Below are positions 1 to 64,000 of a stretch of DNA of 64,000 nucleotides, piece after piece. The notes under the pieces were generated by a model. That model had not been told where the DNA came from, did not search any database, and worked only from the letters and a program-made list of their open reading frames with translations. Both the position numbers and the translations under genes were made by a program. How positions within the stretch are numbered: the first letter of the stretch is position 1; every line of letters starts with the position of its first letter. The stretch lies in contig NZ_CP077085.1 in the NCBI RefSeq assembly GCF_014268455.2, positions 1,426,001 through 1,490,000 on the forward strand, read 5' to 3'. This DNA is from Pseudomonas shahriarae (lineage in GTDB: Bacteria; Pseudomonadota; Gammaproteobacteria; Pseudomonadales; Pseudomonadaceae).

Positions 1-1096
1 ACAGTTCCGGTAACAAAGCCCCCATCGGCGCAAAGGTCACGCCCATCAGGAACAGTTCCAGGCACAGGAACAGCGCCACGGCCCAGGTCGAGCCGTGGGT
101 CAGCAATGGTTCCATGGTGAAACCCGACAGAATCGCCAGCACCGCACCGACGATCAACACCGGCTTGCGCCCATAGCGGTCACTGGCCAGGGCTGCCAGC
201 GGTGTGGCCGCGCCCATGAACAACACGGCAAAGCACAGCAGGGCGAGGAAGGTTTCGCGGCTGTAGCCCAGGGTGCTCACGCCATAGCTCAGGGAAAACG
301 CCGTAGTGATATAGAACAGCGCATAGCACACCACCATCGCGGCCGCGCCCAGCAGCACCTGCAACCAATGCTGGCTGAACAGCTCCACCAGCGGCACTTT
401 TACTGGTTTTTCCTTGGCCACGGCGTTGGCGAACACCGGGGTTTCATGCAGTTTGAGGCGCGCATACAGGCCCACCATCACCAGCGCGGCGCTGAGCAGG
501 AACGGAATGCGCCAGCCCCAGCTACGGAATTGTTCATCGTCCAGGTTCATCGCCAGGATCAGGAACAGCCCATTGGCCGCCAAAAAGCCAATGGAAGGCC
601 CCAACTGCGGGAACATGCCGAACCAGGCACGCTTGCCCTTGGGCGCGTTTTCGGTGGCCAGCAGCGCGGCGCCGCCCCATTCCCCGCCCAGCCCCAGGCC
701 CTGGCCGAAACGCAGCACGCACAGCAGGATCGGGGCCCAGGCACCAATGGTGTCGTAACCCGGCAACAGGCCGATCAGGGTGGTGCACACGCCCATCAGC
801 AGCAAGGAGGCCACCAGCGTCGACTTGCGCCCGATGCGGTCACCGAAGTGGCCGAACAGCGCCGAACCCAGTGGCCGCGCGATAAAGGCGATACCGAAGG
901 TCAGGAACGCCGCCAGCATCTGCGCGGTGCCGGAATTCTGCGGGAAGAACACCGGGCCGATCACCAGCGCGGCGGCCGTGGCGTAGATATAGAAGTCGTA
1001 GAACTCGATGGCGGTGCCGATGATGCTCGCGGTGGCGACCCGGCTGGTCGAGTTGGTCGGGGCGGCGGGAGCGGCCTCGTTATAGGTGGTGCTCAT
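1..1096 (-). CDS. MFS metabolite/H+ symporter (C-terminus outside window)
   Basis: The reverse strand reads MSTTYNEAAPA..., then membrane segments separated by loops typical of the metabolite:H+ symporter branch of the major facilitator superfamily (ShiA/KgtP/ProP-like). The motif near residue 20 (ATASIIGTAIEFYDFYIYAT) and the loop with GHFGDRIGRK, the MFS signature between segments 2 and 3, support this. A second DRYGRKP loop lies further on. It should import a small organic acid or osmolyte with protons across the inner membrane, but the substrate cannot be told from sequence. The reading frame is open to the window edge, so the last part of the protein is missing. It is monocistronic as far as can be seen. 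Confidence 0.85.
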   Translation of the reverse strand, partial: MSTTYNEAAPAAPTNSTSRVATASIIGTAIEFYDFYIYATAAALVIGPVFFPQNSGTAQMLAAFLTFGIAFIARPLGSALFGHFGDRIGRKSTLVASLLLMGVCTTLIGLLPGYDTIGAWAPILLCVLRFGQGLGLGGEWGGAALLATENAPKGKRAWFGMFPQLGPSIGFLAANGLFLILAMNLDDEQFRSWGWRIPFLLSAALVMVGLYARLKLHETPVFANAVAKEKPVKVPLVELFSQHWLQVLLGAAAMVVCYALFYITTAFSLSYGVSTLGYSRETFLALLCFAVLFMGAATPLAALASDRYGRKPVLIVGAVLAILSGFTMEPLLTHGSTWAVALFLCLELFLMGVTFAPMGALLPEL

Positions 1097-1350
1097 TGAG
1101 GTATCCCTGATGGTCATTGCGCGCTTGGCGCGGATTATTATTGGTCTTGCACCCATGGATCAGGGCAGTGCGCGGCGTTGGCTCGGGATGGGAGCGGGTA
1201 CCGGTCAGACACGGGGTTGCGGTGCCTGGACACGCTCAGTGCGGATAGCACGCGGTCGGGCGGGGCTTGGGTAAGCGCGATTGATTATAGGAAGGGGGTT
1301 GCGCTGCAAACAAGGGCTGGAGCGCGGTCTTAGGGGCTGAAAAGATCAAA

Positions 1351-1424
1351 TGTGGGAGAAGCGGGCGCCTCGGTGTATCAGTGACACTGAGGTGAGGCTA
1401 TCGCGGGCAAGCCCGCTTCCACAC
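1351..1424. repeat. REP-type inverted repeat
   Basis: Two facing copies of the Pseudomonas REP core (GTGGGAG..GCGGGC and its complement GCCCGCTTCCACAC) are separated by about 25 bases. They lie in the 346-base space between two convergent-side gene ends, and I see no gene or clear promoter in the rest of that space. Confidence 0.7.
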
Positions 1425-1442
1425 GGGCTTGTCCACCGTGAG

Positions 1443-2681
1443 TCAGGTGGCAATCGGCGCTGAGCCGATATGCCAGATCAGCACCTTGCTCACCCGATTG
1501 TCTTCAGTTTCGAGGATTTCCAGGCGATAACGGCCGATCTTCACGCACACCGAGCAATCGGGAATGGTCTCCAGTGCTTCGGTCACCAGGCCGTTGAGGG
1601 TCTTGGGGCCGTCGCTGGGCAGGTGCCAGCCCAGGCACTTGTTCAGCTCGCGGATCGATACGGCACCGTCGATCACATAGCGGCCGTCAGGCTGGGGCTG
1701 GATCAGCGGGTTATCCAGGCTCTGCTCGCTTTCGAATTCGCCGACGATCTCTTCCAGAATGTCTTCCAGGGTGACGATGCCCAGCACTTCGCCGTATTCG
1801 TCCACCACCATGCCCAGGCGGCGTTGCTGCTTGTGGAAGTTGAGCAATTGCAGCTGCAGCGGCGTGCTTTCCGGGACGAAGTACGGCTCGTGGCAGGCTG
1901 CGAGCAGGGCTTCCTTGGTCAGGCTGGCATCGGGCAGCAGGTGCTGGATCTGCCGGGTGTTGAGCACCGCCTCGACCTGGTTGATATCGCTGTGGAACAC
2001 CGGCAGCCGCGTGCGCTTGGAGCTGCGCAGTTGTTCGATGATCTCCTCGATAGGGTCGTCGAGGTTGATGCCATCGACTTCGCTGCGCGGCACCAGGATG
2101 TCATTGACGGTAATGTTGTCCAGGGCGTGGATACCCGGCATACCCGGCCGAGGGTCGTCGTTCGCGTCTGAGGCTTGCTCGTCGGACGGGTCGCTCTGTG
2201 GCTCGTCGCTTTTCTTGACGATCCCCGACTTGCGTTCGAAAGGGCGCAGCAACAGCAGGCTGAGGCCATTGAGCAGCCAGGCCAGGGGATAGAGGATTTT
2301 CAGCGGCACACCCAGCAGCGTATTGCCAAACCCCAGCACCGCGTGCGGATAGCGGGTGGCGAGGGTGCGCGGCAGGTAGTCGGCCAGCACCAGCAACAGC
2401 CCGCTGGAGACCAGCCAACCCAGCCAGGGACCGTTTTCGGCCCAGGCATAGATCGCCAGCAGGGTGCACAGAATCACCACCACCGCGCGGCACAGGGTGT
2501 TGCACAGGATCAGGCTGTTGCGCGGGAAGTTGAGGCGGGCGGCGGCCTTGTCGCCCTGCCGCGTACCGGGGCGCAGGGCCAGCAAATGGAGCTGGGCCGC
2601 CTCGATGGCGGTAAACAGCGCCGACCACAAGACCAGCAGCGCGACTACCGCGAGCATCGGCTCAAGGGGCAAGTTGTGCAT
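1443..2681 (-). CDS. CNNM/CorC-family transporter (HlyC/CorC family)
   Basis: The protein has 412 residues. An N-terminal DUF21/CNNM membrane domain (about residues 1-150, four hydrophobic stretches) is followed by a charged linker. Then come a pair of CBS domains (about 190-310, with DILVPRSEVDGI and VVDEYGEVLGIVTLEDILEEIVGEF) and a C-terminal CorC_HlyC domain. This layout matches E. coli YfjD/CorB-type proteins, thought to handle Mg2+/Co2+ efflux. It starts 12 bases after the stop of the upstream membrane protein, so the two are probably co-transcribed. The exact substrate is inferred only from the family. Confidence 0.88.
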   Translation of the reverse strand: MHNLPLEPMLAVVALLVLWSALFTAIEAAQLHLLALRPGTRQGDKAAARLNFPRNSLILCNTLCRAVVVILCTLLAIYAWAENGPWLGWLVSSGLLLVLADYLPRTLATRYPHAVLGFGNTLLGVPLKILYPLAWLLNGLSLLLLRPFERKSGIVKKSDEPQSDPSDEQASDANDDPRPGMPGIHALDNITVNDILVPRSEVDGINLDDPIEEIIEQLRSSKRTRLPVFHSDINQVEAVLNTRQIQHLLPDASLTKEALLAACHEPYFVPESTPLQLQLLNFHKQQRRLGMVVDEYGEVLGIVTLEDILEEIVGEFESEQSLDNPLIQPQPDGRYVIDGAVSIRELNKCLGWHLPSDGPKTLNGLVTEALETIPDCSVCVKIGRYRLEILETEDNRVSKVLIWHIGSAPIAT

Positions 2682-2693
2682 GATTGCCGCCCG

Positions 2694-3506
2694 TCAGATA
2701 TGCAGGATGAATTCGCGAACCAGCTTGCTGCCGAAATACGCCAGCATCAGCAGGCAGAAGCCGGCCAGGGTCCAGCGGATCGCCTTGTGCCCGCGCCAGC
2801 CCAGGCGATTGCGGCCCCACAGCAGCACGCTGAACACCACCCAGGCCAGGCACGCCAGCAGGGTTTTGTGCACCAGGTGCTGGGCGAACAGGTTCTCGAC
2901 GAACAGCCAGCCGGAAATCAGCGACAGCGACAGCAGCGTCCAGCCGGCCCAGAGGAAACCGAACAGCAGGCTTTCCATGGTCTGCAGCGGCGGGAAGTTC
3001 TTGATCAGCCCGGAAGGGTGCTTGTGCTTGAGCTGGTGGTCCTGCAAGAGCAGCAGCAACGCCTGGAACACGGCGATGGTGAACATGCCGTAGGCGAGGA
3101 TCGACAGCAGGATATGCGCGAGGATGCCCGGCTCCTCGTCGATCACCTGCACCGTGCCGGTGGGGGCAAATTGCGCCAGCAGCACTGTCAGCATCCCCAG
3201 GGGGAAGAGCAGCAACAGCAGGTTCTCCACCGGGATCCGCGCGCAGGCCAGCAGCGTCAAGGCAATGACCGCAGCGGCAATCAGGCTGGCGGCGCTGAAA
3301 AAATCCAGGCCCAGGCCCACTGGTGTCATCAGGTGGGTGAACAGGCTGGCAGCGTGGGCCAGCAAGGCGAACACGCCGAGGCCGGCCAGCAGGCGTTTGT
3401 CCGCCCTGGCGCGTTGGGCCAGACGGGTGCCCTGGTAGAGGGTCGCAGCGGCATACAAGAGTGCGGCGGCGAGACTGGGTAGCAAACTGGGTGACAAAGG
3501 GAGCAT
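2694..3506 (-). CDS. CcsA/YpjD-like inner-membrane protein
   Basis: The 270-residue protein has about eight hydrophobic segments and resembles the cytochrome c assembly (CcsA/CcmC) superfamily member YpjD, commonly found next to ffh. A GILAHILLSILAYGMFTIA stretch contains the His expected of haem-handling relatives, and further His residues occur near the C-terminus. A longer in-frame extension exists, but the ATG at 3506 gives a normal membrane-protein N-terminus. It is divergent from ffh and followed closely by the CorC-like gene. Its actual role is not established. Confidence 0.8.
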   Translation of the reverse strand: MLPLSPSLLPSLAAALLYAAATLYQGTRLAQRARADKRLLAGLGVFALLAHAASLFTHLMTPVGLGLDFFSAASLIAAAVIALTLLACARIPVENLLLLLFPLGMLTVLLAQFAPTGTVQVIDEEPGILAHILLSILAYGMFTIAVFQALLLLLQDHQLKHKHPSGLIKNFPPLQTMESLLFGFLWAGWTLLSLSLISGWLFVENLFAQHLVHKTLLACLAWVVFSVLLWGRNRLGWRGHKAIRWTLAGFCLLMLAYFGSKLVREFILHI

Positions 3507-3610
3507 AAATCCTGTTAGGCAAGCCCGAAAGCCGATGAGTTTGGCACACACCTGCGTTCCACGAAAGACCAGCGGGCCAGACAGCGGGTGTGCATGACGG
3601 CAGTCTTCGC

Positions 3611-3616
3611 TATAAT
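3611..3616 (+). promoter_or_regulatory. candidate -10 box upstream of ffh
   Basis: A perfect TATAAT lies 124 bases upstream of the ffh start, in the divergent intergenic region. No good -35 box is visible at 16-18 bases, so this is only a candidate. Confidence 0.35.
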
Positions 3617-3739
3617 CCGCGACCTGCCCACGCCGCAGGCTCGCCAAGCGCTGTTTTTAATAGCGATTTACACAGCCTGGGCCGCCATTACCTCGGTCTA
3701 CCGATGCACTTCGATGAATAGGGCCTGAAAGGATCGCGC

Positions 3740-5116
<1,377 letters not shown>

Positions 5117-5266
5117 AGAATTCGCGCAAGGGCTTGCTCTTGCGCAGACCCACAAGGATGTGGGATCTCCAGCAAACCCGCCGTTGGCGGGAGCTGACTC
5201 GCCGTTTTAACCGACGGCTCTATAGCAGATCTGAATGGCACGCGGTCAGGCGCCGGAAAAAGACAT

Positions 5267-5294
5267 TTGCAAAAGTCCGGATATTCCTTAGAAT
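5267..5294 (+). promoter_or_regulatory. sigma-70-like promoter of the rpsP operon
   Basis: TTGCAA (5267-5272), a 16-base spacer and TAGAAT (5289-5294) lie about 70 bases before rpsP. This leaves a leader of roughly 65 bases. The region between ffh and this promoter holds two small hairpins (about 5124-5145 and 5177-5191) that may end ffh transcription. Confidence 0.5.
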
Positions 5295-5366
5295 ATGCGG
5301 CCTTTCGGGCACCCATGCCCGCTGTGCATTTAGATTTGCAGCACCGACTACAGGAACGATGTTCAC

Positions 5367-5618
5367 ATGCTAACAATCCGTCTTGCCCTTGGCGGCTCCA
5401 AAAAGCGCCCGTTTTACCACTTGACCGTAACCGACAGCCGCAACCCGCGCGACGGTTCGCACAAGGAACAGGTTGGTTTCTTCAACCCTGTTGCTCGTGG
5501 TCAAGAAGTTCGTCTGTCCGTGAACCAAGAGCGCGTAGCCTACTGGCTGAGCGTTGGTGCACAGCCTTCCGAGCGTGTTGCCAAGTTGTTGAAGGACTCG
5601 GCTAAGGCCGCAGCCTGA
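5367..5618 (+). CDS. rpsP: 30S ribosomal protein S16
   Basis: The protein has 83 residues and begins [20 protein letters not shown], the S16 signature; [14 protein letters not shown] follows. It is an early-binding 16S rRNA protein of the small subunit. It is the first gene of the rpsP-rimM-trmD-rplS operon and is followed by rimM after 5 bases. Length is normal for the family. Confidence 0.98.
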
Positions 5619-5623
5619 GCAAT

Positions 5624-6160
5624 ATGAACGCGACGCCAGCTGTTGCTGATGATTTGATCGTTATCGGCAAGATTTACTCTGTTCATGGCGTTCGCGGCGA
5701 AGTGAAGGTGTATTCCTTTACTGATCCGACTGAAAACCTGTTGCAGTACAAGACCTGGACGCTCAAGCGCGAAGGTAGTGTGAAACAGGTCGAGCTGGTC
5801 AGTGGACGCGGGAACGATAAGTTCCTGGTCGCAAAGCTCAAGGGTCTCGATGATCGTGAAGAAGCGCGTCTTCTGGCCGGTTATGAGATCTGCGTGCCGC
5901 GCAACCTGTTCCCTGAATTGACCGACGGCGAGTACTACTGGTACCAGCTGGAAGGTCTGAAGGTTATTGATCAACTCGGGCAATTGCTCGGGAAAATCGA
6001 CCATCTTCTGGAAACCGGCGCCAATGATGTAATGGTGGTCAAGCCTTGCGCTGGCAGCCTGGATGATCGCGAACGCCTGTTGCCCTATACCGAGCAATGC
6101 GTGTTGGCTGTCGACCTGGCAGCGGGCGAGATGAAGGTGGAATGGGACGCGGACTTCTAA
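5624..6160 (+). CDS. rimM: ribosome maturation factor RimM
   Basis: The 178-residue protein has an N-terminal RimM beta-barrel ([23 protein letters not shown]) and a C-terminal PRC-barrel ([15 protein letters not shown]...[10 protein letters not shown]). It helps assemble the 30S head by acting around S19 and 16S rRNA processing. It sits 5 bases after rpsP and just before trmD, the conserved order in gammaproteobacteria. Confidence 0.96.
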
Positions 6161-6162
6161 GC

Positions 6163-6915
6163 GTGGCTAATTTGCGCATTGAAGTGATCAGTTTGTTTCC
6201 CGAGATGTTTTCTGCCATCAGCGAGTACGGCATCACCAGTCGGGCGGTGAAACAAGGGCTCTTGCAGCTCACTTGTTGGAACCCGCGAGACTACACGACG
6301 GATCGACATCACACTGTGGACGATCGCCCATTTGGCGGTGGCCCGGGCATGGTGATGAAGATCAAGCCCCTGGAAGACGCCCTGGTTCAGGCCAAGGCAG
6401 CAGCAGGGGAGAAGGCGAAGGTAATTTACCTGTCCCCTCAAGGCCGTCAGCTGAAACAGGCGGCGGTACGCGAACTGGCGAATGAGGAAGCACTGATCCT
6501 GATTGCCGGTCGCTATGAAGGCATTGACGAGCGTTTTATTGAAGCTCATGTCGATGAAGAGTGGTCGATTGGGGACTATGTCCTGTCTGGCGGTGAGCTG
6601 CCGGCGATGGTCCTGATAGATGCGGTTACACGACTGCTGCCTGGAGCTTTAGGGCATGCGGACTCCGCGGAGGAAGATTCCTTCACGGATGGTTTGCTGG
6701 ATTGCCCGCACTACACCCGACCGGAGGTGTATGCGGATCAGCGTGTTCCCGACGTGTTGCTAAGTGGCAATCACGCACACATCCGGCGTTGGCGTTTACA
6801 GCAGTCCCTTGGTCGGACCTATGAACGACGCGCCGATCTTCTGGAAAGCCGCTCGCTTTCTGGAGAAGAGAAGAAGCTGCTCGAGGAATACATCCTCGCG
6901 CGGGACGATAGTTAA
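6163..6915 (+). CDS. trmD: tRNA (guanine-N1-)-methyltransferase TrmD
   Basis: TrmD makes m1G37 in tRNAs using S-adenosylmethionine, which prevents +1 frameshifting. The conserved N-terminus [13 protein letters not shown], the [15 protein letters not shown] segment, and the trefoil-knot SAM site ([30 protein letters not shown]) are all present. I chose the GTG at 6163, two bases after rimM, because it gives the usual 250 residues. An in-frame ATG at 6142 overlapping rimM would add seven residues and cannot be excluded. Confidence 0.95.
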
Positions 6916-6960
6916 CAACGTATCGATGGTAGATCCGACGATCTACCTTAGGAGCACAGC

Positions 6961-7311
6961 ATGACTAACAAAATCATCCTTGCACTCGAAGCAGAGCAGA
7001 TGACCAAAGAGATCCCTACCTTTGCCCCGGGCGACACCATTGTCGTTCAGGTGAAAGTGAAGGAAGGCGACCGTTCGCGTCTGCAAGCGTTCGAAGGCGT
7101 CGTAATCGCCAAGCGTAACCGTGGTGTGAACAGTGCTTTCACTGTTCGTAAAATCTCCAACGGTGTTGGCGTAGAGCGTACTTTCCAGACCTACAGCCCG
7201 CAAATCGACAGCATGGCCGTTAAACGTCGCGGTGACGTACGTAAAGCCAAGCTGTACTACCTGCGTGACCTGTCCGGTAAAGCAGCTCGCATCAAGGAAA
7301 AACTGGCTTAA
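6961..7311 (+). CDS. rplS: 50S ribosomal protein L19
   Basis: The 116-residue protein contains the L19 hallmarks [33 protein letters not shown] (split here by eye into its beta strands) and [14 protein letters not shown]19 lies at the subunit interface. It is preceded by a good Shine-Dalgarno (AGGAG) and followed by a strong terminator, so it closes the operon. Confidence 0.98.
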
Positions 7312-7330
7312 GTCCAGCTTCCCGATGCAG

Positions 7331-7359
7331 AAAAAAGCAGCCTACGGGCTGCTTTTTTG
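7331..7359 (+). terminator. rho-independent terminator of the rpsP-rplS operon
   Basis: AAAAAAGCAGCC, a four-base loop, then GGCTGCTTTTTT: a GC stem with an A-tract before it and a T-tract after it, 20 bases downstream of rplS. The flanking A-run could let it act on the opposite strand too. Confidence 0.9.
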
Positions 7360-7393
7360 TGCCTGAAATTTGCCCCTTGCCCGGAACCCGTTC

Positions 7394-7807
7394 ATGACTA
7401 CCCGCCTCGAAGAAATCCAGCGCCGCACCGACCTGTCCGTGACCCATGTAACCAAAGCCGTATTTCCGCCGACCACCAACCACCACAACACGCTGTTTGG
7501 CGGTACTGCATTGGCCTGGATGGATGAAGTGTCGTTCATCACCGCCACGCGGTTTTGCCGTTTGCCGCTGGTGACGGTGTCTACCGACCGTATCGACTTC
7601 AATCACGCGATCCCGGCCGGTTCCATCGTCGAGCTGATTGGCCGCGTGATCAAAGTCGGTAACACCAGCCTCAAGGTGGAAGTGGAGGTGTTTGTCGAGA
7701 GCATGAGTGCCGATGGCCGCGAGAAGGCGATCCAGGGTGTGTTCAGCTTTGTCGCAATTGATGACGATAAGCGCCCGGTGCCAGTGCTGCCTGGGTTTGT
7801 AGACTGA
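7394..7807 (+). CDS. acyl-CoA thioesterase, hotdog fold
   Basis: The 137-residue single hotdog-domain protein resembles YciA/acyl-CoA hydrolase. The segment NHHNTLFGGTALAWMDEVSFITATRFC contains the catalytic Asp region and the Asn/Gly loop, and VSTDRIDFNHAIPAGSIVELIGRV is the second conserved part. It should hydrolyse acyl-CoA to free acid and CoA in the cytoplasm. An in-frame TTG at 7370 would add eight residues, but the ATG at 7394 begins the recognisable family N-terminus. It stands alone after the rplS terminator. Confidence 0.85.
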   Translation: MTTRLEEIQRRTDLSVTHVTKAVFPPTTNHHNTLFGGTALAWMDEVSFITATRFCRLPLVTVSTDRIDFNHAIPAGSIVELIGRVIKVGNTSLKVEVEVFVESMSADGREKAIQGVFSFVAIDDDKRPVPVLPGFVD

Positions 7808-7823
7808 TCCGAGACCGCGTCGC

Positions 7824-7894
7824 CGCTATCGCAGGCCAGCCATCTCCCACATTAGCCATGCATTTCCCTGGGGGCGCGGGCTTGCCTGCGATAG
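7824..7894. repeat. REP-type inverted pair
   Basis: CGCTATCGCAGGCCAGCC..CTCCCAC and, facing it, GCGGGCTTGCCTGCGATAGG are degenerate REP halves. They fill most of the space between the thioesterase and xerD. Confidence 0.6.
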
Positions 7895-7931
7895 GATCTA
7901 CCAGACACTAAAGTACTCAGCCTGAGCCCCC

Positions 7932-8828
7932 ATGCCCGCCATTGACCATCCCCTGATCGACCGCTTCCTCGACGCCCTCTGGCTGGAAAAAGGCCTGTCG
8001 GACAACACGCGCCAGTCCTACCGCAGCGACCTGGCCCTGTTCAATGGCTGGTTGCTGGAGAGAAACCTCGAGCTGAGCCACGCCGGGCGTGAGTTGATCC
8101 TCGATCACCTGGCCTGGCGCCTTGAGCAGAACTACAAGCCGCGCTCCACTGCGCGATTCCTCTCGGGAGTGCGTGGGTTTTATCGCTATTTGCTGCGGGA
8201 AAAGCTGATTGCTGTTGACCCGACCCTGCAAGTCGATATGCCGCAACTCGGCAGGCCCTTGCCCAAGTCCCTGTCAGAAGCCGACGTCGAAGCCCTGCTG
8301 GCTGCGCCCGACCTGAGCGAAGCCATCGGTCAGCGCGACCGCGCGATGCTGGAAGTCTTGTATGCCTGCGGCCTGCGCGTCACCGAGCTGATCAGCCTGA
8401 CCCTGGAGCAGGTCAATCTGCGCCAGGGTGTGTTGCGGGTGATGGGCAAGGGCAGCAAGGAGCGCCTGGTGCCCATGGGCGAAGAGGCAATCGTGTGGGT
8501 CGAGCGCTATATGCGCGATGCCCGCAGCGAGCTGCTCGGCGGGCGCCCCAGTGACGTGCTGTTCCCCAGCCTGCGCGGCGAGCAGATGACCCGCCAGACC
8601 TTCTGGCATCGCATCAAGCACCAGGCCAAGGTCGCCGGGATCGGTAAGTCGCTGTCCCCCCACACCCTGCGCCATGCATTTGCCACCCATCTGCTCAACC
8701 ATGGCGCGGATTTGCGCGTGGTGCAGATGCTGCTGGGCCATAGCGACCTGTCCACCACGCAGATTTATACCCATGTGGCGCGGGCAAGGTTGCAGGACCT
8801 GCATGCCAAACATCACCCAAGGGGCTGA
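7932..8828 (+). CDS. xerD: site-specific tyrosine recombinase XerD
   Basis: The 298-residue protein has an N-terminal SAM-like core-binding domain and a C-terminal catalytic domain. The catalytic set is visible: R149 (CGLRVTELISL), the lysine in GKGSKERLVP, H244-x-x-R247 (HTLRHAFATHLL), H270 (LLGHSDLSTTQIYTH) and the nucleophile Y279. With XerC and FtsK it resolves chromosome dimers at dif. It is next to dsbC, as I recall from other pseudomonads. Confidence 0.95.
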   Translation: MPAIDHPLIDRFLDALWLEKGLSDNTRQSYRSDLALFNGWLLERNLELSHAGRELILDHLAWRLEQNYKPRSTARFLSGVRGFYRYLLREKLIAVDPTLQVDMPQLGRPLPKSLSEADVEALLAAPDLSEAIGQRDRAMLEVLYACGLRVTELISLTLEQVNLRQGVLRVMGKGSKERLVPMGEEAIVWVERYMRDARSELLGGRPSDVLFPSLRGEQMTRQTFWHRIKHQAKVAGIGKSLSPHTLRHAFATHLLNHGADLRVVQMLLGHSDLSTTQIYTHVARARLQDLHAKHHPRG

Positions 8829-8969
8829 CAGGCCCCAATTTGGCCGCCAGCGTCTGCCCTGGCGCCCAATTGTGGTAGGCTTTGCCGGTTTGCAAAGGGG
8901 ACGGTCCCGAGCCGTGTTTCCAGATCGGCGTCCTGGCCTTCGTCCCTGCATCTGCCTTCAGGAGTTCCC

Positions 8970-9701
8970 ATGCGCTTGACCCAGATTTTTGCCGCCGCAG
9001 CCATTGCGTTGGTTTCAACCTTTGCCGTCGCCGATGACGCCGCCGAGAAGACAATCCGTAAGAGTCTGGAAAGCCTCCAGCTCGAAACTCCGGTCGAAAG
9101 CATCAGCGCCAGCCCGATGGCCGGCCTGTATGAGGTCAAGCTCAAGGGCAGCCGCGTGCTGTATGCCAGCGCCGACGGTCAGTACATCGTCCAGGGCTAC
9201 CTGTTCCAGTTGAAAGACGGCAAGCCGGTCAACCTCACCGAGAAGGCCGAGCGCGTTGGGATCTCCAAGCTGATCAACGGTATCCCGGTGGCCGAGACCG
9301 TGGTCTACCCCGCGATTGGCGAAACCAAGACCCACATCACCGTCTTCACCGACACCACTTGCCCGTACTGCCACAAGCTGCACGCCGAGATACCTGCGCT
9401 GAACAAGATGGGTGTCGAAGTGCGTTACGTAGCGTTCCCGCGCCAGGGCCTCGGTTCGCCGGGCGACGAGCAACTGCAAGCGGTATGGTGCGCAACCGAC
9501 AAGAAAGCAGCCATGGACAAGATGGTCGATGGCAAAGAAATCAAGTCCGCCAAGTGTGCCAATCCGGTTTCCAAGCAGTACGCTCTGGGTCAGTCCATCG
9601 GGGTGAACGGTACGCCGGCCATCGTCTTGGCCGACGGCCAGGTGATTCCGGGCTACCAGCCTGCGCCACAAGTCGCCAAACTGGCACTGGGTGCCAAATA
9701 A
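8970..9701 (+). CDS. dsbC: thiol:disulfide interchange protein DsbC
   Basis: The 243-residue periplasmic disulfide isomerase carries a Sec signal peptide (cleavage likely after AVA, residue 21). An N-terminal dimerisation domain leads to a thioredoxin-fold domain with active site CPYC at residues 131-134. The cis-proline loop is near GVNGTPAIVL. It should reshuffle wrong disulfides and be kept reduced by DsbD. A further Cys pair (residues about 174 and 196) matches the structural disulfide of the family. Confidence 0.95.
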   Translation: MRLTQIFAAAAIALVSTFAVADDAAEKTIRKSLESLQLETPVESISASPMAGLYEVKLKGSRVLYASADGQYIVQGYLFQLKDGKPVNLTEKAERVGISKLINGIPVAETVVYPAIGETKTHITVFTDTTCPYCHKLHAEIPALNKMGVEVRYVAFPRQGLGSPGDEQLQAVWCATDKKAAMDKMVDGKEIKSAKCANPVSKQYALGQSIGVNGTPAIVLADGQVIPGYQPAPQVAKLALGAK

Positions 9702-9761
9702 ACAGTATTGTCGAGCCTTTGACGATCAGGCCCGCCGACACGTCGACGGGTCGTTAACAGA

Positions 9762-9786
9762 GAGCCGCAGTTGTGCGGCTGTTTTT
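9762..9786 (+). terminator. terminator after dsbC
   Basis: GAGCCGCAG TTG TGCGGCTG followed by TTTTT: a compact GC hairpin with a T-tract 60 bases past dsbC. Confidence 0.8.
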
Positions 9787-9787
9787 C

Positions 9788-9813
9788 ACGGCCGACCTTG
9801 AGTCGGCCGTTTC
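9788..9813 (+). terminator. second hairpin, possible hom leader or back-up terminator
   Basis: ACGGCCGAC CTTGA GTCGGCCGT followed by TTTC. It lies between the dsbC terminator and the hom ribosome-binding site, only 16 bases before the hom start, so it could also shape the hom leader. Confidence 0.5.
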
Positions 9814-9828
9814 ATGGGGAGTTCTTCA

Positions 9829-11133
9829 GTGAAACCGGTCAAAGTAGGCATCTGTGGGTTAGGGACCGTCGGTGGCGGCACCTTGAACGTACTTCAGCGT
9901 AACGCTGAGGAGATTTCCCGCCGTGCAGGGCGCGGGATTGAAGTGGCACAAATTGCCATGCGTACGCCAAAGCCTCAGTACCAAACGACCGGTATTGCGA
10001 TTACCAACGATGTCTTCGATGTGGCCACGAACCCTGAAATCGACATCGTCATCGAGTTGGTCGGCGGCTACACCGTCGCCCGTGAGTTGGTGCTCAAGGC
10101 CATCGAAAACGGCAAGCACGTGGTTACCGCCAACAAGGCGCTGATTGCCGTGCACGGCAACGAAATCTTCGCCAAGGCCCGCGAGAAGGGCGTGATCGTG
10201 GCGTTCGAAGCCGCCGTCGCTGGCGGTATCCCGGTGATCAAGGCGATCCGCGAAGGCCTGTCGGCCAACCGTATCAACTGGGTTGCGGGCATCATCAACG
10301 GCACCGGTAACTTCATCCTTACCGAAATGCGCGAGAAGGGCCGTACCTTCGAAGACGTGCTGGCCGAGGCCCAGGCCCTGGGTTACGCCGAAGCCGACCC
10401 GACGTTTGACGTAGAAGGTATCGACGCGGCGCACAAGCTGACCATCCTGGCGTCCATCGCCTTTGGTATCCCGCTGCAGTTCGACAAGGCCTATACCGAA
10501 GGCATAACCAAGCTGACCACCGCCGACGTGAACTACGCCGAAGCCCTGGGCTACCGCATCAAGCACCTGGGCGTGGCGCGCAGCACCGCTGCCGGTATCG
10601 AATTGCGCGTGCACCCGACCCTGATTCCGGCCGACCGCCTGATCGCCAACGTCAATGGCGTGATGAACGCGGTGATGGTCAATGGTGATGCGGCCGGTTC
10701 GACCCTGTTCTACGGCGCCGGTGCCGGCATGGAGCCGACGGCTTCGTCGGTGATCGCCGACCTGGTGGACGTGGTCCGCGCCATGACCAGCGACCCGGAA
10801 AACCGCGTGCCGCACCTGGCCTTCCAGCCGGATTCGCTGTCGGCCCACCCGATCCTGCCGATCGAAGCCTGCGAAAGCTCCTACTACCTGCGGATCCAGG
10901 CCAAGGACCACCCGGGCGTGTTGGCCCAGGTGGCCAGCATCCTCTCGGAGCGCGGCATCAACATTGAGTCGATCATGCAGAAGGAAGTCGAAGAACACGA
11001 CGGCCTGGTGCCCATGATCCTGCTGACTCACCGTGTGCTGGAACAGCACATGAACGATGCCATTGCCGCGCTGGAAGCCCTGCAGGGCGTGGTCGGGCCG
11101 GTGGTGCGGATCCGCGTCGAACACCTGAACTAA
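9829..11133 (+). CDS. hom: homoserine dehydrogenase
   Basis: The 434-residue enzyme reduces aspartate semialdehyde to homoserine (threonine/methionine branch). It has an N-terminal Rossmann fold (VGICGLGTVGGGTLNVL), the VTANKALIA catalytic-region motif, the homoserine-dehydrogenase core (GIINGTGNFILTEM.., LGYAEADPTFDVEGIDAAHKL) and a C-terminal ACT domain (YLRIQAKDHPGVLAQVASILSERGI) for feedback control. I chose GTG at 9829 because GGGGAG lies 8 bases upstream and the length matches Pseudomonas Hom. The ATG at 9814 would place the ribosome-binding site inside the gene. Confidence 0.95.
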   Translation: MKPVKVGICGLGTVGGGTLNVLQRNAEEISRRAGRGIEVAQIAMRTPKPQYQTTGIAITNDVFDVATNPEIDIVIELVGGYTVARELVLKAIENGKHVVTANKALIAVHGNEIFAKAREKGVIVAFEAAVAGGIPVIKAIREGLSANRINWVAGIINGTGNFILTEMREKGRTFEDVLAEAQALGYAEADPTFDVEGIDAAHKLTILASIAFGIPLQFDKAYTEGITKLTTADVNYAEALGYRIKHLGVARSTAAGIELRVHPTLIPADRLIANVNGVMNAVMVNGDAAGSTLFYGAGAGMEPTASSVIADLVDVVRAMTSDPENRVPHLAFQPDSLSAHPILPIEACESSYYLRIQAKDHPGVLAQVASILSERGINIESIMQKEVEEHDGLVPMILLTHRVLEQHMNDAIAALEALQGVVGPVVRIRVEHLN

Positions 11134-11143
11134 CGATAGGTTG

Positions 11144-11172
11144 CAGAGGCCCCGCAGGTTCGGCGGCCTCTG
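11144..11172. promoter_or_regulatory. hairpin between hom and thrC
   Basis: CAGAGGCC and GGCCTCTG form eight-base perfect arms around a 13-base loop in the 66-base hom-thrC gap. There is no T-tract, so it is more likely an mRNA processing or stability structure than a terminator. Confidence 0.45.
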
Positions 11173-11199
11173 TTCAAGAATGTTGTAGAGGAGCCAGTC

Positions 11200-12609
11200 A
11201 TGCGTTACATCAGCACCCGCGGCCAGGCACCGGCCCTGAATTTCGAAGACGTCCTGCTCGCAGGCCTCGCCACTGACGGTGGCCTGTACGTGCCGGAAAA
11301 CCTGCCACGCTTCACCCAGGAAGAAATCGCCTCCTGGGCTGGCCTGCCGTACCACGAGCTGGCGTTCCGGGTCATGCGCCCGTTCGTTACCGGCAGCATC
11401 CCCGATGCCGATTTCAAGAAGATCCTCGAAGAAACCTACGGCGTGTTCTCGCACAACGCCATCGCCCCGCTGCGTCAGCTGAACGGCAACGAATGGGTGC
11501 TGGAGCTGTTCCACGGCCCGACCCTGGCGTTCAAGGATTTCGCCCTGCAACTGCTCGGTCGCCTGCTGGATTACGTGCTGGAGAAACGCGGCGAGCGCGT
11601 GGTGATCATCGGTGCCACCTCCGGTGATACCGGCTCGGCGGCCATCGAAGGCTGCAAGCACTGCGAAAACGTCGACATCTTCATCCTGCACCCGCACAAC
11701 CGCGTATCGGAGGTGCAGCGCCGGCAGATGACGACCATCTTCGGCGAGAACATCCACAATATCGCGGTCGAAGGCAACTTCGACGACTGCCAGGAAATGG
11801 TCAAGGCCAGCTTTGCTGACCAGAGCTTCCTCAAAGGCACGCGTCTGGTTGCGGTGAACTCGATCAACTGGGCGCGGATCATGGCCCAGATCGTCTACTA
11901 CTTCCACGCCTCGCTGCAGCTGGGCGGGCCGGCACGTTCGGTGTCGTTCTCGGTGCCGACCGGCAACTTTGGCGATATCTTCGCCGGTTACCTGGCACGC
12001 AACATGGGCCTGCCGATCAACCAGTTGATCGTCGCCACCAACCGCAACGACATCCTGCACCGCTTCATGAGCGGCAACCAGTACGTCAAGGAAACCCTGC
12101 ACGCGACCCTGTCGCCGTCGATGGACATCATGGTCTCGTCGAACTTCGAACGCCTGCTGTTCGACATGCACGGTCGTAACGGCGCGGCCCTGGCCGGCCT
12201 GATGGACAGCTTCAAGCAGGGTGGTGGTTTCAGCGTCGATCAGGAGCGCTGGACCGAAACCCGCAAGCTGTTCGACTCCCTGGCCGTGGACGATGCCCAG
12301 ACCTGCGAGACCATCGCTGAAGTCTATGCCCAGACCGGCGAGCTGCTGGACCCGCACACCGCCATTGGCGTCAAGGCCGCGCGCGAATGCCGGCGCAGCC
12401 TGGACATCCCGATGGTGATCCTCGGCACGGCCCACCCGGTGAAATTCCCTGAGGCGGTGCAGAAGGCCGGTGTCGGCAAGGCTCTGGAACTGCCGCCGCA
12501 CCTGGCTGACCTGTTTGAGCGGGAAGAGCGTTGCACGGTATTGCCTAATGACCTGAAGGCTATTCAGGCGTTCGTCAGCCAGCATGGCAATCGTGGTAAG
12601 CCGCTCTGA
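11200..12609 (+). CDS. thrC: threonine synthase
   Basis: The 469-residue PLP enzyme converts O-phosphohomoserine to threonine. MRYISTRGQAP is the family N-terminus. The PLP lysine lies in HGPTLAFKDFALQLLGR (about residue 111) and the phosphate-binding segment is IGATSGDTGSAAIEG. A good AGGAG lies before the ATG. Together with hom this makes two steps of threonine synthesis; no thrB follows. A terminator closes the unit. Confidence 0.96.
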   Translation: MRYISTRGQAPALNFEDVLLAGLATDGGLYVPENLPRFTQEEIASWAGLPYHELAFRVMRPFVTGSIPDADFKKILEETYGVFSHNAIAPLRQLNGNEWVLELFHGPTLAFKDFALQLLGRLLDYVLEKRGERVVIIGATSGDTGSAAIEGCKHCENVDIFILHPHNRVSEVQRRQMTTIFGENIHNIAVEGNFDDCQEMVKASFADQSFLKGTRLVAVNSINWARIMAQIVYYFHASLQLGGPARSVSFSVPTGNFGDIFAGYLARNMGLPINQLIVATNRNDILHRFMSGNQYVKETLHATLSPSMDIMVSSNFERLLFDMHGRNGAALAGLMDSFKQGGGFSVDQERWTETRKLFDSLAVDDAQTCETIAEVYAQTGELLDPHTAIGVKAARECRRSLDIPMVILGTAHPVKFPEAVQKAGVGKALELPPHLADLFEREERCTVLPNDLKAIQAFVSQHGNRGKPL

Positions 12610-12635
12610 GTTCTGAAAGGCTGCACGAATAAGGC

Positions 12636-12674
12636 AAACGGCGCTTGTCCAGAGATGGGGAAGCGCCGTTTTTC
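12636..12674 (+). terminator. terminator after thrC
   Basis: AAACGGCGCTT and AAGCGCCGTTTTT pair across a 13-base loop 27 bases after thrC, with a T-run at the end. Confidence 0.85.
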
Positions 12675-12774
12675 TTGGCGGGTATCGCACCCTGTTTTTG
12701 ATCCGGGGCGCCCCGTTACCCCTGCAACGGATATGTCCACCGAACCAAAAATAACCCACAAGGAAACCCCTACG

Positions 12775-15700
12775 GTGCGGTTCACGACCCGATGGCACCT
12801 GTGCCTACTGAGCGCGCTGCTGCTCGGCCACCTGCCTGCAAGCCTGGCCGCCGTCAGCCTGCCGTTCAATCTGGTGCCGGCGTTTATCACCCTGGCGCCC
12901 ATCCCCCTGGCACCCGCCGAGCGCCAGTGGCTGGCGCAACACCGAACCCTGAGGGTGGGGATTTCCATTGATGACTACCAACCCATCGACATCACCCGCG
13001 ATCGTAATCGCTACCAGGGCATCAGTGCCGACTACTTGAGCCTGGTGGGGGCGCGACTCGGCGTGTCGATGCAGGTGATGGGCTTCGCCGAGCGGGCCCA
13101 GGCCGTGGAGGCCCTGCGCGCCGGGACGATTGATATCCTCACCAGCGCCAACGGCTATGAACGTGACGTGCCCGGCCTGGCCTTTACGGCGGACTATATG
13201 CCCGACCGTTCGGTGGTGGTGACGCGCGGTGCCGACGCCACGCCAAACGACGCACTCCAGGACAAGAAGGTGGTGTTGCTCGATGGCTACGCCAACGTCA
13301 AGAACGTGCATGCCGCCTACCCGCAAAGCCACATCATGCTGGCGCCCAATCTCTATAGCGGCCTCGAAGCCCTGGAGCAGGGTGATGTGGATGCGTTTAT
13401 CGGCAATGAAGTGATCGTGCGCGCCTACAAGTCCCTGCGTCCTTACCTGAGCATGCAGATCAAGGAGCAAAGCCGCCTGGCGCCGATTGGTTTTGCCTTC
13501 GCCACGCGCCAGGCCGATCCCTTGCTGGGCAAGATGATGGACCGGGCGTTGCAGAGCATTGATGACTCGGTGCGCCGTGAGATCCTGGCCCGTTGGACCA
13601 CCGGGCTGGGGGTGGACGTCGTCGGTGAGCGTATTCCCCTGTCGGCCGCCGAGCAGGCCTGGGTGCTGCAGCATCCCCATGTGGTGGTGGCGTCCCAGCA
13701 ATACTCGCCCTATGTGTTCAAAGACAAGGACGGGCGCTGGGTCGGGCTGAATGTCGATCTGCTCAATCGCCTGTCGCGCATGACCGGTTTGCAGTTCGTC
13801 ATGGAGGAAGTGTTTTCCACCGCGCAGACCCTGGCTATCCTGGAAAAGGGCAGTGCGGATATGAGCACTACCCTGGTGGAAAGCACCGAACGCCGGCGGT
13901 TTCTGGATTTCAGCCACGGCTTTGGCGGTGCCGGCTGGGTGTTTGTCGAGCGTCTTGATACGCCACCGCTGACCAGCCTCAGCCAGCTTTCGGGCGAGGT
14001 GTTGGCGCTGCCGGCGCGGCATGTGCTCGAAGGCGACATCCGGCGTGAATACCCGCAGATCCGCCTGCGCTCGGTGGCCAACTACACCGAGGCCCGCGCT
14101 CTGGTAGCCCGGGGAGAAGCGGCTGCGACCATCCAGAGTGAAGTCGAGGTGCAGAGTTATCCGAACGATGAGTTGCGGGTCGGTCGCAGTGTCGATGGCA
14201 AGTGGTCCAGTGACAACCTGGCAGTGCGCAAGGACCATCCCGAGCTGCTGAGTATTTTGAACAAGGCCCTGGAAGCCTTGCCGGTAGCCGAACTGAGCGC
14301 GTTGCGCCTGCGCTGGATGGGCGCGGTGGCGGTCCCGGTGCCCGCCTGGCAGCGTGTGCCGCCATGGGCCTATTGGACGGTCGCCACGGCGTTGCTGTTT
14401 GTGCTGGTATCTCTGGTCTGGAACAGCCGGCTCAAGCGTCAGATTCGCCAGCGTGTGGAGGCCGAGCGACGGCTCAATGACCAACTGGCGTTCAAGCGCG
14501 CCCTGCTCGATGGCATGCCCAACCCGGTGTTTGTGCGTGACCTCGCTGGCCGTTTGGTCACCTGCAACAAAAGCTATGAACAGCAGTTGGCCACCCGGCT
14601 TGAACTGATCCAGGGCCTGACCCTGCCGGAGAGTGGAATTTTGCCGGCCGCCACCGCCTTGCGCCTGCATGTGGGGCACATGGAGCAACTGGAGACGCAG
14701 CAATCGTTGTTTATCGACCGCCAACTGGAGTTCAACGGCGGTATCGCCCATGTCTATCAATGGACCGTGCCGTTTTACGATGCCGAGGGCCAGTTGCGGG
14801 GTTTGCTCGGGGGCTGGGTCGATATCAACGAGCGCAAGGTCCTGGAAACCCAACTGATGGACGCGCGTCGCGCTGCCGATGAAGCGAACTACGCCAAGAG
14901 TGCCTTTGTGTCGAACCTCAGTCATGAGATTCGTACGCCGATGACGGCGATTATCGGCCTGCTGGAGCTGGAACAGGAGCGCGCCCTGGCCTCGGGCGCC
15001 CCTGTTTCCGAGGCGTTGCAGGTGGCCCATCGCTCGGCACGGGAGTTGATTGCCCTGATGGGCGATAGCCTTGATCTGGCGAAGATCGAAGCCGGCCATC
15101 TGCAATTGGCGCCACAGACCACTGACCTGAAAGGTTTCTTCGAAGGTATCCAGCGCCTGTTTGAAGCCACTGCGCAGAAAAAGGGCCTGCACCTGACCCT
15201 GGCGTTCGATCCCCAGGCCCAAGGCTTTTACTGGTTCGACCCGCTGCGCCTGCGCCAGGTCATGCATAACCTTTTGGGCAATGCGCTGAAGTTCACGCAA
15301 AGCGGAGATGTGCGTATGCGTGTCGCCTGCCAGGTGGATGGTGAGGGTCACGAATACTTGCACCTGTGCGTCGAAGATACTGGCCCCGGCATCAGCGTCG
15401 AACAGCAGGCACGAGTGTTCCGGCCGTTTATCCAGGGCAGCCCGCTGACGGCCGCCGAACATGGCGGCACCGGGCTGGGTTTGAGTATCTGCCAGCAACT
15501 GGTGGACCTGATGGGCGGGCAAATCACCCTGCGCAGCACCCTGGGCGAAGGCACCACCGTGTGTATCGACCTGCGCCTGGACCGGGTCGGCAGTGACGAC
15601 CTGCCGGCGCCGGTGGCCGCCGCGCCGGTGCTGGCTGCGGGCCGGGTGCTGTCGGTGCTGATTGTCGACGACCTGCCGGCCAACCGCTTGGTGCTGGTCC

Positions 15701-16356
15701 AGCAGTTGCAATTCCTCGGGCACCAGGTGGTGGCCCTCAATAGTGCCGAGGCCGCATTGCAGCGTTGGCGCAGCGAGGCGTTCGACGTGCTGGTGACTGA
15801 TTGTCATATGCCGGGCATGTCCGGTTATGCCCTGGCCGAGGCTATTCGCCAGATCGAAACCCAGGAGCAGCGCCCGCGCTGCGCGTTGATTGGCTGCACC
15901 GCTGCGGCCCAGGAGGACGAAAGCCAGCGCGACCAGCAGGCGGGTATGGATGTGCTGCTGGTCAAGCCGGTGACCCTGGAGCAGTGGGCGCGGGTGCTGG
16001 CCCGGGTCACGGCGGTGCCGGCCTTCGACCTGCAGGCCCTGCGCAAGATGACCCAGGCCGACGGGCCGATTCTGCAAAGCATGTTGCAGGAGTTGGCGAA
16101 CAATTTGGAGCACGAGCACCATCTGTTGGGCAACGCCATGGCCGAGCACGACCTGGTGCAGGTGCGGGCCAGCCTGCATCGCCTCAAGGGCATTTGTTGC
16201 CTGGTGGATGCGCTGCCGCTGGCCAAGGCCTGCATCGCCCTTGAAAGCAGTGCGCGGGAACACCGCGACGCTGAGCTGCCAGTGCGCTGGCAAGCCTTGT
16301 CGCAGGCATTGCTGGCACTGCGAGAGGAGATTCAGCCTTATCTGGAGCAAGAATAG
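12775..16356 (+). CDS. unorthodox hybrid sensor histidine kinase, RocS1/BvgS type
   Basis: The protein has 1193 residues. In order: signal peptide (to about residue 27), two periplasmic solute-binding (SBP_bac_3-like) domains, and a membrane segment at about 531-552. Then come a PAS domain, HisKA with phospho-acceptor H717 (SNLSHEIRTPM), HATPase (NLLGNALKF, GTGLGLSICQQL), a receiver with D1009 (VLVTDCHMPGMSGY), and an Hpt with H1135 (LHRLKG). This is the complete four-step phosphorelay of BvgS/EvgS/RocS1. I chose GTG 12775 because AAGGA lies about 10 bases upstream and it starts a clean signal peptide; ATG 12733 would extend it. Neighbouring REC-EAL and NarL-type genes match the Roc1/Sad locus of P. 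aeruginosa, which controls fimbriae and biofilm. The role here is inferred from that. Confidence 0.82.
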   Translation: MRFTTRWHLCLLSALLLGHLPASLAAVSLPFNLVPAFITLAPIPLAPAERQWLAQHRTLRVGISIDDYQPIDITRDRNRYQGISADYLSLVGARLGVSMQVMGFAERAQAVEALRAGTIDILTSANGYERDVPGLAFTADYMPDRSVVVTRGADATPNDALQDKKVVLLDGYANVKNVHAAYPQSHIMLAPNLYSGLEALEQGDVDAFIGNEVIVRAYKSLRPYLSMQIKEQSRLAPIGFAFATRQADPLLGKMMDRALQSIDDSVRREILARWTTGLGVDVVGERIPLSAAEQAWVLQHPHVVVASQQYSPYVFKDKDGRWVGLNVDLLNRLSRMTGLQFVMEEVFSTAQTLAILEKGSADMSTTLVESTERRRFLDFSHGFGGAGWVFVERLDTPPLTSLSQLSGEVLALPARHVLEGDIRREYPQIRLRSVANYTEARALVARGEAAATIQSEVEVQSYPNDELRVGRSVDGKWSSDNLAVRKDHPELLSILNKALEALPVAELSALRLRWMGAVAVPVPAWQRVPPWAYWTVATALLFVLVSLVWNSRLKRQIRQRVEAERRLNDQLAFKRALLDGMPNPVFVRDLAGRLVTCNKSYEQQLATRLELIQGLTLPESGILPAATALRLHVGHMEQLETQQSLFIDRQLEFNGGIAHVYQWTVPFYDAEGQLRGLLGGWVDINERKVLETQLMDARRAADEANYAKSAFVSNLSHEIRTPMTAIIGLLELEQERALASGAPVSEALQVAHRSARELIALMGDSLDLAKIEAGHLQLAPQTTDLKGFFEGIQRLFEATAQKKGLHLTLAFDPQAQGFYWFDPLRLRQVMHNLLGNALKFTQSGDVRMRVACQVDGEGHEYLHLCVEDTGPGISVEQQARVFRPFIQGSPLTAAEHGGTGLGLSICQQLVDLMGGQITLRSTLGEGTTVCIDLRLDRVGSDDLPAPVAAAPVLAAGRVLSVLIVDDLPANRLVLVQQLQFLGHQVVALNSAEAALQRWRSEAFDVLVTDCHMPGMSGYALAEAIRQIETQEQRPRCALIGCTAAAQEDESQRDQQAGMDVLLVKPVTLEQWARVLARVTAVPAFDLQALRKMTQADGPILQSMLQELANNLEHEHHLLGNAMAEHDLVQVRASLHRLKGICCLVDALPLAKACIALESSAREHRDAELPVRWQALSQALLALREEIQPYLEQE

Positions 16357-16428
16357 GACGCGTCCTATGTGGTCGCGTCCGGGTTTTGGCTAATGTGGGC
16401 CATCCTGCACGCAGCCCCAGAGTTTTCC

Positions 16429-17658
16429 ATGCGCTCACTCAAAGTCCTGATTCTCGAAGATCACCCGTTCCAGCTGATGGCCCTGCACCAGATGCTCAAC
16501 GCCAACGGCGTGTTCAACGTGCTTACGGCCGACAGCGTCGAGGTCGCCCGCCAGTCGCTGGCGAGCAAGGGGCCGGTGGATATCGCCATCTGCGATCTGT
16601 ACCTGGAGCATGGCGACTCACTGGGGCTGATCCGCGAAATGGCTGAGCACAGCCAGGCCCAGGTCCTGGTCCTGTTGAGCGACGCCGAACCGGATGTACT
16701 GGAAGGCGTGGCGAGCATGGCGCGTCATGCGGGGTTGAACGTATTGGGGTGCATGCCCAAGCCGGCTTCCGCCACTTCCATCGGGCAGATGCTCGATGCC
16801 TGCCGGCAACGCTTGCGGCCGAGCCCGCAAGCGCTGTCCTGGGAGCGTGTGCACCAGATGCTGGGAGTGAGTGAATTCGCGACCGAGAAACTTTGCGCTG
16901 AGGTCGGCGAGGCCGCCTTTGAGCGTTACGCCCGTGTCTGCTACCAACCCATCGTCAGCCAGGCCGGTGATCTGCAAGGCGTGGAGGCGTTGGCGCGCTG
17001 GCAAGACCCGGAGCATGGCCAGTTGATGCCCAGCGAGTTTCTGCCGCTGCTGGAGTTGGCCGGCCTGGAGCAGGCCTTTACCTGGTACGTGCTGGACCAG
17101 GTGTTGCGCCTATGCGCCCAGGTGACCCGGGACACGGGCCTGGAACTGCCGGTGTCAGTCAACATTCCCGGGCGGTTGCTGGATCAGGAACACTTCGCGC
17201 TCACGCTGCAAGGCCTGCTGCAGCGCTTTGCCGTCCCGGCGCGCAACCTCACCCTGGAACTGGTGGAAACCTCGCGCCTGAAGACCGACAGCGCCCATGT
17301 CACCGGTTTGCTGCGCCTGCGGATGATCGGTTGCAAGTTGTCCATTGGCGATTTCGGCATCGGCGGTACCAGCCTGCAGCGGTTGCTGGAGCTGCCGTTC
17401 ACCGAGCTGAAGATTCCCCCGGCGTTTGCCAGCGGGATGGCGGGTGACGAACGCAAGTGTGCGGTGGTCGCCGGGGCCATGAGCATGGCCCAGCACCTGG
17501 GGGTTGGCGTGGTCGTGACCGGAATTGAAACCCCCGCCGACCGTGACGCGGTGCGCGCGCTGGGGCCGGCCTGGCTGCAGGGTTGCCTGATCGCTCATCC
17601 GATGAGTGCCCAGGCGCTGCAACACTGGCTGGCGAAATCTACGGCGATTGCCTTGTAG
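16429..17658 (+). CDS. RocR-like response regulator with degenerate EAL domain
   Basis: The 409-residue protein has an N-terminal receiver (LILEDHPF, phospho-acceptor D56 in DIAICDLYLE, conserved K111) followed by an EAL domain. The EAL motif is present (186-188), as are N245 and E277. However, the DDFG metal-binding motif reads G307-D308-F-G, the LKID motif reads LKIP, and the EGVE glutamate is replaced by T364 (VTGIET). In active c-di-GMP phosphodiesterases such as PAO1 RocR these acids coordinate metal or act in catalysis, so this copy is probably inactive or weak. It follows the RocS1-like kinase by 72 bases. It may titrate phosphoryl groups or bind c-di-GMP. Confidence 0.82.
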   Translation: MRSLKVLILEDHPFQLMALHQMLNANGVFNVLTADSVEVARQSLASKGPVDIAICDLYLEHGDSLGLIREMAEHSQAQVLVLLSDAEPDVLEGVASMARHAGLNVLGCMPKPASATSIGQMLDACRQRLRPSPQALSWERVHQMLGVSEFATEKLCAEVGEAAFERYARVCYQPIVSQAGDLQGVEALARWQDPEHGQLMPSEFLPLLELAGLEQAFTWYVLDQVLRLCAQVTRDTGLELPVSVNIPGRLLDQEHFALTLQGLLQRFAVPARNLTLELVETSRLKTDSAHVTGLLRLRMIGCKLSIGDFGIGGTSLQRLLELPFTELKIPPAFASGMAGDERKCAVVAGAMSMAQHLGVGVVVTGIETPADRDAVRALGPAWLQGCLIAHPMSAQALQHWLAKSTAIAL

Positions 17659-17686
17659 GAGCCGGCAAGCCGGCCGCTGCACAAAC

Positions 17687-18349
17687 CTAGGCCAACCCGT
17701 GTTCCTGCACATAGATGAACAACGCGGCATCGCTGATCAACCCCAGCTTGCGCATGGCACTGACTTTCTGCGCGCTGACGGTCTGCTTGCTGCGATTGAG
17801 GTGCGCGGCAATCTCGCCCACCGTCTTGCCACCTGCCAGCAGGCGGATCACCTCCAGTTCCCGGGGTGACAACTGGTGCTGCGAGTGCAGGCGATCAGCC
17901 CCCACTGCACCGGCCAGGGCGAGCGCCTGTTCAATGGTGCGGGCCACATAGGGCCGCTGCTGGCGCACCTTGTCGATGGCTTCGGGCAACTCGTCGGCCA
18001 GGCTGGCCTTGCTCAACAGACCCATGACCCCCAGTTCCAGGATCGAGTGGAACAGGCCGGCGTTGTTGAGCATGGTCACCACCACAATCGGCAGGTCCGG
18101 GTAATGCCGGCGCAGGTGTTCGATCAGGCGCAGGCCGTCGGCCTGGGGTTCGGCGGGCATCATGAAATCGGTGACCAGTACATCGCAGGGGCAGCGTTGC
18201 AGCAGGGCGGCCAGGGCCTGGGGCGAGGTGGCCTCACCGACGATGCGCACCTGCTCGTCGCGCTCCAGCACTGCCCGCAAACCGATCAGGAAAATCGGAT
18301 GATCGTCGGCGATGACAATACGCAAGGGCTGTTCAGACGCGTCTCTCAC
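17687..18349 (-). CDS. NarL/FixJ-type response regulator, RocA1-like
   Basis: The 220-residue protein has a receiver domain (RIVIADDHPIFLIGLRAVL, phospho-acceptor in DVLVTDFMMP) and a C-terminal LuxR helix-turn-helix (LSPRELEVIRLLAGGKTVGEIAAHLNRSKQTVSAQKVSAMRKLG). It should bind DNA when phosphorylated. It faces the kinase and REC-EAL genes tail to tail with a 28-base gap, completing a Roc1/Sad-like set. GTG 18349 is preferred because GGAG lies 6 bases upstream; a TTG at 18364 is the only alternative. Target genes (in P. aeruginosa, cup fimbriae) are inferred, not seen. Confidence 0.8.
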   Translation of the reverse strand: MRDASEQPLRIVIADDHPIFLIGLRAVLERDEQVRIVGEATSPQALAALLQRCPCDVLVTDFMMPAEPQADGLRLIEHLRRHYPDLPIVVVTMLNNAGLFHSILELGVMGLLSKASLADELPEAIDKVRQQRPYVARTIEQALALAGAVGADRLHSQHQLSPRELEVIRLLAGGKTVGEIAAHLNRSKQTVSAQKVSAMRKLGLISDAALFIYVQEHGLA

Positions 18350-18478
18350 GGCGGACTCCGGCAATAATCAGGGGATTCTAGCCTGTCGGCGGCTGTTTTC
18401 TCTCTGTCATATTGGCCATGCATGCTCGATAAGCTCAGCTCAAAGGCGAACTTTGTGCTTTTGGCGTAGGTCACTTAT

Positions 18479-18581
18479 CTGTAGGCGCGAGCTTGCTCGC
18501 GAAAAACGTCAACGATAATGTAGGGCATCCTGAACGAACGTGGCGCTCTCAGGTTTTTCGCAAGCAAGCTCGCGCCTACAC
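18479..18581. repeat. 103-bp BIME-like element
   Basis: Near-perfect outer arms TGTAGGCGCGAGCTTGCTCG and CGCAAGCAAGCTCGCGCCTA flank a core of about 50 bases containing AACGTCAACGATAATG. This is the two-REP composite common in Pseudomonas. It fills most of the gap between the regulator and the DUF3509 gene. Confidence 0.75.
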
Positions 18582-18619
18582 TGGTTATTTATTTTTCTCA
18601 TGATTGAGTGGTGATCGAG

Positions 18620-18904
18620 ATGGAAAGTATCAGCCTATTGCTCGGTGAAGCGCTGAGCCCTTATCAGGTCACGCTGACTACCTCGGGTGTACACGGCGAG
18701 AGCCTGGTGACAGTGAAGAGCCCCACGGGCGCAATCGTGGTCGAACGCGAAGTGGATCGTGCGCAATTGACCGACAAACGCGCCTTGGTGGACGTGGTGG
18801 ACTGCCTGCTCCGCGACCTGAAAATCGCCGAAGGGCGCCTGGAACCTTCGGTAATCGCGGCCTTGCGCAATGCCGCCCAGACGCGCATCAGCGTCCAGGC
18901 GTGA
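18620..18904 (+). CDS. DUF3509 family protein
   Basis: The 94-residue protein begins MESISLLLGEALSPYQVTLT. It ends with a helical part containing LVDVVDCLLRDLKIAEG, which I recognise as the small Pseudomonas-specific DUF3509 family of unknown function. It has no signal peptide, cysteines or membrane segment, so it is probably cytoplasmic. GTG codons at 18608 and 18611 are alternative starts, but ATG 18620 gives the family N-terminus. No function can be assigned. Confidence 0.8.
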   Translation: MESISLLLGEALSPYQVTLTTSGVHGESLVTVKSPTGAIVVEREVDRAQLTDKRALVDVVDCLLRDLKIAEGRLEPSVIAALRNAAQTRISVQA

Positions 18905-19063
18905 AGAAATTTTTATCTTCGGAACCTTCCTACAGGAAGGCCAGTCAGACCATGTAACAGCAGGATCAAGCATTGTGCTCCGGTGCTTGTAGCTTGTTGT
19001 ACTGGTCTTTGTAGGCCACGTTTAACCCCGAGTTGTCTCCCCACTGCTCGGGGTTTCTTTTTG
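18905..19063 (+). ncRNA. candidate small RNA or structured 3' UTR
   Basis: About 120 bases without a reading frame separate the DUF3509 stop from a strong terminator. They contain a CCTTCC-TACA-GGAAGG hairpin (about 18927-18940) and further GGA motifs (TCGGAA, CAGGATCAAGC). A separate RNA or a 3'-end-derived RNA would fit, but no clear promoter is visible. Confidence 0.3.
19024..19063 (+). terminator. strong terminator, partly bidirectional
   Basis: AACCCCGAG and CTCGGGGTT pair across a loop and are followed by TCTTTTT. It lies between DUF3509 and the convergent solute-binding gene, whose stop is at 19075. Confidence 0.85.
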
Positions 19064-19074
19064 CCCGGGATTTA

Positions 19075-19959
19075 TCAGGGCAGCGGCGTTTCGCTGAAAA
19101 ACCTCGGGTTGTCCTTGAGGTACCGCTCGCGCATCAGCGGGTCCAGCCCGTTGGCGTAGGTCTGGCGCAACGTCTCCTGGGGAATATTCTGCAACTCGCG
19201 ATTGATATGGCTAATGGCCTCGCGCCCCATCGGGGTGTCCGAGCAACCGATATGAATCCGCTGATAGCGCGCCGTGCCCTTGATCGGATAGAACACCAGG
19301 TCTTGCGGATCAATACCCTGTTGCGCTGCCTGGTATCGGATTTCCGTCCAGTAGCCCAACACGGCTTCCAGCCGCCCCAGGCGCTGCATCTGCAGCAAGC
19401 TGCCCAGTGCATCGTTACCGTAATGGGGGGTCAGCTTGAGCGGATCGGCGTGATTCAACTGTTCGTCAACCCCAGGTCCGTAGCTACGCTCGGCGACGAT
19501 TCCAAGACGCATCTGCTGCACATCGAGGAACCTCACCAGATCGAACTGGCCATCCACCACATAGCTTGCCAGGGCGTCCTGCTGGTTGCGGCGAATCGCA
19601 ATGCCATTGCTCAGTACGGCGAACGCCGGTGCGGAAAACACAATGTTCCTGGCCCGCACGGGGGTCCATACCAACGATGGATCGCAGGTGAAGGAGGGCG
19701 TGTTGAGCATTTGCAGGCCTCGGGCGCGATTGACGTGCAGGATCTGGTGGCGATACTGCGGCAGGCGCTCGATCAACAGCGGCAGCAGTTTATCGACGCT
19801 GCCCTGGCCCTTTTGCGGGCCATCGAAAATGGTCATCGGTGGCAGGTCACGCACCAGCCAGGTCAGGGTGTCCTGTGCCTGGCTCGAGAGCGGCAGCATC
19901 CCCAGCAGCGGGGCGATGAGCCATAGGCGCCGCAACGCCCTGATAAAACGGCCGGCCAT
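19075..19959 (-). CDS. periplasmic solute-binding-like protein (TIGR02285-like)
   Basis: The 294-residue protein has a signal peptide (MAGRFIRALRRLWLIAPLLGMLPLSSQAQ). It continues with TLTWLVRDLPPMTIFDGPQKGQG, typical of SBP_bac_3-like proteins of the TIGR02285 group. No ABC permease or ATPase is nearby, so it is probably an orphan binding protein or sensor rather than part of a transporter. It starts 25 bases after the CoA-transferase stop and may share its transcript. Ligand unknown. Confidence 0.72.
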   Translation of the reverse strand: MAGRFIRALRRLWLIAPLLGMLPLSSQAQDTLTWLVRDLPPMTIFDGPQKGQGSVDKLLPLLIERLPQYRHQILHVNRARGLQMLNTPSFTCDPSLVWTPVRARNIVFSAPAFAVLSNGIAIRRNQQDALASYVVDGQFDLVRFLDVQQMRLGIVAERSYGPGVDEQLNHADPLKLTPHYGNDALGSLLQMQRLGRLEAVLGYWTEIRYQAAQQGIDPQDLVFYPIKGTARYQRIHIGCSDTPMGREAISHINRELQNIPQETLRQTYANGLDPLMRERYLKDNPRFFSETPLP

Positions 19960-19984
19960 TATCTTGAGAGTGCTCCACGGGGCA

Positions 19985-21184
19985 TCAGATCGCGCCATCC
20001 TTGCGCAAACGGGCCACGGCGTCGCTGTCGTAGCCCAGGGATTGCAGAACCACGGCATTGTGTTCGCCCAGCTCTGGCCCGACCCACTCGCAACTGCCTG
20101 GGGTGTCCGAGAGCTTGGGCACGATGCCGGGCATCTTGAAATCCTTGCCGTCGGGCAACTGGGCCTTGAGGAACATTTCCCGGGCGAGGTATTGCGGGTC
20201 GCCCAGCATATCTTCGGCGCTGTAAATCCGGCTGGCAGGCACTTCGGCCTGGTTCAACTGCGCCACCACCTGGGCCAGTGGCAAGCTGTTGACCCAGCGG
20301 TCGATTACGCCGTACAGCTCGTCGCGCCGGCTATCGCGGCCATCATTGCTGGCCAGTTGTGGGTCATTGGCCAGGTCTTCACGGCCAATGGTCAGCATGA
20401 AGCGCTTGAAGATTGCATCGCCATTGGCGCCAATCTGCACATGCTTGCCATCGGCGGTGGTATGGATTGATGACGGGGTAATGCCCGGCATGATGTTGCC
20501 GGTGCGCTCGCGGATAAACCCGAACACATCGAACTCGGGGATCATGCTTTCCATCATCGCGAAGATCGCTTCATACAGCGCCACATCCACCACTTGACCG
20601 AGGCCGCCGTTGACCTCGCGATGGCGCAGGGCCATGAGCGCGCCAATCACCGCCCACAGCGCGGCGATGGAGTCGCCGATGGAAATCCCGGTGCGCACCG
20701 GCGGGCGGTCTTCGAAGCCGGTGATGTAGCGCAGGCCACCCATGGATTCACCGACCGCGCCGAAGCCCGGTTGATCCTTCATCGGCCCGGTCTGGCCAAA
20801 GCCCGAGAGCCGTACCATTACCAGCTTGGGGTTGAGGGCGTGCAGGGTGTCCCAGCTCAGGCCGAGTTTTTCCAGGACGCCGGGGCGGAAATTCTCGATC
20901 AGGATGTCGGCGTCTGCCAGCAACTGCTTGAGGATCGCCAGCCCCTCGGGATGCTTGAGGTTGAGGGTCAGGGACTGTTTATTGCGTGCCTGGACAAACC
21001 ACCACAGCGACGTGCCTTCATACAGCTTGCGCCATTTGCGCAGCGGGTCGCCGCCGTCGGGGGATTCGACCTTGATCACTTGGGCACCGAACTCGGCGCA
21101 GATGCGCGAGGCGAACGGACCGGCGATCAGGGTGCCCAGTTCGATGACTTTCAGGCCGGCGAGCGGTTTGGCGGTAAACGACAT
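19985..21184 (-). CDS. CaiB/BaiF family CoA-transferase
   Basis: The 399-residue class III CoA-transferase has the N-terminal PLAGLKVIELGTLIAGPFASRICAEFGAQVIKVE and the conserved aspartate region DILIENFRPGVLEKLGL. GFGQTGP and a GDSIAALWAV segment follow. It moves CoA between carboxylic acids, by analogy with formyl-CoA or succinyl-CoA:glutarate transferases; the substrate is not evident. An AGGATCC-type ribosome-binding site precedes ATG 21184. Upstream in-frame codons are non-conserved. Confidence 0.88.
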   Translation of the reverse strand: MSFTAKPLAGLKVIELGTLIAGPFASRICAEFGAQVIKVESPDGGDPLRKWRKLYEGTSLWWFVQARNKQSLTLNLKHPEGLAILKQLLADADILIENFRPGVLEKLGLSWDTLHALNPKLVMVRLSGFGQTGPMKDQPGFGAVGESMGGLRYITGFEDRPPVRTGISIGDSIAALWAVIGALMALRHREVNGGLGQVVDVALYEAIFAMMESMIPEFDVFGFIRERTGNIMPGITPSSIHTTADGKHVQIGANGDAIFKRFMLTIGREDLANDPQLASNDGRDSRRDELYGVIDRWVNSLPLAQVVAQLNQAEVPASRIYSAEDMLGDPQYLAREMFLKAQLPDGKDFKMPGIVPKLSDTPGSCEWVGPELGEHNAVVLQSLGYDSDAVARLRKDGAI

Positions 21185-21331
21185 GAGGATCCTTACTAAC
21201 GCAGGAAGGTATGTATTGCCTTTTAACATAGGCGAGTGCTGCAGGGATAAGGATGATGCAGCGCAGGATTCGTTGAATGACCCCGCCATCGGTTAGACTG
21301 GCCGCCTTTCCCTGTCTCTAGAAGTCCGTTC

Positions 21332-21874
21332 ATGGCCCAGCCGTCCACGACCTACAAGTTTGAACTCAACCTGACCGACCTCGATCGTTCGGTGTACGAG
21401 AGCGTCAAGCAAACCATCGCCCGTCACCCCTCGGAAACCGAAGAACGCATGACCGTGCGTTTGCTGGCCTACGCCCTTTGGTACAACGAGCAGTTGTCGT
21501 TTGGTCGCGGACTGTCAGATGTAGACGAACCAGCCCTGTGGGAAAAAAGCCTGGATGATCGGGTTTTGCACTGGATCGAAGTCGGCCAGCCCGATGCCGA
21601 CCGCCTGACCTGGTGTTCGCGCCGTACCGAACGTACCAGCTTGCTGGCCTACGGCAGCCTGCGGGTGTGGGAAGGCAAGGTGGTGCCGGTGGCCAACAAC
21701 CTGAAAAACGTGCATATCGCCGCCGTGCCCCAGGAAATTCTGGAAACCCTGGCCAAGGACATGCCCCGGGTGATCAAGTGGGATGTGATGATCAGCGAAG
21801 GCACGATTTTCGTCACCGATGACCGCGGCCAGCACGAAGTGCAACTGCAGTGGCTGGTCGGCGAACGCGGCTGA
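21332..21874 (+). CDS. YaeQ family protein
   Basis: The 180-residue protein is YaeQ-like: KFELNLTDLDRSVYESVKQTIARHPSETEERMTVRLLAYAL and the later IEVGQPDADRLTWCSRR are characteristic. YaeQ has a PD-(D/E)XK nuclease-like fold. It has been linked to suppression of rfaH transcription-elongation defects in E. coli, but its mechanism is unsettled. It is a single gene before recJ, separated by a REP cluster. Confidence 0.9.
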   Translation: MAQPSTTYKFELNLTDLDRSVYESVKQTIARHPSETEERMTVRLLAYALWYNEQLSFGRGLSDVDEPALWEKSLDDRVLHWIEVGQPDADRLTWCSRRTERTSLLAYGSLRVWEGKVVPVANNLKNVHIAAVPQEILETLAKDMPRVIKWDVMISEGTIFVTDDRGQHEVQLQWLVGERG

Positions 21875-21891
21875 TCCTGTCAGGACGGGTT

Positions 21892-22058
21892 TGTGTGGGA
21901 GCTGGCTTGCCCAGTTAAGCGAAGGCAATCTTCAAAGCAGCGAAGATCACATGTGGGAGCGGGCTTGCTCGCGAAGACGTCGGCCCAGCAAGCATTGATG
22001 TTGACTGACCCACTGCTTTCGCGAGCAAGCCCGCTCCCACACAAGCCCGCTCCCACAT
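21892..22058. repeat. REP cluster
   Basis: At least four REP cores occur in 167 bases: TGTGGGAGCTGGCTTGCC, TGTGGGAGCGGGCTTGCTCG, its complement, and GCCCGCTCCCACA. The middle pair forms a large inverted repeat around about 50 bases. The element fills the YaeQ-recJ gap. Confidence 0.75.
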
Positions 22059-22123
22059 TTGATGTTTGTCGTTACTCATAGTGTTTTTTAACCGTTGTAT
22101 TGCACAGAAGCCCCCATCACCCC

Positions 22124-23833
22124 ATGCGCATCGATCCCCGCCCATTGCCCGCTGTCCTGCCGTTCCTCGGTGAATTGCCACCGTTGCTGACCCGTCTCTA
22201 CGCCGCCCGTGGCGTGACCTCGCAGGATGAGCTGGATAAAAGCCTGGCGCGGCTGATTCCCTATCAGCAGCTCAAAGGGATTGAGGCTGCCGTGGATTTG
22301 CTGGTGACGGCCCTGGAGCAGCGCCAGCGCATCCTGATCGTCGGCGACTTCGACGCCGATGGCGCCACCGCCAGCACCGTGGGCACCCTCGGCCTGCGCC
22401 TGCTCGGGGCGGCCCATGTGGATTACCTGGTGCCCAACCGCTTCGAATACGGCTACGGCCTGACCCCGGAAATCGTCGCCGTGGCCTTGCAGCGCGAGCC
22501 GCACTTGCTGATTACCGTGGACAACGGCATCTCCAGTGTCGAGGGTGTGGCGGCGGCGAAGGCGGCGGGTCTCAAGGTGCTGGTCACCGACCACCACTTG
22601 CCCGGCGATGAACTGCCGGCAGCCGATGCCATCGTCAACCCGAACCAGCCCGGTTGCGGGTTCCCCAGCAAGGCCCTGGCGGGCGTCGGGGTGATTTTCT
22701 ACGTGCTGATGGCCCTGCGCGCGCGCCTGCGCAGCCTGGGCTGGTACGACAAGCAGCCGCAGCCCAATATCGGCGAGTTGCTCGACCTGGTGGCCCTGGG
22801 CAGCGTGGCCGACGTGGTGCCGCTGGATGCCAACAACCGCATCCTGGTCCATCAAGGCCTGGAGCGGATCCGCGCCGGGCGTGCGCGGCCGGGGATCAAG
22901 GCGATCCTGGAAGTGGCCAAGCGCGACCACGCACGTATCACCTCAACCGACCTGGGTTTTATCCTCGGCCCACGGCTGAATGCGGCCGGGCGCCTGGATG
23001 ACATGAGCCTGGGCATCGAATGCCTGCTCACCAGCGACTTCGCCCTGGCCCGGGAAATGGCCGCGCAGTTGGACGGCATGAACCAGGACCGCAAAGCCAT
23101 CGAGCAGGGCATGCAGCGCGAGGCCCTGGCCCAGCTCAAGGACTTGCCGGTGGAGTCGATGCCATTTGGTCTGTGCCTGTTCGACCCGGAATGGCACCAG
23201 GGTGTGATCGGGATTCTCGCCTCGCGTATGAAAGAGCGCTATTTCCGCCCGACCATTGCCTTTGCCGATGCCGGTGATGGCCTGCTCAAGGGCTCCGGGC
23301 GTTCGGTGCCGGGCTTTCATATCCGTGATGCCCTGGCAGTGGTGGCCAGCCAGCACCCGAACCTGATCGCCAAGTACGGCGGCCACGCCATGGCGGCGGG
23401 CCTGACCTTGCCTGAAGCCAACTTCCCGTTGTTCGCCGAAGCCTTCGACGCCGAAGTGCGCCGGCAACTGCGTGAAGAAGACCTGACGGGGCGCCTGTTG
23501 TCCGATGGCACCCTGGCGGTGGAAGAGTTCCACCTGGAACTGGCCCGTGCCCTGCGCAACGCCGGGCCCTGGGGCCAGCACTTTCCCGAGCCGTTGTTTC
23601 ATGGGGTGTTTCAACTGGTGGAGCAGCGGGTGGTGGGCGAGCGGCACCTCAAGGTAGTGCTCAAGAGTGAGTGCGGCGCGGTGAAGCTCGATGGCATTGC
23701 CTTTGGCATCGACCGCGAGGTGTGGCCGAACCCGACCATTCGCTGGGTGGAGTTGGCCTACAAGCTCGACGTCAATGAGTTCCGCGGCCAGGAAACCGTG
23801 CAATTGATGATTGCCCACATCGAACCGCGCTGA
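22124..23833 (+). CDS. recJ: single-stranded-DNA-specific exonuclease RecJ
   Basis: The 569-residue 5'-3' ssDNA exonuclease works in recombination and mismatch repair. DHH phosphoesterase motifs are clear: VGDFDADGATAS, VDNGIS, VTDHHLPGDELPAADAIVNPNQ, and the DHHA1 part GSGRSVPGFHIRDAL...YGGHAMAAGLTL. The C-terminal OB-like region follows. ATG 22124 begins the normal MRIDPRPLP N-terminus; a TTG eight codons upstream is less likely. Confidence 0.95.
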   Translation: MRIDPRPLPAVLPFLGELPPLLTRLYAARGVTSQDELDKSLARLIPYQQLKGIEAAVDLLVTALEQRQRILIVGDFDADGATASTVGTLGLRLLGAAHVDYLVPNRFEYGYGLTPEIVAVALQREPHLLITVDNGISSVEGVAAAKAAGLKVLVTDHHLPGDELPAADAIVNPNQPGCGFPSKALAGVGVIFYVLMALRARLRSLGWYDKQPQPNIGELLDLVALGSVADVVPLDANNRILVHQGLERIRAGRARPGIKAILEVAKRDHARITSTDLGFILGPRLNAAGRLDDMSLGIECLLTSDFALAREMAAQLDGMNQDRKAIEQGMQREALAQLKDLPVESMPFGLCLFDPEWHQGVIGILASRMKERYFRPTIAFADAGDGLLKGSGRSVPGFHIRDALAVVASQHPNLIAKYGGHAMAAGLTLPEANFPLFAEAFDAEVRRQLREEDLTGRLLSDGTLAVEEFHLELARALRNAGPWGQHFPEPLFHGVFQLVEQRVVGERHLKVVLKSECGAVKLDGIAFGIDREVWPNPTIRWVELAYKLDVNEFRGQETVQLMIAHIEPR

Positions 23834-23907
23834 ACCCTGTGCAATCCCCGGTTGTCGACTAGTCTCTAAGCACTGTGTGATTGGTCTTGTGACCTTGTCT
23901 GTTTTTT

Positions 23908-23930
23908 AGCCCGAAGGGGACGGGCCTTTC
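23908..23930 (+). terminator. hairpin after recJ
   Basis: AGCCCG-AAGGGGA-CGGGCCT followed by TTCATCTTCTC, with T-run GTTTTTT before it, so it may work in either direction. Confidence 0.5.
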
Positions 23931-24003
23931 ATCTTCTCGTCACGCGTACCGGTCAGACAGAACCCTGGAGCCAATGCCCACCGGATACGAGAAGAGGTGC
24001 CCC

Positions 24004-25113
24004 ATGAGTCTGTTGCTTGAACCCTATACCCTGCGCCAATTGACCCTGCTCAACCGCATTGCCGTATCGCCGATGTGCCAGTACTCCGCCGTCGATGGGC
24101 TGGCCAACGACTGGCACCTGGTGCACCTGGGCAGCCGCGCCGTTGGCGGCGCCGGGCTGATTTTCAGCGAAGCCACCGCCGTTACTGCCGATGGCCGCAT
24201 CACCGCCCAGGACCTGGGCCTGTGGAACGATGCCCAGATTGAGCCGCTGCAGCGCATCACACGCTTTATCAGCGCCCAGGGCGCGGTGGCGGGTATTCAA
24301 CTGGCCCACGCCGGGCGCAAGGCCAGCACCCATCGGCCGTGGATCGGCAAGCATGGCAGCGTCAAGCCCGAAGACGGTGGCTGGGTGCCTGTTGGCCCTT
24401 CGCCGATAGCCTTCGACCCTCAGCACACCGCCCCCCGGCAGCTCGATGAGGGGCAAATCCAGCAGGTGATCAGCGACTTTGTGGCGGCCGCCAAGCGTGC
24501 CCTGACCGCCGGTTTCGAAGTGGTGGAAATCCATGCGGCCCATGGTTATCTGCTGCATCAATTTCTTTCGCCTCTGAGCAATCAGCGCCAGGATCAATAT
24601 GGCGGTTCCTTTGAAAACCGCATCCGCCTGGTGCTGCAAGTCACCCAGGCGGTGCGCGATGTGTGGCCGCAAGAGCTGCCGCTGTTTGTACGCGTCTCGG
24701 CCACCGACTGGGTGGAAGACGGCTGGAACCCCGACGAAACCGTGGAACTGGCGCGCCGCCTGAAAGACCTGGGCGTGGACCTGATCGACGTGTCCTCCGG
24801 TGGCACCGCCGCCAATGCCGAAATCCCCATCGGCCCCGGTTATCAAACGCGCTTTGCCGAGCGCGTGCGCAAGGAATCCGGCATGGCCACCGGCACGGTC
24901 GGGATGATTACCGAACCGGCCCAGGCCGAGCATATTCTGCGCACCTGCCAGGCCGATATCATCTTCCTGGCCCGGGAACTGCTGCGTGATCCGTACTGGC
25001 CGCTGCACGCCGATGACGACCTGGGCGGCCGCAAGGCGACCTGGCCGGCGCAGTACCAGCGGGCTACCCACCGCGACCAGCCGATCCATGAGTCGGATTT
25101 GCGCAACAAGTAA
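24004..25113 (+). CDS. old yellow enzyme (XenA/YqjM-type alkene reductase)
   Basis: The 369-residue FMN-dependent NAD(P)H:flavin oxidoreductase has C25 and Y27 (SPMCQYSA), the usual active-site pair of the thermophilic-like OYE class. It also has the HAGRKAS strand, VVEIHAAHGYLLHQFLSPLSN with the substrate-binding His, and DLIDVSSGG. It reduces activated C=C bonds or nitro compounds. AAGAGG precedes the ATG at 24004, so the longer frame from 23974 is unlikely. It is monocistronic, and its physiological substrate is unknown. Confidence 0.9.
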   Translation: MSLLLEPYTLRQLTLLNRIAVSPMCQYSAVDGLANDWHLVHLGSRAVGGAGLIFSEATAVTADGRITAQDLGLWNDAQIEPLQRITRFISAQGAVAGIQLAHAGRKASTHRPWIGKHGSVKPEDGGWVPVGPSPIAFDPQHTAPRQLDEGQIQQVISDFVAAAKRALTAGFEVVEIHAAHGYLLHQFLSPLSNQRQDQYGGSFENRIRLVLQVTQAVRDVWPQELPLFVRVSATDWVEDGWNPDETVELARRLKDLGVDLIDVSSGGTAANAEIPIGPGYQTRFAERVRKESGMATGTVGMITEPAQAEHILRTCQADIIFLARELLRDPYWPLHADDDLGGRKATWPAQYQRATHRDQPIHESDLRNK

Positions 25114-25138
25114 CCCCTCCAGCCGCTGGCCCGCCGGG

Positions 25139-26320
25139 TCAGCGGGCCTCACGTCGCCACTGTGGCCAGGCCAGCAACGTCGCGGCCCGCAACAACCACT
25201 CGAATGGCCCATAGGGATGGCGGCGTAGCCAGTGCGCGCTCAACCCCATTTGCAGGATAAAAATCGCGGCCGCCATGGGGAGCAGCAACCAGGGCTCGAC
25301 CTGATTGACCCAGCCCGCACCGTAGCCGGTGAATAACAGCCCGAGGACCATGGATTGCATGAGGTAATTGCTCAAGGCCATCTTGCCCAGCGGCGCCAGG
25401 CACGCACACAGCCTTGCGCCAGTGGCGGTGTTGAACAGCGCCAGCATCCCTAGGCAATAGGTGGCAGTCAGCAGCGGTGCTGTCAGTTGGCCGAGGCCGA
25501 AGGCAAAGGTTTCCAGGCCGCCGCCTGGTCTGTAAGCGGCGGTCAGGGCGTAGACCAGCGCACCGAGCAGGCCCAGTGGGGCGGTCATTAGCAGCAGACG
25601 CCGGGTACGGGGTGCCCAGGCCTGTGAAGAGGCCAGCCACTGCTGGCGCCCGGCGGCGTAACCGAACAGGAACATCGCCAGGGCGCTGGGCCCTTGCAAT
25701 AGCCATAACGCAGGCACCGTGGCCCATACTTCCCGGCTGTGAAATTGCACGGTCTGCAGGGCTCCGGCGGAAAATGCCGCGAGTTTTGCCTGGGCCTCGC
25801 CATGGCCAGTGCCGATCCATTGCCCTTCCAGGCCCTGTAAGACACCCAGCACCATCCACAATGAACAAGCGACCACCACCAGACCGATAGCCCACCGCCG
25901 GGCGCGGGCCGCTGACAGGTTGCGGGCGGCCAGCAGCACCAGGCCCAACAGGGCATAAGTCGAGAGAATCTCGCCGTAATACAACAGCGCGCCATGGGCC
26001 AGGCCGAGTATCAACAGGGCCAGTTGCCGGCGCAGCATGCGTGGGACGAATGCTGCTTCGGCACGTTCGGCGGCGGCCATTTGCAGGGTGAAGCTGTAGC
26101 CAAACAGAAAGGAAAACAGCAGGTAGAACTTGGTCTCGAACAACCACGCCACCAGCAGCCGCACCCCGTGATCGAGCACGCTGGCGTAGGTCGGGTTGCT
26201 GGAGGTCGAAGCGTAGTAGGGATCGGCAAAGGCCCAGATATTGACGCTGAGAATGCCGAACAAGGCAAACCCGCGCAGCGCATCGACCTGGACCAAGCGC
26301 GCGTTGGCCGTGGCTGGCAT
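25139..26320 (-). CDS. DUF418 family membrane protein (YeiB-like)
   Basis: The 393-residue integral membrane protein has about ten hydrophobic segments. The N-terminal VDALRGFALFGILSVNIWAF and the C-terminal LGKMALSNYLMQSM..ALWLRRHPYGPFEWLLRAAT-like region mark the DUF418/YeiB family. Its function is unknown, with transport or acyl transfer both suggested for relatives. Its ATG is almost immediately after the TetR stop (TGAGCATG), so the two are co-transcribed and translationally coupled. Confidence 0.85.
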   Translation of the reverse strand: MPATANARLVQVDALRGFALFGILSVNIWAFADPYYASTSSNPTYASVLDHGVRLLVAWLFETKFYLLFSFLFGYSFTLQMAAAERAEAAFVPRMLRRQLALLILGLAHGALLYYGEILSTYALLGLVLLAARNLSAARARRWAIGLVVVACSLWMVLGVLQGLEGQWIGTGHGEAQAKLAAFSAGALQTVQFHSREVWATVPALWLLQGPSALAMFLFGYAAGRQQWLASSQAWAPRTRRLLLMTAPLGLLGALVYALTAAYRPGGGLETFAFGLGQLTAPLLTATYCLGMLALFNTATGARLCACLAPLGKMALSNYLMQSMVLGLLFTGYGAGWVNQVEPWLLLPMAAAIFILQMGLSAHWLRRHPYGPFEWLLRAATLLAWPQWRREAR

Positions 26321-26322
26321 GC

Positions 26323-26934
26323 TCAACGCCCCTGCAGTAGGTGAACCACCAGGCCCCGCAGGACCGTGGTCTGCTGCTCGGGGTGAAAGTCCGGGTCGGC
26401 CGCCACCCGGGCGAACATGCCATCGATCAAGGCCGCCAGCCAGTTGGCTGCTTCGGGCACGCTCAGCGCGGTGTGCAATTGCCCGGCCTGGTCAGCCGCC
26501 CGTACCAGGGCTTCCAGGCCGTCACGCAAGGTGCGGTCATTGGCCTTCACCAGGCGCGCCACGGCTTCGTCACGATGGCCCAGGGCCGAGATCTCCAGCG
26601 CCAGGCCGGCGTAGTGGCGGTCGCAGGCCAATTGGCAGACCTGATCGAGGAAAGCCAGTAACTGCGCCATCGGATTAGCCGCCTTGGCCAACGGCGCCAT
26701 GGCCTGTTGGATCTGTGCGCCTTCACGGGCCACCAGCGCCAGCAGCACCTCGTGCTTGCTGGCGAAATAGTGGAACAAATTGCCCGCGCTCATACCGGCC
26801 CGGGCACAGATATCAGCGGTGCGCGTGGCGACAAAACCGGCCTCGGCAAAACACTGGGACGCGGCATCCAGCAGGGCCATGCGTTTGCTTTCGCGTTGCT
26901 GGGGGTCAGGGGTGCGCATGCCTGCCTCATTCAT
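26323..26934 (-). CDS. TetR/AcrR-family regulator of the DUF418 gene
   Basis: The 203-residue protein has an N-terminal TetR helix-turn-helix (LLDAASQCFAEAGFVATRTADICARAGMSAGNLFHYFASKHEVLLALV) and a variable ligand-binding C-terminus. It heads a two-gene unit with the DUF418 protein and has a 20-bp palindrome just before its start, so it probably represses its own operon. ATG 26934 is chosen; GTG 26949 would lie inside the palindrome and ATG 26919 is also possible. Confidence 0.85.
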   Translation of the reverse strand: MNEAGMRTPDPQQRESKRMALLDAASQCFAEAGFVATRTADICARAGMSAGNLFHYFASKHEVLLALVAREGAQIQQAMAPLAKAANPMAQLLAFLDQVCQLACDRHYAGLALEISALGHRDEAVARLVKANDRTLRDGLEALVRAADQAGQLHTALSVPEAANWLAALIDGMFARVAADPDFHPEQQTTVLRGLVVHLLQGR

Positions 26935-26935
26935 T

Positions 26936-26955
26936 AATTGAGTGGTCACTCAATT
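26936..26955. promoter_or_regulatory. palindromic operator of the TetR-DUF418 operon
   Basis: AATTGAGTG-GT-CACTCAATT is a perfect palindrome with nine-base arms, touching the TetR start codon. The TGAGTG..CACTCA core resembles operators of many TetR regulators. Confidence 0.75.
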
Positions 26956-27172
26956 TATAAGGCGTAAGAATTACCTGCAAGCTTTTTGCTTCGAGATCAT
27001 TATTTAAGTGAATACTCTAAAAAAATCTCACAAGCGCCAGGATAGTTTCTACGCTTGAAGTAAGACGGCTTCTGGCCCAGGAAGTCAGTCTGTTTACGCG
27101 CTGAGGCATTGCACTTCGCGGACAGGGTTATGGGCATCGGGAGTTGTTGTTTATCACACGGAGAAACAGTCC

Positions 27173-27358
27173 ATGGTCAAGTCCATTGGTGTCGCAGGGG
27201 TTCTGGTGCTTTTTTTCAGCCGCAAGCTGTCGTTGCATGGCCGCCGGTTGAGCTCGGACGAGGCGCAGTTGCTAGAGCAGTACCGTGCCTTGACCGAAAA
27301 CGATCAAATTGCAATGCGTTATTTGATTGGTGCGATGAGGAGTATTTCGCGTTTTTGA
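27173..27358 (+). CDS. small conserved-looking hypothetical protein
   Basis: The protein has 61 residues. It starts with a short hydrophobic stretch (GVAGVLVLFF) and then a basic amphipathic region (RRLSSDEAQLLEQYRALTENDQIAMRYLIGAMRS). The second half resembles the helical tail often seen after helix-turn-helix domains. GGAG lies 8 bases before the ATG, which supports translation. It is isolated between the TetR operator region and opgD. Function unknown; a membrane-anchored microprotein is one possibility. Confidence 0.6.
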   Translation: MVKSIGVAGVLVLFFSRKLSLHGRRLSSDEAQLLEQYRALTENDQIAMRYLIGAMRSISRF

Positions 27359-27370
27359 ACCGGGTGGGGG

Positions 27371-27400
27371 CGTTCCCACGCCGCAATGAGCGTGGGAACG
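27371..27400. repeat. 30-bp palindrome between convergent genes
   Basis: CGTTCCCACG and CGTGGGAACG are perfect ten-base arms around a ten-base loop. It is a widespread intergenic palindrome type in pseudomonads, and here it may act as a two-way transcription stop between the microprotein gene and opgD. Confidence 0.65.
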
Positions 27401-27407
27401 TTGGGCA

Positions 27408-29033
27408 TCAGCTGTACTTGCGCTTGTCCGGTGCGGGCGGGAAGTACTGGTACAACCAGGTTTCACTCAAGGTCCGGTCATTGGTGCGGATGAACAGGCG
27501 CATCTCCACCGGCGCAACGCTGTCGCTGGTCGGGTACCAGTCGAAGAGAATGCGGTAGCCCTTGATGTCGTCGAGCACCAGCACGCTGAAGTCTTTCACT
27601 TCGCCATGGGAGCAGGTGACCACAGGCTCGATCCCGGTGCCTGCGGGCAGGCGGTCGAGGCCACCGCCCTTGAAGTCCACGGCAAAACGGCGGGCCCAGA
27701 CCGGTGGGTAATGCTCACCCGGCGCCCAGCCTTCGGTGAAGCCGCCCATGCCGGAGCGGGTGGCGTTGACTTGTGCCAACGGTGTGCTGACCGGGGGCAG
27801 GGCGCTCCAGTAGAGCTTGTAGCCAAAGGTCAGGGAGTCGCCGGCGGCCACCGGTTTTTTCGGGGTCCAGAAGGCGACGATGTTGTCCATGGTCTCGCCG
27901 GTCGTAGGAATTTCCAGCAGATCGACAGAGCCTTCGCCCCACGCGGTGGTCGGCTCCACCCACAGGCTTGGGCGCTTGCTGTACCAGTCGACGGTGTCCT
28001 GGTAACTGGCGAACTCATGGTCGGTCTGCACCAGGCCGAAACCTTTCGGGTCTTTATCGGCGAAGGCATTGAACTGCAGAGTGGCTGGGTTGTTCAGCGG
28101 GCGGCAGATCCACTCGCCGTTGCCGCGCCACATCGCCAGGCGATCGGAGTCGTGGATCTGCGGGTGGATGGTGTCGCACATGCGCCGCTCATGGGTGCCG
28201 CAACTGAACATGCTGGTCATCGGCGCGATGCCCATCTGCTGGATTGCCGTGCGCGCATTGATATGGGCGTCGATGGCCATCACCACCTGGGTGGCCTGGC
28301 AGTCGATATCAAAACGATAGGCACCGGTGGCGCTCGGCGAGTCGAGCAGGGCGTAGACCACGAAACGGGTGCTGTCCTTGTCCGGCGTCTCGAACCAGAA
28401 CTGGGTGAAATCGGGGAACTCTTCGCGTTTATTGGCGTAGGTGTCGATGGCCAGGCCGCGTGCCGAAAGACCGTACTGGCCGGTGTTATCCACCGCACGG
28501 AAATAGCTGGCGCCAAGGAAAGACACCACGTCGTGGCGGTCCAGTTCCGGGGCCTTGAACAGCTTGAAGCCGGAAAAACCCAAGTCGCCCTTGAGCTGCT
28601 TGGTATCGACCGTGGTTTTTTCATAATTGAACAGCGACGGACGGAAATGCACCTCCCGCGCCTGGCGGGTCTTGGGGTCGACACTGTGCATGCGCACCGG
28701 GGTCTTGAAACCCATGCCGACGTGGAAAAACTGCACGTCCAGCTGGCCTTTGAGGTCTTTCCACAGCGAATGATTACCGTCGTAGCCGATGGCATTGAAA
28801 TTCTGCGGGGTCATGGTCGCCAGGGTCGGCGGCAGCACCTGGCGGGTGTCCTGATACTGCTTACCAGCCAGTTGCTTGGCCTGCAGCTTGAGCCAGTCGA
28901 AGTCGAACGCCTTGGCGTCGCCATCGGCTGCACGATTCCCGGCCCAGGCCTGGGCGGCCAGCAGACCACTGGCTGACAGCCCGGTGTAGGCCGCGATGGC
29001 CATGGACGCTTTGAGCAAATTCCTGCGGTGCAT
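27408..29033 (-). CDS. opgD: glucan biosynthesis protein D
   Basis: The 541-residue periplasmic protein is involved in the structure of osmoregulated periplasmic glucans. A twin-arginine-type signal ([18 protein letters not shown]..) is followed by the OpgG/OpgD domain. Recognisable parts are [45 protein letters not shown] and the second domain with TRSGMGG. Length matches OpgD. It is monocistronic. Confidence 0.93.
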
Positions 29034-29242
29034 AAATACAACCTGTGGTGAGCAATCCCGTGCCGTTCCTGGCGCGTGCTGGATCAGAAATTACGGTTCG
29101 GACATGCCTTCGGCCAAACGCAACGGACATTAAACAGATGCTGAATAGCTTAAGGGGTTCGGTGGGGAAGGAAAATTGATTGATAGCGGGATGATGGCGT
29201 TGCATATGAAACAAGACGTGTCAGCAGGGGGGATTTGCTGGG

Positions 29243-29964
29243 GATGGCTTTGGGTCGGTGTGTATATCCATTGCTGCGGTCACGGCGGCTATTGGTTCCG
29301 CTCTTACAGCGGGTCACTTTTGGAAAAGAGCCCGGAGTGCCGGCCCAGCCAAAAGTAACCAAAAGGGCTCCTGCCCCACCACTCGGTGCCTCGCCTAGGC
29401 TCGGCATGCCCGCAGTCAGGCATTGCTCCGTGGGCCCGCCGCGATCGGCCATCCATGGCCGTGTCGCGGCTACCCCGGCATCCATGCCGGGGTGCCCACT
29501 GCGCAATACCTGCCTGCGGCCATCGTGGTTTAACGGGGCGCCTAAGATCAAAAGCCAGATCAAAAGCAGAGCAACAGCAAGGCCAGCTCCCACAGGTATA
29601 TGCGTACATCTCGACGATCAGGTCGGCTGTCAGGCCGCCTCGCTTTGCTTTTGATTTTGATCTGAGGCGCCCCGTTAAACCACGCTGGCCGTCATCCGAT
29701 ATTGATTTGGGGGGTAAACCGGCAGGACGCCGGTTTAGCCGCGCTGGGCCATGGATGGCCCATCGCGGCGGCCCCCCAAATTAATGTCGGATGACGGGCA
29801 CACCGAGCCTGGGCGAGGTGCCGAGTGGTGGGGCAAGAGCCCTTTTGGTTACTTTTGGCTGGGCCGGCACTCCGGGCTCTTTTCCAAAAGTGACCCGCTG
29901 TAAGAGCGGAACCAATAGCCGCCGTGACCGCAGCAATGGATATGTACACCGACCCAAAACCATC
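29243..29964. repeat. 722-bp nested inverted-repeat element
   Basis: This stretch between opgD and the DUF533 gene has no credible gene. Outer arms 29243-29412 and 29795-29964 are 170 bases each, inverted, and by eye differ at about nine positions. Inside are a second pair (about 29518-29554 with 29645-29690, sharing GTGGTTTAACGGGGCGCCT) and a third (29691-29715 with 29771-29795, GTCATCCGAT..TTTGGGG). Small hairpins such as AAACCGGC..GCCGGTTT also occur. No transposase or target-site duplication is visible. It looks like a composite of several repeat families or a non-autonomous mobile element. Confidence 0.8.
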
Positions 29965-29968
29965 GCAG

Positions 29969-29997
29969 TTGAGTTACATCTGGAAGCACTCTATATC
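29969..29997 (+). promoter_or_regulatory. candidate sigma-70 promoter of the DUF533 gene
   Basis: TTGAGT, a 17-base spacer and TATATC lie about 70 bases before the gene and immediately outside the inverted-repeat element. Confidence 0.45.
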
Positions 29998-30069
29998 CAG
30001 GATTATTGGCACTTAGTTTTACGCTGAAGGCCTATCAACCCTATGAACCCAAGTCTCTGGAGGCTATGA

Positions 30070-30780
30070 ATGAATACCCGTGGATTGCTTGATCAGTTGC
30101 TCAAGTCCGGCCAGGACATGCTGCAAAACAAAACTGGCGGTCAACGCAAAGGCGATGACAAAGGTGCCTTGGGCGGCCTGCTCGGCGGTGGCGGGCTCGG
30201 CAGCCTGCTCGGTGGCGCAGGTGGCGGGGCATTGGCCGCCGGGGCCATGGGCCTGCTATTGGGCAACAAAAAGGCCCGCAACTTTGGTGGCAAAGCCCTC
30301 ACCTATGGTGGTCTTGCCGCATTAGGCGTGATTGCCTACAAGGCCTACGGCAACTGGCAGGCACAACAGGCCGGCGCGCCCAAAGGCGAACCGCAGACCC
30401 TCGATCGCCTGCCACCGGCCCAGGTCGAACTGCATAGCCAGGCCATCCTCAAGGCCCTGGTGGCCGCTGCCAAGGCCGACGGCCATGTGGACGAGCGCGA
30501 GCGTGCGTTGATCGAAGGCGAATTCGTCAAGCTGGACAACGACCAGGAACTGCAACGCTGGCTGCATGCCGAACTCAACAAGCCCCTGGATCCCACCGAT
30601 GTCGCCCGGGCTGCCAGCACCCCGGAGATGGCCGCCGAAATGTACATCGCCAGCGTCATGCTGGTGGACGAGGAGAACTTCATGGAGAAGTCCTACCTCG
30701 ACGAATTGGCCCGCCAACTCAAGCTGGAGCCGGGCCTCAAGATCGAACTGGAAAAACAGGTACGCCAAGCCACGCTCTGA
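30070..30780 (+). CDS. DUF533/TerB-like protein (YebE family)
   Basis: The 236-residue protein has an N-terminal glycine-rich, weakly hydrophobic region (LGGLLGGGGLGSLLGGAGGGALAAG, read in pieces) that may sit in the membrane. The C-terminal acidic helical TerB-like domain runs ILKALVAAAKADGHVDERERALIEGEF..EMYIASVMLVDEENFMEKSYLDELARQL. This is the DUF533/YebE family of inner-membrane proteins; role unknown, with stress induction reported for YebE. GGAGG precedes the start. Confidence 0.85.
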   Translation: MNTRGLLDQLLKSGQDMLQNKTGGQRKGDDKGALGGLLGGGGLGSLLGGAGGGALAAGAMGLLLGNKKARNFGGKALTYGGLAALGVIAYKAYGNWQAQQAGAPKGEPQTLDRLPPAQVELHSQAILKALVAAAKADGHVDERERALIEGEFVKLDNDQELQRWLHAELNKPLDPTDVARAASTPEMAAEMYIASVMLVDEENFMEKSYLDELARQLKLEPGLKIELEKQVRQATL

Positions 30781-30800
30781 CTCGCCCCGTACAGAAAACT

Positions 30801-30834
30801 ACCCCGTCACCGTCCAGGTTGCGGGGTGTTTTTA
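30801..30834 (+). terminator. terminator after the DUF533 gene
   Basis: ACCCCG and CGGGGT pair across a loop, followed by GTTTTTATA. It separates this gene from the wsp operon. Confidence 0.75.
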
Positions 30835-30927
30835 TATTTCGTGAGACTTGGCCCACAACCCATTGATAAATGATGGCACGGCCTCAGCTATACTCCCCGG
30901 CATTTGATCGGCCTTCGAGGAATTACT

Positions 30928-32550
30928 GTGAAGAACTGGACCTTGCGCCAACGCATCTTGGCGAGCTTTGCGGTGATTATCGCCATCATGCTGCTGATGG
31001 TTGTGGTCTCGTATTCACGGTTGCTGAAGATCGAAGCGAGCGAAAACGTAGTACGCGACGACGCCGTACCGGGGGTGTTTTTCAGCTCGATGATCCGTAG
31101 CGCCTGGGTCGACAGCTACCTGCAGACCCAGGAATTGATCGGGTTGCGCGAGCACCAGGGCATTTCCGACGAGGATAGGCAGGATTACAAGACGTTCGAG
31201 GCGCAGCTGGAGCAGCATATGGCCAGTTACGCCAAGACGGTCAATATCGGCCAGGATCGTACTGAGTTCGACACCTTTGAAGCCCTGCACCAGAAGTACA
31301 ACCAAGTACTTGCCCAGGTCCTGGAGCTGCATGCGGCCAACAAGGAAGCCGAAGCGGTCAAGATGTTCGACGAGCGACTGACCCCGGCCTGGATCGCCGG
31401 GCGCTTGAAGCTCAATGACATCATCAACGAGAACAAAGCAGTCGCGGACAACGCCACCGCGGCCATTGATGATGCCGTGGCTGCAGCGAAAATCGGTATG
31501 GGCGTGTCGCTGCTCCTGGCGATCCTCGCCGCCGGCCTGTGCGGGCTGCTGCTGATGCGCGCGATCATGGCGCCGATGAACCGCATCGTCGATATCCTCG
31601 AAACCATGCGCACCGGTGATCTGAGCAAGCGCCTGAACCTGGACCGCAAGGACGAGTTCGGTGCCGTGGAAACCGGCTTCAATGACATGATGACCGAGCT
31701 GACCGCTCTGGTATCCCAGGCCCAGCGTTCGTCGGTGCAGGTCACCACCTCGGTGACCGAGATTGCGGCCACCTCCAAGCAGCAACAGGCCACGGCTACC
31801 GAAACGGCCGCCACTACCACCGAAATCGGCGCCACCTCGCGGGAAATTGCCGCCACGTCCAAGGACCTGGTGCGCACCATGACCGAAGTGTCTACCGCCG
31901 CCGACCAGGCCTCGGTGGCCGCCGGTTCCGGCCAGCAAGGCCTGGCCCGAATGGAAGAAACCATGCACTCGGTGATGGGGGCCGCCGATCTGGTCAACGC
32001 CAAGCTGGCGATCCTCAACGAGAAGGCCGGCAACATCAACCAGGTGGTCGTGACCATCGTCAAGGTGGCCGACCAGACCAACCTGCTGTCCCTCAACGCC
32101 GCCATCGAGGCCGAAAAGGCCGGTGAGTACGGGCGCGGCTTTGCCGTGGTCGCCACCGAAGTACGGCGTCTGGCCGACCAGACCGCCGTGGCCACCTACG
32201 ATATCGAGCAGATGGTGCGCGAGATCCAATCGGCGGTATCGGCCGGCGTGATGGGCATGGACAAGTTCTCCGAAGAGGTCCGTCGCGGGATGTTCGAGGT
32301 GCAGCAGGTCGGCGAGCAACTGTCGCAGATCATCCATCAGGTCCAGGCCCTGGCGCCGCGGGTGCTGATGGTCAACGAGGGCATGCAGGCCCAGGCCACG
32401 GGGGCCGAGCAGATCAACCATGCCTTGGTGCAATTGGGCGATGCCAGCAGCCAGACCGTGGAGTCCCTGCGCCAGGCCAGTTTTGCCATTGATGAACTGA
32501 GCCAGGTTGCGGTGGGTCTGCGCAGCGGCGTGTCGCGTTTTAAAGTCTGA
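30928..32550 (+). CDS. wspA: methyl-accepting chemoreceptor WspA
   Basis: The 540-residue surface-sensing receptor heads the Wsp pathway. Membrane segments at about 11-31 and 190-210 enclose a periplasmic four-helix-type domain. A HAMP region follows, then the cytoplasmic MCP domain with the hairpin tip [32 protein letters not shown] 30928 with GAGG 8 bases upstream gives the usual [10 protein letters not shown] start; a TTG at 30904 is discounted. It overlaps wspB by one base, the first of several overlaps that hold the wspABCDEF cassette together. Confidence 0.95.
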
Positions 32551-33071
32551 TGAGCGATCCAGCGGCGAAACGCGGCGCGATGACAGCAGCCAAAAAAGCC
32601 TTGTTCCTGGTGTTTCATATCGGCAGCGAGCGCTACGCCCTCAAGGCCACGGAAGTGGCCGAGGTGCTGCCGCGCCTGCCACTCAAGCCGATTGCCCATG
32701 CGCCGGTGTGGGTCGCCGGGATCTTTGCCCATCGCGGCAACATGGTGCCGGTGATCGACCTCAGCGCCCTGACCTTTGGTACATCGGCCCAGGCCCGCAC
32801 CAGTACGCGTCTGGTATTGGTCAACTATCGGCCAGAAACCTGGCTGGAGCCGCGCTGGCTGGGGCTGATCCTCGAACAGGCCACTGACACCCTGCGCTGC
32901 GACCCGGCGGACTTCCAGCCCTACGGCCTGGACAATCGCCAGGCGCCCTACCTGGGGCCGGTGCGCGAAGACGAGCGGGGGCTGATGCAGTGGATCGGCG
33001 TCGCCGACCTGCTGACCCCCGAGGTCTGCGCTTTGCTGTTTGCCCCCGACCTGACCGTTGGGGAGGCGTGA
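32550..33071 (+). CDS. wspB: CheW-like adaptor WspB
   Basis: The 173-residue protein has a single CheW domain (FLVFHIGSERYALKATEVAEVLPRLPLKPIAHAPVWVAGIFAHRGNMVPVIDL). It should couple WspA to the kinase WspE. One-base overlaps with wspA and wspC imply tight co-translation. Confidence 0.93.
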   Translation: MSDPAAKRGAMTAAKKALFLVFHIGSERYALKATEVAEVLPRLPLKPIAHAPVWVAGIFAHRGNMVPVIDLSALTFGTSAQARTSTRLVLVNYRPETWLEPRWLGLILEQATDTLRCDPADFQPYGLDNRQAPYLGPVREDERGLMQWIGVADLLTPEVCALLFAPDLTVGEA

Positions 33072-34339
33072 TGAGCAATGATCAACGCTTCTTCGACTTC
33101 CTCAAGGAACGCATCGGCCTGGATGTCGCCTCGGTGGGCGAAGCCATCATCGAGCGCGCCGTGCGCCAGCGCAGCCAGGCGTTGCAGGGGCTGAGTGCCG
33201 ATCAGTACTGGCAACGCCTGCAAACCAGCAGCGAGGAACAGCAGGCGCTGATCGAAGCGGTGATCGTCCCCGAAACCTGGTTTTTCCGTTATCCCGAATC
33301 CTTTGCCACCCTGGCGCGGCTGGCGGTGACACGGCTGGGCGAAATCAAGCATATGCGCGCCTTGCGCATTCTCAGCCTGCCGTGTTCCACCGGCGAGGAA
33401 CCCTATTCCATCGCCATGGCCCTGCTCGATGCGGGCCTTTCGCCCCACCAGTTCAAGGTGCAAGGCATGGACGTCAGCCCATTGTCGGTGGAGCGCGCGC
33501 GGCGCGGGGTGTATGGCAAGAACTCCTTCCGTGGCCAGGACCTCGAGTTTCGTGAGCGGCATTTCAGCGCCGAGAGCGACGGCTATCGCGTCGCCGACCG
33601 GGTGCGTGAGCAAGTGCGCCTGCAAGTGGGCAACCTGCTGGACCCGCAGTTGCTGGCCAATGAGCCGACTTATGACTTTGTGTTCTGCCGCAACCTGCTG
33701 ATCTACTTCGACCAGCCGACCCAGAAGCAGGTCTTTGAAGTGCTCAAGGGCCTGACCCATGTCGACGGCGTGCTGTTTATCGGCCCGGCCGAAGGCAGCC
33801 TGTTGGGGCGCCTGGGCATGCGCTCGATTGGTGTGCCGCAGTCGTTTGCCTTCAGTCGCCACGCCGAAGCCGCGCCGCCTGAGCCGGTCTTCACCACCAT
33901 ACCGGCGCCGCTGCCGCAACGCAGCGCAGCGCCGATTGCGAGTAAACCGCGAGCCTTCAGTGCATTCGCAGCGCCGGTGGCGCCGATCAAGCCTGCGCCA
34001 GTGCATTCGGATGCTGCCGATCTGCTCGGGCAGATCGCAACCCTGGCCAATGAAGGCAAGAGCCTTGAGGCCCGTGCTGCCTGTGAGCTGTACCTGCAGA
34101 GTCATCCGCCGGCGGCCCAGGTGTTTTACTGGCTGGGCCTGCTCAGCGATGTGGCGGGTAGCGCCCTGGAAGCCCAGGGGTATTATCGAAAAGCCTTGTA
34201 CCTGGAACCCCAGCATCCGCAGGCCTTGATGCACCTGGCCGCACTGCTGGAATCCCAGGGCGATACGGCGGGGGCGCGGCGCTTGCAAGCCCGTGCTGCC
34301 CGTAGCGAGCGAGCCGCTGACAGTGAGCGTAAACGATGA
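33071..34339 (+). CDS. wspC: chemoreceptor methyltransferase WspC (CheR plus TPR)
   Basis: The 422-residue protein has an N-terminal CheR methyltransferase with IVPETWFFRYPESF, the SAM site LSLPCSTGEEPYSIAM and FVFCRNLLIYFD. A proline/alanine-rich linker leads to TPR-like helices at about 320-410 (YWLGLLSDVAGSALEAQGYYRKALYLEPQHPQALMHLA). It methylates WspA and opposes WspF. It overlaps wspB by one base and wspD by four. Confidence 0.95.
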   Translation: MSNDQRFFDFLKERIGLDVASVGEAIIERAVRQRSQALQGLSADQYWQRLQTSSEEQQALIEAVIVPETWFFRYPESFATLARLAVTRLGEIKHMRALRILSLPCSTGEEPYSIAMALLDAGLSPHQFKVQGMDVSPLSVERARRGVYGKNSFRGQDLEFRERHFSAESDGYRVADRVREQVRLQVGNLLDPQLLANEPTYDFVFCRNLLIYFDQPTQKQVFEVLKGLTHVDGVLFIGPAEGSLLGRLGMRSIGVPQSFAFSRHAEAAPPEPVFTTIPAPLPQRSAAPIASKPRAFSAFAAPVAPIKPAPVHSDAADLLGQIATLANEGKSLEARAACELYLQSHPPAAQVFYWLGLLSDVAGSALEAQGYYRKALYLEPQHPQALMHLAALLESQGDTAGARRLQARAARSERAADSERKR

Positions 34340-35031
34340 GTAGCTCCGCATCCCCGGACACCGGCCTGAACCTGACGGTCGCCGATACCCAGGCCATTGA
34401 CGATTGCTGGAACCGCATCGGGATCCACGGCGATAAATCCTGCCCGTTGCTGGCCGAGCATATCCACTGCCGCAATTGTGCGGTGTATTCGGCAGCGGCC
34501 ACTCGCCTGCTGGATCGCTATGCATTGCAGCAAGAGGATCGTCACCCTGGCGCTGCGACACAGGCGGACGACGAGGTGGCCACCCGGTCCTTGCTGATGT
34601 TCCGCCTGGGCGAGGAATGGCTGGGCATCGCCACTCGCTGCCTGGTGGAAGTGGCGCCCCTGCAGCCGATCCATTCCTTGCCCCACCAGCGCTCGCGGGC
34701 CTTGCTCGGGGTCGCCAATGTGCGCGGTGCTCTGGTGGCCTGCCTGTCCCTGGTGGAGCTGCTCGGGCTCGACAGCAGCGGCGGCGCCAGTGGCGGGCGG
34801 ATCATGCCGCGCATGCTGATCATCGCCGCGCAGGATGGCCCGGTAGTGGTGCCGGTGGATGAAGTGGATGGCATCCATGCCATTGATGAGCGCACCCTGA
34901 AAGCCGCGTCTGCCTCCGGCACCCAGGCCAGTGCGCGCTACACCCAGGGTGTGTTGCCGTTCAAGGGCCGCAGCCTGCGCTGGCTGGACGAGACGCAACT
35001 GCTGTCTGCCGTGACCCGGAGCCTGTCATGA
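34336..35031 (+). CDS. wspD: CheW-like adaptor WspD
   Basis: The 231-residue protein has an N-terminal extension with a cysteine cluster (CPLLAEHIHCRNCAVY) followed by a CheW domain (LLMFRLGEEWLGIATRCLVEVAPLQPIHSLPHQRS..LLGVANVRGALVACLSL). It is the second adaptor of the Wsp complex. The Cys/His cluster might bind metal, which is only an inference. Confidence 0.93.
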   Translation: MSSSASPDTGLNLTVADTQAIDDCWNRIGIHGDKSCPLLAEHIHCRNCAVYSAAATRLLDRYALQQEDRHPGAATQADDEVATRSLLMFRLGEEWLGIATRCLVEVAPLQPIHSLPHQRSRALLGVANVRGALVACLSLVELLGLDSSGGASGGRIMPRMLIIAAQDGPVVVPVDEVDGIHAIDERTLKAASASGTQASARYTQGVLPFKGRSLRWLDETQLLSAVTRSLS

Positions 35032-37334
35032 CCCCCGACCAGATGCGCGACGCCTCGCTGCTGGAGCTGTTCAGCCTGGAAGCCGATGCCCAGACCCAGG
35101 TCCTGAGTGCCGGCCTGCTGGCCCTGGAACGCAACCCGACCCAGGCCGACCAACTTGAGGCGTGCATGCGTGCGGCGCATTCGCTCAAAGGCGCGGCGCG
35201 GATTGTCGGGGTCGATGCCGGCGTCAGCGTGGCTCACGTGATGGAAGACTGCCTGGTCAGCGCCCAGGAAAGCCGGCTGTTTCTGCAACCCGAACATATC
35301 GACGCGTTGTTGCAGGGCACCGACCTGCTGATGCGCATCGCCACACCGGGCAACACCGTGGGCCCGGCCGATATCCAGGCGTATGTGGCGCTGATGGAAC
35401 GCTTGCTGGACCCGTCGCAACCCATGGCCAAGGTGGTTGCACCGCCGCCGCCGCCGCCCGTGGCTGCGCCGCTCGCGCAGCCGCTGCCGTCCCTTGAAGA
35501 ATCGCTGCTATTGCCCCCGGAGCCGGAGGTCGCGCCGCCGGTCAGCAGTGATGCGCCGCGCCACAACAAACGTATGACCGAAGGTGGCGAGCGGGTGTTG
35601 CGGGTCACCGCCGAGCGCTTGAACAGCCTGTTGGACCTGTCCAGCAAATCCCTGGTGGAAACCCAGCGGCTCAAGCCTTACCTGTCCAGCCTGCAACGCC
35701 TCAAGCGCATCCAAAGCAATAGCGCCCGGGCCCTGGACAACCTGGATGGCCAGCTCAAGACCGTCGACCTGAGCCTTGAAGCCCAGGAAGCCCTGGCCGA
35801 TGCCCGCCGCCTGTTGAGCGAAGCGCAGTTGCTGCTGGCGGAAAAGTCCGCCGAACTGGATGAGTTCGGCTGGCAGGCCGGGCAGCGCGCCCAGGTGTTG
35901 TATGACACCGCGCTGGCGTGCCGCATGCGCCCGTTTGCCGATGTGCTGGCGGGACAGGCGCGCATGGTGCGCGACCTGGGCCGCAGCCTGGGCAAGCAGG
36001 TGCGCCTGGAAATCGAAGGCGAGAAGACTCAGGTTGACCGTGATGTCCTGGAAAAACTCGAAGCGCCGCTGACCCATTTGTTGCGCAATGCCGTCGATCA
36101 CGGCATTGAGATGCCCGAGCAGCGCCTGCTGGCGGGCAAGCCGGCCGAAGGCCTGATCCGCCTGCGTGCCTCGCACCAGGCTGGCCTGTTGGTACTGGAA
36201 TTGAGTGATGACGGTAACGGCGTGGACCTTGCGCGCCTGCGCGACAGTATTGTCGAGCGCAATCTGTCGCCACTGGAAACCGCCTTGCGCCTGAGCGAAG
36301 AGGAATTGCTGACCTTCCTGTTCCTGCCGGGCTTCAGCCTGCGCGACAAGGTGACCGAAGTCTCCGGGCGCGGTGTCGGCCTGGATGCGGTGCAACACAT
36401 GGTCCGCCAACTGCGCGGTGCGGTGGTACTGGAGCAGACGGCAGGGCAGGGCAGCCGCTTCCATCTGGAAGTGCCGCTGACCTTGTCGGTGGTGCGCAGC
36501 CTGGTGGTGGAGGTTGGCGAAGAAGCCTACGCCTTCCCCCTGGCCCATATCGAGCGTATGTGCGACCTGGAACCCGACGAAATCGTGCAACTGGAAGGCC
36601 GCCAGCATTTCTGGCACGAAGGCCGGCATGTCGGCCTGGTCGCGGCCAGCCAGTTGTTGCAGCGCCCGCCCGGGCAGACCAGCCAGGATACCCTCAAGGT
36701 CGTGGTAATCCGCGAGCGCGATGCGGTGTACGGGATTGCCGTAGAGCGGTTTATCGGCGAGCGCACCCTGGTGGTGCTGCCGCTGGACGATCGCCTGGGC
36801 AAGGTGCAGGACATTTCTGCCGGTGCGCTGCTGGATGACGGCTCGGTGGTGTTGATCGTCGATGTCGAAGACATGCTGCGCTCGGTGGACAAGCTGCTCA
36901 ACACCGGCCGCCTGGAACGCATTGCCCGCCGCGCGCAGCAAACCGTCGAGGCCACGCGCAAGCGCATCCTGGTGGTGGATGACTCGCTTACCGTGCGTGA
37001 ACTGCAGCGCAAGCTATTACTTAATCGTGGATATGAGGTGGCGGTCGCCGTCGATGGCATGGATGGCTGGAATGCTCTGCGTTCCGAAGACTTCGACCTG
37101 CTGATTACTGACATTGATATGCCACGCATGGACGGTATCGAATTGGTCACACTTTTACGCCGTGACACTCGCCTGCAGTCGCTGCCGGTGATGGTGGTGT
37201 CCTACAAGGATCGTGAAGAAGACCGGCGGCGCGGCCTGGATGCCGGCGCCGACTATTACCTGGCCAAGGCCAGTTTCCATGATGACGCCCTGCTCGATGC
37301 GGTGGTGGAACTGATTGGAGGCGCCCGGGCATGA
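35028..37334 (+). CDS. wspE: hybrid CheA-type kinase WspE
   Basis: The 768-residue protein has an Hpt domain with the phospho-acceptor His in AAHSLKGAARIVG (near residue 50), then a proline-rich linker. The dimerisation/HATPase region follows with LTHLLRNAVDHGIEMP and the GRGVGLD box, then a CheW-like domain, and a C-terminal receiver (LVVDDSLTVRELQRKLL..LITDIDMPRMDG). It phosphorylates WspR and WspF in response to WspA. It overlaps both neighbours by four bases. Confidence 0.95.
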   Translation: MTPDQMRDASLLELFSLEADAQTQVLSAGLLALERNPTQADQLEACMRAAHSLKGAARIVGVDAGVSVAHVMEDCLVSAQESRLFLQPEHIDALLQGTDLLMRIATPGNTVGPADIQAYVALMERLLDPSQPMAKVVAPPPPPPVAAPLAQPLPSLEESLLLPPEPEVAPPVSSDAPRHNKRMTEGGERVLRVTAERLNSLLDLSSKSLVETQRLKPYLSSLQRLKRIQSNSARALDNLDGQLKTVDLSLEAQEALADARRLLSEAQLLLAEKSAELDEFGWQAGQRAQVLYDTALACRMRPFADVLAGQARMVRDLGRSLGKQVRLEIEGEKTQVDRDVLEKLEAPLTHLLRNAVDHGIEMPEQRLLAGKPAEGLIRLRASHQAGLLVLELSDDGNGVDLARLRDSIVERNLSPLETALRLSEEELLTFLFLPGFSLRDKVTEVSGRGVGLDAVQHMVRQLRGAVVLEQTAGQGSRFHLEVPLTLSVVRSLVVEVGEEAYAFPLAHIERMCDLEPDEIVQLEGRQHFWHEGRHVGLVAASQLLQRPPGQTSQDTLKVVVIRERDAVYGIAVERFIGERTLVVLPLDDRLGKVQDISAGALLDDGSVVLIVDVEDMLRSVDKLLNTGRLERIARRAQQTVEATRKRILVVDDSLTVRELQRKLLLNRGYEVAVAVDGMDGWNALRSEDFDLLITDIDMPRMDGIELVTLLRRDTRLQSLPVMVVSYKDREEDRRRGLDAGADYYLAKASFHDDALLDAVVELIGGARA

Positions 37335-38341
37335 AGATCGCCATCGTCAATGACATGCCCCTGGCGGTCGAGGCCTTGCGCCGGGCCTTGAGCTTCGAAC
37401 CGGCCCATCAAGTAGTGTGGGTTGCCACCAATGGCCTGGAAGCGGTGCAGCGCTGTGCCGAGCTGACCCCGGACCTGATCCTGATGGACCTGATCATGCC
37501 GGTGATGGATGGCGTCGAGGCCACCCGGCAGATCATGGCCGAGACGCCATGCGCTATCGTTATCGTTACGGTGGATCGCCAGCAGAATGTCAGCCGCGTG
37601 TTTGAAGCCATGGGCCATGGTGCCCTGGATGTGGTGGACACCCCGGCATTGGGGGTTGGCGATGCCAAGGAGGCGGCCGCGCCCCTGTTGCGCAAGATCC
37701 TCAATATTGGCTGGCTGATCGGCCAGCGGGGCAGCCGGGTGCGGGCCGAACCTGTGCATCCGCGGGGGACGGGCAAGCGCCAGAGCCTGGTCGCGATCGG
37801 CTCTTCGGCGGGCGGCCCGGCGGCGCTGGAAACCCTGCTCAAGGGCTTGCCTCGGAACTTTGCGGCAGCCATTGTGCTGGTGCAGCATGTGGACCAGGTG
37901 TTCGCCGCCGGCATGGCCGAGTGGCTGAGCAGCGCCTCGGGCCTGCCGGTGCGCCTGGCACGCGAAGGTGAGCCACCGCAAAGCGGCGTGGTATTGCTGG
38001 CCGGCACCAATCATCATATCCGGCTGCTGAAAAACGGCACGTTGGCCTACACGGCGGAACCCGTGAACGAGATTTATCGGCCGTCCATCGACGTGTTTTT
38101 CGAGAGCGTCGCCAGCCATTGGAACGGCGATGCCGTCGGCGTATTACTGACCGGCATGGGACGTGACGGAGCCCAGGGACTCAAATTGATGCGTCAGCAG
38201 GGCTATCTGACCATCGCTCAGGATCAGCAGAGCTGTGCGGTTTACGGCATGCCCAAAGCGGCGGCGGCGATTGATGCCGCTGTTGAGATTCGCCCGTTGG
38301 ACAGAATTGCGCCACGATTGCTGGAGGTATTCGCAAAATGA
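37331..38341 (+). CDS. wspF: receptor methylesterase WspF
   Basis: The 336-residue CheB-type protein has a receiver with D53 (LILMDLIMPVMDG) and a methylesterase domain with the catalytic Ser in IGSSAGGPAAL (158-159), H186 (VQHVDQ) and the Asp in TGMGRDGAQG. It demethylates WspA and resets the pathway. Loss of WspF gives the wrinkly spreader phenotype in P. fluorescens, but here the frame is intact and all catalytic residues are present. Confidence 0.95.
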   Translation: MKIAIVNDMPLAVEALRRALSFEPAHQVVWVATNGLEAVQRCAELTPDLILMDLIMPVMDGVEATRQIMAETPCAIVIVTVDRQQNVSRVFEAMGHGALDVVDTPALGVGDAKEAAAPLLRKILNIGWLIGQRGSRVRAEPVHPRGTGKRQSLVAIGSSAGGPAALETLLKGLPRNFAAAIVLVQHVDQVFAAGMAEWLSSASGLPVRLAREGEPPQSGVVLLAGTNHHIRLLKNGTLAYTAEPVNEIYRPSIDVFFESVASHWNGDAVGVLLTGMGRDGAQGLKLMRQQGYLTIAQDQQSCAVYGMPKAAAAIDAAVEIRPLDRIAPRLLEVFAK

Positions 38342-38392
38342 CCGATATAACTCGCTGTCCTGGCCTGCACGTAGTAATTCAGGTGACCGCAA

Positions 38393-39394
38393 ATGAATGA
38401 TTTACAGCTCGACGACTTCAAGACCGACGAAAACGCCGCCATGGTGTTGCTGGTGGACGACCAGGCGATGATCGGCGAAGCCGTGCGACGCGGTCTGGCC
38501 CATGAGGAGAATATCGACTTCCACTTCTGTGCCGACCCCCACCAGGCCATCTCCCAGGCGATCCGCATCAAGCCGACGGTGATTCTCCAGGACCTGGTCA
38601 TGCCCGGGCTGGACGGCCTGACCCTGGTGCGCGAATACCGCAACCACCCGGCGACGCAGAACATCCCGATCATCGTGCTCTCGACCAAGGAAGACCCGCT
38701 GATCAAGAGCGCCGCGTTTGCCGCCGGGGCCAATGATTACCTGGTGAAACTGCCGGACAACATCGAACTGGTGGCGCGTATCCGCTACCACTCGCGCTCC
38801 TACATGACCCTGTTGCAGCGGGATGCGGCCTACCGTGCATTGCGGGTCAGCCAGCAACAACTGCTGGACACCAACCTGGTGCTGCAGCGGTTGATGAACT
38901 CCGACGGTTTGACCGGGCTGTCCAACCGCCGGCATTTCGACGAATACCTGGAGCTGGAATGGCGGCGCGCCATGCGGGACCAGACCCAGTTGTCGTTGTT
39001 GATGATCGACGTGGACTTCTTCAAGACCTACAACGACAGCTTTGGCCACCTGGAAGGAGACGAGGCGCTGCGTAAGGTGGCGGCGAGCATCCGTGACGCC
39101 AGCAGCCGTCCTTCGGACCTGCCGGCGCGCTACGGGGGCGAGGAGTTTGCCCTGGTGTTGCCCAACACCTCGCCGGGCGGTGCGCGGTTGGTGGCGGAGA
39201 AACTGCGCCAGGCTGTTGCCGCGTTGAAAATCCCGCATATCGCACCCTCTGAAGGGGCGAGCCTGACCATCAGCATTGGCCTGGCGACCATGACGCCGCT
39301 GCTGGGGACTGATTGCCGGCAATTGATCTCGGCGGCGGACAAGGGGTTGTATCTGGCCAAGCATAATGGGCGCAACCAGGTGGGGATCGAATAG
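38393..39394 (+). CDS. wspR: diguanylate cyclase response regulator WspR
   Basis: The 333-residue protein has an N-terminal receiver with phospho-acceptor D67 ([13 protein letters not shown]), a coiled helix (about 145-168) and a GGDEF domain with active site GGEEF at 248-252. The product-inhibition I-site RxxD (R239-D242) lies five residues before it. Phosphorylated by WspE, it makes c-di-GMP and promotes attachment. It is the only wsp gene not overlapping its neighbour (51-base gap). Confidence 0.96.
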
Positions 39395-39563
39395 CCTGCA
39401 GGACACCGCCAACCCAATGTGGGAGCCCGCTCCCAACTTTGATCGTTATCGGCCTGTAGATATCACACAAACCCGGCCTTTTCGGCCAAGCGGACTGCCG
39501 TTTCCAGCCTTTTGCCGTTATACTCGCCGGCTTTCAAAAGTTCGCCAACGAGTGCTGCCCGCC

Positions 39564-40659
39564 ATGGAAATCAACCCGATCCTGAACACCATCAAGGACC
39601 TGTCCGAGCGCTCCGAAACTATTCGGGGGTATCTTTGACTACGATCAAAAGCATGAGCGTCTGACCGAAGTCAATCGCGAGCTTGAAGATCCGGCTGTCT
39701 GGAACAAACCTGAATACGCCCAGGAACTGGGCCGCGAGCGCGCTGCGCTGGCGCAGATCGTCGACACCCTCGACGAGTTGAACACCGGTCTGGGCGATTG
39801 CCGCGACCTGCTGGACATGGCCGTCGAAGAAAACGACGAAGGCGCAGTGGGCGATGTCGTCGCCGAGCTGGCCCGTCTCGAGGACAACCTCGCCAAGCTT
39901 GAATTCCGCCGCATGTTCAGCCACGAAATGGACCCGAACAACGCCTACCTGGATATCCAGGCCGGTTCCGGTGGCACCGAAGCCCAGGACTGGGCCAACA
40001 TCCTGCTGCGCATGTACCTGCGCTGGGCTGACAAACGCGGTTTCGAAGCGACCATCATGGAGCTGTCCGCCGGTGAAGTCGCCGGTATCAAGGGCGCGAC
40101 CGTGCATATCAAGGGTGAATACGCCTTTGGCTGGCTGCGGACCGAGATCGGCGTACACCGTCTGGTGCGCAAGAGTCCGTTCGACTCCGGCAACCGTCGC
40201 CACACTTCGTTCTCCGCCGTTTTCGTCTCCCCAGAGATCGACGACAAGGTGGAAATCGAGATCAACCCGGCCGACCTGCGGATCGACACCTACCGTTCCT
40301 CCGGTGCCGGTGGTCAGCACGTAAACACCACTGACTCGGCCGTACGTATCACCCACGTTCCGACCAATACCGTGGTCAGCTGCCAGAACGAACGTTCCCA
40401 GCACGCCAACAAGGACACCGCCATGAAAATGCTGCGGGCCAAGTTGTACGAGCAGGAAATGCAGAAGCGCAACGCCGCTTCCCAGGCGCTGGAAGACACC
40501 AAGTCGGATATCGGCTGGGGTCACCAGATCCGTTCGTATGTGCTTGATGCTTCGCGGATCAAGGATCTGCGCACTAACATCGAACGCAGCGACTGCGACA
40601 AGGTACTCGACGGCGATATCGACGAATACCTGGAAGCGAGCCTGAAGTCCGGCCTGTAA
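39564..40659 (+). CDS. prfB: peptide chain release factor 2 (programmed +1 frameshift)
   Basis: RF2 reads UGA and UAA stop codons. The gene starts at ATG 39564 ([24 protein letters not shown]) and meets an in-frame TGA at 39636-39638. Translation must shift +1 there and continue as [16 protein letters not shown]. The joined product is 364 residues, the usual RF2 length. It contains the GGQ hydrolysis motif ([15 protein letters not shown]) and an [13 protein letters not shown] segment containing the stop-recognition region. The internal TGA is regulation, not damage. Confidence 0.95.
39625..39639 (+). promoter_or_regulatory. prfB autoregulatory frameshift site
   Basis: GGGGG (about 39625-39629), an internal Shine-Dalgarno, is followed after three bases by the slippery CTT-TGA-C. 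When RF2 is scarce the ribosome pauses on the UGA and slips +1. Confidence 0.93.
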
Positions 40660-40666
40660 CACCCTC

Positions 40667-40712
40667 TGTGGGAGCGGGCTTGCCCGCGATCCCCAGGCCG
40701 AAGGCCTGGGGG
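40667..40712. repeat. REP core plus GC hairpin between prfB and lysS
   Basis: TGTGGGAGCGGGCTTGCCCGCG is followed by the hairpin CCCCAGGCC-GAA-GGCCTGGGG. There is no T-tract, so lysS may still be read through from prfB. Confidence 0.65.
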
Positions 40713-40742
40713 CAACGAACCTGTGATGGAAAATTTAAAGAC

Positions 40743-42242
40743 ATGAGCGACCAACAACTCGACCAGGCCCTGCAACAGGAAGAAAACTCCCTGATCGCCC
40801 TGCGCAAGGAAAAGCTTGCTGCCGAGCGCGCCAAGGGCAATGCCTTCCCCAATGACTTCCGCCGCGAAAACTACTGCGATGCCTTGCAGAAGCAGTACGC
40901 GGACAAGACCAAGGAAGAGCTGGCTGAAGCGGCGATCCCGGTCAAGGTGGCAGGTCGCATCATGCTCAACCGTGGCTCGTTCATGGTGATCCAGGACATG
41001 ACCGGGCGCATCCAGGTCTACGTCAACCGCAAGACCCTCCCGGAAGAAACCCTGGCCTCGGTGAAAACCTGGGACATGGGCGACATCATTGCCGCCGAAG
41101 GCACCCTGGCCCGTTCCGGCAAGGGCGACCTGTACGTCGAAATGACCAACGTGCGCCTGCTGACCAAGTCGCTGCGCCCGCTGCCGGACAAGCACCACGG
41201 CCTGACCGACACCGAGCAGCGCTATCGCCAGCGCTACGTTGACCTGATCGTCAACGAAGAAGTGCGCCAGACCTTCCGCGTGCGTTCGCAAGTAATCGCG
41301 CACATCCGCAGCTTCCTGATGGCGCGTGACTTCCTCGAAGTCGAGACGCCGATGCTGCAGACCATCCCGGGCGGCGCCGCAGCCAAGCCGTTCGAAACCC
41401 ACCACAATGCCCTGGACCTGGAAATGTTCCTGCGTATCGCGCCGGAGCTGTACCTCAAGCGCCTGGTGGTGGGTGGTTTTGAGAAGGTGTTCGAGATCAA
41501 CCGCAACTTCCGTAACGAAGGTGTCTCGACCCGTCACAACCCGGAATTCACCATGTTGGAGTTCTACCAGGCCTACGCCGACTACGAAGACAACATGGAC
41601 CTGACCGAAGAACTGTTCCGCGAGCTGGCGCAACTGGTCCTGGGCAGCACCGACGTGCCTTACGGCGACAAGGTGTTCCATTTCGGCGAGCCGTTCGTGC
41701 GCCTGTCGGTGTTCGACTCGATCCTCAAGTACAACCCTGAGCTGACCGCTGACGACCTGAACGACATCGACAAGGCTCGCGCCATCGCCAAGAAAGCCGG
41801 GGCCAAGGTCCTGGGCTTCGAAGGCCTGGGCAAGCTGCAGGTGATGATTTTCGAAGAGCTGGTGGAGCACAAGCTGGAGCAGCCGCACTTCATCACCCAG
41901 TACCCGTTCGAAGTGTCGCCGCTGGCCCGTCGCAACGACGACAACCCGAACGTCACCGACCGTTTCGAGCTGTTTATCGGTGGTCGCGAAATCGCCAACG
42001 CCTACTCCGAGCTTAACGACGCGGAAGACCAGGCCGAGCGTTTCATGGCCCAGGTGGCCGACAAGGACGCCGGTGACGACGAAGCCATGCACTACGACGC
42101 CGACTTCGTGCGCGCGCTGGAGTACGGCATGCCGCCAACGGCTGGTGAAGGGATCGGTATCGACCGTCTGGTGATGTTGCTCACCAACTCACCGTCGATC
42201 CGCGATGTCATCTTGTTCCCGCATATGCGGCCGCAAGCGTAA
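40743..42242 (+). CDS. lysS: lysyl-tRNA synthetase (class II)
   Basis: The 499-residue enzyme has an N-terminal OB-fold anticodon-binding domain ([27 protein letters not shown]) and a class II catalytic core: motif 1 near [10 protein letters not shown], motif 2 [24 protein letters not shown], motif 3 [27 protein letters not shown] 40743 gives the standard MSDQQLDQ start. It follows prfB, the conserved pairing. Confidence 0.97.
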
Positions 42243-42257
42243 CCGCAGTAAATCATC

Positions 42258-42286
42258 AAGCCGCCTTTTATAAGGCGGCTTTTTTG
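42258..42286 (+). terminator. terminator after lysS
   Basis: AAGCCGCC-TTTTATA-GGCGGCTT followed by TTTT. Confidence 0.92.
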
Positions 42287-42351
42287 TGGGGCCTGAACTA
42301 ACGTCAAGCAAACGGCGCCAGGCTTCTGTTGATAGGAGAGGACGATCTTTC

Positions 42352-43068
42352 GTGAAGCGCGTAATGGCTCAAGAAGGCGCCGCTGGCATTGCTGCCGCCG
42401 TGGCTGAAAGTGTTCAGTACCAAGGGCGCAAGGCCAGTCGCCAGGGCAGCGAGCAGCGTCGGCAAGACATCCTCGATGCAGCGATGCGCATTGTCGTGCG
42501 CGACGGCGTGCGCGCCGTGCGCCATCGGGCGGTGGCGGCGGAGGCGGGTGTGCCGTTGTCGGCCACCACCTACTACTTCAAGGATATCGACGACCTGCTT
42601 ACCGACACCTTTGCCCAGTACGTGGAGCGCAGTGCGGCGTTCATGGGCAAGTTGTGGGTGCGCAATGAGGGCTTGCTGCGCGAGATGGTGGCTTATGGTG
42701 ATGGCAGCGCCGAGTCGCGCTCGCAACTGGCCGACGATATTGCGCGGCTGACCGCTGATTACGTCCTGCGCCAACTGCTTAACCGTCGCGAGTACCTGAT
42801 GGCCGAGCAGGCGTTTCGCCAGGAGGCCTTGTTGAACCCGCGCCTGGCCGACCTGGTGCGCTCCCATCAGCAGATTCTGTTGCAGGGCACTTGCCAGTTT
42901 TTCCAGGTATTGGGCTCCCGCGAACCCCAGCAAGATGCCAAAGTGTTGACGGCGATTATCAGTCGGATGGAATATCAGGGCCTGCTGTTCGAGCCCGAGG
43001 CCCTGACTGGCGAAGAAATGCTCGAGATTCTCAAGCGTTACATGCACCTGGTACTGGCCTCGGTCTAG
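42352..43068 (+). CDS. TetR-family regulator downstream of lysS
   Basis: The 238-residue protein has a long N-terminal arm, then a TetR helix-turn-helix (ILDAAMRIVVRDGVRAVRHRAVAAEAGVPLSATTYYFKDIDDLLTDTF) and a helical C-terminal domain. A TetR regulator sits at the same place after lysS in P. aeruginosa as I recall. GTG 42352 has AGGAGAGGA about 9 bases upstream; ATG 42364 is possible but poorly spaced. Effector and targets unknown; the lipoprotein gene 43 bases downstream may be one. Confidence 0.85.
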   Translation: MKRVMAQEGAAGIAAAVAESVQYQGRKASRQGSEQRRQDILDAAMRIVVRDGVRAVRHRAVAAEAGVPLSATTYYFKDIDDLLTDTFAQYVERSAAFMGKLWVRNEGLLREMVAYGDGSAESRSQLADDIARLTADYVLRQLLNRREYLMAEQAFRQEALLNPRLADLVRSHQQILLQGTCQFFQVLGSREPQQDAKVLTAIISRMEYQGLLFEPEALTGEEMLEILKRYMHLVLASV

Positions 43069-43111
43069 TCGTGTGGGAGCCGGGCCACCCAAAACAGCTG
43101 TGGAGTGATGG

Positions 43112-43660
43112 ATGAAAACCTGGCGTGTGGTTGTGACCGCAATGGTGTTGCTGCTCCTGAGCGGCTGCCTGGTGACCTTCAAGGAGCCCCTTCCGGCCAG
43201 TGAGGCCGCACCTGACGCGCTGCTGGGCAAGTGGGCCAGCAGGAACGCCTGGGGCGAACCGCTCGACCTGCAGATCAGCCGCGCTGGACAGCATCGCTAC
43301 AAGGCGGTGAGCACTTCGCAAACCAACCCGGTCAAGCGCGACGAATATTTGTTCAGCGTGTCCCGCCACGGCAACCGCTGGTACCTGTCGGCACCGCTGC
43401 CGGACAAGCTGGGTGGGCATTTTATCCTCGCCGGCTTTGAATTGAATAATGCCCGCGAATTGGTGGTCTACAACCTCGACCCCGAGGCAATCAACCAGGC
43501 CATCGCGCAGAAAATCCTTATTGGCAGCCACGTGGATACCGTCGAAGGTGACGGCATATTGATCGACAGCCCCATGAGCCAGATCCTGGCTTACCTGGAT
43601 GATCCGGCCAACGCCGACGTGTTTGTCGAAGCCGTACGCTATAAACATGTGGGCAAATAA
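43112..43660 (+). CDS. conserved lipoprotein
   Basis: The 182-residue protein has a type II signal with lipobox LSGC (cleavage before C19). The mature part LLGKWASRNAWGEPLDLQISR..YLFSVSRHGNRWYLSAPLP suggests a small beta-rich domain with no family I can name. The residue after the lipid-bearing Cys is Leu rather than Asp, so it probably goes to the outer membrane. It lies between the TetR gene and the DUF1704 gene, which starts 21 bases later, so co-transcription with the latter is likely. Confidence 0.75.
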   Translation: MKTWRVVVTAMVLLLLSGCLVTFKEPLPASEAAPDALLGKWASRNAWGEPLDLQISRAGQHRYKAVSTSQTNPVKRDEYLFSVSRHGNRWYLSAPLPDKLGGHFILAGFELNNARELVVYNLDPEAINQAIAQKILIGSHVDTVEGDGILIDSPMSQILAYLDDPANADVFVEAVRYKHVGK

Positions 43661-43681
43661 CGTTTAAAGAGGGAGCACCGG

Positions 43682-44959
43682 GTGGACGATTACCAGCAGA
43701 CGATACGCACCTTGTCCGATCGCATTGTGCTGGCGCAGACACCGATTCGCGTCCTCGACGCCGTGAAGTGGGACGACAACATTCGCAAGGGCTTCCTCCA
43801 GGGCAAGGGCAAGCACATGCCGGCCGTGGATCGCGACTATTACCTGAACCGGCCACTGTCGTTCGATTCCAGCAAGGTGAAGCTGGAGTTCCAGAACATC
43901 GAGCGCGATATCACCCGCCAATTGGGCCAGTTCAACCCGGTCGGGCAGATCATGCGGCGCATGTGCAAGGAGTACCGCATGGTGGTGCGCATGCTCGAAG
44001 CCCGTGGCACCGAGGATTTCGGCCTGATTTCCCAGGAGCTTTACGGCGCCGCCTCCGATGCGTTCCATGCCGGCGACCCGACCCTGGCCGACCTGGGCCT
44101 GATGCTTTCCGACTACCTGAATAACATCGACGGTCGTGGCGACCTCAAGGACGAAGCCAAGACCCTGACCGCCAAGGACGCTGTGGGCCTGCTGCAAAGC
44201 CGCCTGAACAAAGTGTTTGGCGAAGCCGAAGAAACCATTCGCGTGTTTGAGTCCGACGGCATCGTTGCCGACGCGGCGGCGGGCGCCGACTACATCAAGA
44301 TCCGCGCCGATGCGATGTTCAACGAGCGGGATGTGCGGGCCCTGGAAGTGCACGAAGGGCTGGTCCATGTGGGCACCACCCTCAATGGCCAGAACCAGCC
44401 GATCTGCACCTTCCTGTCCAAGGGCCCACCGTCGTCGACCGTGACCCAGGAAGGCCTGGCAATCTTGATGGAGATCATCACCTTTGCCTCTTACCCCAGC
44501 CGCCTGCGCAAGCTGACCAACCGCACCCGCGCGATCCATATGGTGGAAGAGGGCGCCGATTTCCTGCAGGTGTTCGAGTTCTTCCGCGAGCAAGGCTTTG
44601 AAATGGCCGAGAGCTACGGCAACGCCAGCCGGGTGTTCCGCGGCTCGACGCCGACGGGGCTGCCGTTTACCAAGGATCTGTCGTACCTCAAGGGCTTTAT
44701 CATGGTCTACAACTATATCCAGCTGGCCGTGCGCAAGGGCAAGCTGGAGCAGGTGCCGCTGTTGTTCTGCGGCAAGACCACCCTGGAAGACATGCGTACT
44801 TTGCGCCAGTTGGTGGACGAAGGCCTGGTGGTGCCGCCCAAATACCTGCCGGATCAGTTCCGTGACATGAACGCGCTGTCGGCATGGATGTGCTTCTCCA
44901 ACTTCCTTAACCACCTGAGCCTGGACCGGATCGAGGCGGATTACTCCAATATCCTCTGA
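43682..44959 (+). CDS. DUF1704 protein (QEGLA-motif, MATCAP-like metallopeptidase fold)
   Basis: The 425-residue protein carries the VTQEGLA motif that gave the family its name (flavohemoglobin expression-modulating QEGLA protein, DUF1704). It has HEGLVH at 224-228, an H-E-x-x-x-H metal-binding motif, and E257 in QEGLA as a likely third ligand. Eukaryotic DUF1704 proteins (MATCAP) are tubulin carboxypeptidases that use this motif, so a zinc peptidase activity is plausible. No signal peptide or membrane segment is visible. It starts with GTG after GAGGGAG. The bacterial substrate is unknown. Confidence 0.82.
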   Translation: MDDYQQTIRTLSDRIVLAQTPIRVLDAVKWDDNIRKGFLQGKGKHMPAVDRDYYLNRPLSFDSSKVKLEFQNIERDITRQLGQFNPVGQIMRRMCKEYRMVVRMLEARGTEDFGLISQELYGAASDAFHAGDPTLADLGLMLSDYLNNIDGRGDLKDEAKTLTAKDAVGLLQSRLNKVFGEAEETIRVFESDGIVADAAAGADYIKIRADAMFNERDVRALEVHEGLVHVGTTLNGQNQPICTFLSKGPPSSTVTQEGLAILMEIITFASYPSRLRKLTNRTRAIHMVEEGADFLQVFEFFREQGFEMAESYGNASRVFRGSTPTGLPFTKDLSYLKGFIMVYNYIQLAVRKGKLEQVPLLFCGKTTLEDMRTLRQLVDEGLVVPPKYLPDQFRDMNALSAWMCFSNFLNHLSLDRIEADYSNIL

Positions 44960-44973
44960 CCAAATCCCATCAA

Positions 44974-45046
44974 CTGTGGGAGCAGGCTTGCCTGCGATCG
45001 CGGTCTGTCAGCCACCGGTGGAGTAACTGACAGCCAGCTCCCACAG
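44974..45046. repeat. REP inverted pair
   Basis: CTGTGGGAGCAGGCTTGCC and GACAGCCAGCTCCCACAG form outer arms in the gap between the DUF1704 and hydrolase genes. Confidence 0.65.
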
Positions 45047-45102
45047 TTAGTCTTCATTGATTATCAGGGTTGTGTCCCCACCCATTTGCGAGGTTTCAAC
45101 GG

Positions 45103-46017
45103 ATGAGACTCCTCGGCATTCTATGCCTGCTCCTCACCCTCAATGGCTGCAGCTCGCTGCTGTTCTACCCCGAGCCCGGCCTGCCGTTCAGTCCACAGCA
45201 GGCGCGCCTGGAATACCGTGACGTCACCCTGACCACCGCCGATGGCCTGAAGTTGCGGGCCTGGTGGCTGCCAGCCAAGGCCGGCGTGCCGCTCAAGGGC
45301 ACGGTGCTGCACCTGCACGGTAATGGGGGCAACCTCTCCGGGCACCTGGGCGGCAGTTGGTGGTTGCCGGCCCAGGGCTATCAAGTGCTGATGCTGGACT
45401 ATCGCGGCTATGGCGTGTCAGAAGGCAAACCTTCGTTGCCGGCCATTTACCAGGATCTGGATGCCGCCTTCCAGTGGCTCGACCAGGCCCCTGAAACCCA
45501 AGGGCAGCCGCTGGTGGTCCTCGGCCAGAGCCTGGGCGGGGCGTTGGCCGTGCATTACCTGGCCGCACACCCCGAGCGACAGCCCCGGCTCAAAGCGCTG
45601 GTGCTCGATGGCGTGCCCGCCAGTTATCGTGATGTAGGGCAATTCGCCCTGAGCACTTCCTGGCTAACATGGCCGTTCCAGGTGCCGTTGTCGTGGCTGG
45701 TGCCAGACGCCGACAGTGCGATCCATGGCATGCCACAGCTGACTGGCGTGCCGAAACTGCTGTTCCACAGTCTGGATGATCCGATCGTGCCGCTTTCCAA
45801 CGGCATCCGTCTGTATCAAGCTGCGCCGCCGCCAAGGGTGTTGCAACTGACCCGGGGCGGTCACGTGCAGACCTTTGCCGACAAGACCTGGCAAACCGTA
45901 ATGCTGCGCTATCTTGACGATCCGCAGCATTTCAACGGTTTGCGCCGCCTGGGGGAAATTCCCAATTATCCGGCGGCTGCCAATCCTAAAACCGAATCAT
46001 CAGAGAGCCCGCAATGA
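45103..46017 (+). CDS. alpha/beta-hydrolase lipoprotein
   Basis: The 304-residue protein has lipobox LNGC (Cys near residue 15). The alpha/beta-hydrolase domain of the YfhR/Bem46 type shows LHLHGNGGNLSGH as the oxyanion loop, nucleophile Ser in VLGQSLGGALA, Asp in HSLDDPIVPL and His in TRGGHVQTF. It is likely a periplasm-facing esterase or peptidase attached to the membrane; substrate unknown. GAGG precedes ATG 45103. Its stop overlaps the start of the next gene. Confidence 0.85.
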   Translation: MRLLGILCLLLTLNGCSSLLFYPEPGLPFSPQQARLEYRDVTLTTADGLKLRAWWLPAKAGVPLKGTVLHLHGNGGNLSGHLGGSWWLPAQGYQVLMLDYRGYGVSEGKPSLPAIYQDLDAAFQWLDQAPETQGQPLVVLGQSLGGALAVHYLAAHPERQPRLKALVLDGVPASYRDVGQFALSTSWLTWPFQVPLSWLVPDADSAIHGMPQLTGVPKLLFHSLDDPIVPLSNGIRLYQAAPPPRVLQLTRGGHVQTFADKTWQTVMLRYLDDPQHFNGLRRLGEIPNYPAAANPKTESSESPQ

Positions 46018-46340
46018 GCGAAGAACGCAACATGATCCCCCTGATCCTCACCGGCATCGGCACCATCATCGGTACCGTTGGCTGCCTGTGGTACTACGGC
46101 TACCTGCACTTCGCCAAGCCTGAGGATGCGTTGCTGCTCAGCGACTACACCATGCTCAAGACCGTGCCCGGCGAGGACTACAAAGTTTCCCTGACCCCGG
46201 CCCCCCAAGTGGCGCAATGCGTCGACGGTGTGCTGGTGCTGTTCGATACCGAGCAAAAGGGGCTGACGGGCGTGCTGGTAAACAGCAAGAAGCAGGCGGT
46301 GCGTTGCATGGGCCAGGAAACCCCGCAACTGCAGGAGTGA
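46014..46340 (+). CDS. small membrane-anchored hypothetical protein
   Basis: The 108-residue protein has one N-terminal membrane segment (IPLILTGIGTIIGTVGCLWYYGYLHFA). A soluble part of about 75 residues has two Cys (VAQCVDGVLVLFD.., AVRCMGQ). The start overlaps the hydrolase stop (ATGA), so it is translated together with it and the product may act with the hydrolase at the membrane. No family recognised. Confidence 0.75.
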   Translation: MSEERNMIPLILTGIGTIIGTVGCLWYYGYLHFAKPEDALLLSDYTMLKTVPGEDYKVSLTPAPQVAQCVDGVLVLFDTEQKGLTGVLVNSKKQAVRCMGQETPQLQE

Positions 46341-46357
46341 GCCTGCCGGTAGTTTTT

Positions 46358-46385
46358 GGAACCATATTCCGTATGACACCACTGA
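46358..46385 (+). promoter_or_regulatory. hrp box (HrpL/RspL-type ECF sigma promoter)
   Basis: GGAACC (46358-46363), exactly 15 bases, then CCACTGA (46379-46385) matches the HrpL consensus GGAACC-N15/16-CCACNNA at every fixed position. It starts 18 bases after the preceding stop codon and 80 bases before the harpin-like gene. A CGTCAGC-AGC-GCTGACG hairpin (46392-46408) lies in the leader. Confidence 0.75.
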
Positions 46386-46437
46386 TTGGGTCGTCAGCAG
46401 CGCTGACGAGTAACCCTTAATTACGTGGAGTATCACT

Positions 46438-46752
46438 ATGAGTATTAATGGAGTAGGCGGTGGTGGCAGCGGGTTCGGTAACTTCGGCAGCGCCGGCATG
46501 GGGGATTCCGGCAATATGGTTGGCAAGGGCGTCGAAGGCGGTCAGCAGCAGGGCGGTATGGATCCTGAAGCGCTGAAGAAACTCCTGGCGCAACTGTTGG
46601 GCGGTGCGGGAGGTGCAGGCGGCTCCCAGGGCAGTGGCGGCAGTGGCGGTGGTAACGAGGAAGAGGACCCGCTGCGCAAGCAGATGAGTGGCGATCAGCA
46701 GCAAGGCATGCAGATGCCTCAAGAGAACAACAGCCAAATCAATTTCGGCTGA
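46438..46752 (+). CDS. glycine-rich harpin-like protein under an hrp box
   Basis: The 104-residue protein is very rich in Gly, Gln and Ser, has no cysteine and no Sec signal, and is acidic near the C-terminus (NEEEDPLRKQ). It has one short leucine-rich amphipathic helix, DPEALKKLLAQLLGG (about 42-56), between Gly-rich stretches. This composition matches type III-secreted harpins such as Hpa1/HrpZ, though I cannot align it to a named one. GGAG lies 9 bases before the ATG. With the hrp box, secretion through a type III system is a reasonable hypothesis; no such system is in this window. Confidence 0.65.
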   Translation: MSINGVGGGGSGFGNFGSAGMGDSGNMVGKGVEGGQQQGGMDPEALKKLLAQLLGGAGGAGGSQGSGGSGGGNEEEDPLRKQMSGDQQQGMQMPQENNSQINFG

Positions 46753-46781
46753 TCCGCAGAGTCTGCCCGCAGTTCTTATGC

Positions 46782-46815
46782 AAAAAAGCCCTGCCTGGAA
46801 CACAGGCAGGGCTTT
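46782..46815 (-). terminator. terminator between the harpin-like gene and lptF
   Basis: GAAAGCCCTGCCTG and CAGGCAGGGCTTTTTT (read on the minus strand) form a long stem ending in a T-tract. It suits the minus-strand lptF best, and the A/T-rich flanks may also stop plus-strand reading. Confidence 0.85.
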
Positions 46816-46837
46816 CAGACCAGTAGCTGTCAGTCGG

Positions 46838-47620
46838 TTATTGAACCGAAGAACGTGGCTTGACCGGCTGGTTGTCGTTGGAGATGGTCACTTCAACGCG
46901 GCGGTTCATGGCACGGCCCGAAACGCTGGCGTTATCGGCAACCGGGTATGCCTTGCCGTAGCCAGCAGTCACGATGCGGCTTGGGTTAACGCCCATCTTG
47001 ATCAGTGCAACCTGCACCGAAGTAGCGCGGCGCTCGGACAGGGTCTGGTTGTAGGCATCGCTGCCGGTGCTGTCGGTGTAGCCTTCGACGATGACTTTAC
47101 GATCCGGGTTTTCCTGGAGGAATTGCGCCAGTTTGTTGATGTTCACCAGGCCGCTGGATTTCAGATCAGCCTTGCTGGTAGCGAACAGCACATCACCAAA
47201 GGTCACCAGGGTCCCGCGTTCAGTCTGCTTGGCGTTCAAGCTGCTTTGCAGTTGCTTGATCTGCGCGTCACGGGCTTCGAGCAGGGCGCGGGCACGTTGG
47301 TCGCCAGCGTTTTTCAGCTTGGCTTCGGACTCGCGCAGGGCGATGGTGTCCTTGGCCACTTCAACGCGCTGGTTGGTCAGGTAGGCCAGTTGGTCGACCT
47401 TCTTCTCGTCTTCCTTGTCGCGGTACGCCTTGTCAGCCTTGTCCAGCCATTCGCTGGCGTCCTTGGTTTCCAGGGCGGCGATTTTGGTCGCTTGCGGGTT
47501 GGCTTGCAGGGCCGAGAAGTTGGTCCGTGCGTTTTCCAGGTTCGCGTTAGGCGGGGTGGAGCAAGCCGCCAGTGCAACGCTCATCGCCAGCAGGGCAGGG
47601 ATCATCAATTGTTTACGCAT
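46838..47620 (-). CDS. lptF: OmpA-family lipoprotein, LptF-like
   Basis: The 260-residue protein has lipobox LAAC (Cys20), then an N-terminal helical DUF4398-like part rich in charged residues (about 30-130). The C-terminal OmpA peptidoglycan-binding domain follows (VTFGDVLFATSKADLKSSG..VEGYTDSTGSDAYNQTLSERRATSV..GYGKAYPV). It anchors the outer membrane to the wall. In P. aeruginosa, LptF (PA3692) with PA3691 upstream has this arrangement and depends on AlgU; I assign the symbol on that resemblance. Confidence 0.8.
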   Translation of the reverse strand: MRKQLMIPALLAMSVALAACSTPPNANLENARTNFSALQANPQATKIAALETKDASEWLDKADKAYRDKEDEKKVDQLAYLTNQRVEVAKDTIALRESEAKLKNAGDQRARALLEARDAQIKQLQSSLNAKQTERGTLVTFGDVLFATSKADLKSSGLVNINKLAQFLQENPDRKVIVEGYTDSTGSDAYNQTLSERRATSVQVALIKMGVNPSRIVTAGYGKAYPVADNASVSGRAMNRRVEVTISNDNQPVKPRSSVQ

Positions 47621-47674
47621 AGTGGTGTCGTCCTTTCAATTCGATTTCGGGTGCGATGCAAACAATGGCGGTGC

Positions 47675-48100
47675 TTACTTCTGCTGGATCACAGCAGGGC
47701 GCATGCCTTCGTTACGCAGCTCCTCAATAGCCTTCTGAGAATCCTTCAGCGCCAGATCGGCCTTGGCAGCCTGGGCCTTGCGCTCTGCCACGCGAGCGTC
47801 CCACTCAGCCTGCTCGGCCAGACGACGGGCTTCGTCGTATTTCTTGTCATGCATGGCCAGCTCGGCTTGCTTGAGCTTGTCCTGTGCAGCTTTCATTTCC
47901 ACGGCAGCGTATTCGGTACCGCCAGCGCTTACAGCGCTGTTCACGGCCGATTGGGTCACTGCGTACTGTTCGGTCGGCGGGTTGCCGGCGCAGCCCGCGA
48001 GGACGAAGCTGGTGCCGATTGCCAACGCGGCCAATTTGAGCCCGCGCAGGTGGTTAAACGAGGATTTGGCAGTGCTGGTCTTCATCGTCTTCAACTCCAT
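47675..48100 (-). CDS. DUF4398 lipoprotein upstream of lptF
   Basis: The 141-residue protein has a signal with lipobox LAGC and a mature part that is almost entirely charged helix (YAAVEMKAAQDKLKQAELAMHDKKYDEARRLAEQAEWDARVAERKAQAAKA), the DUF4398 domain. It is likely an outer-membrane lipoprotein that partners LptF. AGGAG 7 bases upstream selects ATG 48100 over ATG 48085. It lies 54 bases before lptF and probably shares its transcript. Confidence 0.82.
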   Translation of the reverse strand: MELKTMKTSTAKSSFNHLRGLKLAALAIGTSFVLAGCAGNPPTEQYAVTQSAVNSAVSAGGTEYAAVEMKAAQDKLKQAELAMHDKKYDEARRLAEQAEWDARVAERKAQAAKADLALKDSQKAIEELRNEGMRPAVIQQK

Positions 48101-48211
48101 TAGATAACTCCTGAAAAACATCAAATCCATCTACGGTGTTCAGCGTCTGCGTTTGGCGGTGAAGCTCAGTGTGCCTTTTCAAACGCCTGTTCCAAGTGAT
48201 GGCTTACTGGC

Positions 48212-48239
48212 TGTGACCCGAGGCTTTTTTGAATAGTTC
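48212..48239 (-). promoter_or_regulatory. AlgU-type promoter candidate for the DUF4398-lptF unit
   Basis: On the minus strand, GAACTA, a 17-base spacer and TCACA resemble the AlgU/RpoE consensus GAACTT-N16/17-TCTGA. The site is 112 bases before the DUF4398 start. The rest of the 292-base gap (48101-48392) holds only a CCGGGCC/GGCCCGG hairpin near 48339. Confidence 0.4.
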
Positions 48240-48392
48240 AGCCAAAGATGGCGATTTGCCCGAAAAAATATCTGAACAAATCTGACTGAGGGGGCGGCGA
48301 TAAAAAATCGGAACTTTTGCCACCTGCAGCGGTATGCCGGGCCTATGAAAGGCCCGGTACGCTGGGCGATGGTTTTTATCAGCGAATGTGGA

Positions 48393-48737
48393 TCAGTGTT
48401 TCTGATCGTCAGGCGTGGCTGACATGTCGTGCAGGTAGCGCCGTGACAGCGACAGGAAGCGCGGCGTGGGGCCGACGTCTTCATACAGCGGGTCACCCTC
48501 TTCATCGGTGGCAACCACATGCTGGCCCCGGATATACGGAAAGCTGGCTTCCAGCTCTTCCAGGGCGGCGCCGATCAGCTCGCCGAGCAATTCCTCGGTG
48601 CTGCGCTTGGGGTACATCTCGCGGATGGCCGCCAGCCGGGCGGCGGCCTCGACATCCAGGTGGATGGCATATTCGGTCTTGGTCAGGCGACCCTTGGCGG
48701 TTTCTTCCCATTGCTGGGCCAATTCTCGGATTTTCAT
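48393..48737 (-). CDS. conserved hypothetical (often labelled pilin-assembly/type 1 pili tip component)
   Basis: The 114-residue cytoplasmic protein contains KTEYAIHLDVEAAARLAAIREMYPKRSTEELLGELIGAALEELEASFPYI. This reads like a ribbon-helix-helix-type fold followed by an acidic tail. Homologues are commonly named pilin assembly or pili tip proteins, a label I do not find supported by the sequence. GAGG lies just before ATG 48737. It is divergent from ppc. Confidence 0.65.
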   Translation of the reverse strand: MKIRELAQQWEETAKGRLTKTEYAIHLDVEAAARLAAIREMYPKRSTEELLGELIGAALEELEASFPYIRGQHVVATDEEGDPLYEDVGPTPRFLSLSRRYLHDMSATPDDQKH

Positions 48738-48921
48738 GGCAACCTCAGTGATGCCCGGGGTAGCGGGCGGTGATGAGTGACCAGTCGTAGCGTGGATAAC
48801 GCGACGACGTACCCTTGAGACTAGCTGCAACCGCTAAGGTTTAAAGTTCCTTGTCAGACCAAGGCTTGATCGGCACTCTTAAAGATCAAAGCATCACGGA
48901 TTCCTGGCTGGAGATTGGCTG

Positions 48922-51567
48922 ATGAGCGATATCGATGCACGTTTGCGTGAAGATGTTCACCTGTTGGGTGAATTGCTGGGCAACACGATTCGAGAACAGT
49001 ACGGTGATGAGTTCCTCGCCAAGATCGAGCAGATTCGCAAGGGCGCCAAGGCCGATCGCCGGGGCGGGACCACGGATGCAGCGGCCGGTGAAGAACTCAG
49101 CGCCAGCCTCAACCAGTTGCAGGAAGACGAGCTGCTGCCGGTAGCACGGGCGTTCAACCAGTTCCTCAACCTGGCCAATATCGCCGAGCAGTACCAACTG
49201 ATTCATCGGCGCGATGAGTCCCAGCCGGCCCCGTTCGAATCGCGGGTGCTGCCCGAGTTGCTGGCGCGGCTGCAGAGTGAGGGCCACAGCAGCGAATCCC
49301 TGGCCCGGCAGTTGGCGCGGCTGGAGATCGAGCTGGTACTCACTGCCCACCCGACCGAAGTCGCGCGCCGCACCCTGATCCAGAAATACGACGCCATCGC
49401 CGCACAACTGGCCTTGCAGGATCACCGTGACCTGACCAGCGCCGAGCGCGAGCAGATTCGCCAACGCCTGCAACGGCTGATCGCCGAAGCCTGGCACACC
49501 GAAGAAATCCGCCGTACCCGGCCCACCCCGGTGGACGAGGCCAAGTGGGGCTTTGCGGTGATCGAGCATTCGCTGTGGCACGCGATCCCCAACTACCTGC
49601 GCAAGGCCGATCAAGCCTTGCACGCTGCCACCGGCCTGCGCCTGCCCCTGGAGGCGGCGCCGATCCGCTTCGCCTCGTGGATGGGTGGCGACCGTGACGG
49701 CAACCCCAACGTGACGGCGCCGGTGACCCGTGAAGTGCTGCTGCTGGCGCGCTGGATGGCGGCAGATCTGTATTTACGGGATATCGACCACCTGGCCTCG
49801 GAACTGTCCATGCAGCAGGCCAGCCCTGAGTTGCAGGCCAAGGTCGGCGATAGCGTCGAACCTTATCGGGCCTTGCTCAAACAACTGCGCGAACGCCTGC
49901 GCGCCACCCGCAATTGGGCGCACGCGGCGTTGACCGGCAGCCTCCCTGCGCCGGCCGATGTGCTGCAAAACAATCGTGACCTGCTGGAGCCGCTGGAGCT
50001 GTGCTACCAGTCCCTGCACGCCTGCGGCATGGGCGTGATTGCCGACGGCCCGCTCCTCGATTGCCTGCGCCGTGCAGTGACATTCGGCCTGTTCCTGGTA
50101 CGCCTGGATGTACGCCAGGATTCCAGCCGGCATTCGGCGGCGATGACCGAAATCACCGATTACCTGGGTCTGGGTCGCTATGAGGACTGGGACGAAGACG
50201 CGCGCATCACCTTCCTGATGAAGGAGTTGGCCAATCGTCGCCCGTTGTTGCCGGGGTATTTCAAACCTTCGGCCGATACCGCCGAAGTGCTCAATACCTG
50301 TAAGGAAATCGCCGCTGCGCCGGCGGCTTCCCTCGGTTCCTACGTCATCTCCATGGCGGGCGCGGCATCCGATGTGCTGGCAGTGCAGTTGCTGCTCAAG
50401 GAGTCCGGGGTGCAGCGGCCGATGCGTGTGGTGCCGTTGTTCGAGACCCTGGCCGACCTGGACAACGCCGGCCCGGTAATCGAGCGCCTGTTGCTGCTGC
50501 CCGGTTATCGCGCGCGCTTGCAAGGCCCGCAGGAAGTGATGATCGGCTATTCGGACTCGGCCAAGGACGCCGGCACCACGGCTGCGGCCTGGGCCCAGTA
50601 CCGGGCGCAGGAACGCCTGGTGGATATCTGTCGCGAGCAGCAGGTGGAACTGTTGTTGTTCCATGGTCGCGGCGGCACCGTGGGCCGTGGCGGCGGCCCG
50701 GCCCATGCGGCGATTCTGTCGCAGCCACCGGGCTCGGTAGCCGGGCGTTTCCGCACCACCGAGCAGGGCGAGATGATTCGTTTCAAGTTCGGCTTGCCGG
50801 ATATCGCTGAGCAGAACCTCAATCTGTACCTGGCCGCAGTGCTGGAGGCGACCTTATTGCCACCGCCACCACCGGAGCCGGCCTGGCGCCATTTGATGGA
50901 TGAATTGGCGGCTGATGGTGTCAGCGCCTATCGCGCAGTGGTGCGGGAAAATCCGCAGTTCGTCGAGTATTTCCGCCAGTCCACCCCCGAGCAGGAACTG
51001 GGCCGCTTGCCCCTGGGCAGTCGCCCGGCCAAGCGCCGTGCCGGCGGCATCGAGAGCCTGCGTGCAATCCCGTGGATCTTCGGCTGGACCCAGACCCGCC
51101 TGATGCTGCCGGCCTGGCTCGGCTGGGAAGCGGCATTGAGCAAGGCCCTGGAGCGCGGCGAAGGTGAATTGCTGGGGCAGATGCGCGAACAATGGCCGTT
51201 CTTCCGCACCCGTATCGACATGCTGGAAATGGTCCTGGCCAAGGCTGACGCCGATATCGCCCGGCTCTATGACCAGCGTCTGGTGCAAGCCGACCTGTTG
51301 CCATTGGGTGCGCATTTACGCGACCTATTGTCGCAGGCCTGCGCCGTGGTGCTTGGCCTGACCGGCCAGTCGCAGCTGCTGGCCCATAGCCCCGACACCC
51401 TGGAGTTCATCCGCCTGCGCAACACCTACCTCGACCCGTTGCACCTGTTGCAGGCCGAACTGCTGGCCCGCTCCCGCCAGCAGGAGGCGACACAGGACAG
51501 CCCTCTGGAACAGGCGCTGCTGGTGTCCGTGGCCGGTATTGCCGCCGGGCTGCGTAACACCGGCTGA
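48922..51567 (+). CDS. ppc: phosphoenolpyruvate carboxylase
   Basis: The 881-residue enzyme makes oxaloacetate from PEP and bicarbonate to refill the TCA cycle. Catalytic His lies in [12 protein letters not shown] (near residue 140), with [17 protein letters not shown] and the loop [19 protein letters not shown] (about 580-600). The C-terminus ends RNTG as usual. Full length and intact. Confidence 0.97.
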
Positions 51568-51595
51568 CATTTCTGGCGTGTTCTCAAGGGCTTGC

Positions 51596-51645
51596 ACACA
51601 AAACCGCCGGCTGACCCGAAAGGGCTGTGCCGGCGGTTTTGTGTC
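51596..51645 (+). terminator. terminator after ppc
   Basis: ACAAAACCGCCGGC and GCCGGCGGTTTTGT form a long perfect stem ending in TTTTGTG, 28 bases after ppc. It should work in both directions. Confidence 0.85.
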
Positions 51646-51725
51646 CGGGTTGCACCAAGGGATACCGCGACCAAAAGGCTTGTGTGGTGCGGGTTCTTCC
51701 GACTTTTGGCGGCTTGTGTGGTTAG

Positions 51726-52508
<783 letters not shown>

Positions 52509-52529
52509 TCTGACGATTGGCTTGACGTT

Positions 52530-52558
52530 CAACGGCCCGCTTGCGGGCCGTTGTTGTT
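52530..52558 (+). terminator. terminator after adk
   Basis: CAACGGCCCGC-TT-GCGGGCCGTTG followed by TTGTTT. Confidence 0.85.
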
Positions 52559-52598
52559 TATACTGGCGCACTTTTTTTCGATTTGGACACCCATACCG

Positions 52599-53282
52599 AT
52601 GAGCACCCTGCTGGCCCTGGACACCGCGACTGAAGCTTGCTCCGTTGCCCTGCTGCATAACGGCAAGGTCACGAGCCACTATGAGGTGATCCCGCGCCTG
52701 CACGCGCAAAAGCTGCTGCCGATGATCAAGCAGCTATTGCTCGATGCCGGCACCGCCCTGTCGGCGGTAGACGCCATCGCCTTTGGCCGCGGCCCGGGTG
52801 CATTCACCGGTGTGCGCATCGCCATCGGTGTGGTGCAGGGCCTGGCGTTTGCCCTGGAGCGGCCGGTACTGCCGGTGTCCAACCTCGCCGTGTTGGCCCA
52901 GCGCGCGTTGCGTGAACATGGCGCACGCCAGGTCGCGGCCGCCATTGATGCGCGGATGGATGAGGTCTATTGGGGCTGCTACCGCGAAACCGCTGGTGAG
53001 ATGCGCCTGGTCGGCGTCGAGGCCGTGCAGCCGCCCGAGGCCGCCGCGTTGCCGGCCGATGCCAGTGGCGACTGGTTTGGCGCTGGTACGGGGTGGGGTT
53101 ATGGCGAACGTATCGCCGTGGCCACGGCCGGCCAGGATGCCGGGATGTTGCCCCATGCCGAAGACCTGCTGAGCCTGGCGCGTTTTGCCTGGGAGCGCGG
53201 CGAGGCGATCCCGGCTGATCAGGCCGCTCCGGTGTACCTGCGCGATAAAGTGGCACAGACCAAGGCCGAGCGCGGGCTCTAG
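52599..53282 (+). CDS. tsaB: tRNA threonylcarbamoyladenosine protein TsaB
   Basis: The 227-residue ASKHA-fold protein binds TsaD and is needed for the t6A37 modification of tRNAs. LLALDTATEACSVALLHNGKV, AFGRGPGAFTGVRIAIGVVQGLAFA and the DARMDEVYWG segment are characteristic. ATG 52599 begins MSTLLALDT; upstream codons run into the adk terminator. Confidence 0.94.
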   Translation: MSTLLALDTATEACSVALLHNGKVTSHYEVIPRLHAQKLLPMIKQLLLDAGTALSAVDAIAFGRGPGAFTGVRIAIGVVQGLAFALERPVLPVSNLAVLAQRALREHGARQVAAAIDARMDEVYWGCYRETAGEMRLVGVEAVQPPEAAALPADASGDWFGAGTGWGYGERIAVATAGQDAGMLPHAEDLLSLARFAWERGEAIPADQAAPVYLRDKVAQTKAERGL

Positions 53283-53474
53283 GCTTATTGCGCTCAGCCT
53301 CTAGTGTGGGAGCTGCCGAGCCCCACCGTTGATCGCAGGCAATTCGCGCCAATCGTCAGAATTTGTCCCTGGGTTTAAACCTTTGCCCGTTTATGTGTTC
53401 TAGTTATCACCAGAGCATTTGCGTGCCAAGGAAAGTGCCGCTAAATTGCCATCATTGATAGCGGATCTGCATGT

Positions 53475-53795
53475 ATGCGTATAGACGGCTTTTCTACCCA
53501 GTCCTACCCCCTCAAGCGCAAGCCACGCAAGGCGAACGTGACGGTAGACGAGTCCGTCGAAGAATCCCCCGACTTTATTGAAGTCCAGCCCGAAACCTCC
53601 CAGGGCGCGGCAGTTTCCGCCCGTGCCCAAGGTGCCAGCGGTTCGCGTATCGGCGGCGTTCCGGCCCGCCAGCAAGACATGATCTTCCCGCGCTCCATGA
53701 GCAAAAACGTCGCTACGGCCCTGGCCAGCTACCTGACCACTGCCGGCTTTGTCGAATGGGATATGGAAGTGCTGGGTCTCGATATCCACATCTGA
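53475..53795 (+). CDS. conserved hypothetical protein upstream of the DUF72 gene
   Basis: The 106-residue protein has a basic, disordered N-terminus (SYPLKRKPRKANVTVDESVEES), a low-complexity middle and a C-terminal segment with alternating hydrophobics (MSKNVATALASYLTTAGFVEWDMEVLGLDIHI). There is no signal peptide. Its stop overlaps the start of the DUF72 gene (TGATG), which indicates translational coupling. The 192-base gap before it holds only a single REP-like half. No function can be assigned. Confidence 0.75.
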   Translation: MRIDGFSTQSYPLKRKPRKANVTVDESVEESPDFIEVQPETSQGAAVSARAQGASGSRIGGVPARQQDMIFPRSMSKNVATALASYLTTAGFVEWDMEVLGLDIHI

Positions 53796-54664
53796 TGCTG
53801 TTGCCTTATTTCCTCGGTTGCCCGTCCTGGAGTGAAAACGCCTGGCGCGAGTACCTGTATCCGCAAGACGCCCGCGCCACGGATTTTCTCGGGCTGTATT
53901 GCCAAGTGTTCAATGCCTGCGAAGGCAACACCACCTTCTACGCGCGGCCCTCGGTGGCCACCGTGCAGCGCTGGGCCGAGATCATGCCCGCGCACTTTCG
54001 GTTTACCGCCAAATTTCCCGGTGATATCAGCCACAGTGCCGACCTGCGCGAACAGTTGCCCGCCGCCGAAAGCTTTCTTGGGTTGATGAGCCCGCTGGGC
54101 GAGCGGGTGTCGCCGTTGTGGCTGCAACTGCCGGCCAGCTTCACCCCGCAGCGGCTGGGGGAGCTGGCAGGGTTTATCGACGGCCTGGAGCGCCCGTTGG
54201 CGGTGGAGGTGCGGCATCGTGAGTTCTTCGCCAAGGGTGACGCCGAGCGCAGCCTCAACCGCCTGCTGCGTGATCGCGGGGTCGAGCGTATCTGCCTGGA
54301 TCCACGAGCTTTGTTCAGTTGCACGTCGACTTCGGCAGCGGTGCTCCACGCCCAATCGAAAAAGCCCAAGGTACCGCCCCGGCCAGCGGCGTTGACCCAG
54401 TTTCCCCAGGTACGCTTTATCGGCCACCCGGACCTGGAAGCCAACGACCCGTTCCTCGTGCCGTGGCTTGAGAAAGTCGCAGGCTGGATTGAGGAGGGGC
54501 GCACGCCTTATGTGTTCCTGCACACCTCGGATAACCGCCTGGCGGCCCAACTGGCCATACGCTTTCATCAGCAATTGATGGAGCGGTTGCCGGGGTTGCC
54601 GGGGTTGCCGGCGTTGGCGCAGTTGCATCGGGAGCCCGCGGTGGAGCAACTGGGGTTACTCTAG
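53795..54664 (+). CDS. DUF72 family protein (YecE-like)
   Basis: The 289-residue TIM-barrel-like DUF72 protein shows YFLGCPSWSENAWREYLYP and EGNTTFYARPSVATVQRWAEIMPAHFRFTAKFPGDISHSADL. Next come LQLPASFTPQRLGELAGFIDGLERPLAVEVRHREFF and a final YVFLHTSDN. The family is widespread but biochemically undefined. The C-terminus has a short repeat (LPGLPGLP) from tandem GGGTTGCC repeats at about 54591-54612. It is translationally coupled to the preceding gene. Confidence 0.88.
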   Translation: MLLPYFLGCPSWSENAWREYLYPQDARATDFLGLYCQVFNACEGNTTFYARPSVATVQRWAEIMPAHFRFTAKFPGDISHSADLREQLPAAESFLGLMSPLGERVSPLWLQLPASFTPQRLGELAGFIDGLERPLAVEVRHREFFAKGDAERSLNRLLRDRGVERICLDPRALFSCTSTSAAVLHAQSKKPKVPPRPAALTQFPQVRFIGHPDLEANDPFLVPWLEKVAGWIEEGRTPYVFLHTSDNRLAAQLAIRFHQQLMERLPGLPGLPALAQLHREPAVEQLGLL

Positions 54665-54689
54665 GGTTCTTTTGTGCCTGGAGTCAGTC

Positions 54690-55517
54690 ATGGATGCCCA
54701 AACCCTTCGCGCCGAATCCTTTCGAGCCCTGCACGAGCGTGATCGTGCATTCGTGATGCCCAACCCGTGGGACGCCGGTTCCGCCAAGATGCTCGCCAGC
54801 CTCGGTTTTGAAGCCCTGGCCACTACCAGCGCGGGTTTTGCCTTCAGTCTGGGGCGTCCGGATGCTGAAGGCGCGCTATCGCTGGAGGATACTCTGGGCA
54901 ACGCCGGGATGATCGTTCAGGCCACCTCGCTGCCGGTGGCGGCGGACCTGGAAAACGGCTTCAGCGATACGCCTCAAGGTTGTGCCCAGAGCCTGTTGCG
55001 GGCAGCCGCTACCGGCATTGTCGGCGGTTCTATCGAAGACGCTACCGGGATTGCGGTCGACCCGATCTACCCCTTTGATCTGTCGGTTGAACGCATCGAG
55101 ACTGCCGTCGCTGCGGCACGCAGCTTGCCATTTCCCTTCATGCTGACGGCCCGTGCGGAAAACCTCCTACATGGTCGCCTGGATTTTCCCGACACTATTC
55201 GCCGTTTGCAGGCCTACGCCGAAGTGGGTGCCGACGTGCTTTATGCTCCAGGCCTGCGCAGTGCTGAGGAAGTATTGGCGGTGGTGCGGGCGGTGGCGCC
55301 AAAACCGGTGAATGTGTTGATGTCAGGTGGCCTCAAGCTCTCGGTGGCGCAACTGAGCGAGATGGGCGTCAAGCGCATCAGCGTCGGCTCGGCCATGGCC
55401 CTGGCGGCCTATGGGGAGTTCTTCAGGGCCGCGCGGGAGGTTCAGGAACTGGGAACCTTTACCTTTACCGAGCGCTCGATGCCGTTCAGCCAGGCAAATC
55501 AGTTGTGCAAGGGTTGA
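54690..55517 (+). CDS. isocitrate lyase/PEP mutase-family protein
   Basis: The 275-residue TIM-barrel protein of the ICL/PEPM superfamily shows FVMPNPWDAGSAKMLASLGFEALATTSAGFAFSLG, LPVAADLENGFSD with the Mg-binding Asp/Glu, GGSIEDATG and FMLTARAEN. The lyase KKCGH motif is absent. This places it with the oxaloacetate decarboxylase or carboxyphosphonoenolpyruvate-type members rather than true isocitrate lyase. Substrate uncertain. The next gene starts four bases after its stop. Confidence 0.85.
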   Translation: MDAQTLRAESFRALHERDRAFVMPNPWDAGSAKMLASLGFEALATTSAGFAFSLGRPDAEGALSLEDTLGNAGMIVQATSLPVAADLENGFSDTPQGCAQSLLRAAATGIVGGSIEDATGIAVDPIYPFDLSVERIETAVAAARSLPFPFMLTARAENLLHGRLDFPDTIRRLQAYAEVGADVLYAPGLRSAEEVLAVVRAVAPKPVNVLMSGGLKLSVAQLSEMGVKRISVGSAMALAAYGEFFRAAREVQELGTFTFTERSMPFSQANQLCKG

Positions 55518-55520
55518 GAC

Positions 55521-56219
55521 GTGGCTTTTTTCAAAGTGTTGGGTGTGTTGCTGCTACTCGCCGGCGGCCTACTCGTAGGCATCTGGCGCGGCTGGGTGCC
55601 GCTGCCCGCTGAGTGGAACCCCTGGGCGCCCTTGGATGTGCAAGCTGCGCCTAACCTGCTGACCCGCTTCAAACTGGGGCGCTTGCAGGACGATCCCGCC
55701 CTGTGCGACCAGGTGCTGAAAACCTCCGGGTTGCGGGTCAGCCATCAAGCGGACAGCCCGGCGGATGCGGCTTGCCCATTGCGCAACACGTTGCGGGTTC
55801 AGGGCGCGGAGGTGGGGTTGAGCAGCAGTTTTCTCGCCAGTTGCCCCTTGGCGGTGGCGTTTGCCCTGTTCGAGCGCCACAGCTTGCAGCCGGCTGCCCA
55901 GGCGGTGTTTGGCCAGGCGGTGACGCGGGTCGATCACCTCGGCAGTTTTGCCTGCCGCAATATGTATGGGCGGGCTGAAGGGCGACTCAGCCAGCATGCC
56001 TCGGCCAATGCCCTGGACATTGCCGGGTTTCGCCTGGCGGATGGACGCAGCATCAATGTGTTGAAGGATTGGCCAGGAGAGGGGGCCAGCGCGCGTTTTT
56101 TGCGGCAGGTGCGCGACAGTGCGTGCAATGATTTCAACGTGGTCTTGAGCCCGGATTACAACGCCGCCCATCGCAACCATTTCCATTTGGATATGGGGCG
56201 TTGGTGGGTGTGCCGCTAA
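55521..56219 (+). CDS. extensin-like family protein
   Basis: The 232-residue protein has one N-terminal membrane or signal segment (VLGVLLLLAGGLLVGIW). The extensin-like C-terminal domain (PF06904) contains CPLAVAFALFERHSLQPAAQAVFG..SFACRNMYGRAEGRLSQHASANALDIAGFRLADGR..HRNHFHLDMG. The H..D..H..H arrangement resembles D-Ala-D-Ala/LAS peptidases, so a cell-wall role is plausible. GTG start, four bases after the previous stop. Confidence 0.85.
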   Translation: MAFFKVLGVLLLLAGGLLVGIWRGWVPLPAEWNPWAPLDVQAAPNLLTRFKLGRLQDDPALCDQVLKTSGLRVSHQADSPADAACPLRNTLRVQGAEVGLSSSFLASCPLAVAFALFERHSLQPAAQAVFGQAVTRVDHLGSFACRNMYGRAEGRLSQHASANALDIAGFRLADGRSINVLKDWPGEGASARFLRQVRDSACNDFNVVLSPDYNAAHRNHFHLDMGRWWVCR

Positions 56220-56222
56220 GGG

Positions 56223-56843
56223 TCAGGCCGCCAGGCGCAGGTTGTTGAGGATCAATGGGCGGGCCCAGCCGCAATCGAAGTCCAGGGCCTTTTGCTGTTG
56301 CACCAGTTCCTCGTCGGGGTATGGCTCGGCCGCCGGTGGCAGCAGGTCCAGTTCGAATTCGGCAATCGGCAGGAACAGCGGCTTGGGTTGCGGCGCCGGG
56401 CCTGGCTCGGGCAATGGCTGGCCGGCGGTCAGGACGATCGGCCGTACCCAGCCACTCTCGAAGTTCTGCTGGCGTTGCTGGGCAACGATTTCATCCTCCG
56501 GGAACGGCACGGCCGCCGGTGGCAGCAACTCCAGTTCGAACTCGGCAATCGGCAGGAACAGTGGCTCAGGCGGGGCGATCTCGGTGTCCTGGACATCGCA
56601 ATGACGCTGGGTGACGATTTGCGTCAGCAGGTCGCTGCCGGCGCTGGGTTCGACCGAGGCATCCACCGGCACCGGATCGGCGGCCAGCTGCGCACCTGGC
56701 TCCTGGCCAAGCTGCTCGGCCAACGCCCGGGCGAAGAAGTCCTGCCACACATGACTGACGCCGGCCAGCGCTTGGGTATTGCGCAGGCCGAAGTGGTTGT
56801 GGGTCGGCAGGACACCGGTGAATAGGGAATGAATGTCTGACAT
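56223..56843 (-). CDS. hypothetical protein with internal duplication
   Basis: The 206-residue acidic protein is unlike any family I recognise. The N-terminal part (FTGVLPTHNHFGLRNTQALAGVSHVWQDFFARAL) is followed by two similar blocks of about 45 residues at 94-138 and 155-199. Each begins PLFLPIAEFEL and continues with LLPPAA, a P[FY]P[ED][DE]E stretch and GW[VA]RP. It is convergent with the extensin-like gene, whose stop is three bases away. There is no signal peptide. Confidence 0.72.
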   Translation of the reverse strand: MSDIHSLFTGVLPTHNHFGLRNTQALAGVSHVWQDFFARALAEQLGQEPGAQLAADPVPVDASVEPSAGSDLLTQIVTQRHCDVQDTEIAPPEPLFLPIAEFELELLPPAAVPFPEDEIVAQQRQQNFESGWVRPIVLTAGQPLPEPGPAPQPKPLFLPIAEFELDLLPPAAEPYPDEELVQQQKALDFDCGWARPLILNNLRLAA

Positions 56844-56938
56844 TTCTCTCGGTCGACGCTCAGGGTCTGGCAAAATGCCTGATCCTTTTTTATCGGCCGC
56901 TGTTTGCCGATCCTTAATATTTTTGAGCGTAGTAAACG

Positions 56939-57733
56939 ATGAGCGAACAACCCGCGGCCAGCCGCATTCGGGTCGAGGCCTTGGCCGACGGTTTTCAGGC
57001 CCGTGCCCAGCACTGGGCCGAGCAGCTCGGCCTGCCGTTGCAACTGGCGGACGCCGATTTTGCCCTGCAAGTGGGTGAGCATGGCCTGCAGCTGCAACAG
57101 CTGGGCCCGGATGCGCCTGGCCCGGTGCGGGTGGATTTTGTCGAGGGCGGTGCTGCCCATCGGCGGCTCTATGGGGGGGGCAGCGGGCAGATGATTGCCA
57201 AGGCGGTGGGGGTCTCCCAAGGCGTGCGCCCGCGAGTGCTGGATGCCACGGCCGGCCTGGGTAAGGATGCCTTCGTGCTGGCCAGCCTGGGCTGCGAGAT
57301 GAGCCTGATCGAACGTCAGCCGTTGATCGGTGCCTTGCTCGAAGATGGCCTGGCGCGTGGGGCGGAGGATTTTGAAGTGGCGCCGATTGTTGCGCGGATG
57401 ACCCTGCTCAAGGGCAATTCCATCGAGGTGATGCGTAATTGGGAAGGTGAGCTGCCGCAGGTGATCTACCTCGACCCAATGTTTCCCCATCGGGAGAAAA
57501 CCGCCCTGGTGAAGAAGGAAATGCGCCTGTTCCGCCCGCTGGTGGGTGACGATCCGGATGCCCCGGCATTGCTCGCGGCGGCCTTGGCCCTGGCCAGCCA
57601 CCGGGTGGTGGTGAAGCGCCCACGCAAGGCGCCGTGCATTGAGGGGCCCAAGCCGAGCCATGCGCTGGATGGCAAATCCAGCCGGTACGATATTTATCCG
57701 AAGAAAGCGCTCAAGGCCGGTACGCCCGCATAA
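56939..57733 (+). CDS. rsmJ: 16S rRNA (guanine1516-N2)-methyltransferase RsmJ
   Basis: The 264-residue SAM methyltransferase (formerly YhiQ) has the SAM-binding [30 protein letters not shown] and catalytic [51 protein letters not shown] near the C-terminus is typical. It methylates G1516 of 16S rRNA. Its last 23 bases overlap, tail to tail, the MexL-like gene. Confidence 0.94.
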
Positions 57734-58346
57734 ACAATCCCACCACTTCCTGCACATGCTCCTCGGCGGCCGCTTCGCTCAAGCGTTCGCCGCAGCCATA
57801 CAGCAAGCAGAAGTTTGCCGTGCCCTTGAGCAGGCAAAAGAAGTGCTCGGCTGCGGTAAACGGCTTGTCGATGCGCAATGCGCCACTTTGATTGATCTTG
57901 CCCAGCAGGCGCTCCATGCCCTGCAACATCCGCATGGGGCCGGCTTCGAAGAAGATCTGCGACAGCTTCGGATCCTGATTGCCTGAGGTCATCATCAGGC
58001 GATGCAGGTTCACCGATTCCTCGCTGTTGATCAGCAGGTGAAAGCCTCGGGCGATGTTCAGCAGCACCTTCTCCACTGGCACGTCGTCCGGCAACTCGAA
58101 ATACATCACCGGCAGTTGTGCTTCGCACTTGGCCTCAACGGCGGCGGTGAACAGCGTTTCCTTGTCGGTGAAGTGGCTGTAGACCGTCAGTTTCGACACG
58201 CCAGCCTCAACGGCCACGGCATCCATGCTGGTACTCGCGTAACCATTGCTCAAAAACAGGATTTTCGCCGCGTCGAGGATTGCCTGGCGTTTTGCCATGT
58301 CCTTGGGACGCCCGGGGCTATTGGTGTTTACAGGATTGTCGGACAT
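57711..58346 (-). CDS. TetR-family repressor, MexL-like
   Basis: The 211-residue protein has a TetR DNA-binding domain ([55 protein letters not shown]) and a helical C-terminus. It is divergent from an MFP-RND efflux operon. Position and sizes (211, 367, 1021 residues, next to rsmJ) match the mexL-mexJ-mexK locus of P. aeruginosa, where MexL represses both itself and mexJK. GTG 58352 is an alternative start two codons earlier. Confidence 0.78.
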
Positions 58347-58373
58347 TTTCACTTTAATACTGGACTGGTGAGT

Positions 58374-58404
58374 TTGGTATTAATAACATACTGGCCAGTA
58401 TAAT
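58374..58404 (+). promoter_or_regulatory. mexJK-like promoter with overlapping repressor palindrome
   Basis: A perfect -10 TATAAT (58399-58404) overlaps a 14-bp palindrome ATACTGGCCAGTAT (58388-58401). TTGGTA (58374-58379) is a possible -35, though the 19-base spacer is long. A second partial copy ATACTGGACTGGT lies at 58357-58369, next to the repressor start, so one site could serve each direction. Confidence 0.65.
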
Positions 58405-58438
58405 TACTCCAAGCACCATTTGCGAAAGGTCCTTCAGC

Positions 58439-59542
58439 ATGCGCAGCATTTTTCTGCACCTCGCGTTGCCTGCCAGCCTTGCTCTTTTATTGGCTGCCTG
58501 CGGCCATGAAGAAGCGGCCCAAACCACCGTCCGCCCGGCCATGGTGGTGCAGCCACAGCCCTCGGCGCTGGCAATGGACAGTTATCCAGGCGAGGTTCGC
58601 GCCCGTTATGAGCCGGACCTGGCCTTTCGCATTGGTGGCAAAGTCAGTCGCCGGCTGGTGGAGGAGGGCGAGCGCGTCAAGGCCAACCAGCCGCTGGCAG
58701 AGCTCGACCCCCAGGATGTACGCCTGCAACTGCAGGCCACCCGTGCCCAGGTCACGGCAGCCGAGGCCAACCTGAGCCTGGTACGGGCCGAGCGTGATCG
58801 CTACAAGACCCTGATGGACCGTCAGATGGTCAGCCGTTCCCAGTACGACAATTCCGAAAACCTCTACCGTTCTGGTGTCGCACGCCTGCAGCAGATCAAG
58901 GCTGAATTCGACGTGGCCAATAACCAGGCCGGCTATGCCGTGCTGCGCGCCCCCCAGGATGGCGTGGTCGCCAAGCGTGCAGTGGAAGTCGGGCAAGTGG
59001 TGTCGGCCGGGCAGACCGTGTTCACCCTGGCCACCGATGGCGAGCGTGAAGTGTTGATCAGCTTCCCGGAGCAGAGCTTCGGTCGCTTCAAGGTCGGCCA
59101 GCCGGTCTCCGTGGAGCTGTGGAGCCAGCCCGACCAACGCTTCGAGGGGCGCATTCGCGAGCTGTCGCCGGCGGCCGATCCCAAGTCGCGCACCTTCGCC
59201 GCCCGTGTCGCCTTCAACGCCGGCAAAGTCCCGGCGGAGCTGGGGCAGAGCGCGAGGGTCTTTATCCAGGCCGACGGCGTGATTCCGTTGTCGGTGCCGC
59301 TGTCTGCCCTCAGCGCAGAGAACGGCGCGTCCTACGTCTGGCTGGTCAAGCCGGATAACACCCTCAAGCGCACGGCGGTGCGCATCGGCGCGTTCGGCGA
59401 AAAAAGCGTACCGGTGCTTGAAGGCCTGAGCCCCTCCGACTGGGTGATTGCCGCCGGTGTCCATGTGCTCCATGAGGGCCAGCAAGTACGCCCGGTGGAT
59501 CGCTCCAACCGGGTGGTGAATCTGGCGGCCAACAAGGAGTAG
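58439..59542 (+). CDS. RND efflux periplasmic adaptor, MexJ-like
   Basis: The 367-residue membrane fusion protein has lipobox LLAAC (Cys21). It shows the split lipoyl domain (GGKVSRRLVEEGERVKANQPLAELDPQDVRLQ .. YAVLRAPQDGVVAKRAVEVGQVVSAGQTVFTLA), a helical hairpin between (about 95-165) and beta-barrel and membrane-proximal domains. It links the inner-membrane pump to an outer-membrane channel. It is six bases upstream of the pump gene. Confidence 0.88.
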   Translation: MRSIFLHLALPASLALLLAACGHEEAAQTTVRPAMVVQPQPSALAMDSYPGEVRARYEPDLAFRIGGKVSRRLVEEGERVKANQPLAELDPQDVRLQLQATRAQVTAAEANLSLVRAERDRYKTLMDRQMVSRSQYDNSENLYRSGVARLQQIKAEFDVANNQAGYAVLRAPQDGVVAKRAVEVGQVVSAGQTVFTLATDGEREVLISFPEQSFGRFKVGQPVSVELWSQPDQRFEGRIRELSPAADPKSRTFAARVAFNAGKVPAELGQSARVFIQADGVIPLSVPLSALSAENGASYVWLVKPDNTLKRTAVRIGAFGEKSVPVLEGLSPSDWVIAAGVHVLHEGQQVRPVDRSNRVVNLAANKE

Positions 59543-59548
59543 TCCCCG

Positions 59549-62500
59549 ATGGGTTTCAATCTTTCCGAATGGGCGTTGCGTAATCGCCAGATCGTCCTGT
59601 TCCTGATGCTGCTGTTGGCCGTCGTCGGTACGTTGTCCTACACCAAGCTGGGGCAAAGTGAAGACCCGCCGTTCACCTTCAAAGCCATGGTCATCAAGAC
59701 CAACTGGCCAGGGGCCACGGCCCAGGAAGTCTCGCGCCAGGTCACCGAGCGCATTGAAAAGAAACTGATGGAAACCGGCGAGTACGAGCGCATTGTCTCG
59801 TTCTCCCGCCCGGGCGAATCCCAGGTCACGTTTATGGCGCGGGACTCGATGCACTCGGCGCAGATTCCCGACCTGTGGTACCAGGTGCGCAAGAAGATCA
59901 GCGATATCCGCCAGACCCTGCCACCGGACATCCAGGGCCCGTTCTTCAACGACGAATTCGGCACCACCTTTGGCAATATCTACGCCCTGACCGGCGAGGG
60001 TTTTGACTACGCGGTGCTCAAGGACTACGCCGACCGTATCCAGATCCAGCTGCAACGGGTGCCGGATGTGGGCAAGGTCGAGCTGCTGGGGTTGCAGGAC
60101 GAGAAGATCTGGATCGAGCTGTCCAACCTCAAGCTCGCCACCCTCGGCCTGCCCCTGGCAGCGGTGCAGCAGGCGTTGCAGGAGCAGAACGCGGTGTCCA
60201 CCGCCGGGTTCTTTGAGACCCCGAGCGAGCGCGTGCAACTGCGGGTGTCAGGTAACTTCAAGACGGTCGAAGAGATCCGCAATTTCCCGATCCGCGTCGG
60301 CGACCGCACCTTCCGCATCGGCGATGTGGCCGAGATTCACCGGGGCTTCAACGACCCACCGGCGCCGCGTATGCGCTATATGGGGGACGACGCAATCGGC
60401 CTGGCCGTGGCCATGCGCGATGGTGGCGATATCCTGATACTGGGCAAGGCCCTGGAGGGCGAGTTCGCACGCCTGCAGAAGAACCTTCCGGCAGGCATGG
60501 AACTGCGCAAGGTGTCGGACCAGCCGGCTGCGGTGAAGACCAGCGTGGGCGAATTCGTCCAGGTCTTGGCCGAGGCCTTGGCGATTGTATTGCTGGTGAG
60601 TTTCTTCTCCCTCGGTGTGCGCACCGGCATGGTGGTGGCATTGGCGATTCCGCTGGTGTTGGCGATGACGTTTGCCTGCATGTATTACCTGGGGATCGGC
60701 CTGCACAAGATTTCCCTGGGGGCGCTGGTCCTGGCCCTGGGCCTGTTGGTGGACGACGCGATCATCGCCGTGGAAATGATGGCGATCAAAATGGAGCAGG
60801 GCTACGACCGTCTCAAGGCAGCCAGTTTCGCCTGGACCAGTACGGCGTTTCCGATGCTCACCGGTACGCTGATCACCGCAGCCGGCTTCCTGCCGATTGC
60901 CACCGCGCAATCGAGTACCGGCGAATACACCCGCTCGATCTTTCAGGTGGTGACCATCGCGCTGCTGGCCTCGTGGGTCGCCGCTGTGGTGTTTGTGCCG
61001 TATCTGGGGGAAAAGCTTCTGCCGGACCTGGCGAAAATTCATGCGGCCAAGCACGGTACTGATGGGCCGGATCCGTACGGCACGCCGTTCTACCAGCGCG
61101 TAAGGCGCTGGGTGGAGTGGTGTGTGCGCCGCCGCAAAACCGTGATTGTGCTGACCGTGCTGCTGTTTATCGGCTCGGTGGCGCTGTTCCGTTTTGTCCC
61201 GCAACAATTCTTCCCGGCGTCCGGGCGCCTGGAACTGATGGTCGACCTGAAACTGGCGGAAGGCGCCTCCCTGAGCAGCACCGCCGAGCAGGTCAAGCGT
61301 CTCGAAGGCTTGCTCAAGGCGCATGAGGGGATCGAAAACTATGTGGCCTATGTCGGCACCGGCTCACCGCGCTTCTACCTGCCCCTGGACCAGCAACTGC
61401 CGGCGGCCAGCTTTGCCCAGTTTGTGGTGTTGGCCAAGACCATCGAGGAGCGCGAAACCCTGCGCACCTGGTTGATCGAAACCCTCAACGAGCAATTCCC
61501 CGACCTGCGTTCGCGGGTCACCCGCCTGGAGAACGGCCCGCCGGTTGGTTACCCGGTGCAGTTCCGCGTGACCGGCGAGCACATCGAAGAAGTGCGGGCC
61601 CTGGCGCGCAAGGTCGCGGCCAAGGTGCGTGAGAACAGCCACGTGGTCAACGTGCATCTGGACTGGGAAGAGCCGAGCAAGATCGTCTACCTCAATGTCG
61701 ACCAGGACCGCGCCCGCGCCTTGGGCGTGAGCACCGCCAACCTGTCGAAATTCCTCCAGAGTTCCCTGACCGGCTCCAGCGTCAGCCAATACCGGGAAGA
61801 CAACGAGTTGATCGAAATCCTCCTGCGCGGCACCGTGCATGAGCGCACCGAACTGTCGCTGCTGCCGAGCCTGGCGGTGCCGACCGACAACGGCACCAGC
61901 GTGGCGCTGTCGCAGATCGCCACCCTGGAATATGGCTTCGAGGAGGGCATTATCTGGCACCGCAACCGCCTGCCAACGGTGACTGTACGTGCTGATATCT
62001 ACGGCAAGGAGCAACCGGCGACCCTGGTCCAGCAGATCCTGCCGACCCTGGCCGATGTACGTGCCGAATTGCCGGACGGTTACCTGTTGGACGTGGGCGG
62101 CACCGTGGAAGACTCCGCCCGAGGGCAGAACTCGGTGAAGGCCGGGGTGCCGCTGTTTATCGTGGTGGTGCTGACCTTGCTGATGCTACAACTGCGCAGC
62201 TTCTCGCGCACGGCCATGGTGTTCCTGACCGCGCCGCTGGGGCTGATCGGGGTGACGCTGTTCCTGCTGGTGTTCCGCCAGCCGTTTGGCTTCGTGGCCA
62301 TGTTGGGGACCATCGCGTTGTCGGGGATGATCATGCGTAACTCGGTGATCCTGGTGGACCAGATCGAGCAGGACATCAAGGCGGGCCTGGAGCCTTGGCA
62401 GGCGATTATCGAAGCCACCGTGCGGCGCTTCCGGCCGATTGTGCTGACGGCCCTGGCGGCGGTGTTGGCGATGATCCCGCTGTCGCGCAGTGTGTTTTTC

Positions 62501-62614
62501 GGGCCGATGGCGGTGGCGATCATGGGCGGGTTGATTGTGGCGACGGCGTTGACGCTGCTGTTTTTGCCGGCGCTGTATGCGGCGTGGTTCCGGGTCAAGC
62601 CGCACTCGGCATAA
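59549..62614 (+). CDS. RND efflux transporter, MexK-like
   Basis: The 1021-residue HAE-type proton-driven pump has twelve expected membrane segments and two large periplasmic loops. N-terminal SEWALRNRQIVLFLMLLLAVVGTLSY is the first segment. The proton-relay pair D402-D403 lies in LALGLLVDDAIIAVEMMA (segment 4), and the C-terminal half repeats the fold (LSGMIMRNSVILVDQIEQDIKAG). No outer-membrane channel gene follows, as in mexJK, which borrows OprM or OpmH. The substrates cannot be told from sequence. Confidence 0.9.
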   Translation: MGFNLSEWALRNRQIVLFLMLLLAVVGTLSYTKLGQSEDPPFTFKAMVIKTNWPGATAQEVSRQVTERIEKKLMETGEYERIVSFSRPGESQVTFMARDSMHSAQIPDLWYQVRKKISDIRQTLPPDIQGPFFNDEFGTTFGNIYALTGEGFDYAVLKDYADRIQIQLQRVPDVGKVELLGLQDEKIWIELSNLKLATLGLPLAAVQQALQEQNAVSTAGFFETPSERVQLRVSGNFKTVEEIRNFPIRVGDRTFRIGDVAEIHRGFNDPPAPRMRYMGDDAIGLAVAMRDGGDILILGKALEGEFARLQKNLPAGMELRKVSDQPAAVKTSVGEFVQVLAEALAIVLLVSFFSLGVRTGMVVALAIPLVLAMTFACMYYLGIGLHKISLGALVLALGLLVDDAIIAVEMMAIKMEQGYDRLKAASFAWTSTAFPMLTGTLITAAGFLPIATAQSSTGEYTRSIFQVVTIALLASWVAAVVFVPYLGEKLLPDLAKIHAAKHGTDGPDPYGTPFYQRVRRWVEWCVRRRKTVIVLTVLLFIGSVALFRFVPQQFFPASGRLELMVDLKLAEGASLSSTAEQVKRLEGLLKAHEGIENYVAYVGTGSPRFYLPLDQQLPAASFAQFVVLAKTIEERETLRTWLIETLNEQFPDLRSRVTRLENGPPVGYPVQFRVTGEHIEEVRALARKVAAKVRENSHVVNVHLDWEEPSKIVYLNVDQDRARALGVSTANLSKFLQSSLTGSSVSQYREDNELIEILLRGTVHERTELSLLPSLAVPTDNGTSVALSQIATLEYGFEEGIIWHRNRLPTVTVRADIYGKEQPATLVQQILPTLADVRAELPDGYLLDVGGTVEDSARGQNSVKAGVPLFIVVVLTLLMLQLRSFSRTAMVFLTAPLGLIGVTLFLLVFRQPFGFVAMLGTIALSGMIMRNSVILVDQIEQDIKAGLEPWQAIIEATVRRFRPIVLTALAAVLAMIPLSRSVFFGPMAVAIMGGLIVATALTLLFLPALYAAWFRVKPHSA

Positions 62615-62672
62615 GCCTGCGTGAATCGGCTACAGGGTTTAGGAACTTTTTCCTGCGTGTTTGCCACTTAGG

Positions 62673-62693
62673 GGTACCTGAGTTACAGGTACC
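62673..62693. repeat. inverted repeat GGTACCTG/CAGGTACC
   Basis: Perfect eight-base arms around AGTTA, followed by TTCTTCT, between the pump gene and the microprotein. It could be a weak terminator or a regulator site. Confidence 0.5.
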
Positions 62694-62752
62694 TTCTTCT
62701 GGCAACGGGGTTGTTACAGAACAAGGCTTTATCAACCTGCGAGGAATTACCT

Positions 62753-62935
62753 ATGGGTTTATTTGCAATGGGTGGTATAGGTATAGGTCTGGGCATGATG
62801 CCGATGATGGCCTTCAAAATGGGCAAGCGCGGTAAATCCAAATGCAAGCCTCCGCCCTGCCACCACCACCACCACGCTCAACCGCCGCAGTTCTCCAGTA
62901 CCATCAAGTACGAGGGGAAAATCAGCTACAGCTGA
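62753..62935 (+). CDS. Cys/His-rich microprotein
   Basis: The protein has 60 residues. A Gly/Met-rich hydrophobic start (MGLFAMGGIGIGLGMMPMMAF) is followed by a basic stretch (KMGKRGKSK). Then comes CKPPPC directly followed by five histidines, and a polar tail (FSSTIKYEGKISYS). GAGG lies 8 bases before ATG 62753. The Cys-x4-Cys-His5 cluster could bind a metal, and the N-terminus could insert in a membrane. I know no family for it. It is isolated, with its own downstream terminator. Confidence 0.65.
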   Translation: MGLFAMGGIGIGLGMMPMMAFKMGKRGKSKCKPPPCHHHHHAQPPQFSSTIKYEGKISYS

Positions 62936-62970
62936 TGGTAGTAAGGGGCATGTCCGCTGGGCAATAACAC

Positions 62971-63003
62971 CAACGCCCCAATTATTCGGGGCGTTGTTGT
63001 TGG
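62971..63003. terminator. bidirectional terminator between convergent genes
   Basis: CAACGCCCC-AATTATT-CGGGGCGTTG followed by TTGTTGG. It separates the microprotein gene from the DUF4197 gene. Confidence 0.8.
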
Positions 63004-63018
63004 TTACCGACGGTGTAC

Positions 63019-63705
63019 CTAGAGGGCACCGAACACTTTCTTCGCCAGGCTGGTCGCGGCGGCTGCCGGGTTCTGGCGAATGCTTTCTTCCTGTTGGGCA
63101 ATCATCTTGAACAAGCCGTCCAGCGCTTGCTCAGTCACGTAGTTTTCGACGCTGTCGCTCTTGCCACCCAGTAAACCCAGGGGCGCCTTTTTGGCGAGCG
63201 CGTTGTATTGCTGGGCTACACCGACCTTGTCCGTGGATTGCTTGACGATCGGCAGGAACTTGGCGCGGATCTGCTCACGGCTGCTTTTGTCCAGATACTG
63301 GGTCGCCGAATCCTGGCCACCGCTGAGGATGCCCTTGGCGTCGTTCACGCTCATGTTTTTCACGGCATTCACCAGAATCGGCTGGGCCTGGGTCACGGCG
63401 GATTCGGCAGCCTTGTTCATGCTGTCTTCAAGCTGGGTGATCTGATCGCCCATGCCGAGCATTTTCAGGGCGCCGGCGGCTTTCTCCAGCTTGCCCGGCA
63501 AACCGATCTTGACCTCGGGGTTGTTGCTGAAGCCACCGGGAGCCCCCAGTTGCTTGACGGCAATCTGTGCGCCTTGGGTCAGGGCGTCCTTGAGGCCGCC
63601 GGTAGCGTCGCCCTGGGACAGGTCACCGAGGGACAGGGCCATGGCGTTGGCACCGAGCAGCAGGCCGGCACACAAGGTGGTGAGGCGAAGAGAGTTACGG
63701 AGCAT
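63019..63705 (-). CDS. DUF4197 family protein
   Basis: The 228-residue secreted protein has a Sec signal (LRLTTLCAGLLLGANAMA, cleavage near residue 23). The DUF4197 domain contains GLKDALTQGAQIAVKQLGAPGGFSNNPEVKIGLPGKLEKAAG, NAAKGILSGG-like NDAKGILSGGQDSATQYL and the C-terminal EQALDGLFKMIAQQEESIRQNP. Periplasmic, function unknown. Confidence 0.88.
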   Translation of the reverse strand: MLRNSLRLTTLCAGLLLGANAMALSLGDLSQGDATGGLKDALTQGAQIAVKQLGAPGGFSNNPEVKIGLPGKLEKAAGALKMLGMGDQITQLEDSMNKAAESAVTQAQPILVNAVKNMSVNDAKGILSGGQDSATQYLDKSSREQIRAKFLPIVKQSTDKVGVAQQYNALAKKAPLGLLGGKSDSVENYVTEQALDGLFKMIAQQEESIRQNPAAAATSLAKKVFGAL

Positions 63706-63730
63706 GGGCGCTTCCTTTTAATCGACTGGA

Positions 63731-64000
63731 TCAGTGGGCAACGGCGTCAACGCGCAGGCGCAGCGGCTGGGAATCCTGGCCGTTCAACTGCACCGAATGG
63801 CGCTCGGTGGTGATAAACATTAGCTTGCCATCCAGCTCGATGCGAGCGCTGACCGAATAGCTGTGGCCAGGCTTGACCTGGGCCGGGTCGTAGCTCAGGT
63901 GGAAGGGCAGCGGCACCTGGCCGTTGACCGGGCCTTTCTGCTCGGCCAGGGTGACGGCGGGCGCATCGGCCAGGGACACATCCTGCAGGCTGACGCTCAA
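63731..64000 (-). CDS. YbaY/YscW-family protein (N-terminus outside window)
   Basis: At least 89 C-terminal residues are present: SVSLQDVSLADAPAVTLAEQKGPVNGQVPLPFHLSYDPAQVKPGHSYSVSARIELDGKLMFITTERHSV, typical of the YbaY domain (PF09619), a small beta-sandwich often found in lipoproteins. The start, and any lipobox, lie beyond the window edge. Its stop is 25 bases before the DUF4197 start, so the two are probably co-transcribed. Confidence 0.82.
   Translation of the reverse strand: MSVSLQDVSLADAPAVTLAEQKGPVNGQVPLPFHLSYDPAQVKPGHSYSVSARIELDGKLMFITTERHSVQLNGQDSQPLRLRVDAVAH

What the first reader, a model, noticed from the sequence alone, without database searches (positions are those of the whole stretch)
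46358..46752. Orphan hrp box driving a harpin-like gene outside any type III cluster
GGAACC-N15-CCACTGA matches the HrpL promoter consensus at every fixed base and sits 52 bases before a 104-residue Gly/Gln/Ser-rich, Cys-free protein with one leucine-rich helix. With eleven fixed bases and two allowed spacings, a chance match in 64 kb on both strands is expected about 0.06 times, so its placement here is unlikely to be accidental. Surrounding genes are ordinary envelope genes, so this looks like a solitary type III-secreted harpin or helper protein in a plant-associated strain, possibly undescribed.
Basis: partly seen in the sequence, partly recalled or inferred. Interest (0 to 1): 0.78.

Follow-up and report, generated by a model that had tools for sequence, protein, structure and literature searches.

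The report
Distant harpin-like gene of a secretion system
A small glycine-rich gene sitting far from the cell's protein-injection machine carries that machine's on-switch, and its place and switch recur in related Pseudomonas species that lack the usual harpin helper gene, so it may be the missing helper.

Summary
In detail: a perfect hrp box (46358-46385) lies 52 bases upstream of a 104-aa Cys-free, Gly-rich, acidic ORF (46438-46752). The motif alone proves nothing (9 strict genome matches against 15 for the reversed control). Comparison does. The genome has an rsp/rsc type III cluster with an RspL-type sigma factor about 299 kb away and no match to the harpin family PF04877. In the interval between a PA3694-family gene and lptF, 64 of 68 Pseudomonas genomes with fluorescens-type RspL carry an hrp box (62 canonical, 2 with one mismatch), nearly always with one or two small genes. 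Four diverged RspL genomes and all 35 examined genomes without RspL or with a distant HrpL have none. In box-blind alignments the 11 fixed bases are invariant while the spacer drifts. PF04877 harpin occurs in 52 of 52 genomes with distant-type HrpL but in 1 of 68 with fluorescens-type RspL. Best reading: an RspL-driven, probably type III-secreted, harpin-like protein at a fixed orphan locus standing in for the cluster-borne harpin. RspL control is well supported by sequence; secretion and harpin activity are inferred.

The parts
46358..46385 (+). hrp box GGAACC-N15-CCACTGA, predicted RspL-dependent promoter
   Evidence: box at the syntenic locus in 64 of 68 genomes with fluorescens-type RspL (62 canonical, 2 with one mismatch) and 0 of 35 others
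46427..46430 (+). ribosome-binding site GGAG
   Evidence: read directly
46438..46752 (+). 104-aa Gly-rich, Cys-free, acidic harpin-like gene
   Evidence: dN/dS median 0.24 over the 21 pairs of 7 close orthologues
46564..46608 (+). codons of the one better-predicted amphipathic helix (residues 43-57)
   Evidence: AlphaFold2, (whole-model pLDDT 57; block 41-50 averages 83)
46785..46815 (.). inverted repeat AAAGCCCTGCCTG/CAGGCAGGGCTTT, probable terminator between the gene and lptF
   Evidence: read directly; not tested
46014..46340 (+). PA3694-family gene, left boundary of the conserved interval
   Evidence: NCBIfam NF053721 over cut-off; found at 102 of the 103 loci read (not found in the 2.5 kb fetched for G031)
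46838..47620 (-). lptF (OmpA-related lipoprotein), right boundary of the conserved interval
   Evidence: NCBIfam NF053613 over cut-off

Best explanation
The gene is a distant member of the RspL (HrpL-type ECF sigma) regulon of a Pseudomonas of the fluorescens group. When RspL is made, RNA polymerase transcribes this gene together with the rsp/rsc type III cluster 299 kb away. The product is a mostly disordered Gly/Gln/Ser-rich polypeptide with one amphipathic leucine helix. It is most likely exported by that type III system and acts outside the bacterium as a harpin-like helper (touching host membrane or wall, assisting translocation), in the role that the cluster-borne HrpZ/RspZ harpin has in other Pseudomonas type III lineages. 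Shown by sequence: the box and its constraint, the sigma factor and apparatus, the co-occurrence, the fixed locus, the absence of PF04877. Inferred: transcription by RspL in cells, secretion, harpin-type activity, functional replacement.
For: rsp/rsc cluster with RscV, RscU, RscC, RscJ and SctD over their curated cut-offs, an RscN-like ATPase just below its own, an ECF sigma factor and a sigma-54 activator; the cluster's own promoters carry GGAACT or GGAACG boxes. Box in 64 of 68 loci of fluorescens-type RspL genomes against 0 of 35 others; a first-order simulation expects 0.037 of 63 genomes with a box. Box-blind alignments: 11 of 11 fixed bases invariant, against 6 of 15 spacer and 59 of 109 other columns in 7 close orthologues, and 4 of 15 and 20 of 109 in 8 more distant ones. 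No GGAACY box on the other strand in 41 kb. Purifying selection on the ORF, median dN/dS 0.24. 47 Gly-rich products: 0 Cys and 0 Trp in 4785 residues, 43 of 47 with pI below 6, 43 of 47 with an LxxLLxxL-like segment. PF04877 in 52 of 52 genomes with distant-type HrpL (51 over the curated cut-off) and in 1 of 68 with fluorescens-type RspL; that one, G197, also has a distant-type HrpL about 21 kb from its harpin. One relative, P0008, bears the UniRef name 'Type III secretion protein'. Clusters of this lineage are reported to lack the harpin gene (PMC4700148 and PMC6647874, passages).
Against: No expression or secretion data. No curated Pfam or NCBIfam family is hit by the gene or the locus-mates tested. 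Ser is 8% of the first 50 residues, failing one secretion rule. In 16 of the 63 genomes no Gly-rich product of 70 aa or more was called; most of these have only a short product of 46-79 aa that does not look like a harpin, G176 only a 31-aa remnant, and G121 and G136 had no call because of the box mismatch. Four diverged fluorescens-type RspL genomes have neither this locus nor PF04877. Presence and absence largely follow clades, so the co-occurrence counts are not independent events.
Confidence: 0.66

Rival explanations
1. The product is a type III effector injected into the host cell rather than an extracellular harpin or translocation helper.
For: Same promoter class; nine other boxes outside the cluster in this genome precede candidate ORFs, several with effector-like starts. 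[quoted passage not shown]
Against: About 100 aa, disordered and Gly-rich with one helix and no predicted enzymatic fold; the locus is in 64 of 68 RspL genomes, more universal than effectors usually are (recalled).
Confidence: 0.17
2. It is a needle/pilus subunit or other extracellular structural part of the rsp apparatus.
For: HrpA pilins are small, HrpL-driven and hypervariable (recalled); no needle gene could be annotated in a related strain (PMC12157919, passages).
Against: The cluster has its own 59-aa candidate at the rspA position behind a GGAACG box; the product is too Gly-rich and disordered for a helical pilin.
Confidence: 0.08
3. The product stays inside the cell, as a regulator or chaperone of type III secretion.
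For: Such genes can also be HrpL-driven (recalled); the short second genes at 16 loci do not look like harpins.
Against: 31% Gly and predicted disorder do not fit a folded chaperone.
Confidence: 0.06
4. The box is a chance match and the ORF is unrelated to type III secretion.
For: Motif not enriched genome-wide, 9 against 15 in the reversed control.
Against: Conserved at one place in 64 of 68 genomes with a drifting spacer; simulation expectation 0.037 of 63; 0 of 35 in the comparison group.
Confidence: 0.03

Closest known systems
HrpZ/RspZ harpins (Pfam PF04877) of P. syringae, P. fluorescens 2P24 and Q8r1-96
   Same: HrpL/RspL regulon, Gly-rich, Cys-poor secreted helpers (general features recalled); RspZ1 of 2P24 elicits cell death in tobacco (PMC4700148, passages)
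   Different: No PF04877 match anywhere in this genome; about 100 aa, against the model's 311 positions; encoded about 299 kb from the cluster at a fixed orphan locus
Hpa1/HpaG harpins of Xanthomonas
   Same: Small, Gly-rich, no Cys, acidic; HpaXpm has 23.2% Gly, 0 Cys, pI 3.57 (PMC6945534, passages)
   Different: No sequence comparison was run with them; different regulator (HrpG/HrpX, recalled); not beside the secretion cluster here
hrp-box candidate PFWH6_1252 of P. fluorescens WH6 (PMC2997014 Table 4, section read)
   Same: Box GGAACCGTATTGCGTAAGACGTCAC at distance 82, very like boxes at this locus (for example G176)
   Different: Orthology inferred from box and spacing only; listed there without translocation-signal features; no comparative pattern in the section read
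Candidate RspL-dependent genes of A506, SS101, BG33R, WCS374 and WCS417 (PMC3390384, PMC6647874, PMC4509608; passages)
   Same: Orphan genes behind hrp boxes in the same group of bacteria
   Different: The supplementary gene lists could not be opened, so I cannot say whether this locus is among them

Membership tests
RspL/HrpL regulon | Canonical hrp box at promoter distance from the start codon | tested here: met
RspL/HrpL regulon | Cognate ECF sigma factor and type III cluster in the same genome | tested here: met
   the sigma factor is named by position, no curated HrpL model was hit
RspL/HrpL regulon | Box conserved upstream of orthologues | tested here: met
   18 of 18 profile-found relatives; 64 of 68 at the syntenic locus
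RspL/HrpL regulon | Transcription depends on the sigma factor | not testable with these tools
   needs RNA data
harpins (functional class) | Glycine-rich, cysteine-free, acidic | tested here: met
   31% Gly, 0 Cys, pI 4.3; definition from PMC6945534, passages
harpins (functional class) | Heat-stable; [quoted passage not shown]
   bench assay
harpins (functional class) | Secreted by the type III system | not testable with these tools
   bench assay
[quoted passage not shown]
   2 of 3 met; Ser 8%
HrpZ family PF04877 | Match to the curated model | tested here: not met
   no Pfam hit for the protein, none in the genome
HrpZ family PF04877 | Encoded in the hrp/rsp cluster | tested here: not met
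   gene about 299 kb from the sigma-factor gene of the cluster

The most novel reading that the evidence does not exclude
The fluorescens-type Rsp secretion system is not harpin-less. Its lineage has replaced the cluster-borne HrpZ harpin with one or two changeable hrp-box genes at a single fixed chromosomal site between PA3694 and lptF, and this locus supplies the secreted helper that published surveys of these plant-beneficial strains could not find.
Probability: 0.45. Interest if true: 0.75.

Novelty: new variant of a known kind. Interest (0 to 1): 0.6.

Why it matters
Plant-beneficial Pseudomonas carry type III systems whose purpose is unsettled and whose clusters are reported to lack a harpin. 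A conserved orphan locus under RspL-type promoters, present in 64 of 68 examined genomes of this lineage and complementary to the harpin family in the genus sample, gives a concrete candidate for the missing secreted helper and one deletion to make. It also shows that single hrp boxes become informative when tested by synteny rather than by motif score.

Tried and rejected
Motif statistics alone: rejected as proof, because the reversed control has more matches than the real pattern. The per-position bit scores: the boxes had been picked by a pattern that fixes GGAAC, CCAC and the last A, so invariance there is by construction; I replaced it with box-blind alignments. Opposite-strand ORF 46417-46803 (128 aa, GTG): rejected because box, RBS and purifying selection belong to the plus-strand ORF. 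Pfam and NCBIfam: no curated family reached its cut-off for the gene or for the five other gene products of this locus or family tested with it. Phage collection: no match. Structure model too weak for a fold search, so none was run. Database search with the longer upstream-type product: 3 relatives, none with a functional name. Needle-subunit reading lowered after a candidate was seen at the rspA position. The profile search found 18 of 398 genomes, but reading the locus found many more, so 18 is a limit of sensitivity. BLASTP clusters of the 76 products used low-complexity masking and split even close orthologues, so they overstate variability. Automatic gene calls that are poor: G175 (wrong ORF; a 60-aa ORF like that of G321 is nearer the box) and G176 (31 aa); both stayed in the counts.

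Full report
What is there. The hrp box GGAACC-N15-CCACTGA is at 46358-46385 (+), the only strict match in the window. The start codon is 52 bases further on, preceded by GGAG. The ORF 46438-46752 encodes 104 residues with 31% Gly, no Cys and pI 4.3. AlphaFold2 gives a low-confidence, mostly disordered model (pLDDT 57) with one better helix at residues 43-57. Neighbours are an alpha/beta hydrolase, a PA3694-family gene, lptF and a DUF4398 gene.

Is it more than chance? Not from the motif alone: shuffled windows give 0.11 matches and 10 of 100 shuffles have one. The genome has 9 strict matches against 15 for the reversed control, and 22 against 37 for GGAACY. So conservation had to decide.

The machine it would belong to. 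The window lies in a 6.05-Mb single-contig genome. At C1:1173302-1191419 there is an rsp/rsc-type cluster: RscV (818 bits), RscU, RscC, RscJ and SctD over their curated cut-offs, an RscN-like ATPase just below its own (586.8 against 604.75), an ECF sigma factor of 183 aa and a sigma-54 activator. No curated HrpL model was hit; the names RspL, RspR, rspJ, rspF, rspG and rspA are by position and recall. The cluster's promoters carry GGAACT-N16-CCACACA before rspJ, GGAACT-N15-CCACATA before rspF/rspG and GGAACG-N15-CCACATA before a 59-aa ORF at the rspA position. The gene is 299 kb from rspL. No PF04877 harpin was found in the genome.

Conservation. A profile of the protein found 18 of 398 Pseudomonas genomes. 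All 18 also have RspL, which occurs in 120 of 398 at E 1e-25. All 18 sit between PA3694 and lptF with a strict box. I then read that interval in the 18 plus 80 genomes picked from the lptF table: the top-ranked ones and some with a distant HrpL. RspL hits were split by identity into fluorescens-type (66% or more, 68 genomes, among them G358 with a stop inside the match and G234 with a partial match) and distant-type (43-56%, 52 genomes). Of 63 fluorescens-type genomes read, 61 have GGAACY-N15/16-CCACNNA (57 strict) and the other two have GGAACG with the rest intact; 15 have two boxes. None of the 35 others (22 without RspL, 13 with distant HrpL) has a box, and their interval is at most 291 bases against at least 319. 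Five further fluorescens-type genomes were added: G320 has two boxes and two genes; G198, G244, G256 and G343, more diverged, have an empty interval of 91-170 bases. Totals: 64 of 68 against 0 of 35. A first-order simulation expects 0.037 of 63 genomes with a box. The other 295 of the 398 genomes were not read at this locus. For G031 the left boundary was not found and the whole 2.5 kb was scanned.

Constraint. The bit scores are circular at the bases that the search pattern fixes. In alignments made without regard to the box, the 11 fixed bases are invariant in 11 of 11 columns, against 6 of 15 spacer columns and 59 of 109 other columns in seven close orthologues, and 4 of 15 and 20 of 109 in eight more distant loci. 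Of the positions not fixed by the pattern, one search shows a T at box position 15 in 68 of 72 and a purine at position 21 in 72 of 72. No GGAACY box is on the other strand in 41 kb. Across the 21 pairs of seven close orthologues dN/dS has a median of 0.24, so the ORF behaves as a real gene.

What the products look like. 47 Gly-rich products of 70 aa or more hold 4785 residues with no Cys and no Trp; 43 of 47 have pI below 6 and 43 of 47 an LxxLLxxL-like segment. The locus is fixed but the sequence varies: the window's profile misses most of the loci read. The window's family and a second family (P0013-P0017) match over helix and tail by profile comparison (98.5%, to be read with low-complexity caution). 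In 16 of the 63 genomes no Gly-rich product was called: most have only a short product of 46-79 aa, G176 a 31-aa remnant, G175 was miscalled, and G121 and G136 had no call because of the box mismatch, though ORFs are there.

Complementarity with the known harpin. PF04877 matches 54 of 398 genomes, 53 over the curated cut-off: 52 of 52 with distant-type HrpL (several only as partial matches near 30 bits), 1 of 68 with fluorescens-type RspL, and 1 with neither (G273, a fragmented assembly). The one fluorescens-type case, G197, also has a distant-type HrpL on the same contig about 21 kb from its harpin. G186 and G338 also have a second, distant-type HrpL but no PF04877 match, and four diverged fluorescens-type genomes have neither harpin nor locus. 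The pattern largely follows lineages of the secretion system, so the Fisher values do not count independent events.

How it most likely works. RspL transcribes the gene together with the apparatus; the disordered product leaves through it and acts outside as a harpin-like helper. The first step is well supported by sequence; export and activity are inference. Two of three N-terminal secretion rules are met. One database relative carries the UniRef name 'Type III secretion protein' (P0008), a label and not a test.

What is known. Strains of this lineage are reported to lack the cluster harpin: SBW25 lacks hrpZ1 (PMC4700148, passages), no rspZ in WCS417 or WCS374 (PMC6647874, passages), no rspZ in WH6 (PMC2997014, passages). 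Hrp-box surveys give 11-15 mostly novel candidates in five strains (PMC3390384, PMC6647874, PMC4509608; passages), but their supplementary lists could not be opened. PFWH6_1252 (PMC2997014 Table 4, section read) is probably this locus in WH6. I did not see the syntenic pattern or the complementarity in six literature searches, seen as listings, nor in the passages or sections read of eight papers.

Verdict. A real, RspL-linked, harpin-like orphan locus. It looks built like a harpin but is not a member of PF04877. New variant of a known kind; interest 0.6.

Noticed in passing
window 62642-62670 (+), ORF 62753-62935: A second box in the window, GGAACT-N16-CCACTTA, precedes a 60-aa ORF with a Gly/Met-rich start and a Lys/Pro/Cys/His-rich tail; box and a similar ORF are present with drift in G191 (L148, read by eye), and G361 has a box at the corresponding distance.
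   Followed up: partly
own genome C1: 1143772, 1938715, 3963488, 3963982, 3965105, 4175636, 4661357, 5732256 (L002, L004, L005, L133, L006, L007, L137, L140): Eight other GGAACY boxes upstream of candidate ORFs, several with Ser/Pro/Gln-rich starts. L002, L004, L007, L137 and L140 align with box loci of one or both of two relatives, but so do boxes inside ordinary genes, so this alone is not proof; gene calling was rough.
   Followed up: partly
window 46393-46407 (+): A short inverted repeat GTCAGCAGCGCTGAC just downstream of the box is kept in similar form in the aligned loci of relatives; it may be a 5' hairpin or an operator.
   Followed up: no
L022:10139-10318 (-), own genome C1:1190139-1190318: A 59-aa ORF with a Gly/Ser-rich start behind a GGAACG-N15-CCACATA box at the rspA position; candidate for the needle/pilus subunit that could not be annotated in related strains.
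   Followed up: partly
two-box loci L043, L054, L055, L056, L059, L065, L066, L069, L071, L076, L080, L124, L125, L126, L127, L175: At 16 of 68 loci a second hrp box precedes a short product (52-79 aa), in most with an MLxMARxHxxLE-like start and an ADDTxRTIxF-like tail; single-gene products of other species share such ends around a Gly-rich middle, suggesting fusion or insertion.
   Followed up: partly
72 boxes with N15 at the locus: A T at box position 15 (68 of 72) and a purine at position 21 (72 of 72), beyond the consensus used here; possibly part of the RspL recognition sequence.
   Followed up: no
own genome C1:4234310-4245142 (L023) and C1:1871956-1886818: Two further SctV/SctN-like sets below the type III cut-offs; probably flagellar export genes, so possibly two flagellar systems.
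   Followed up: no
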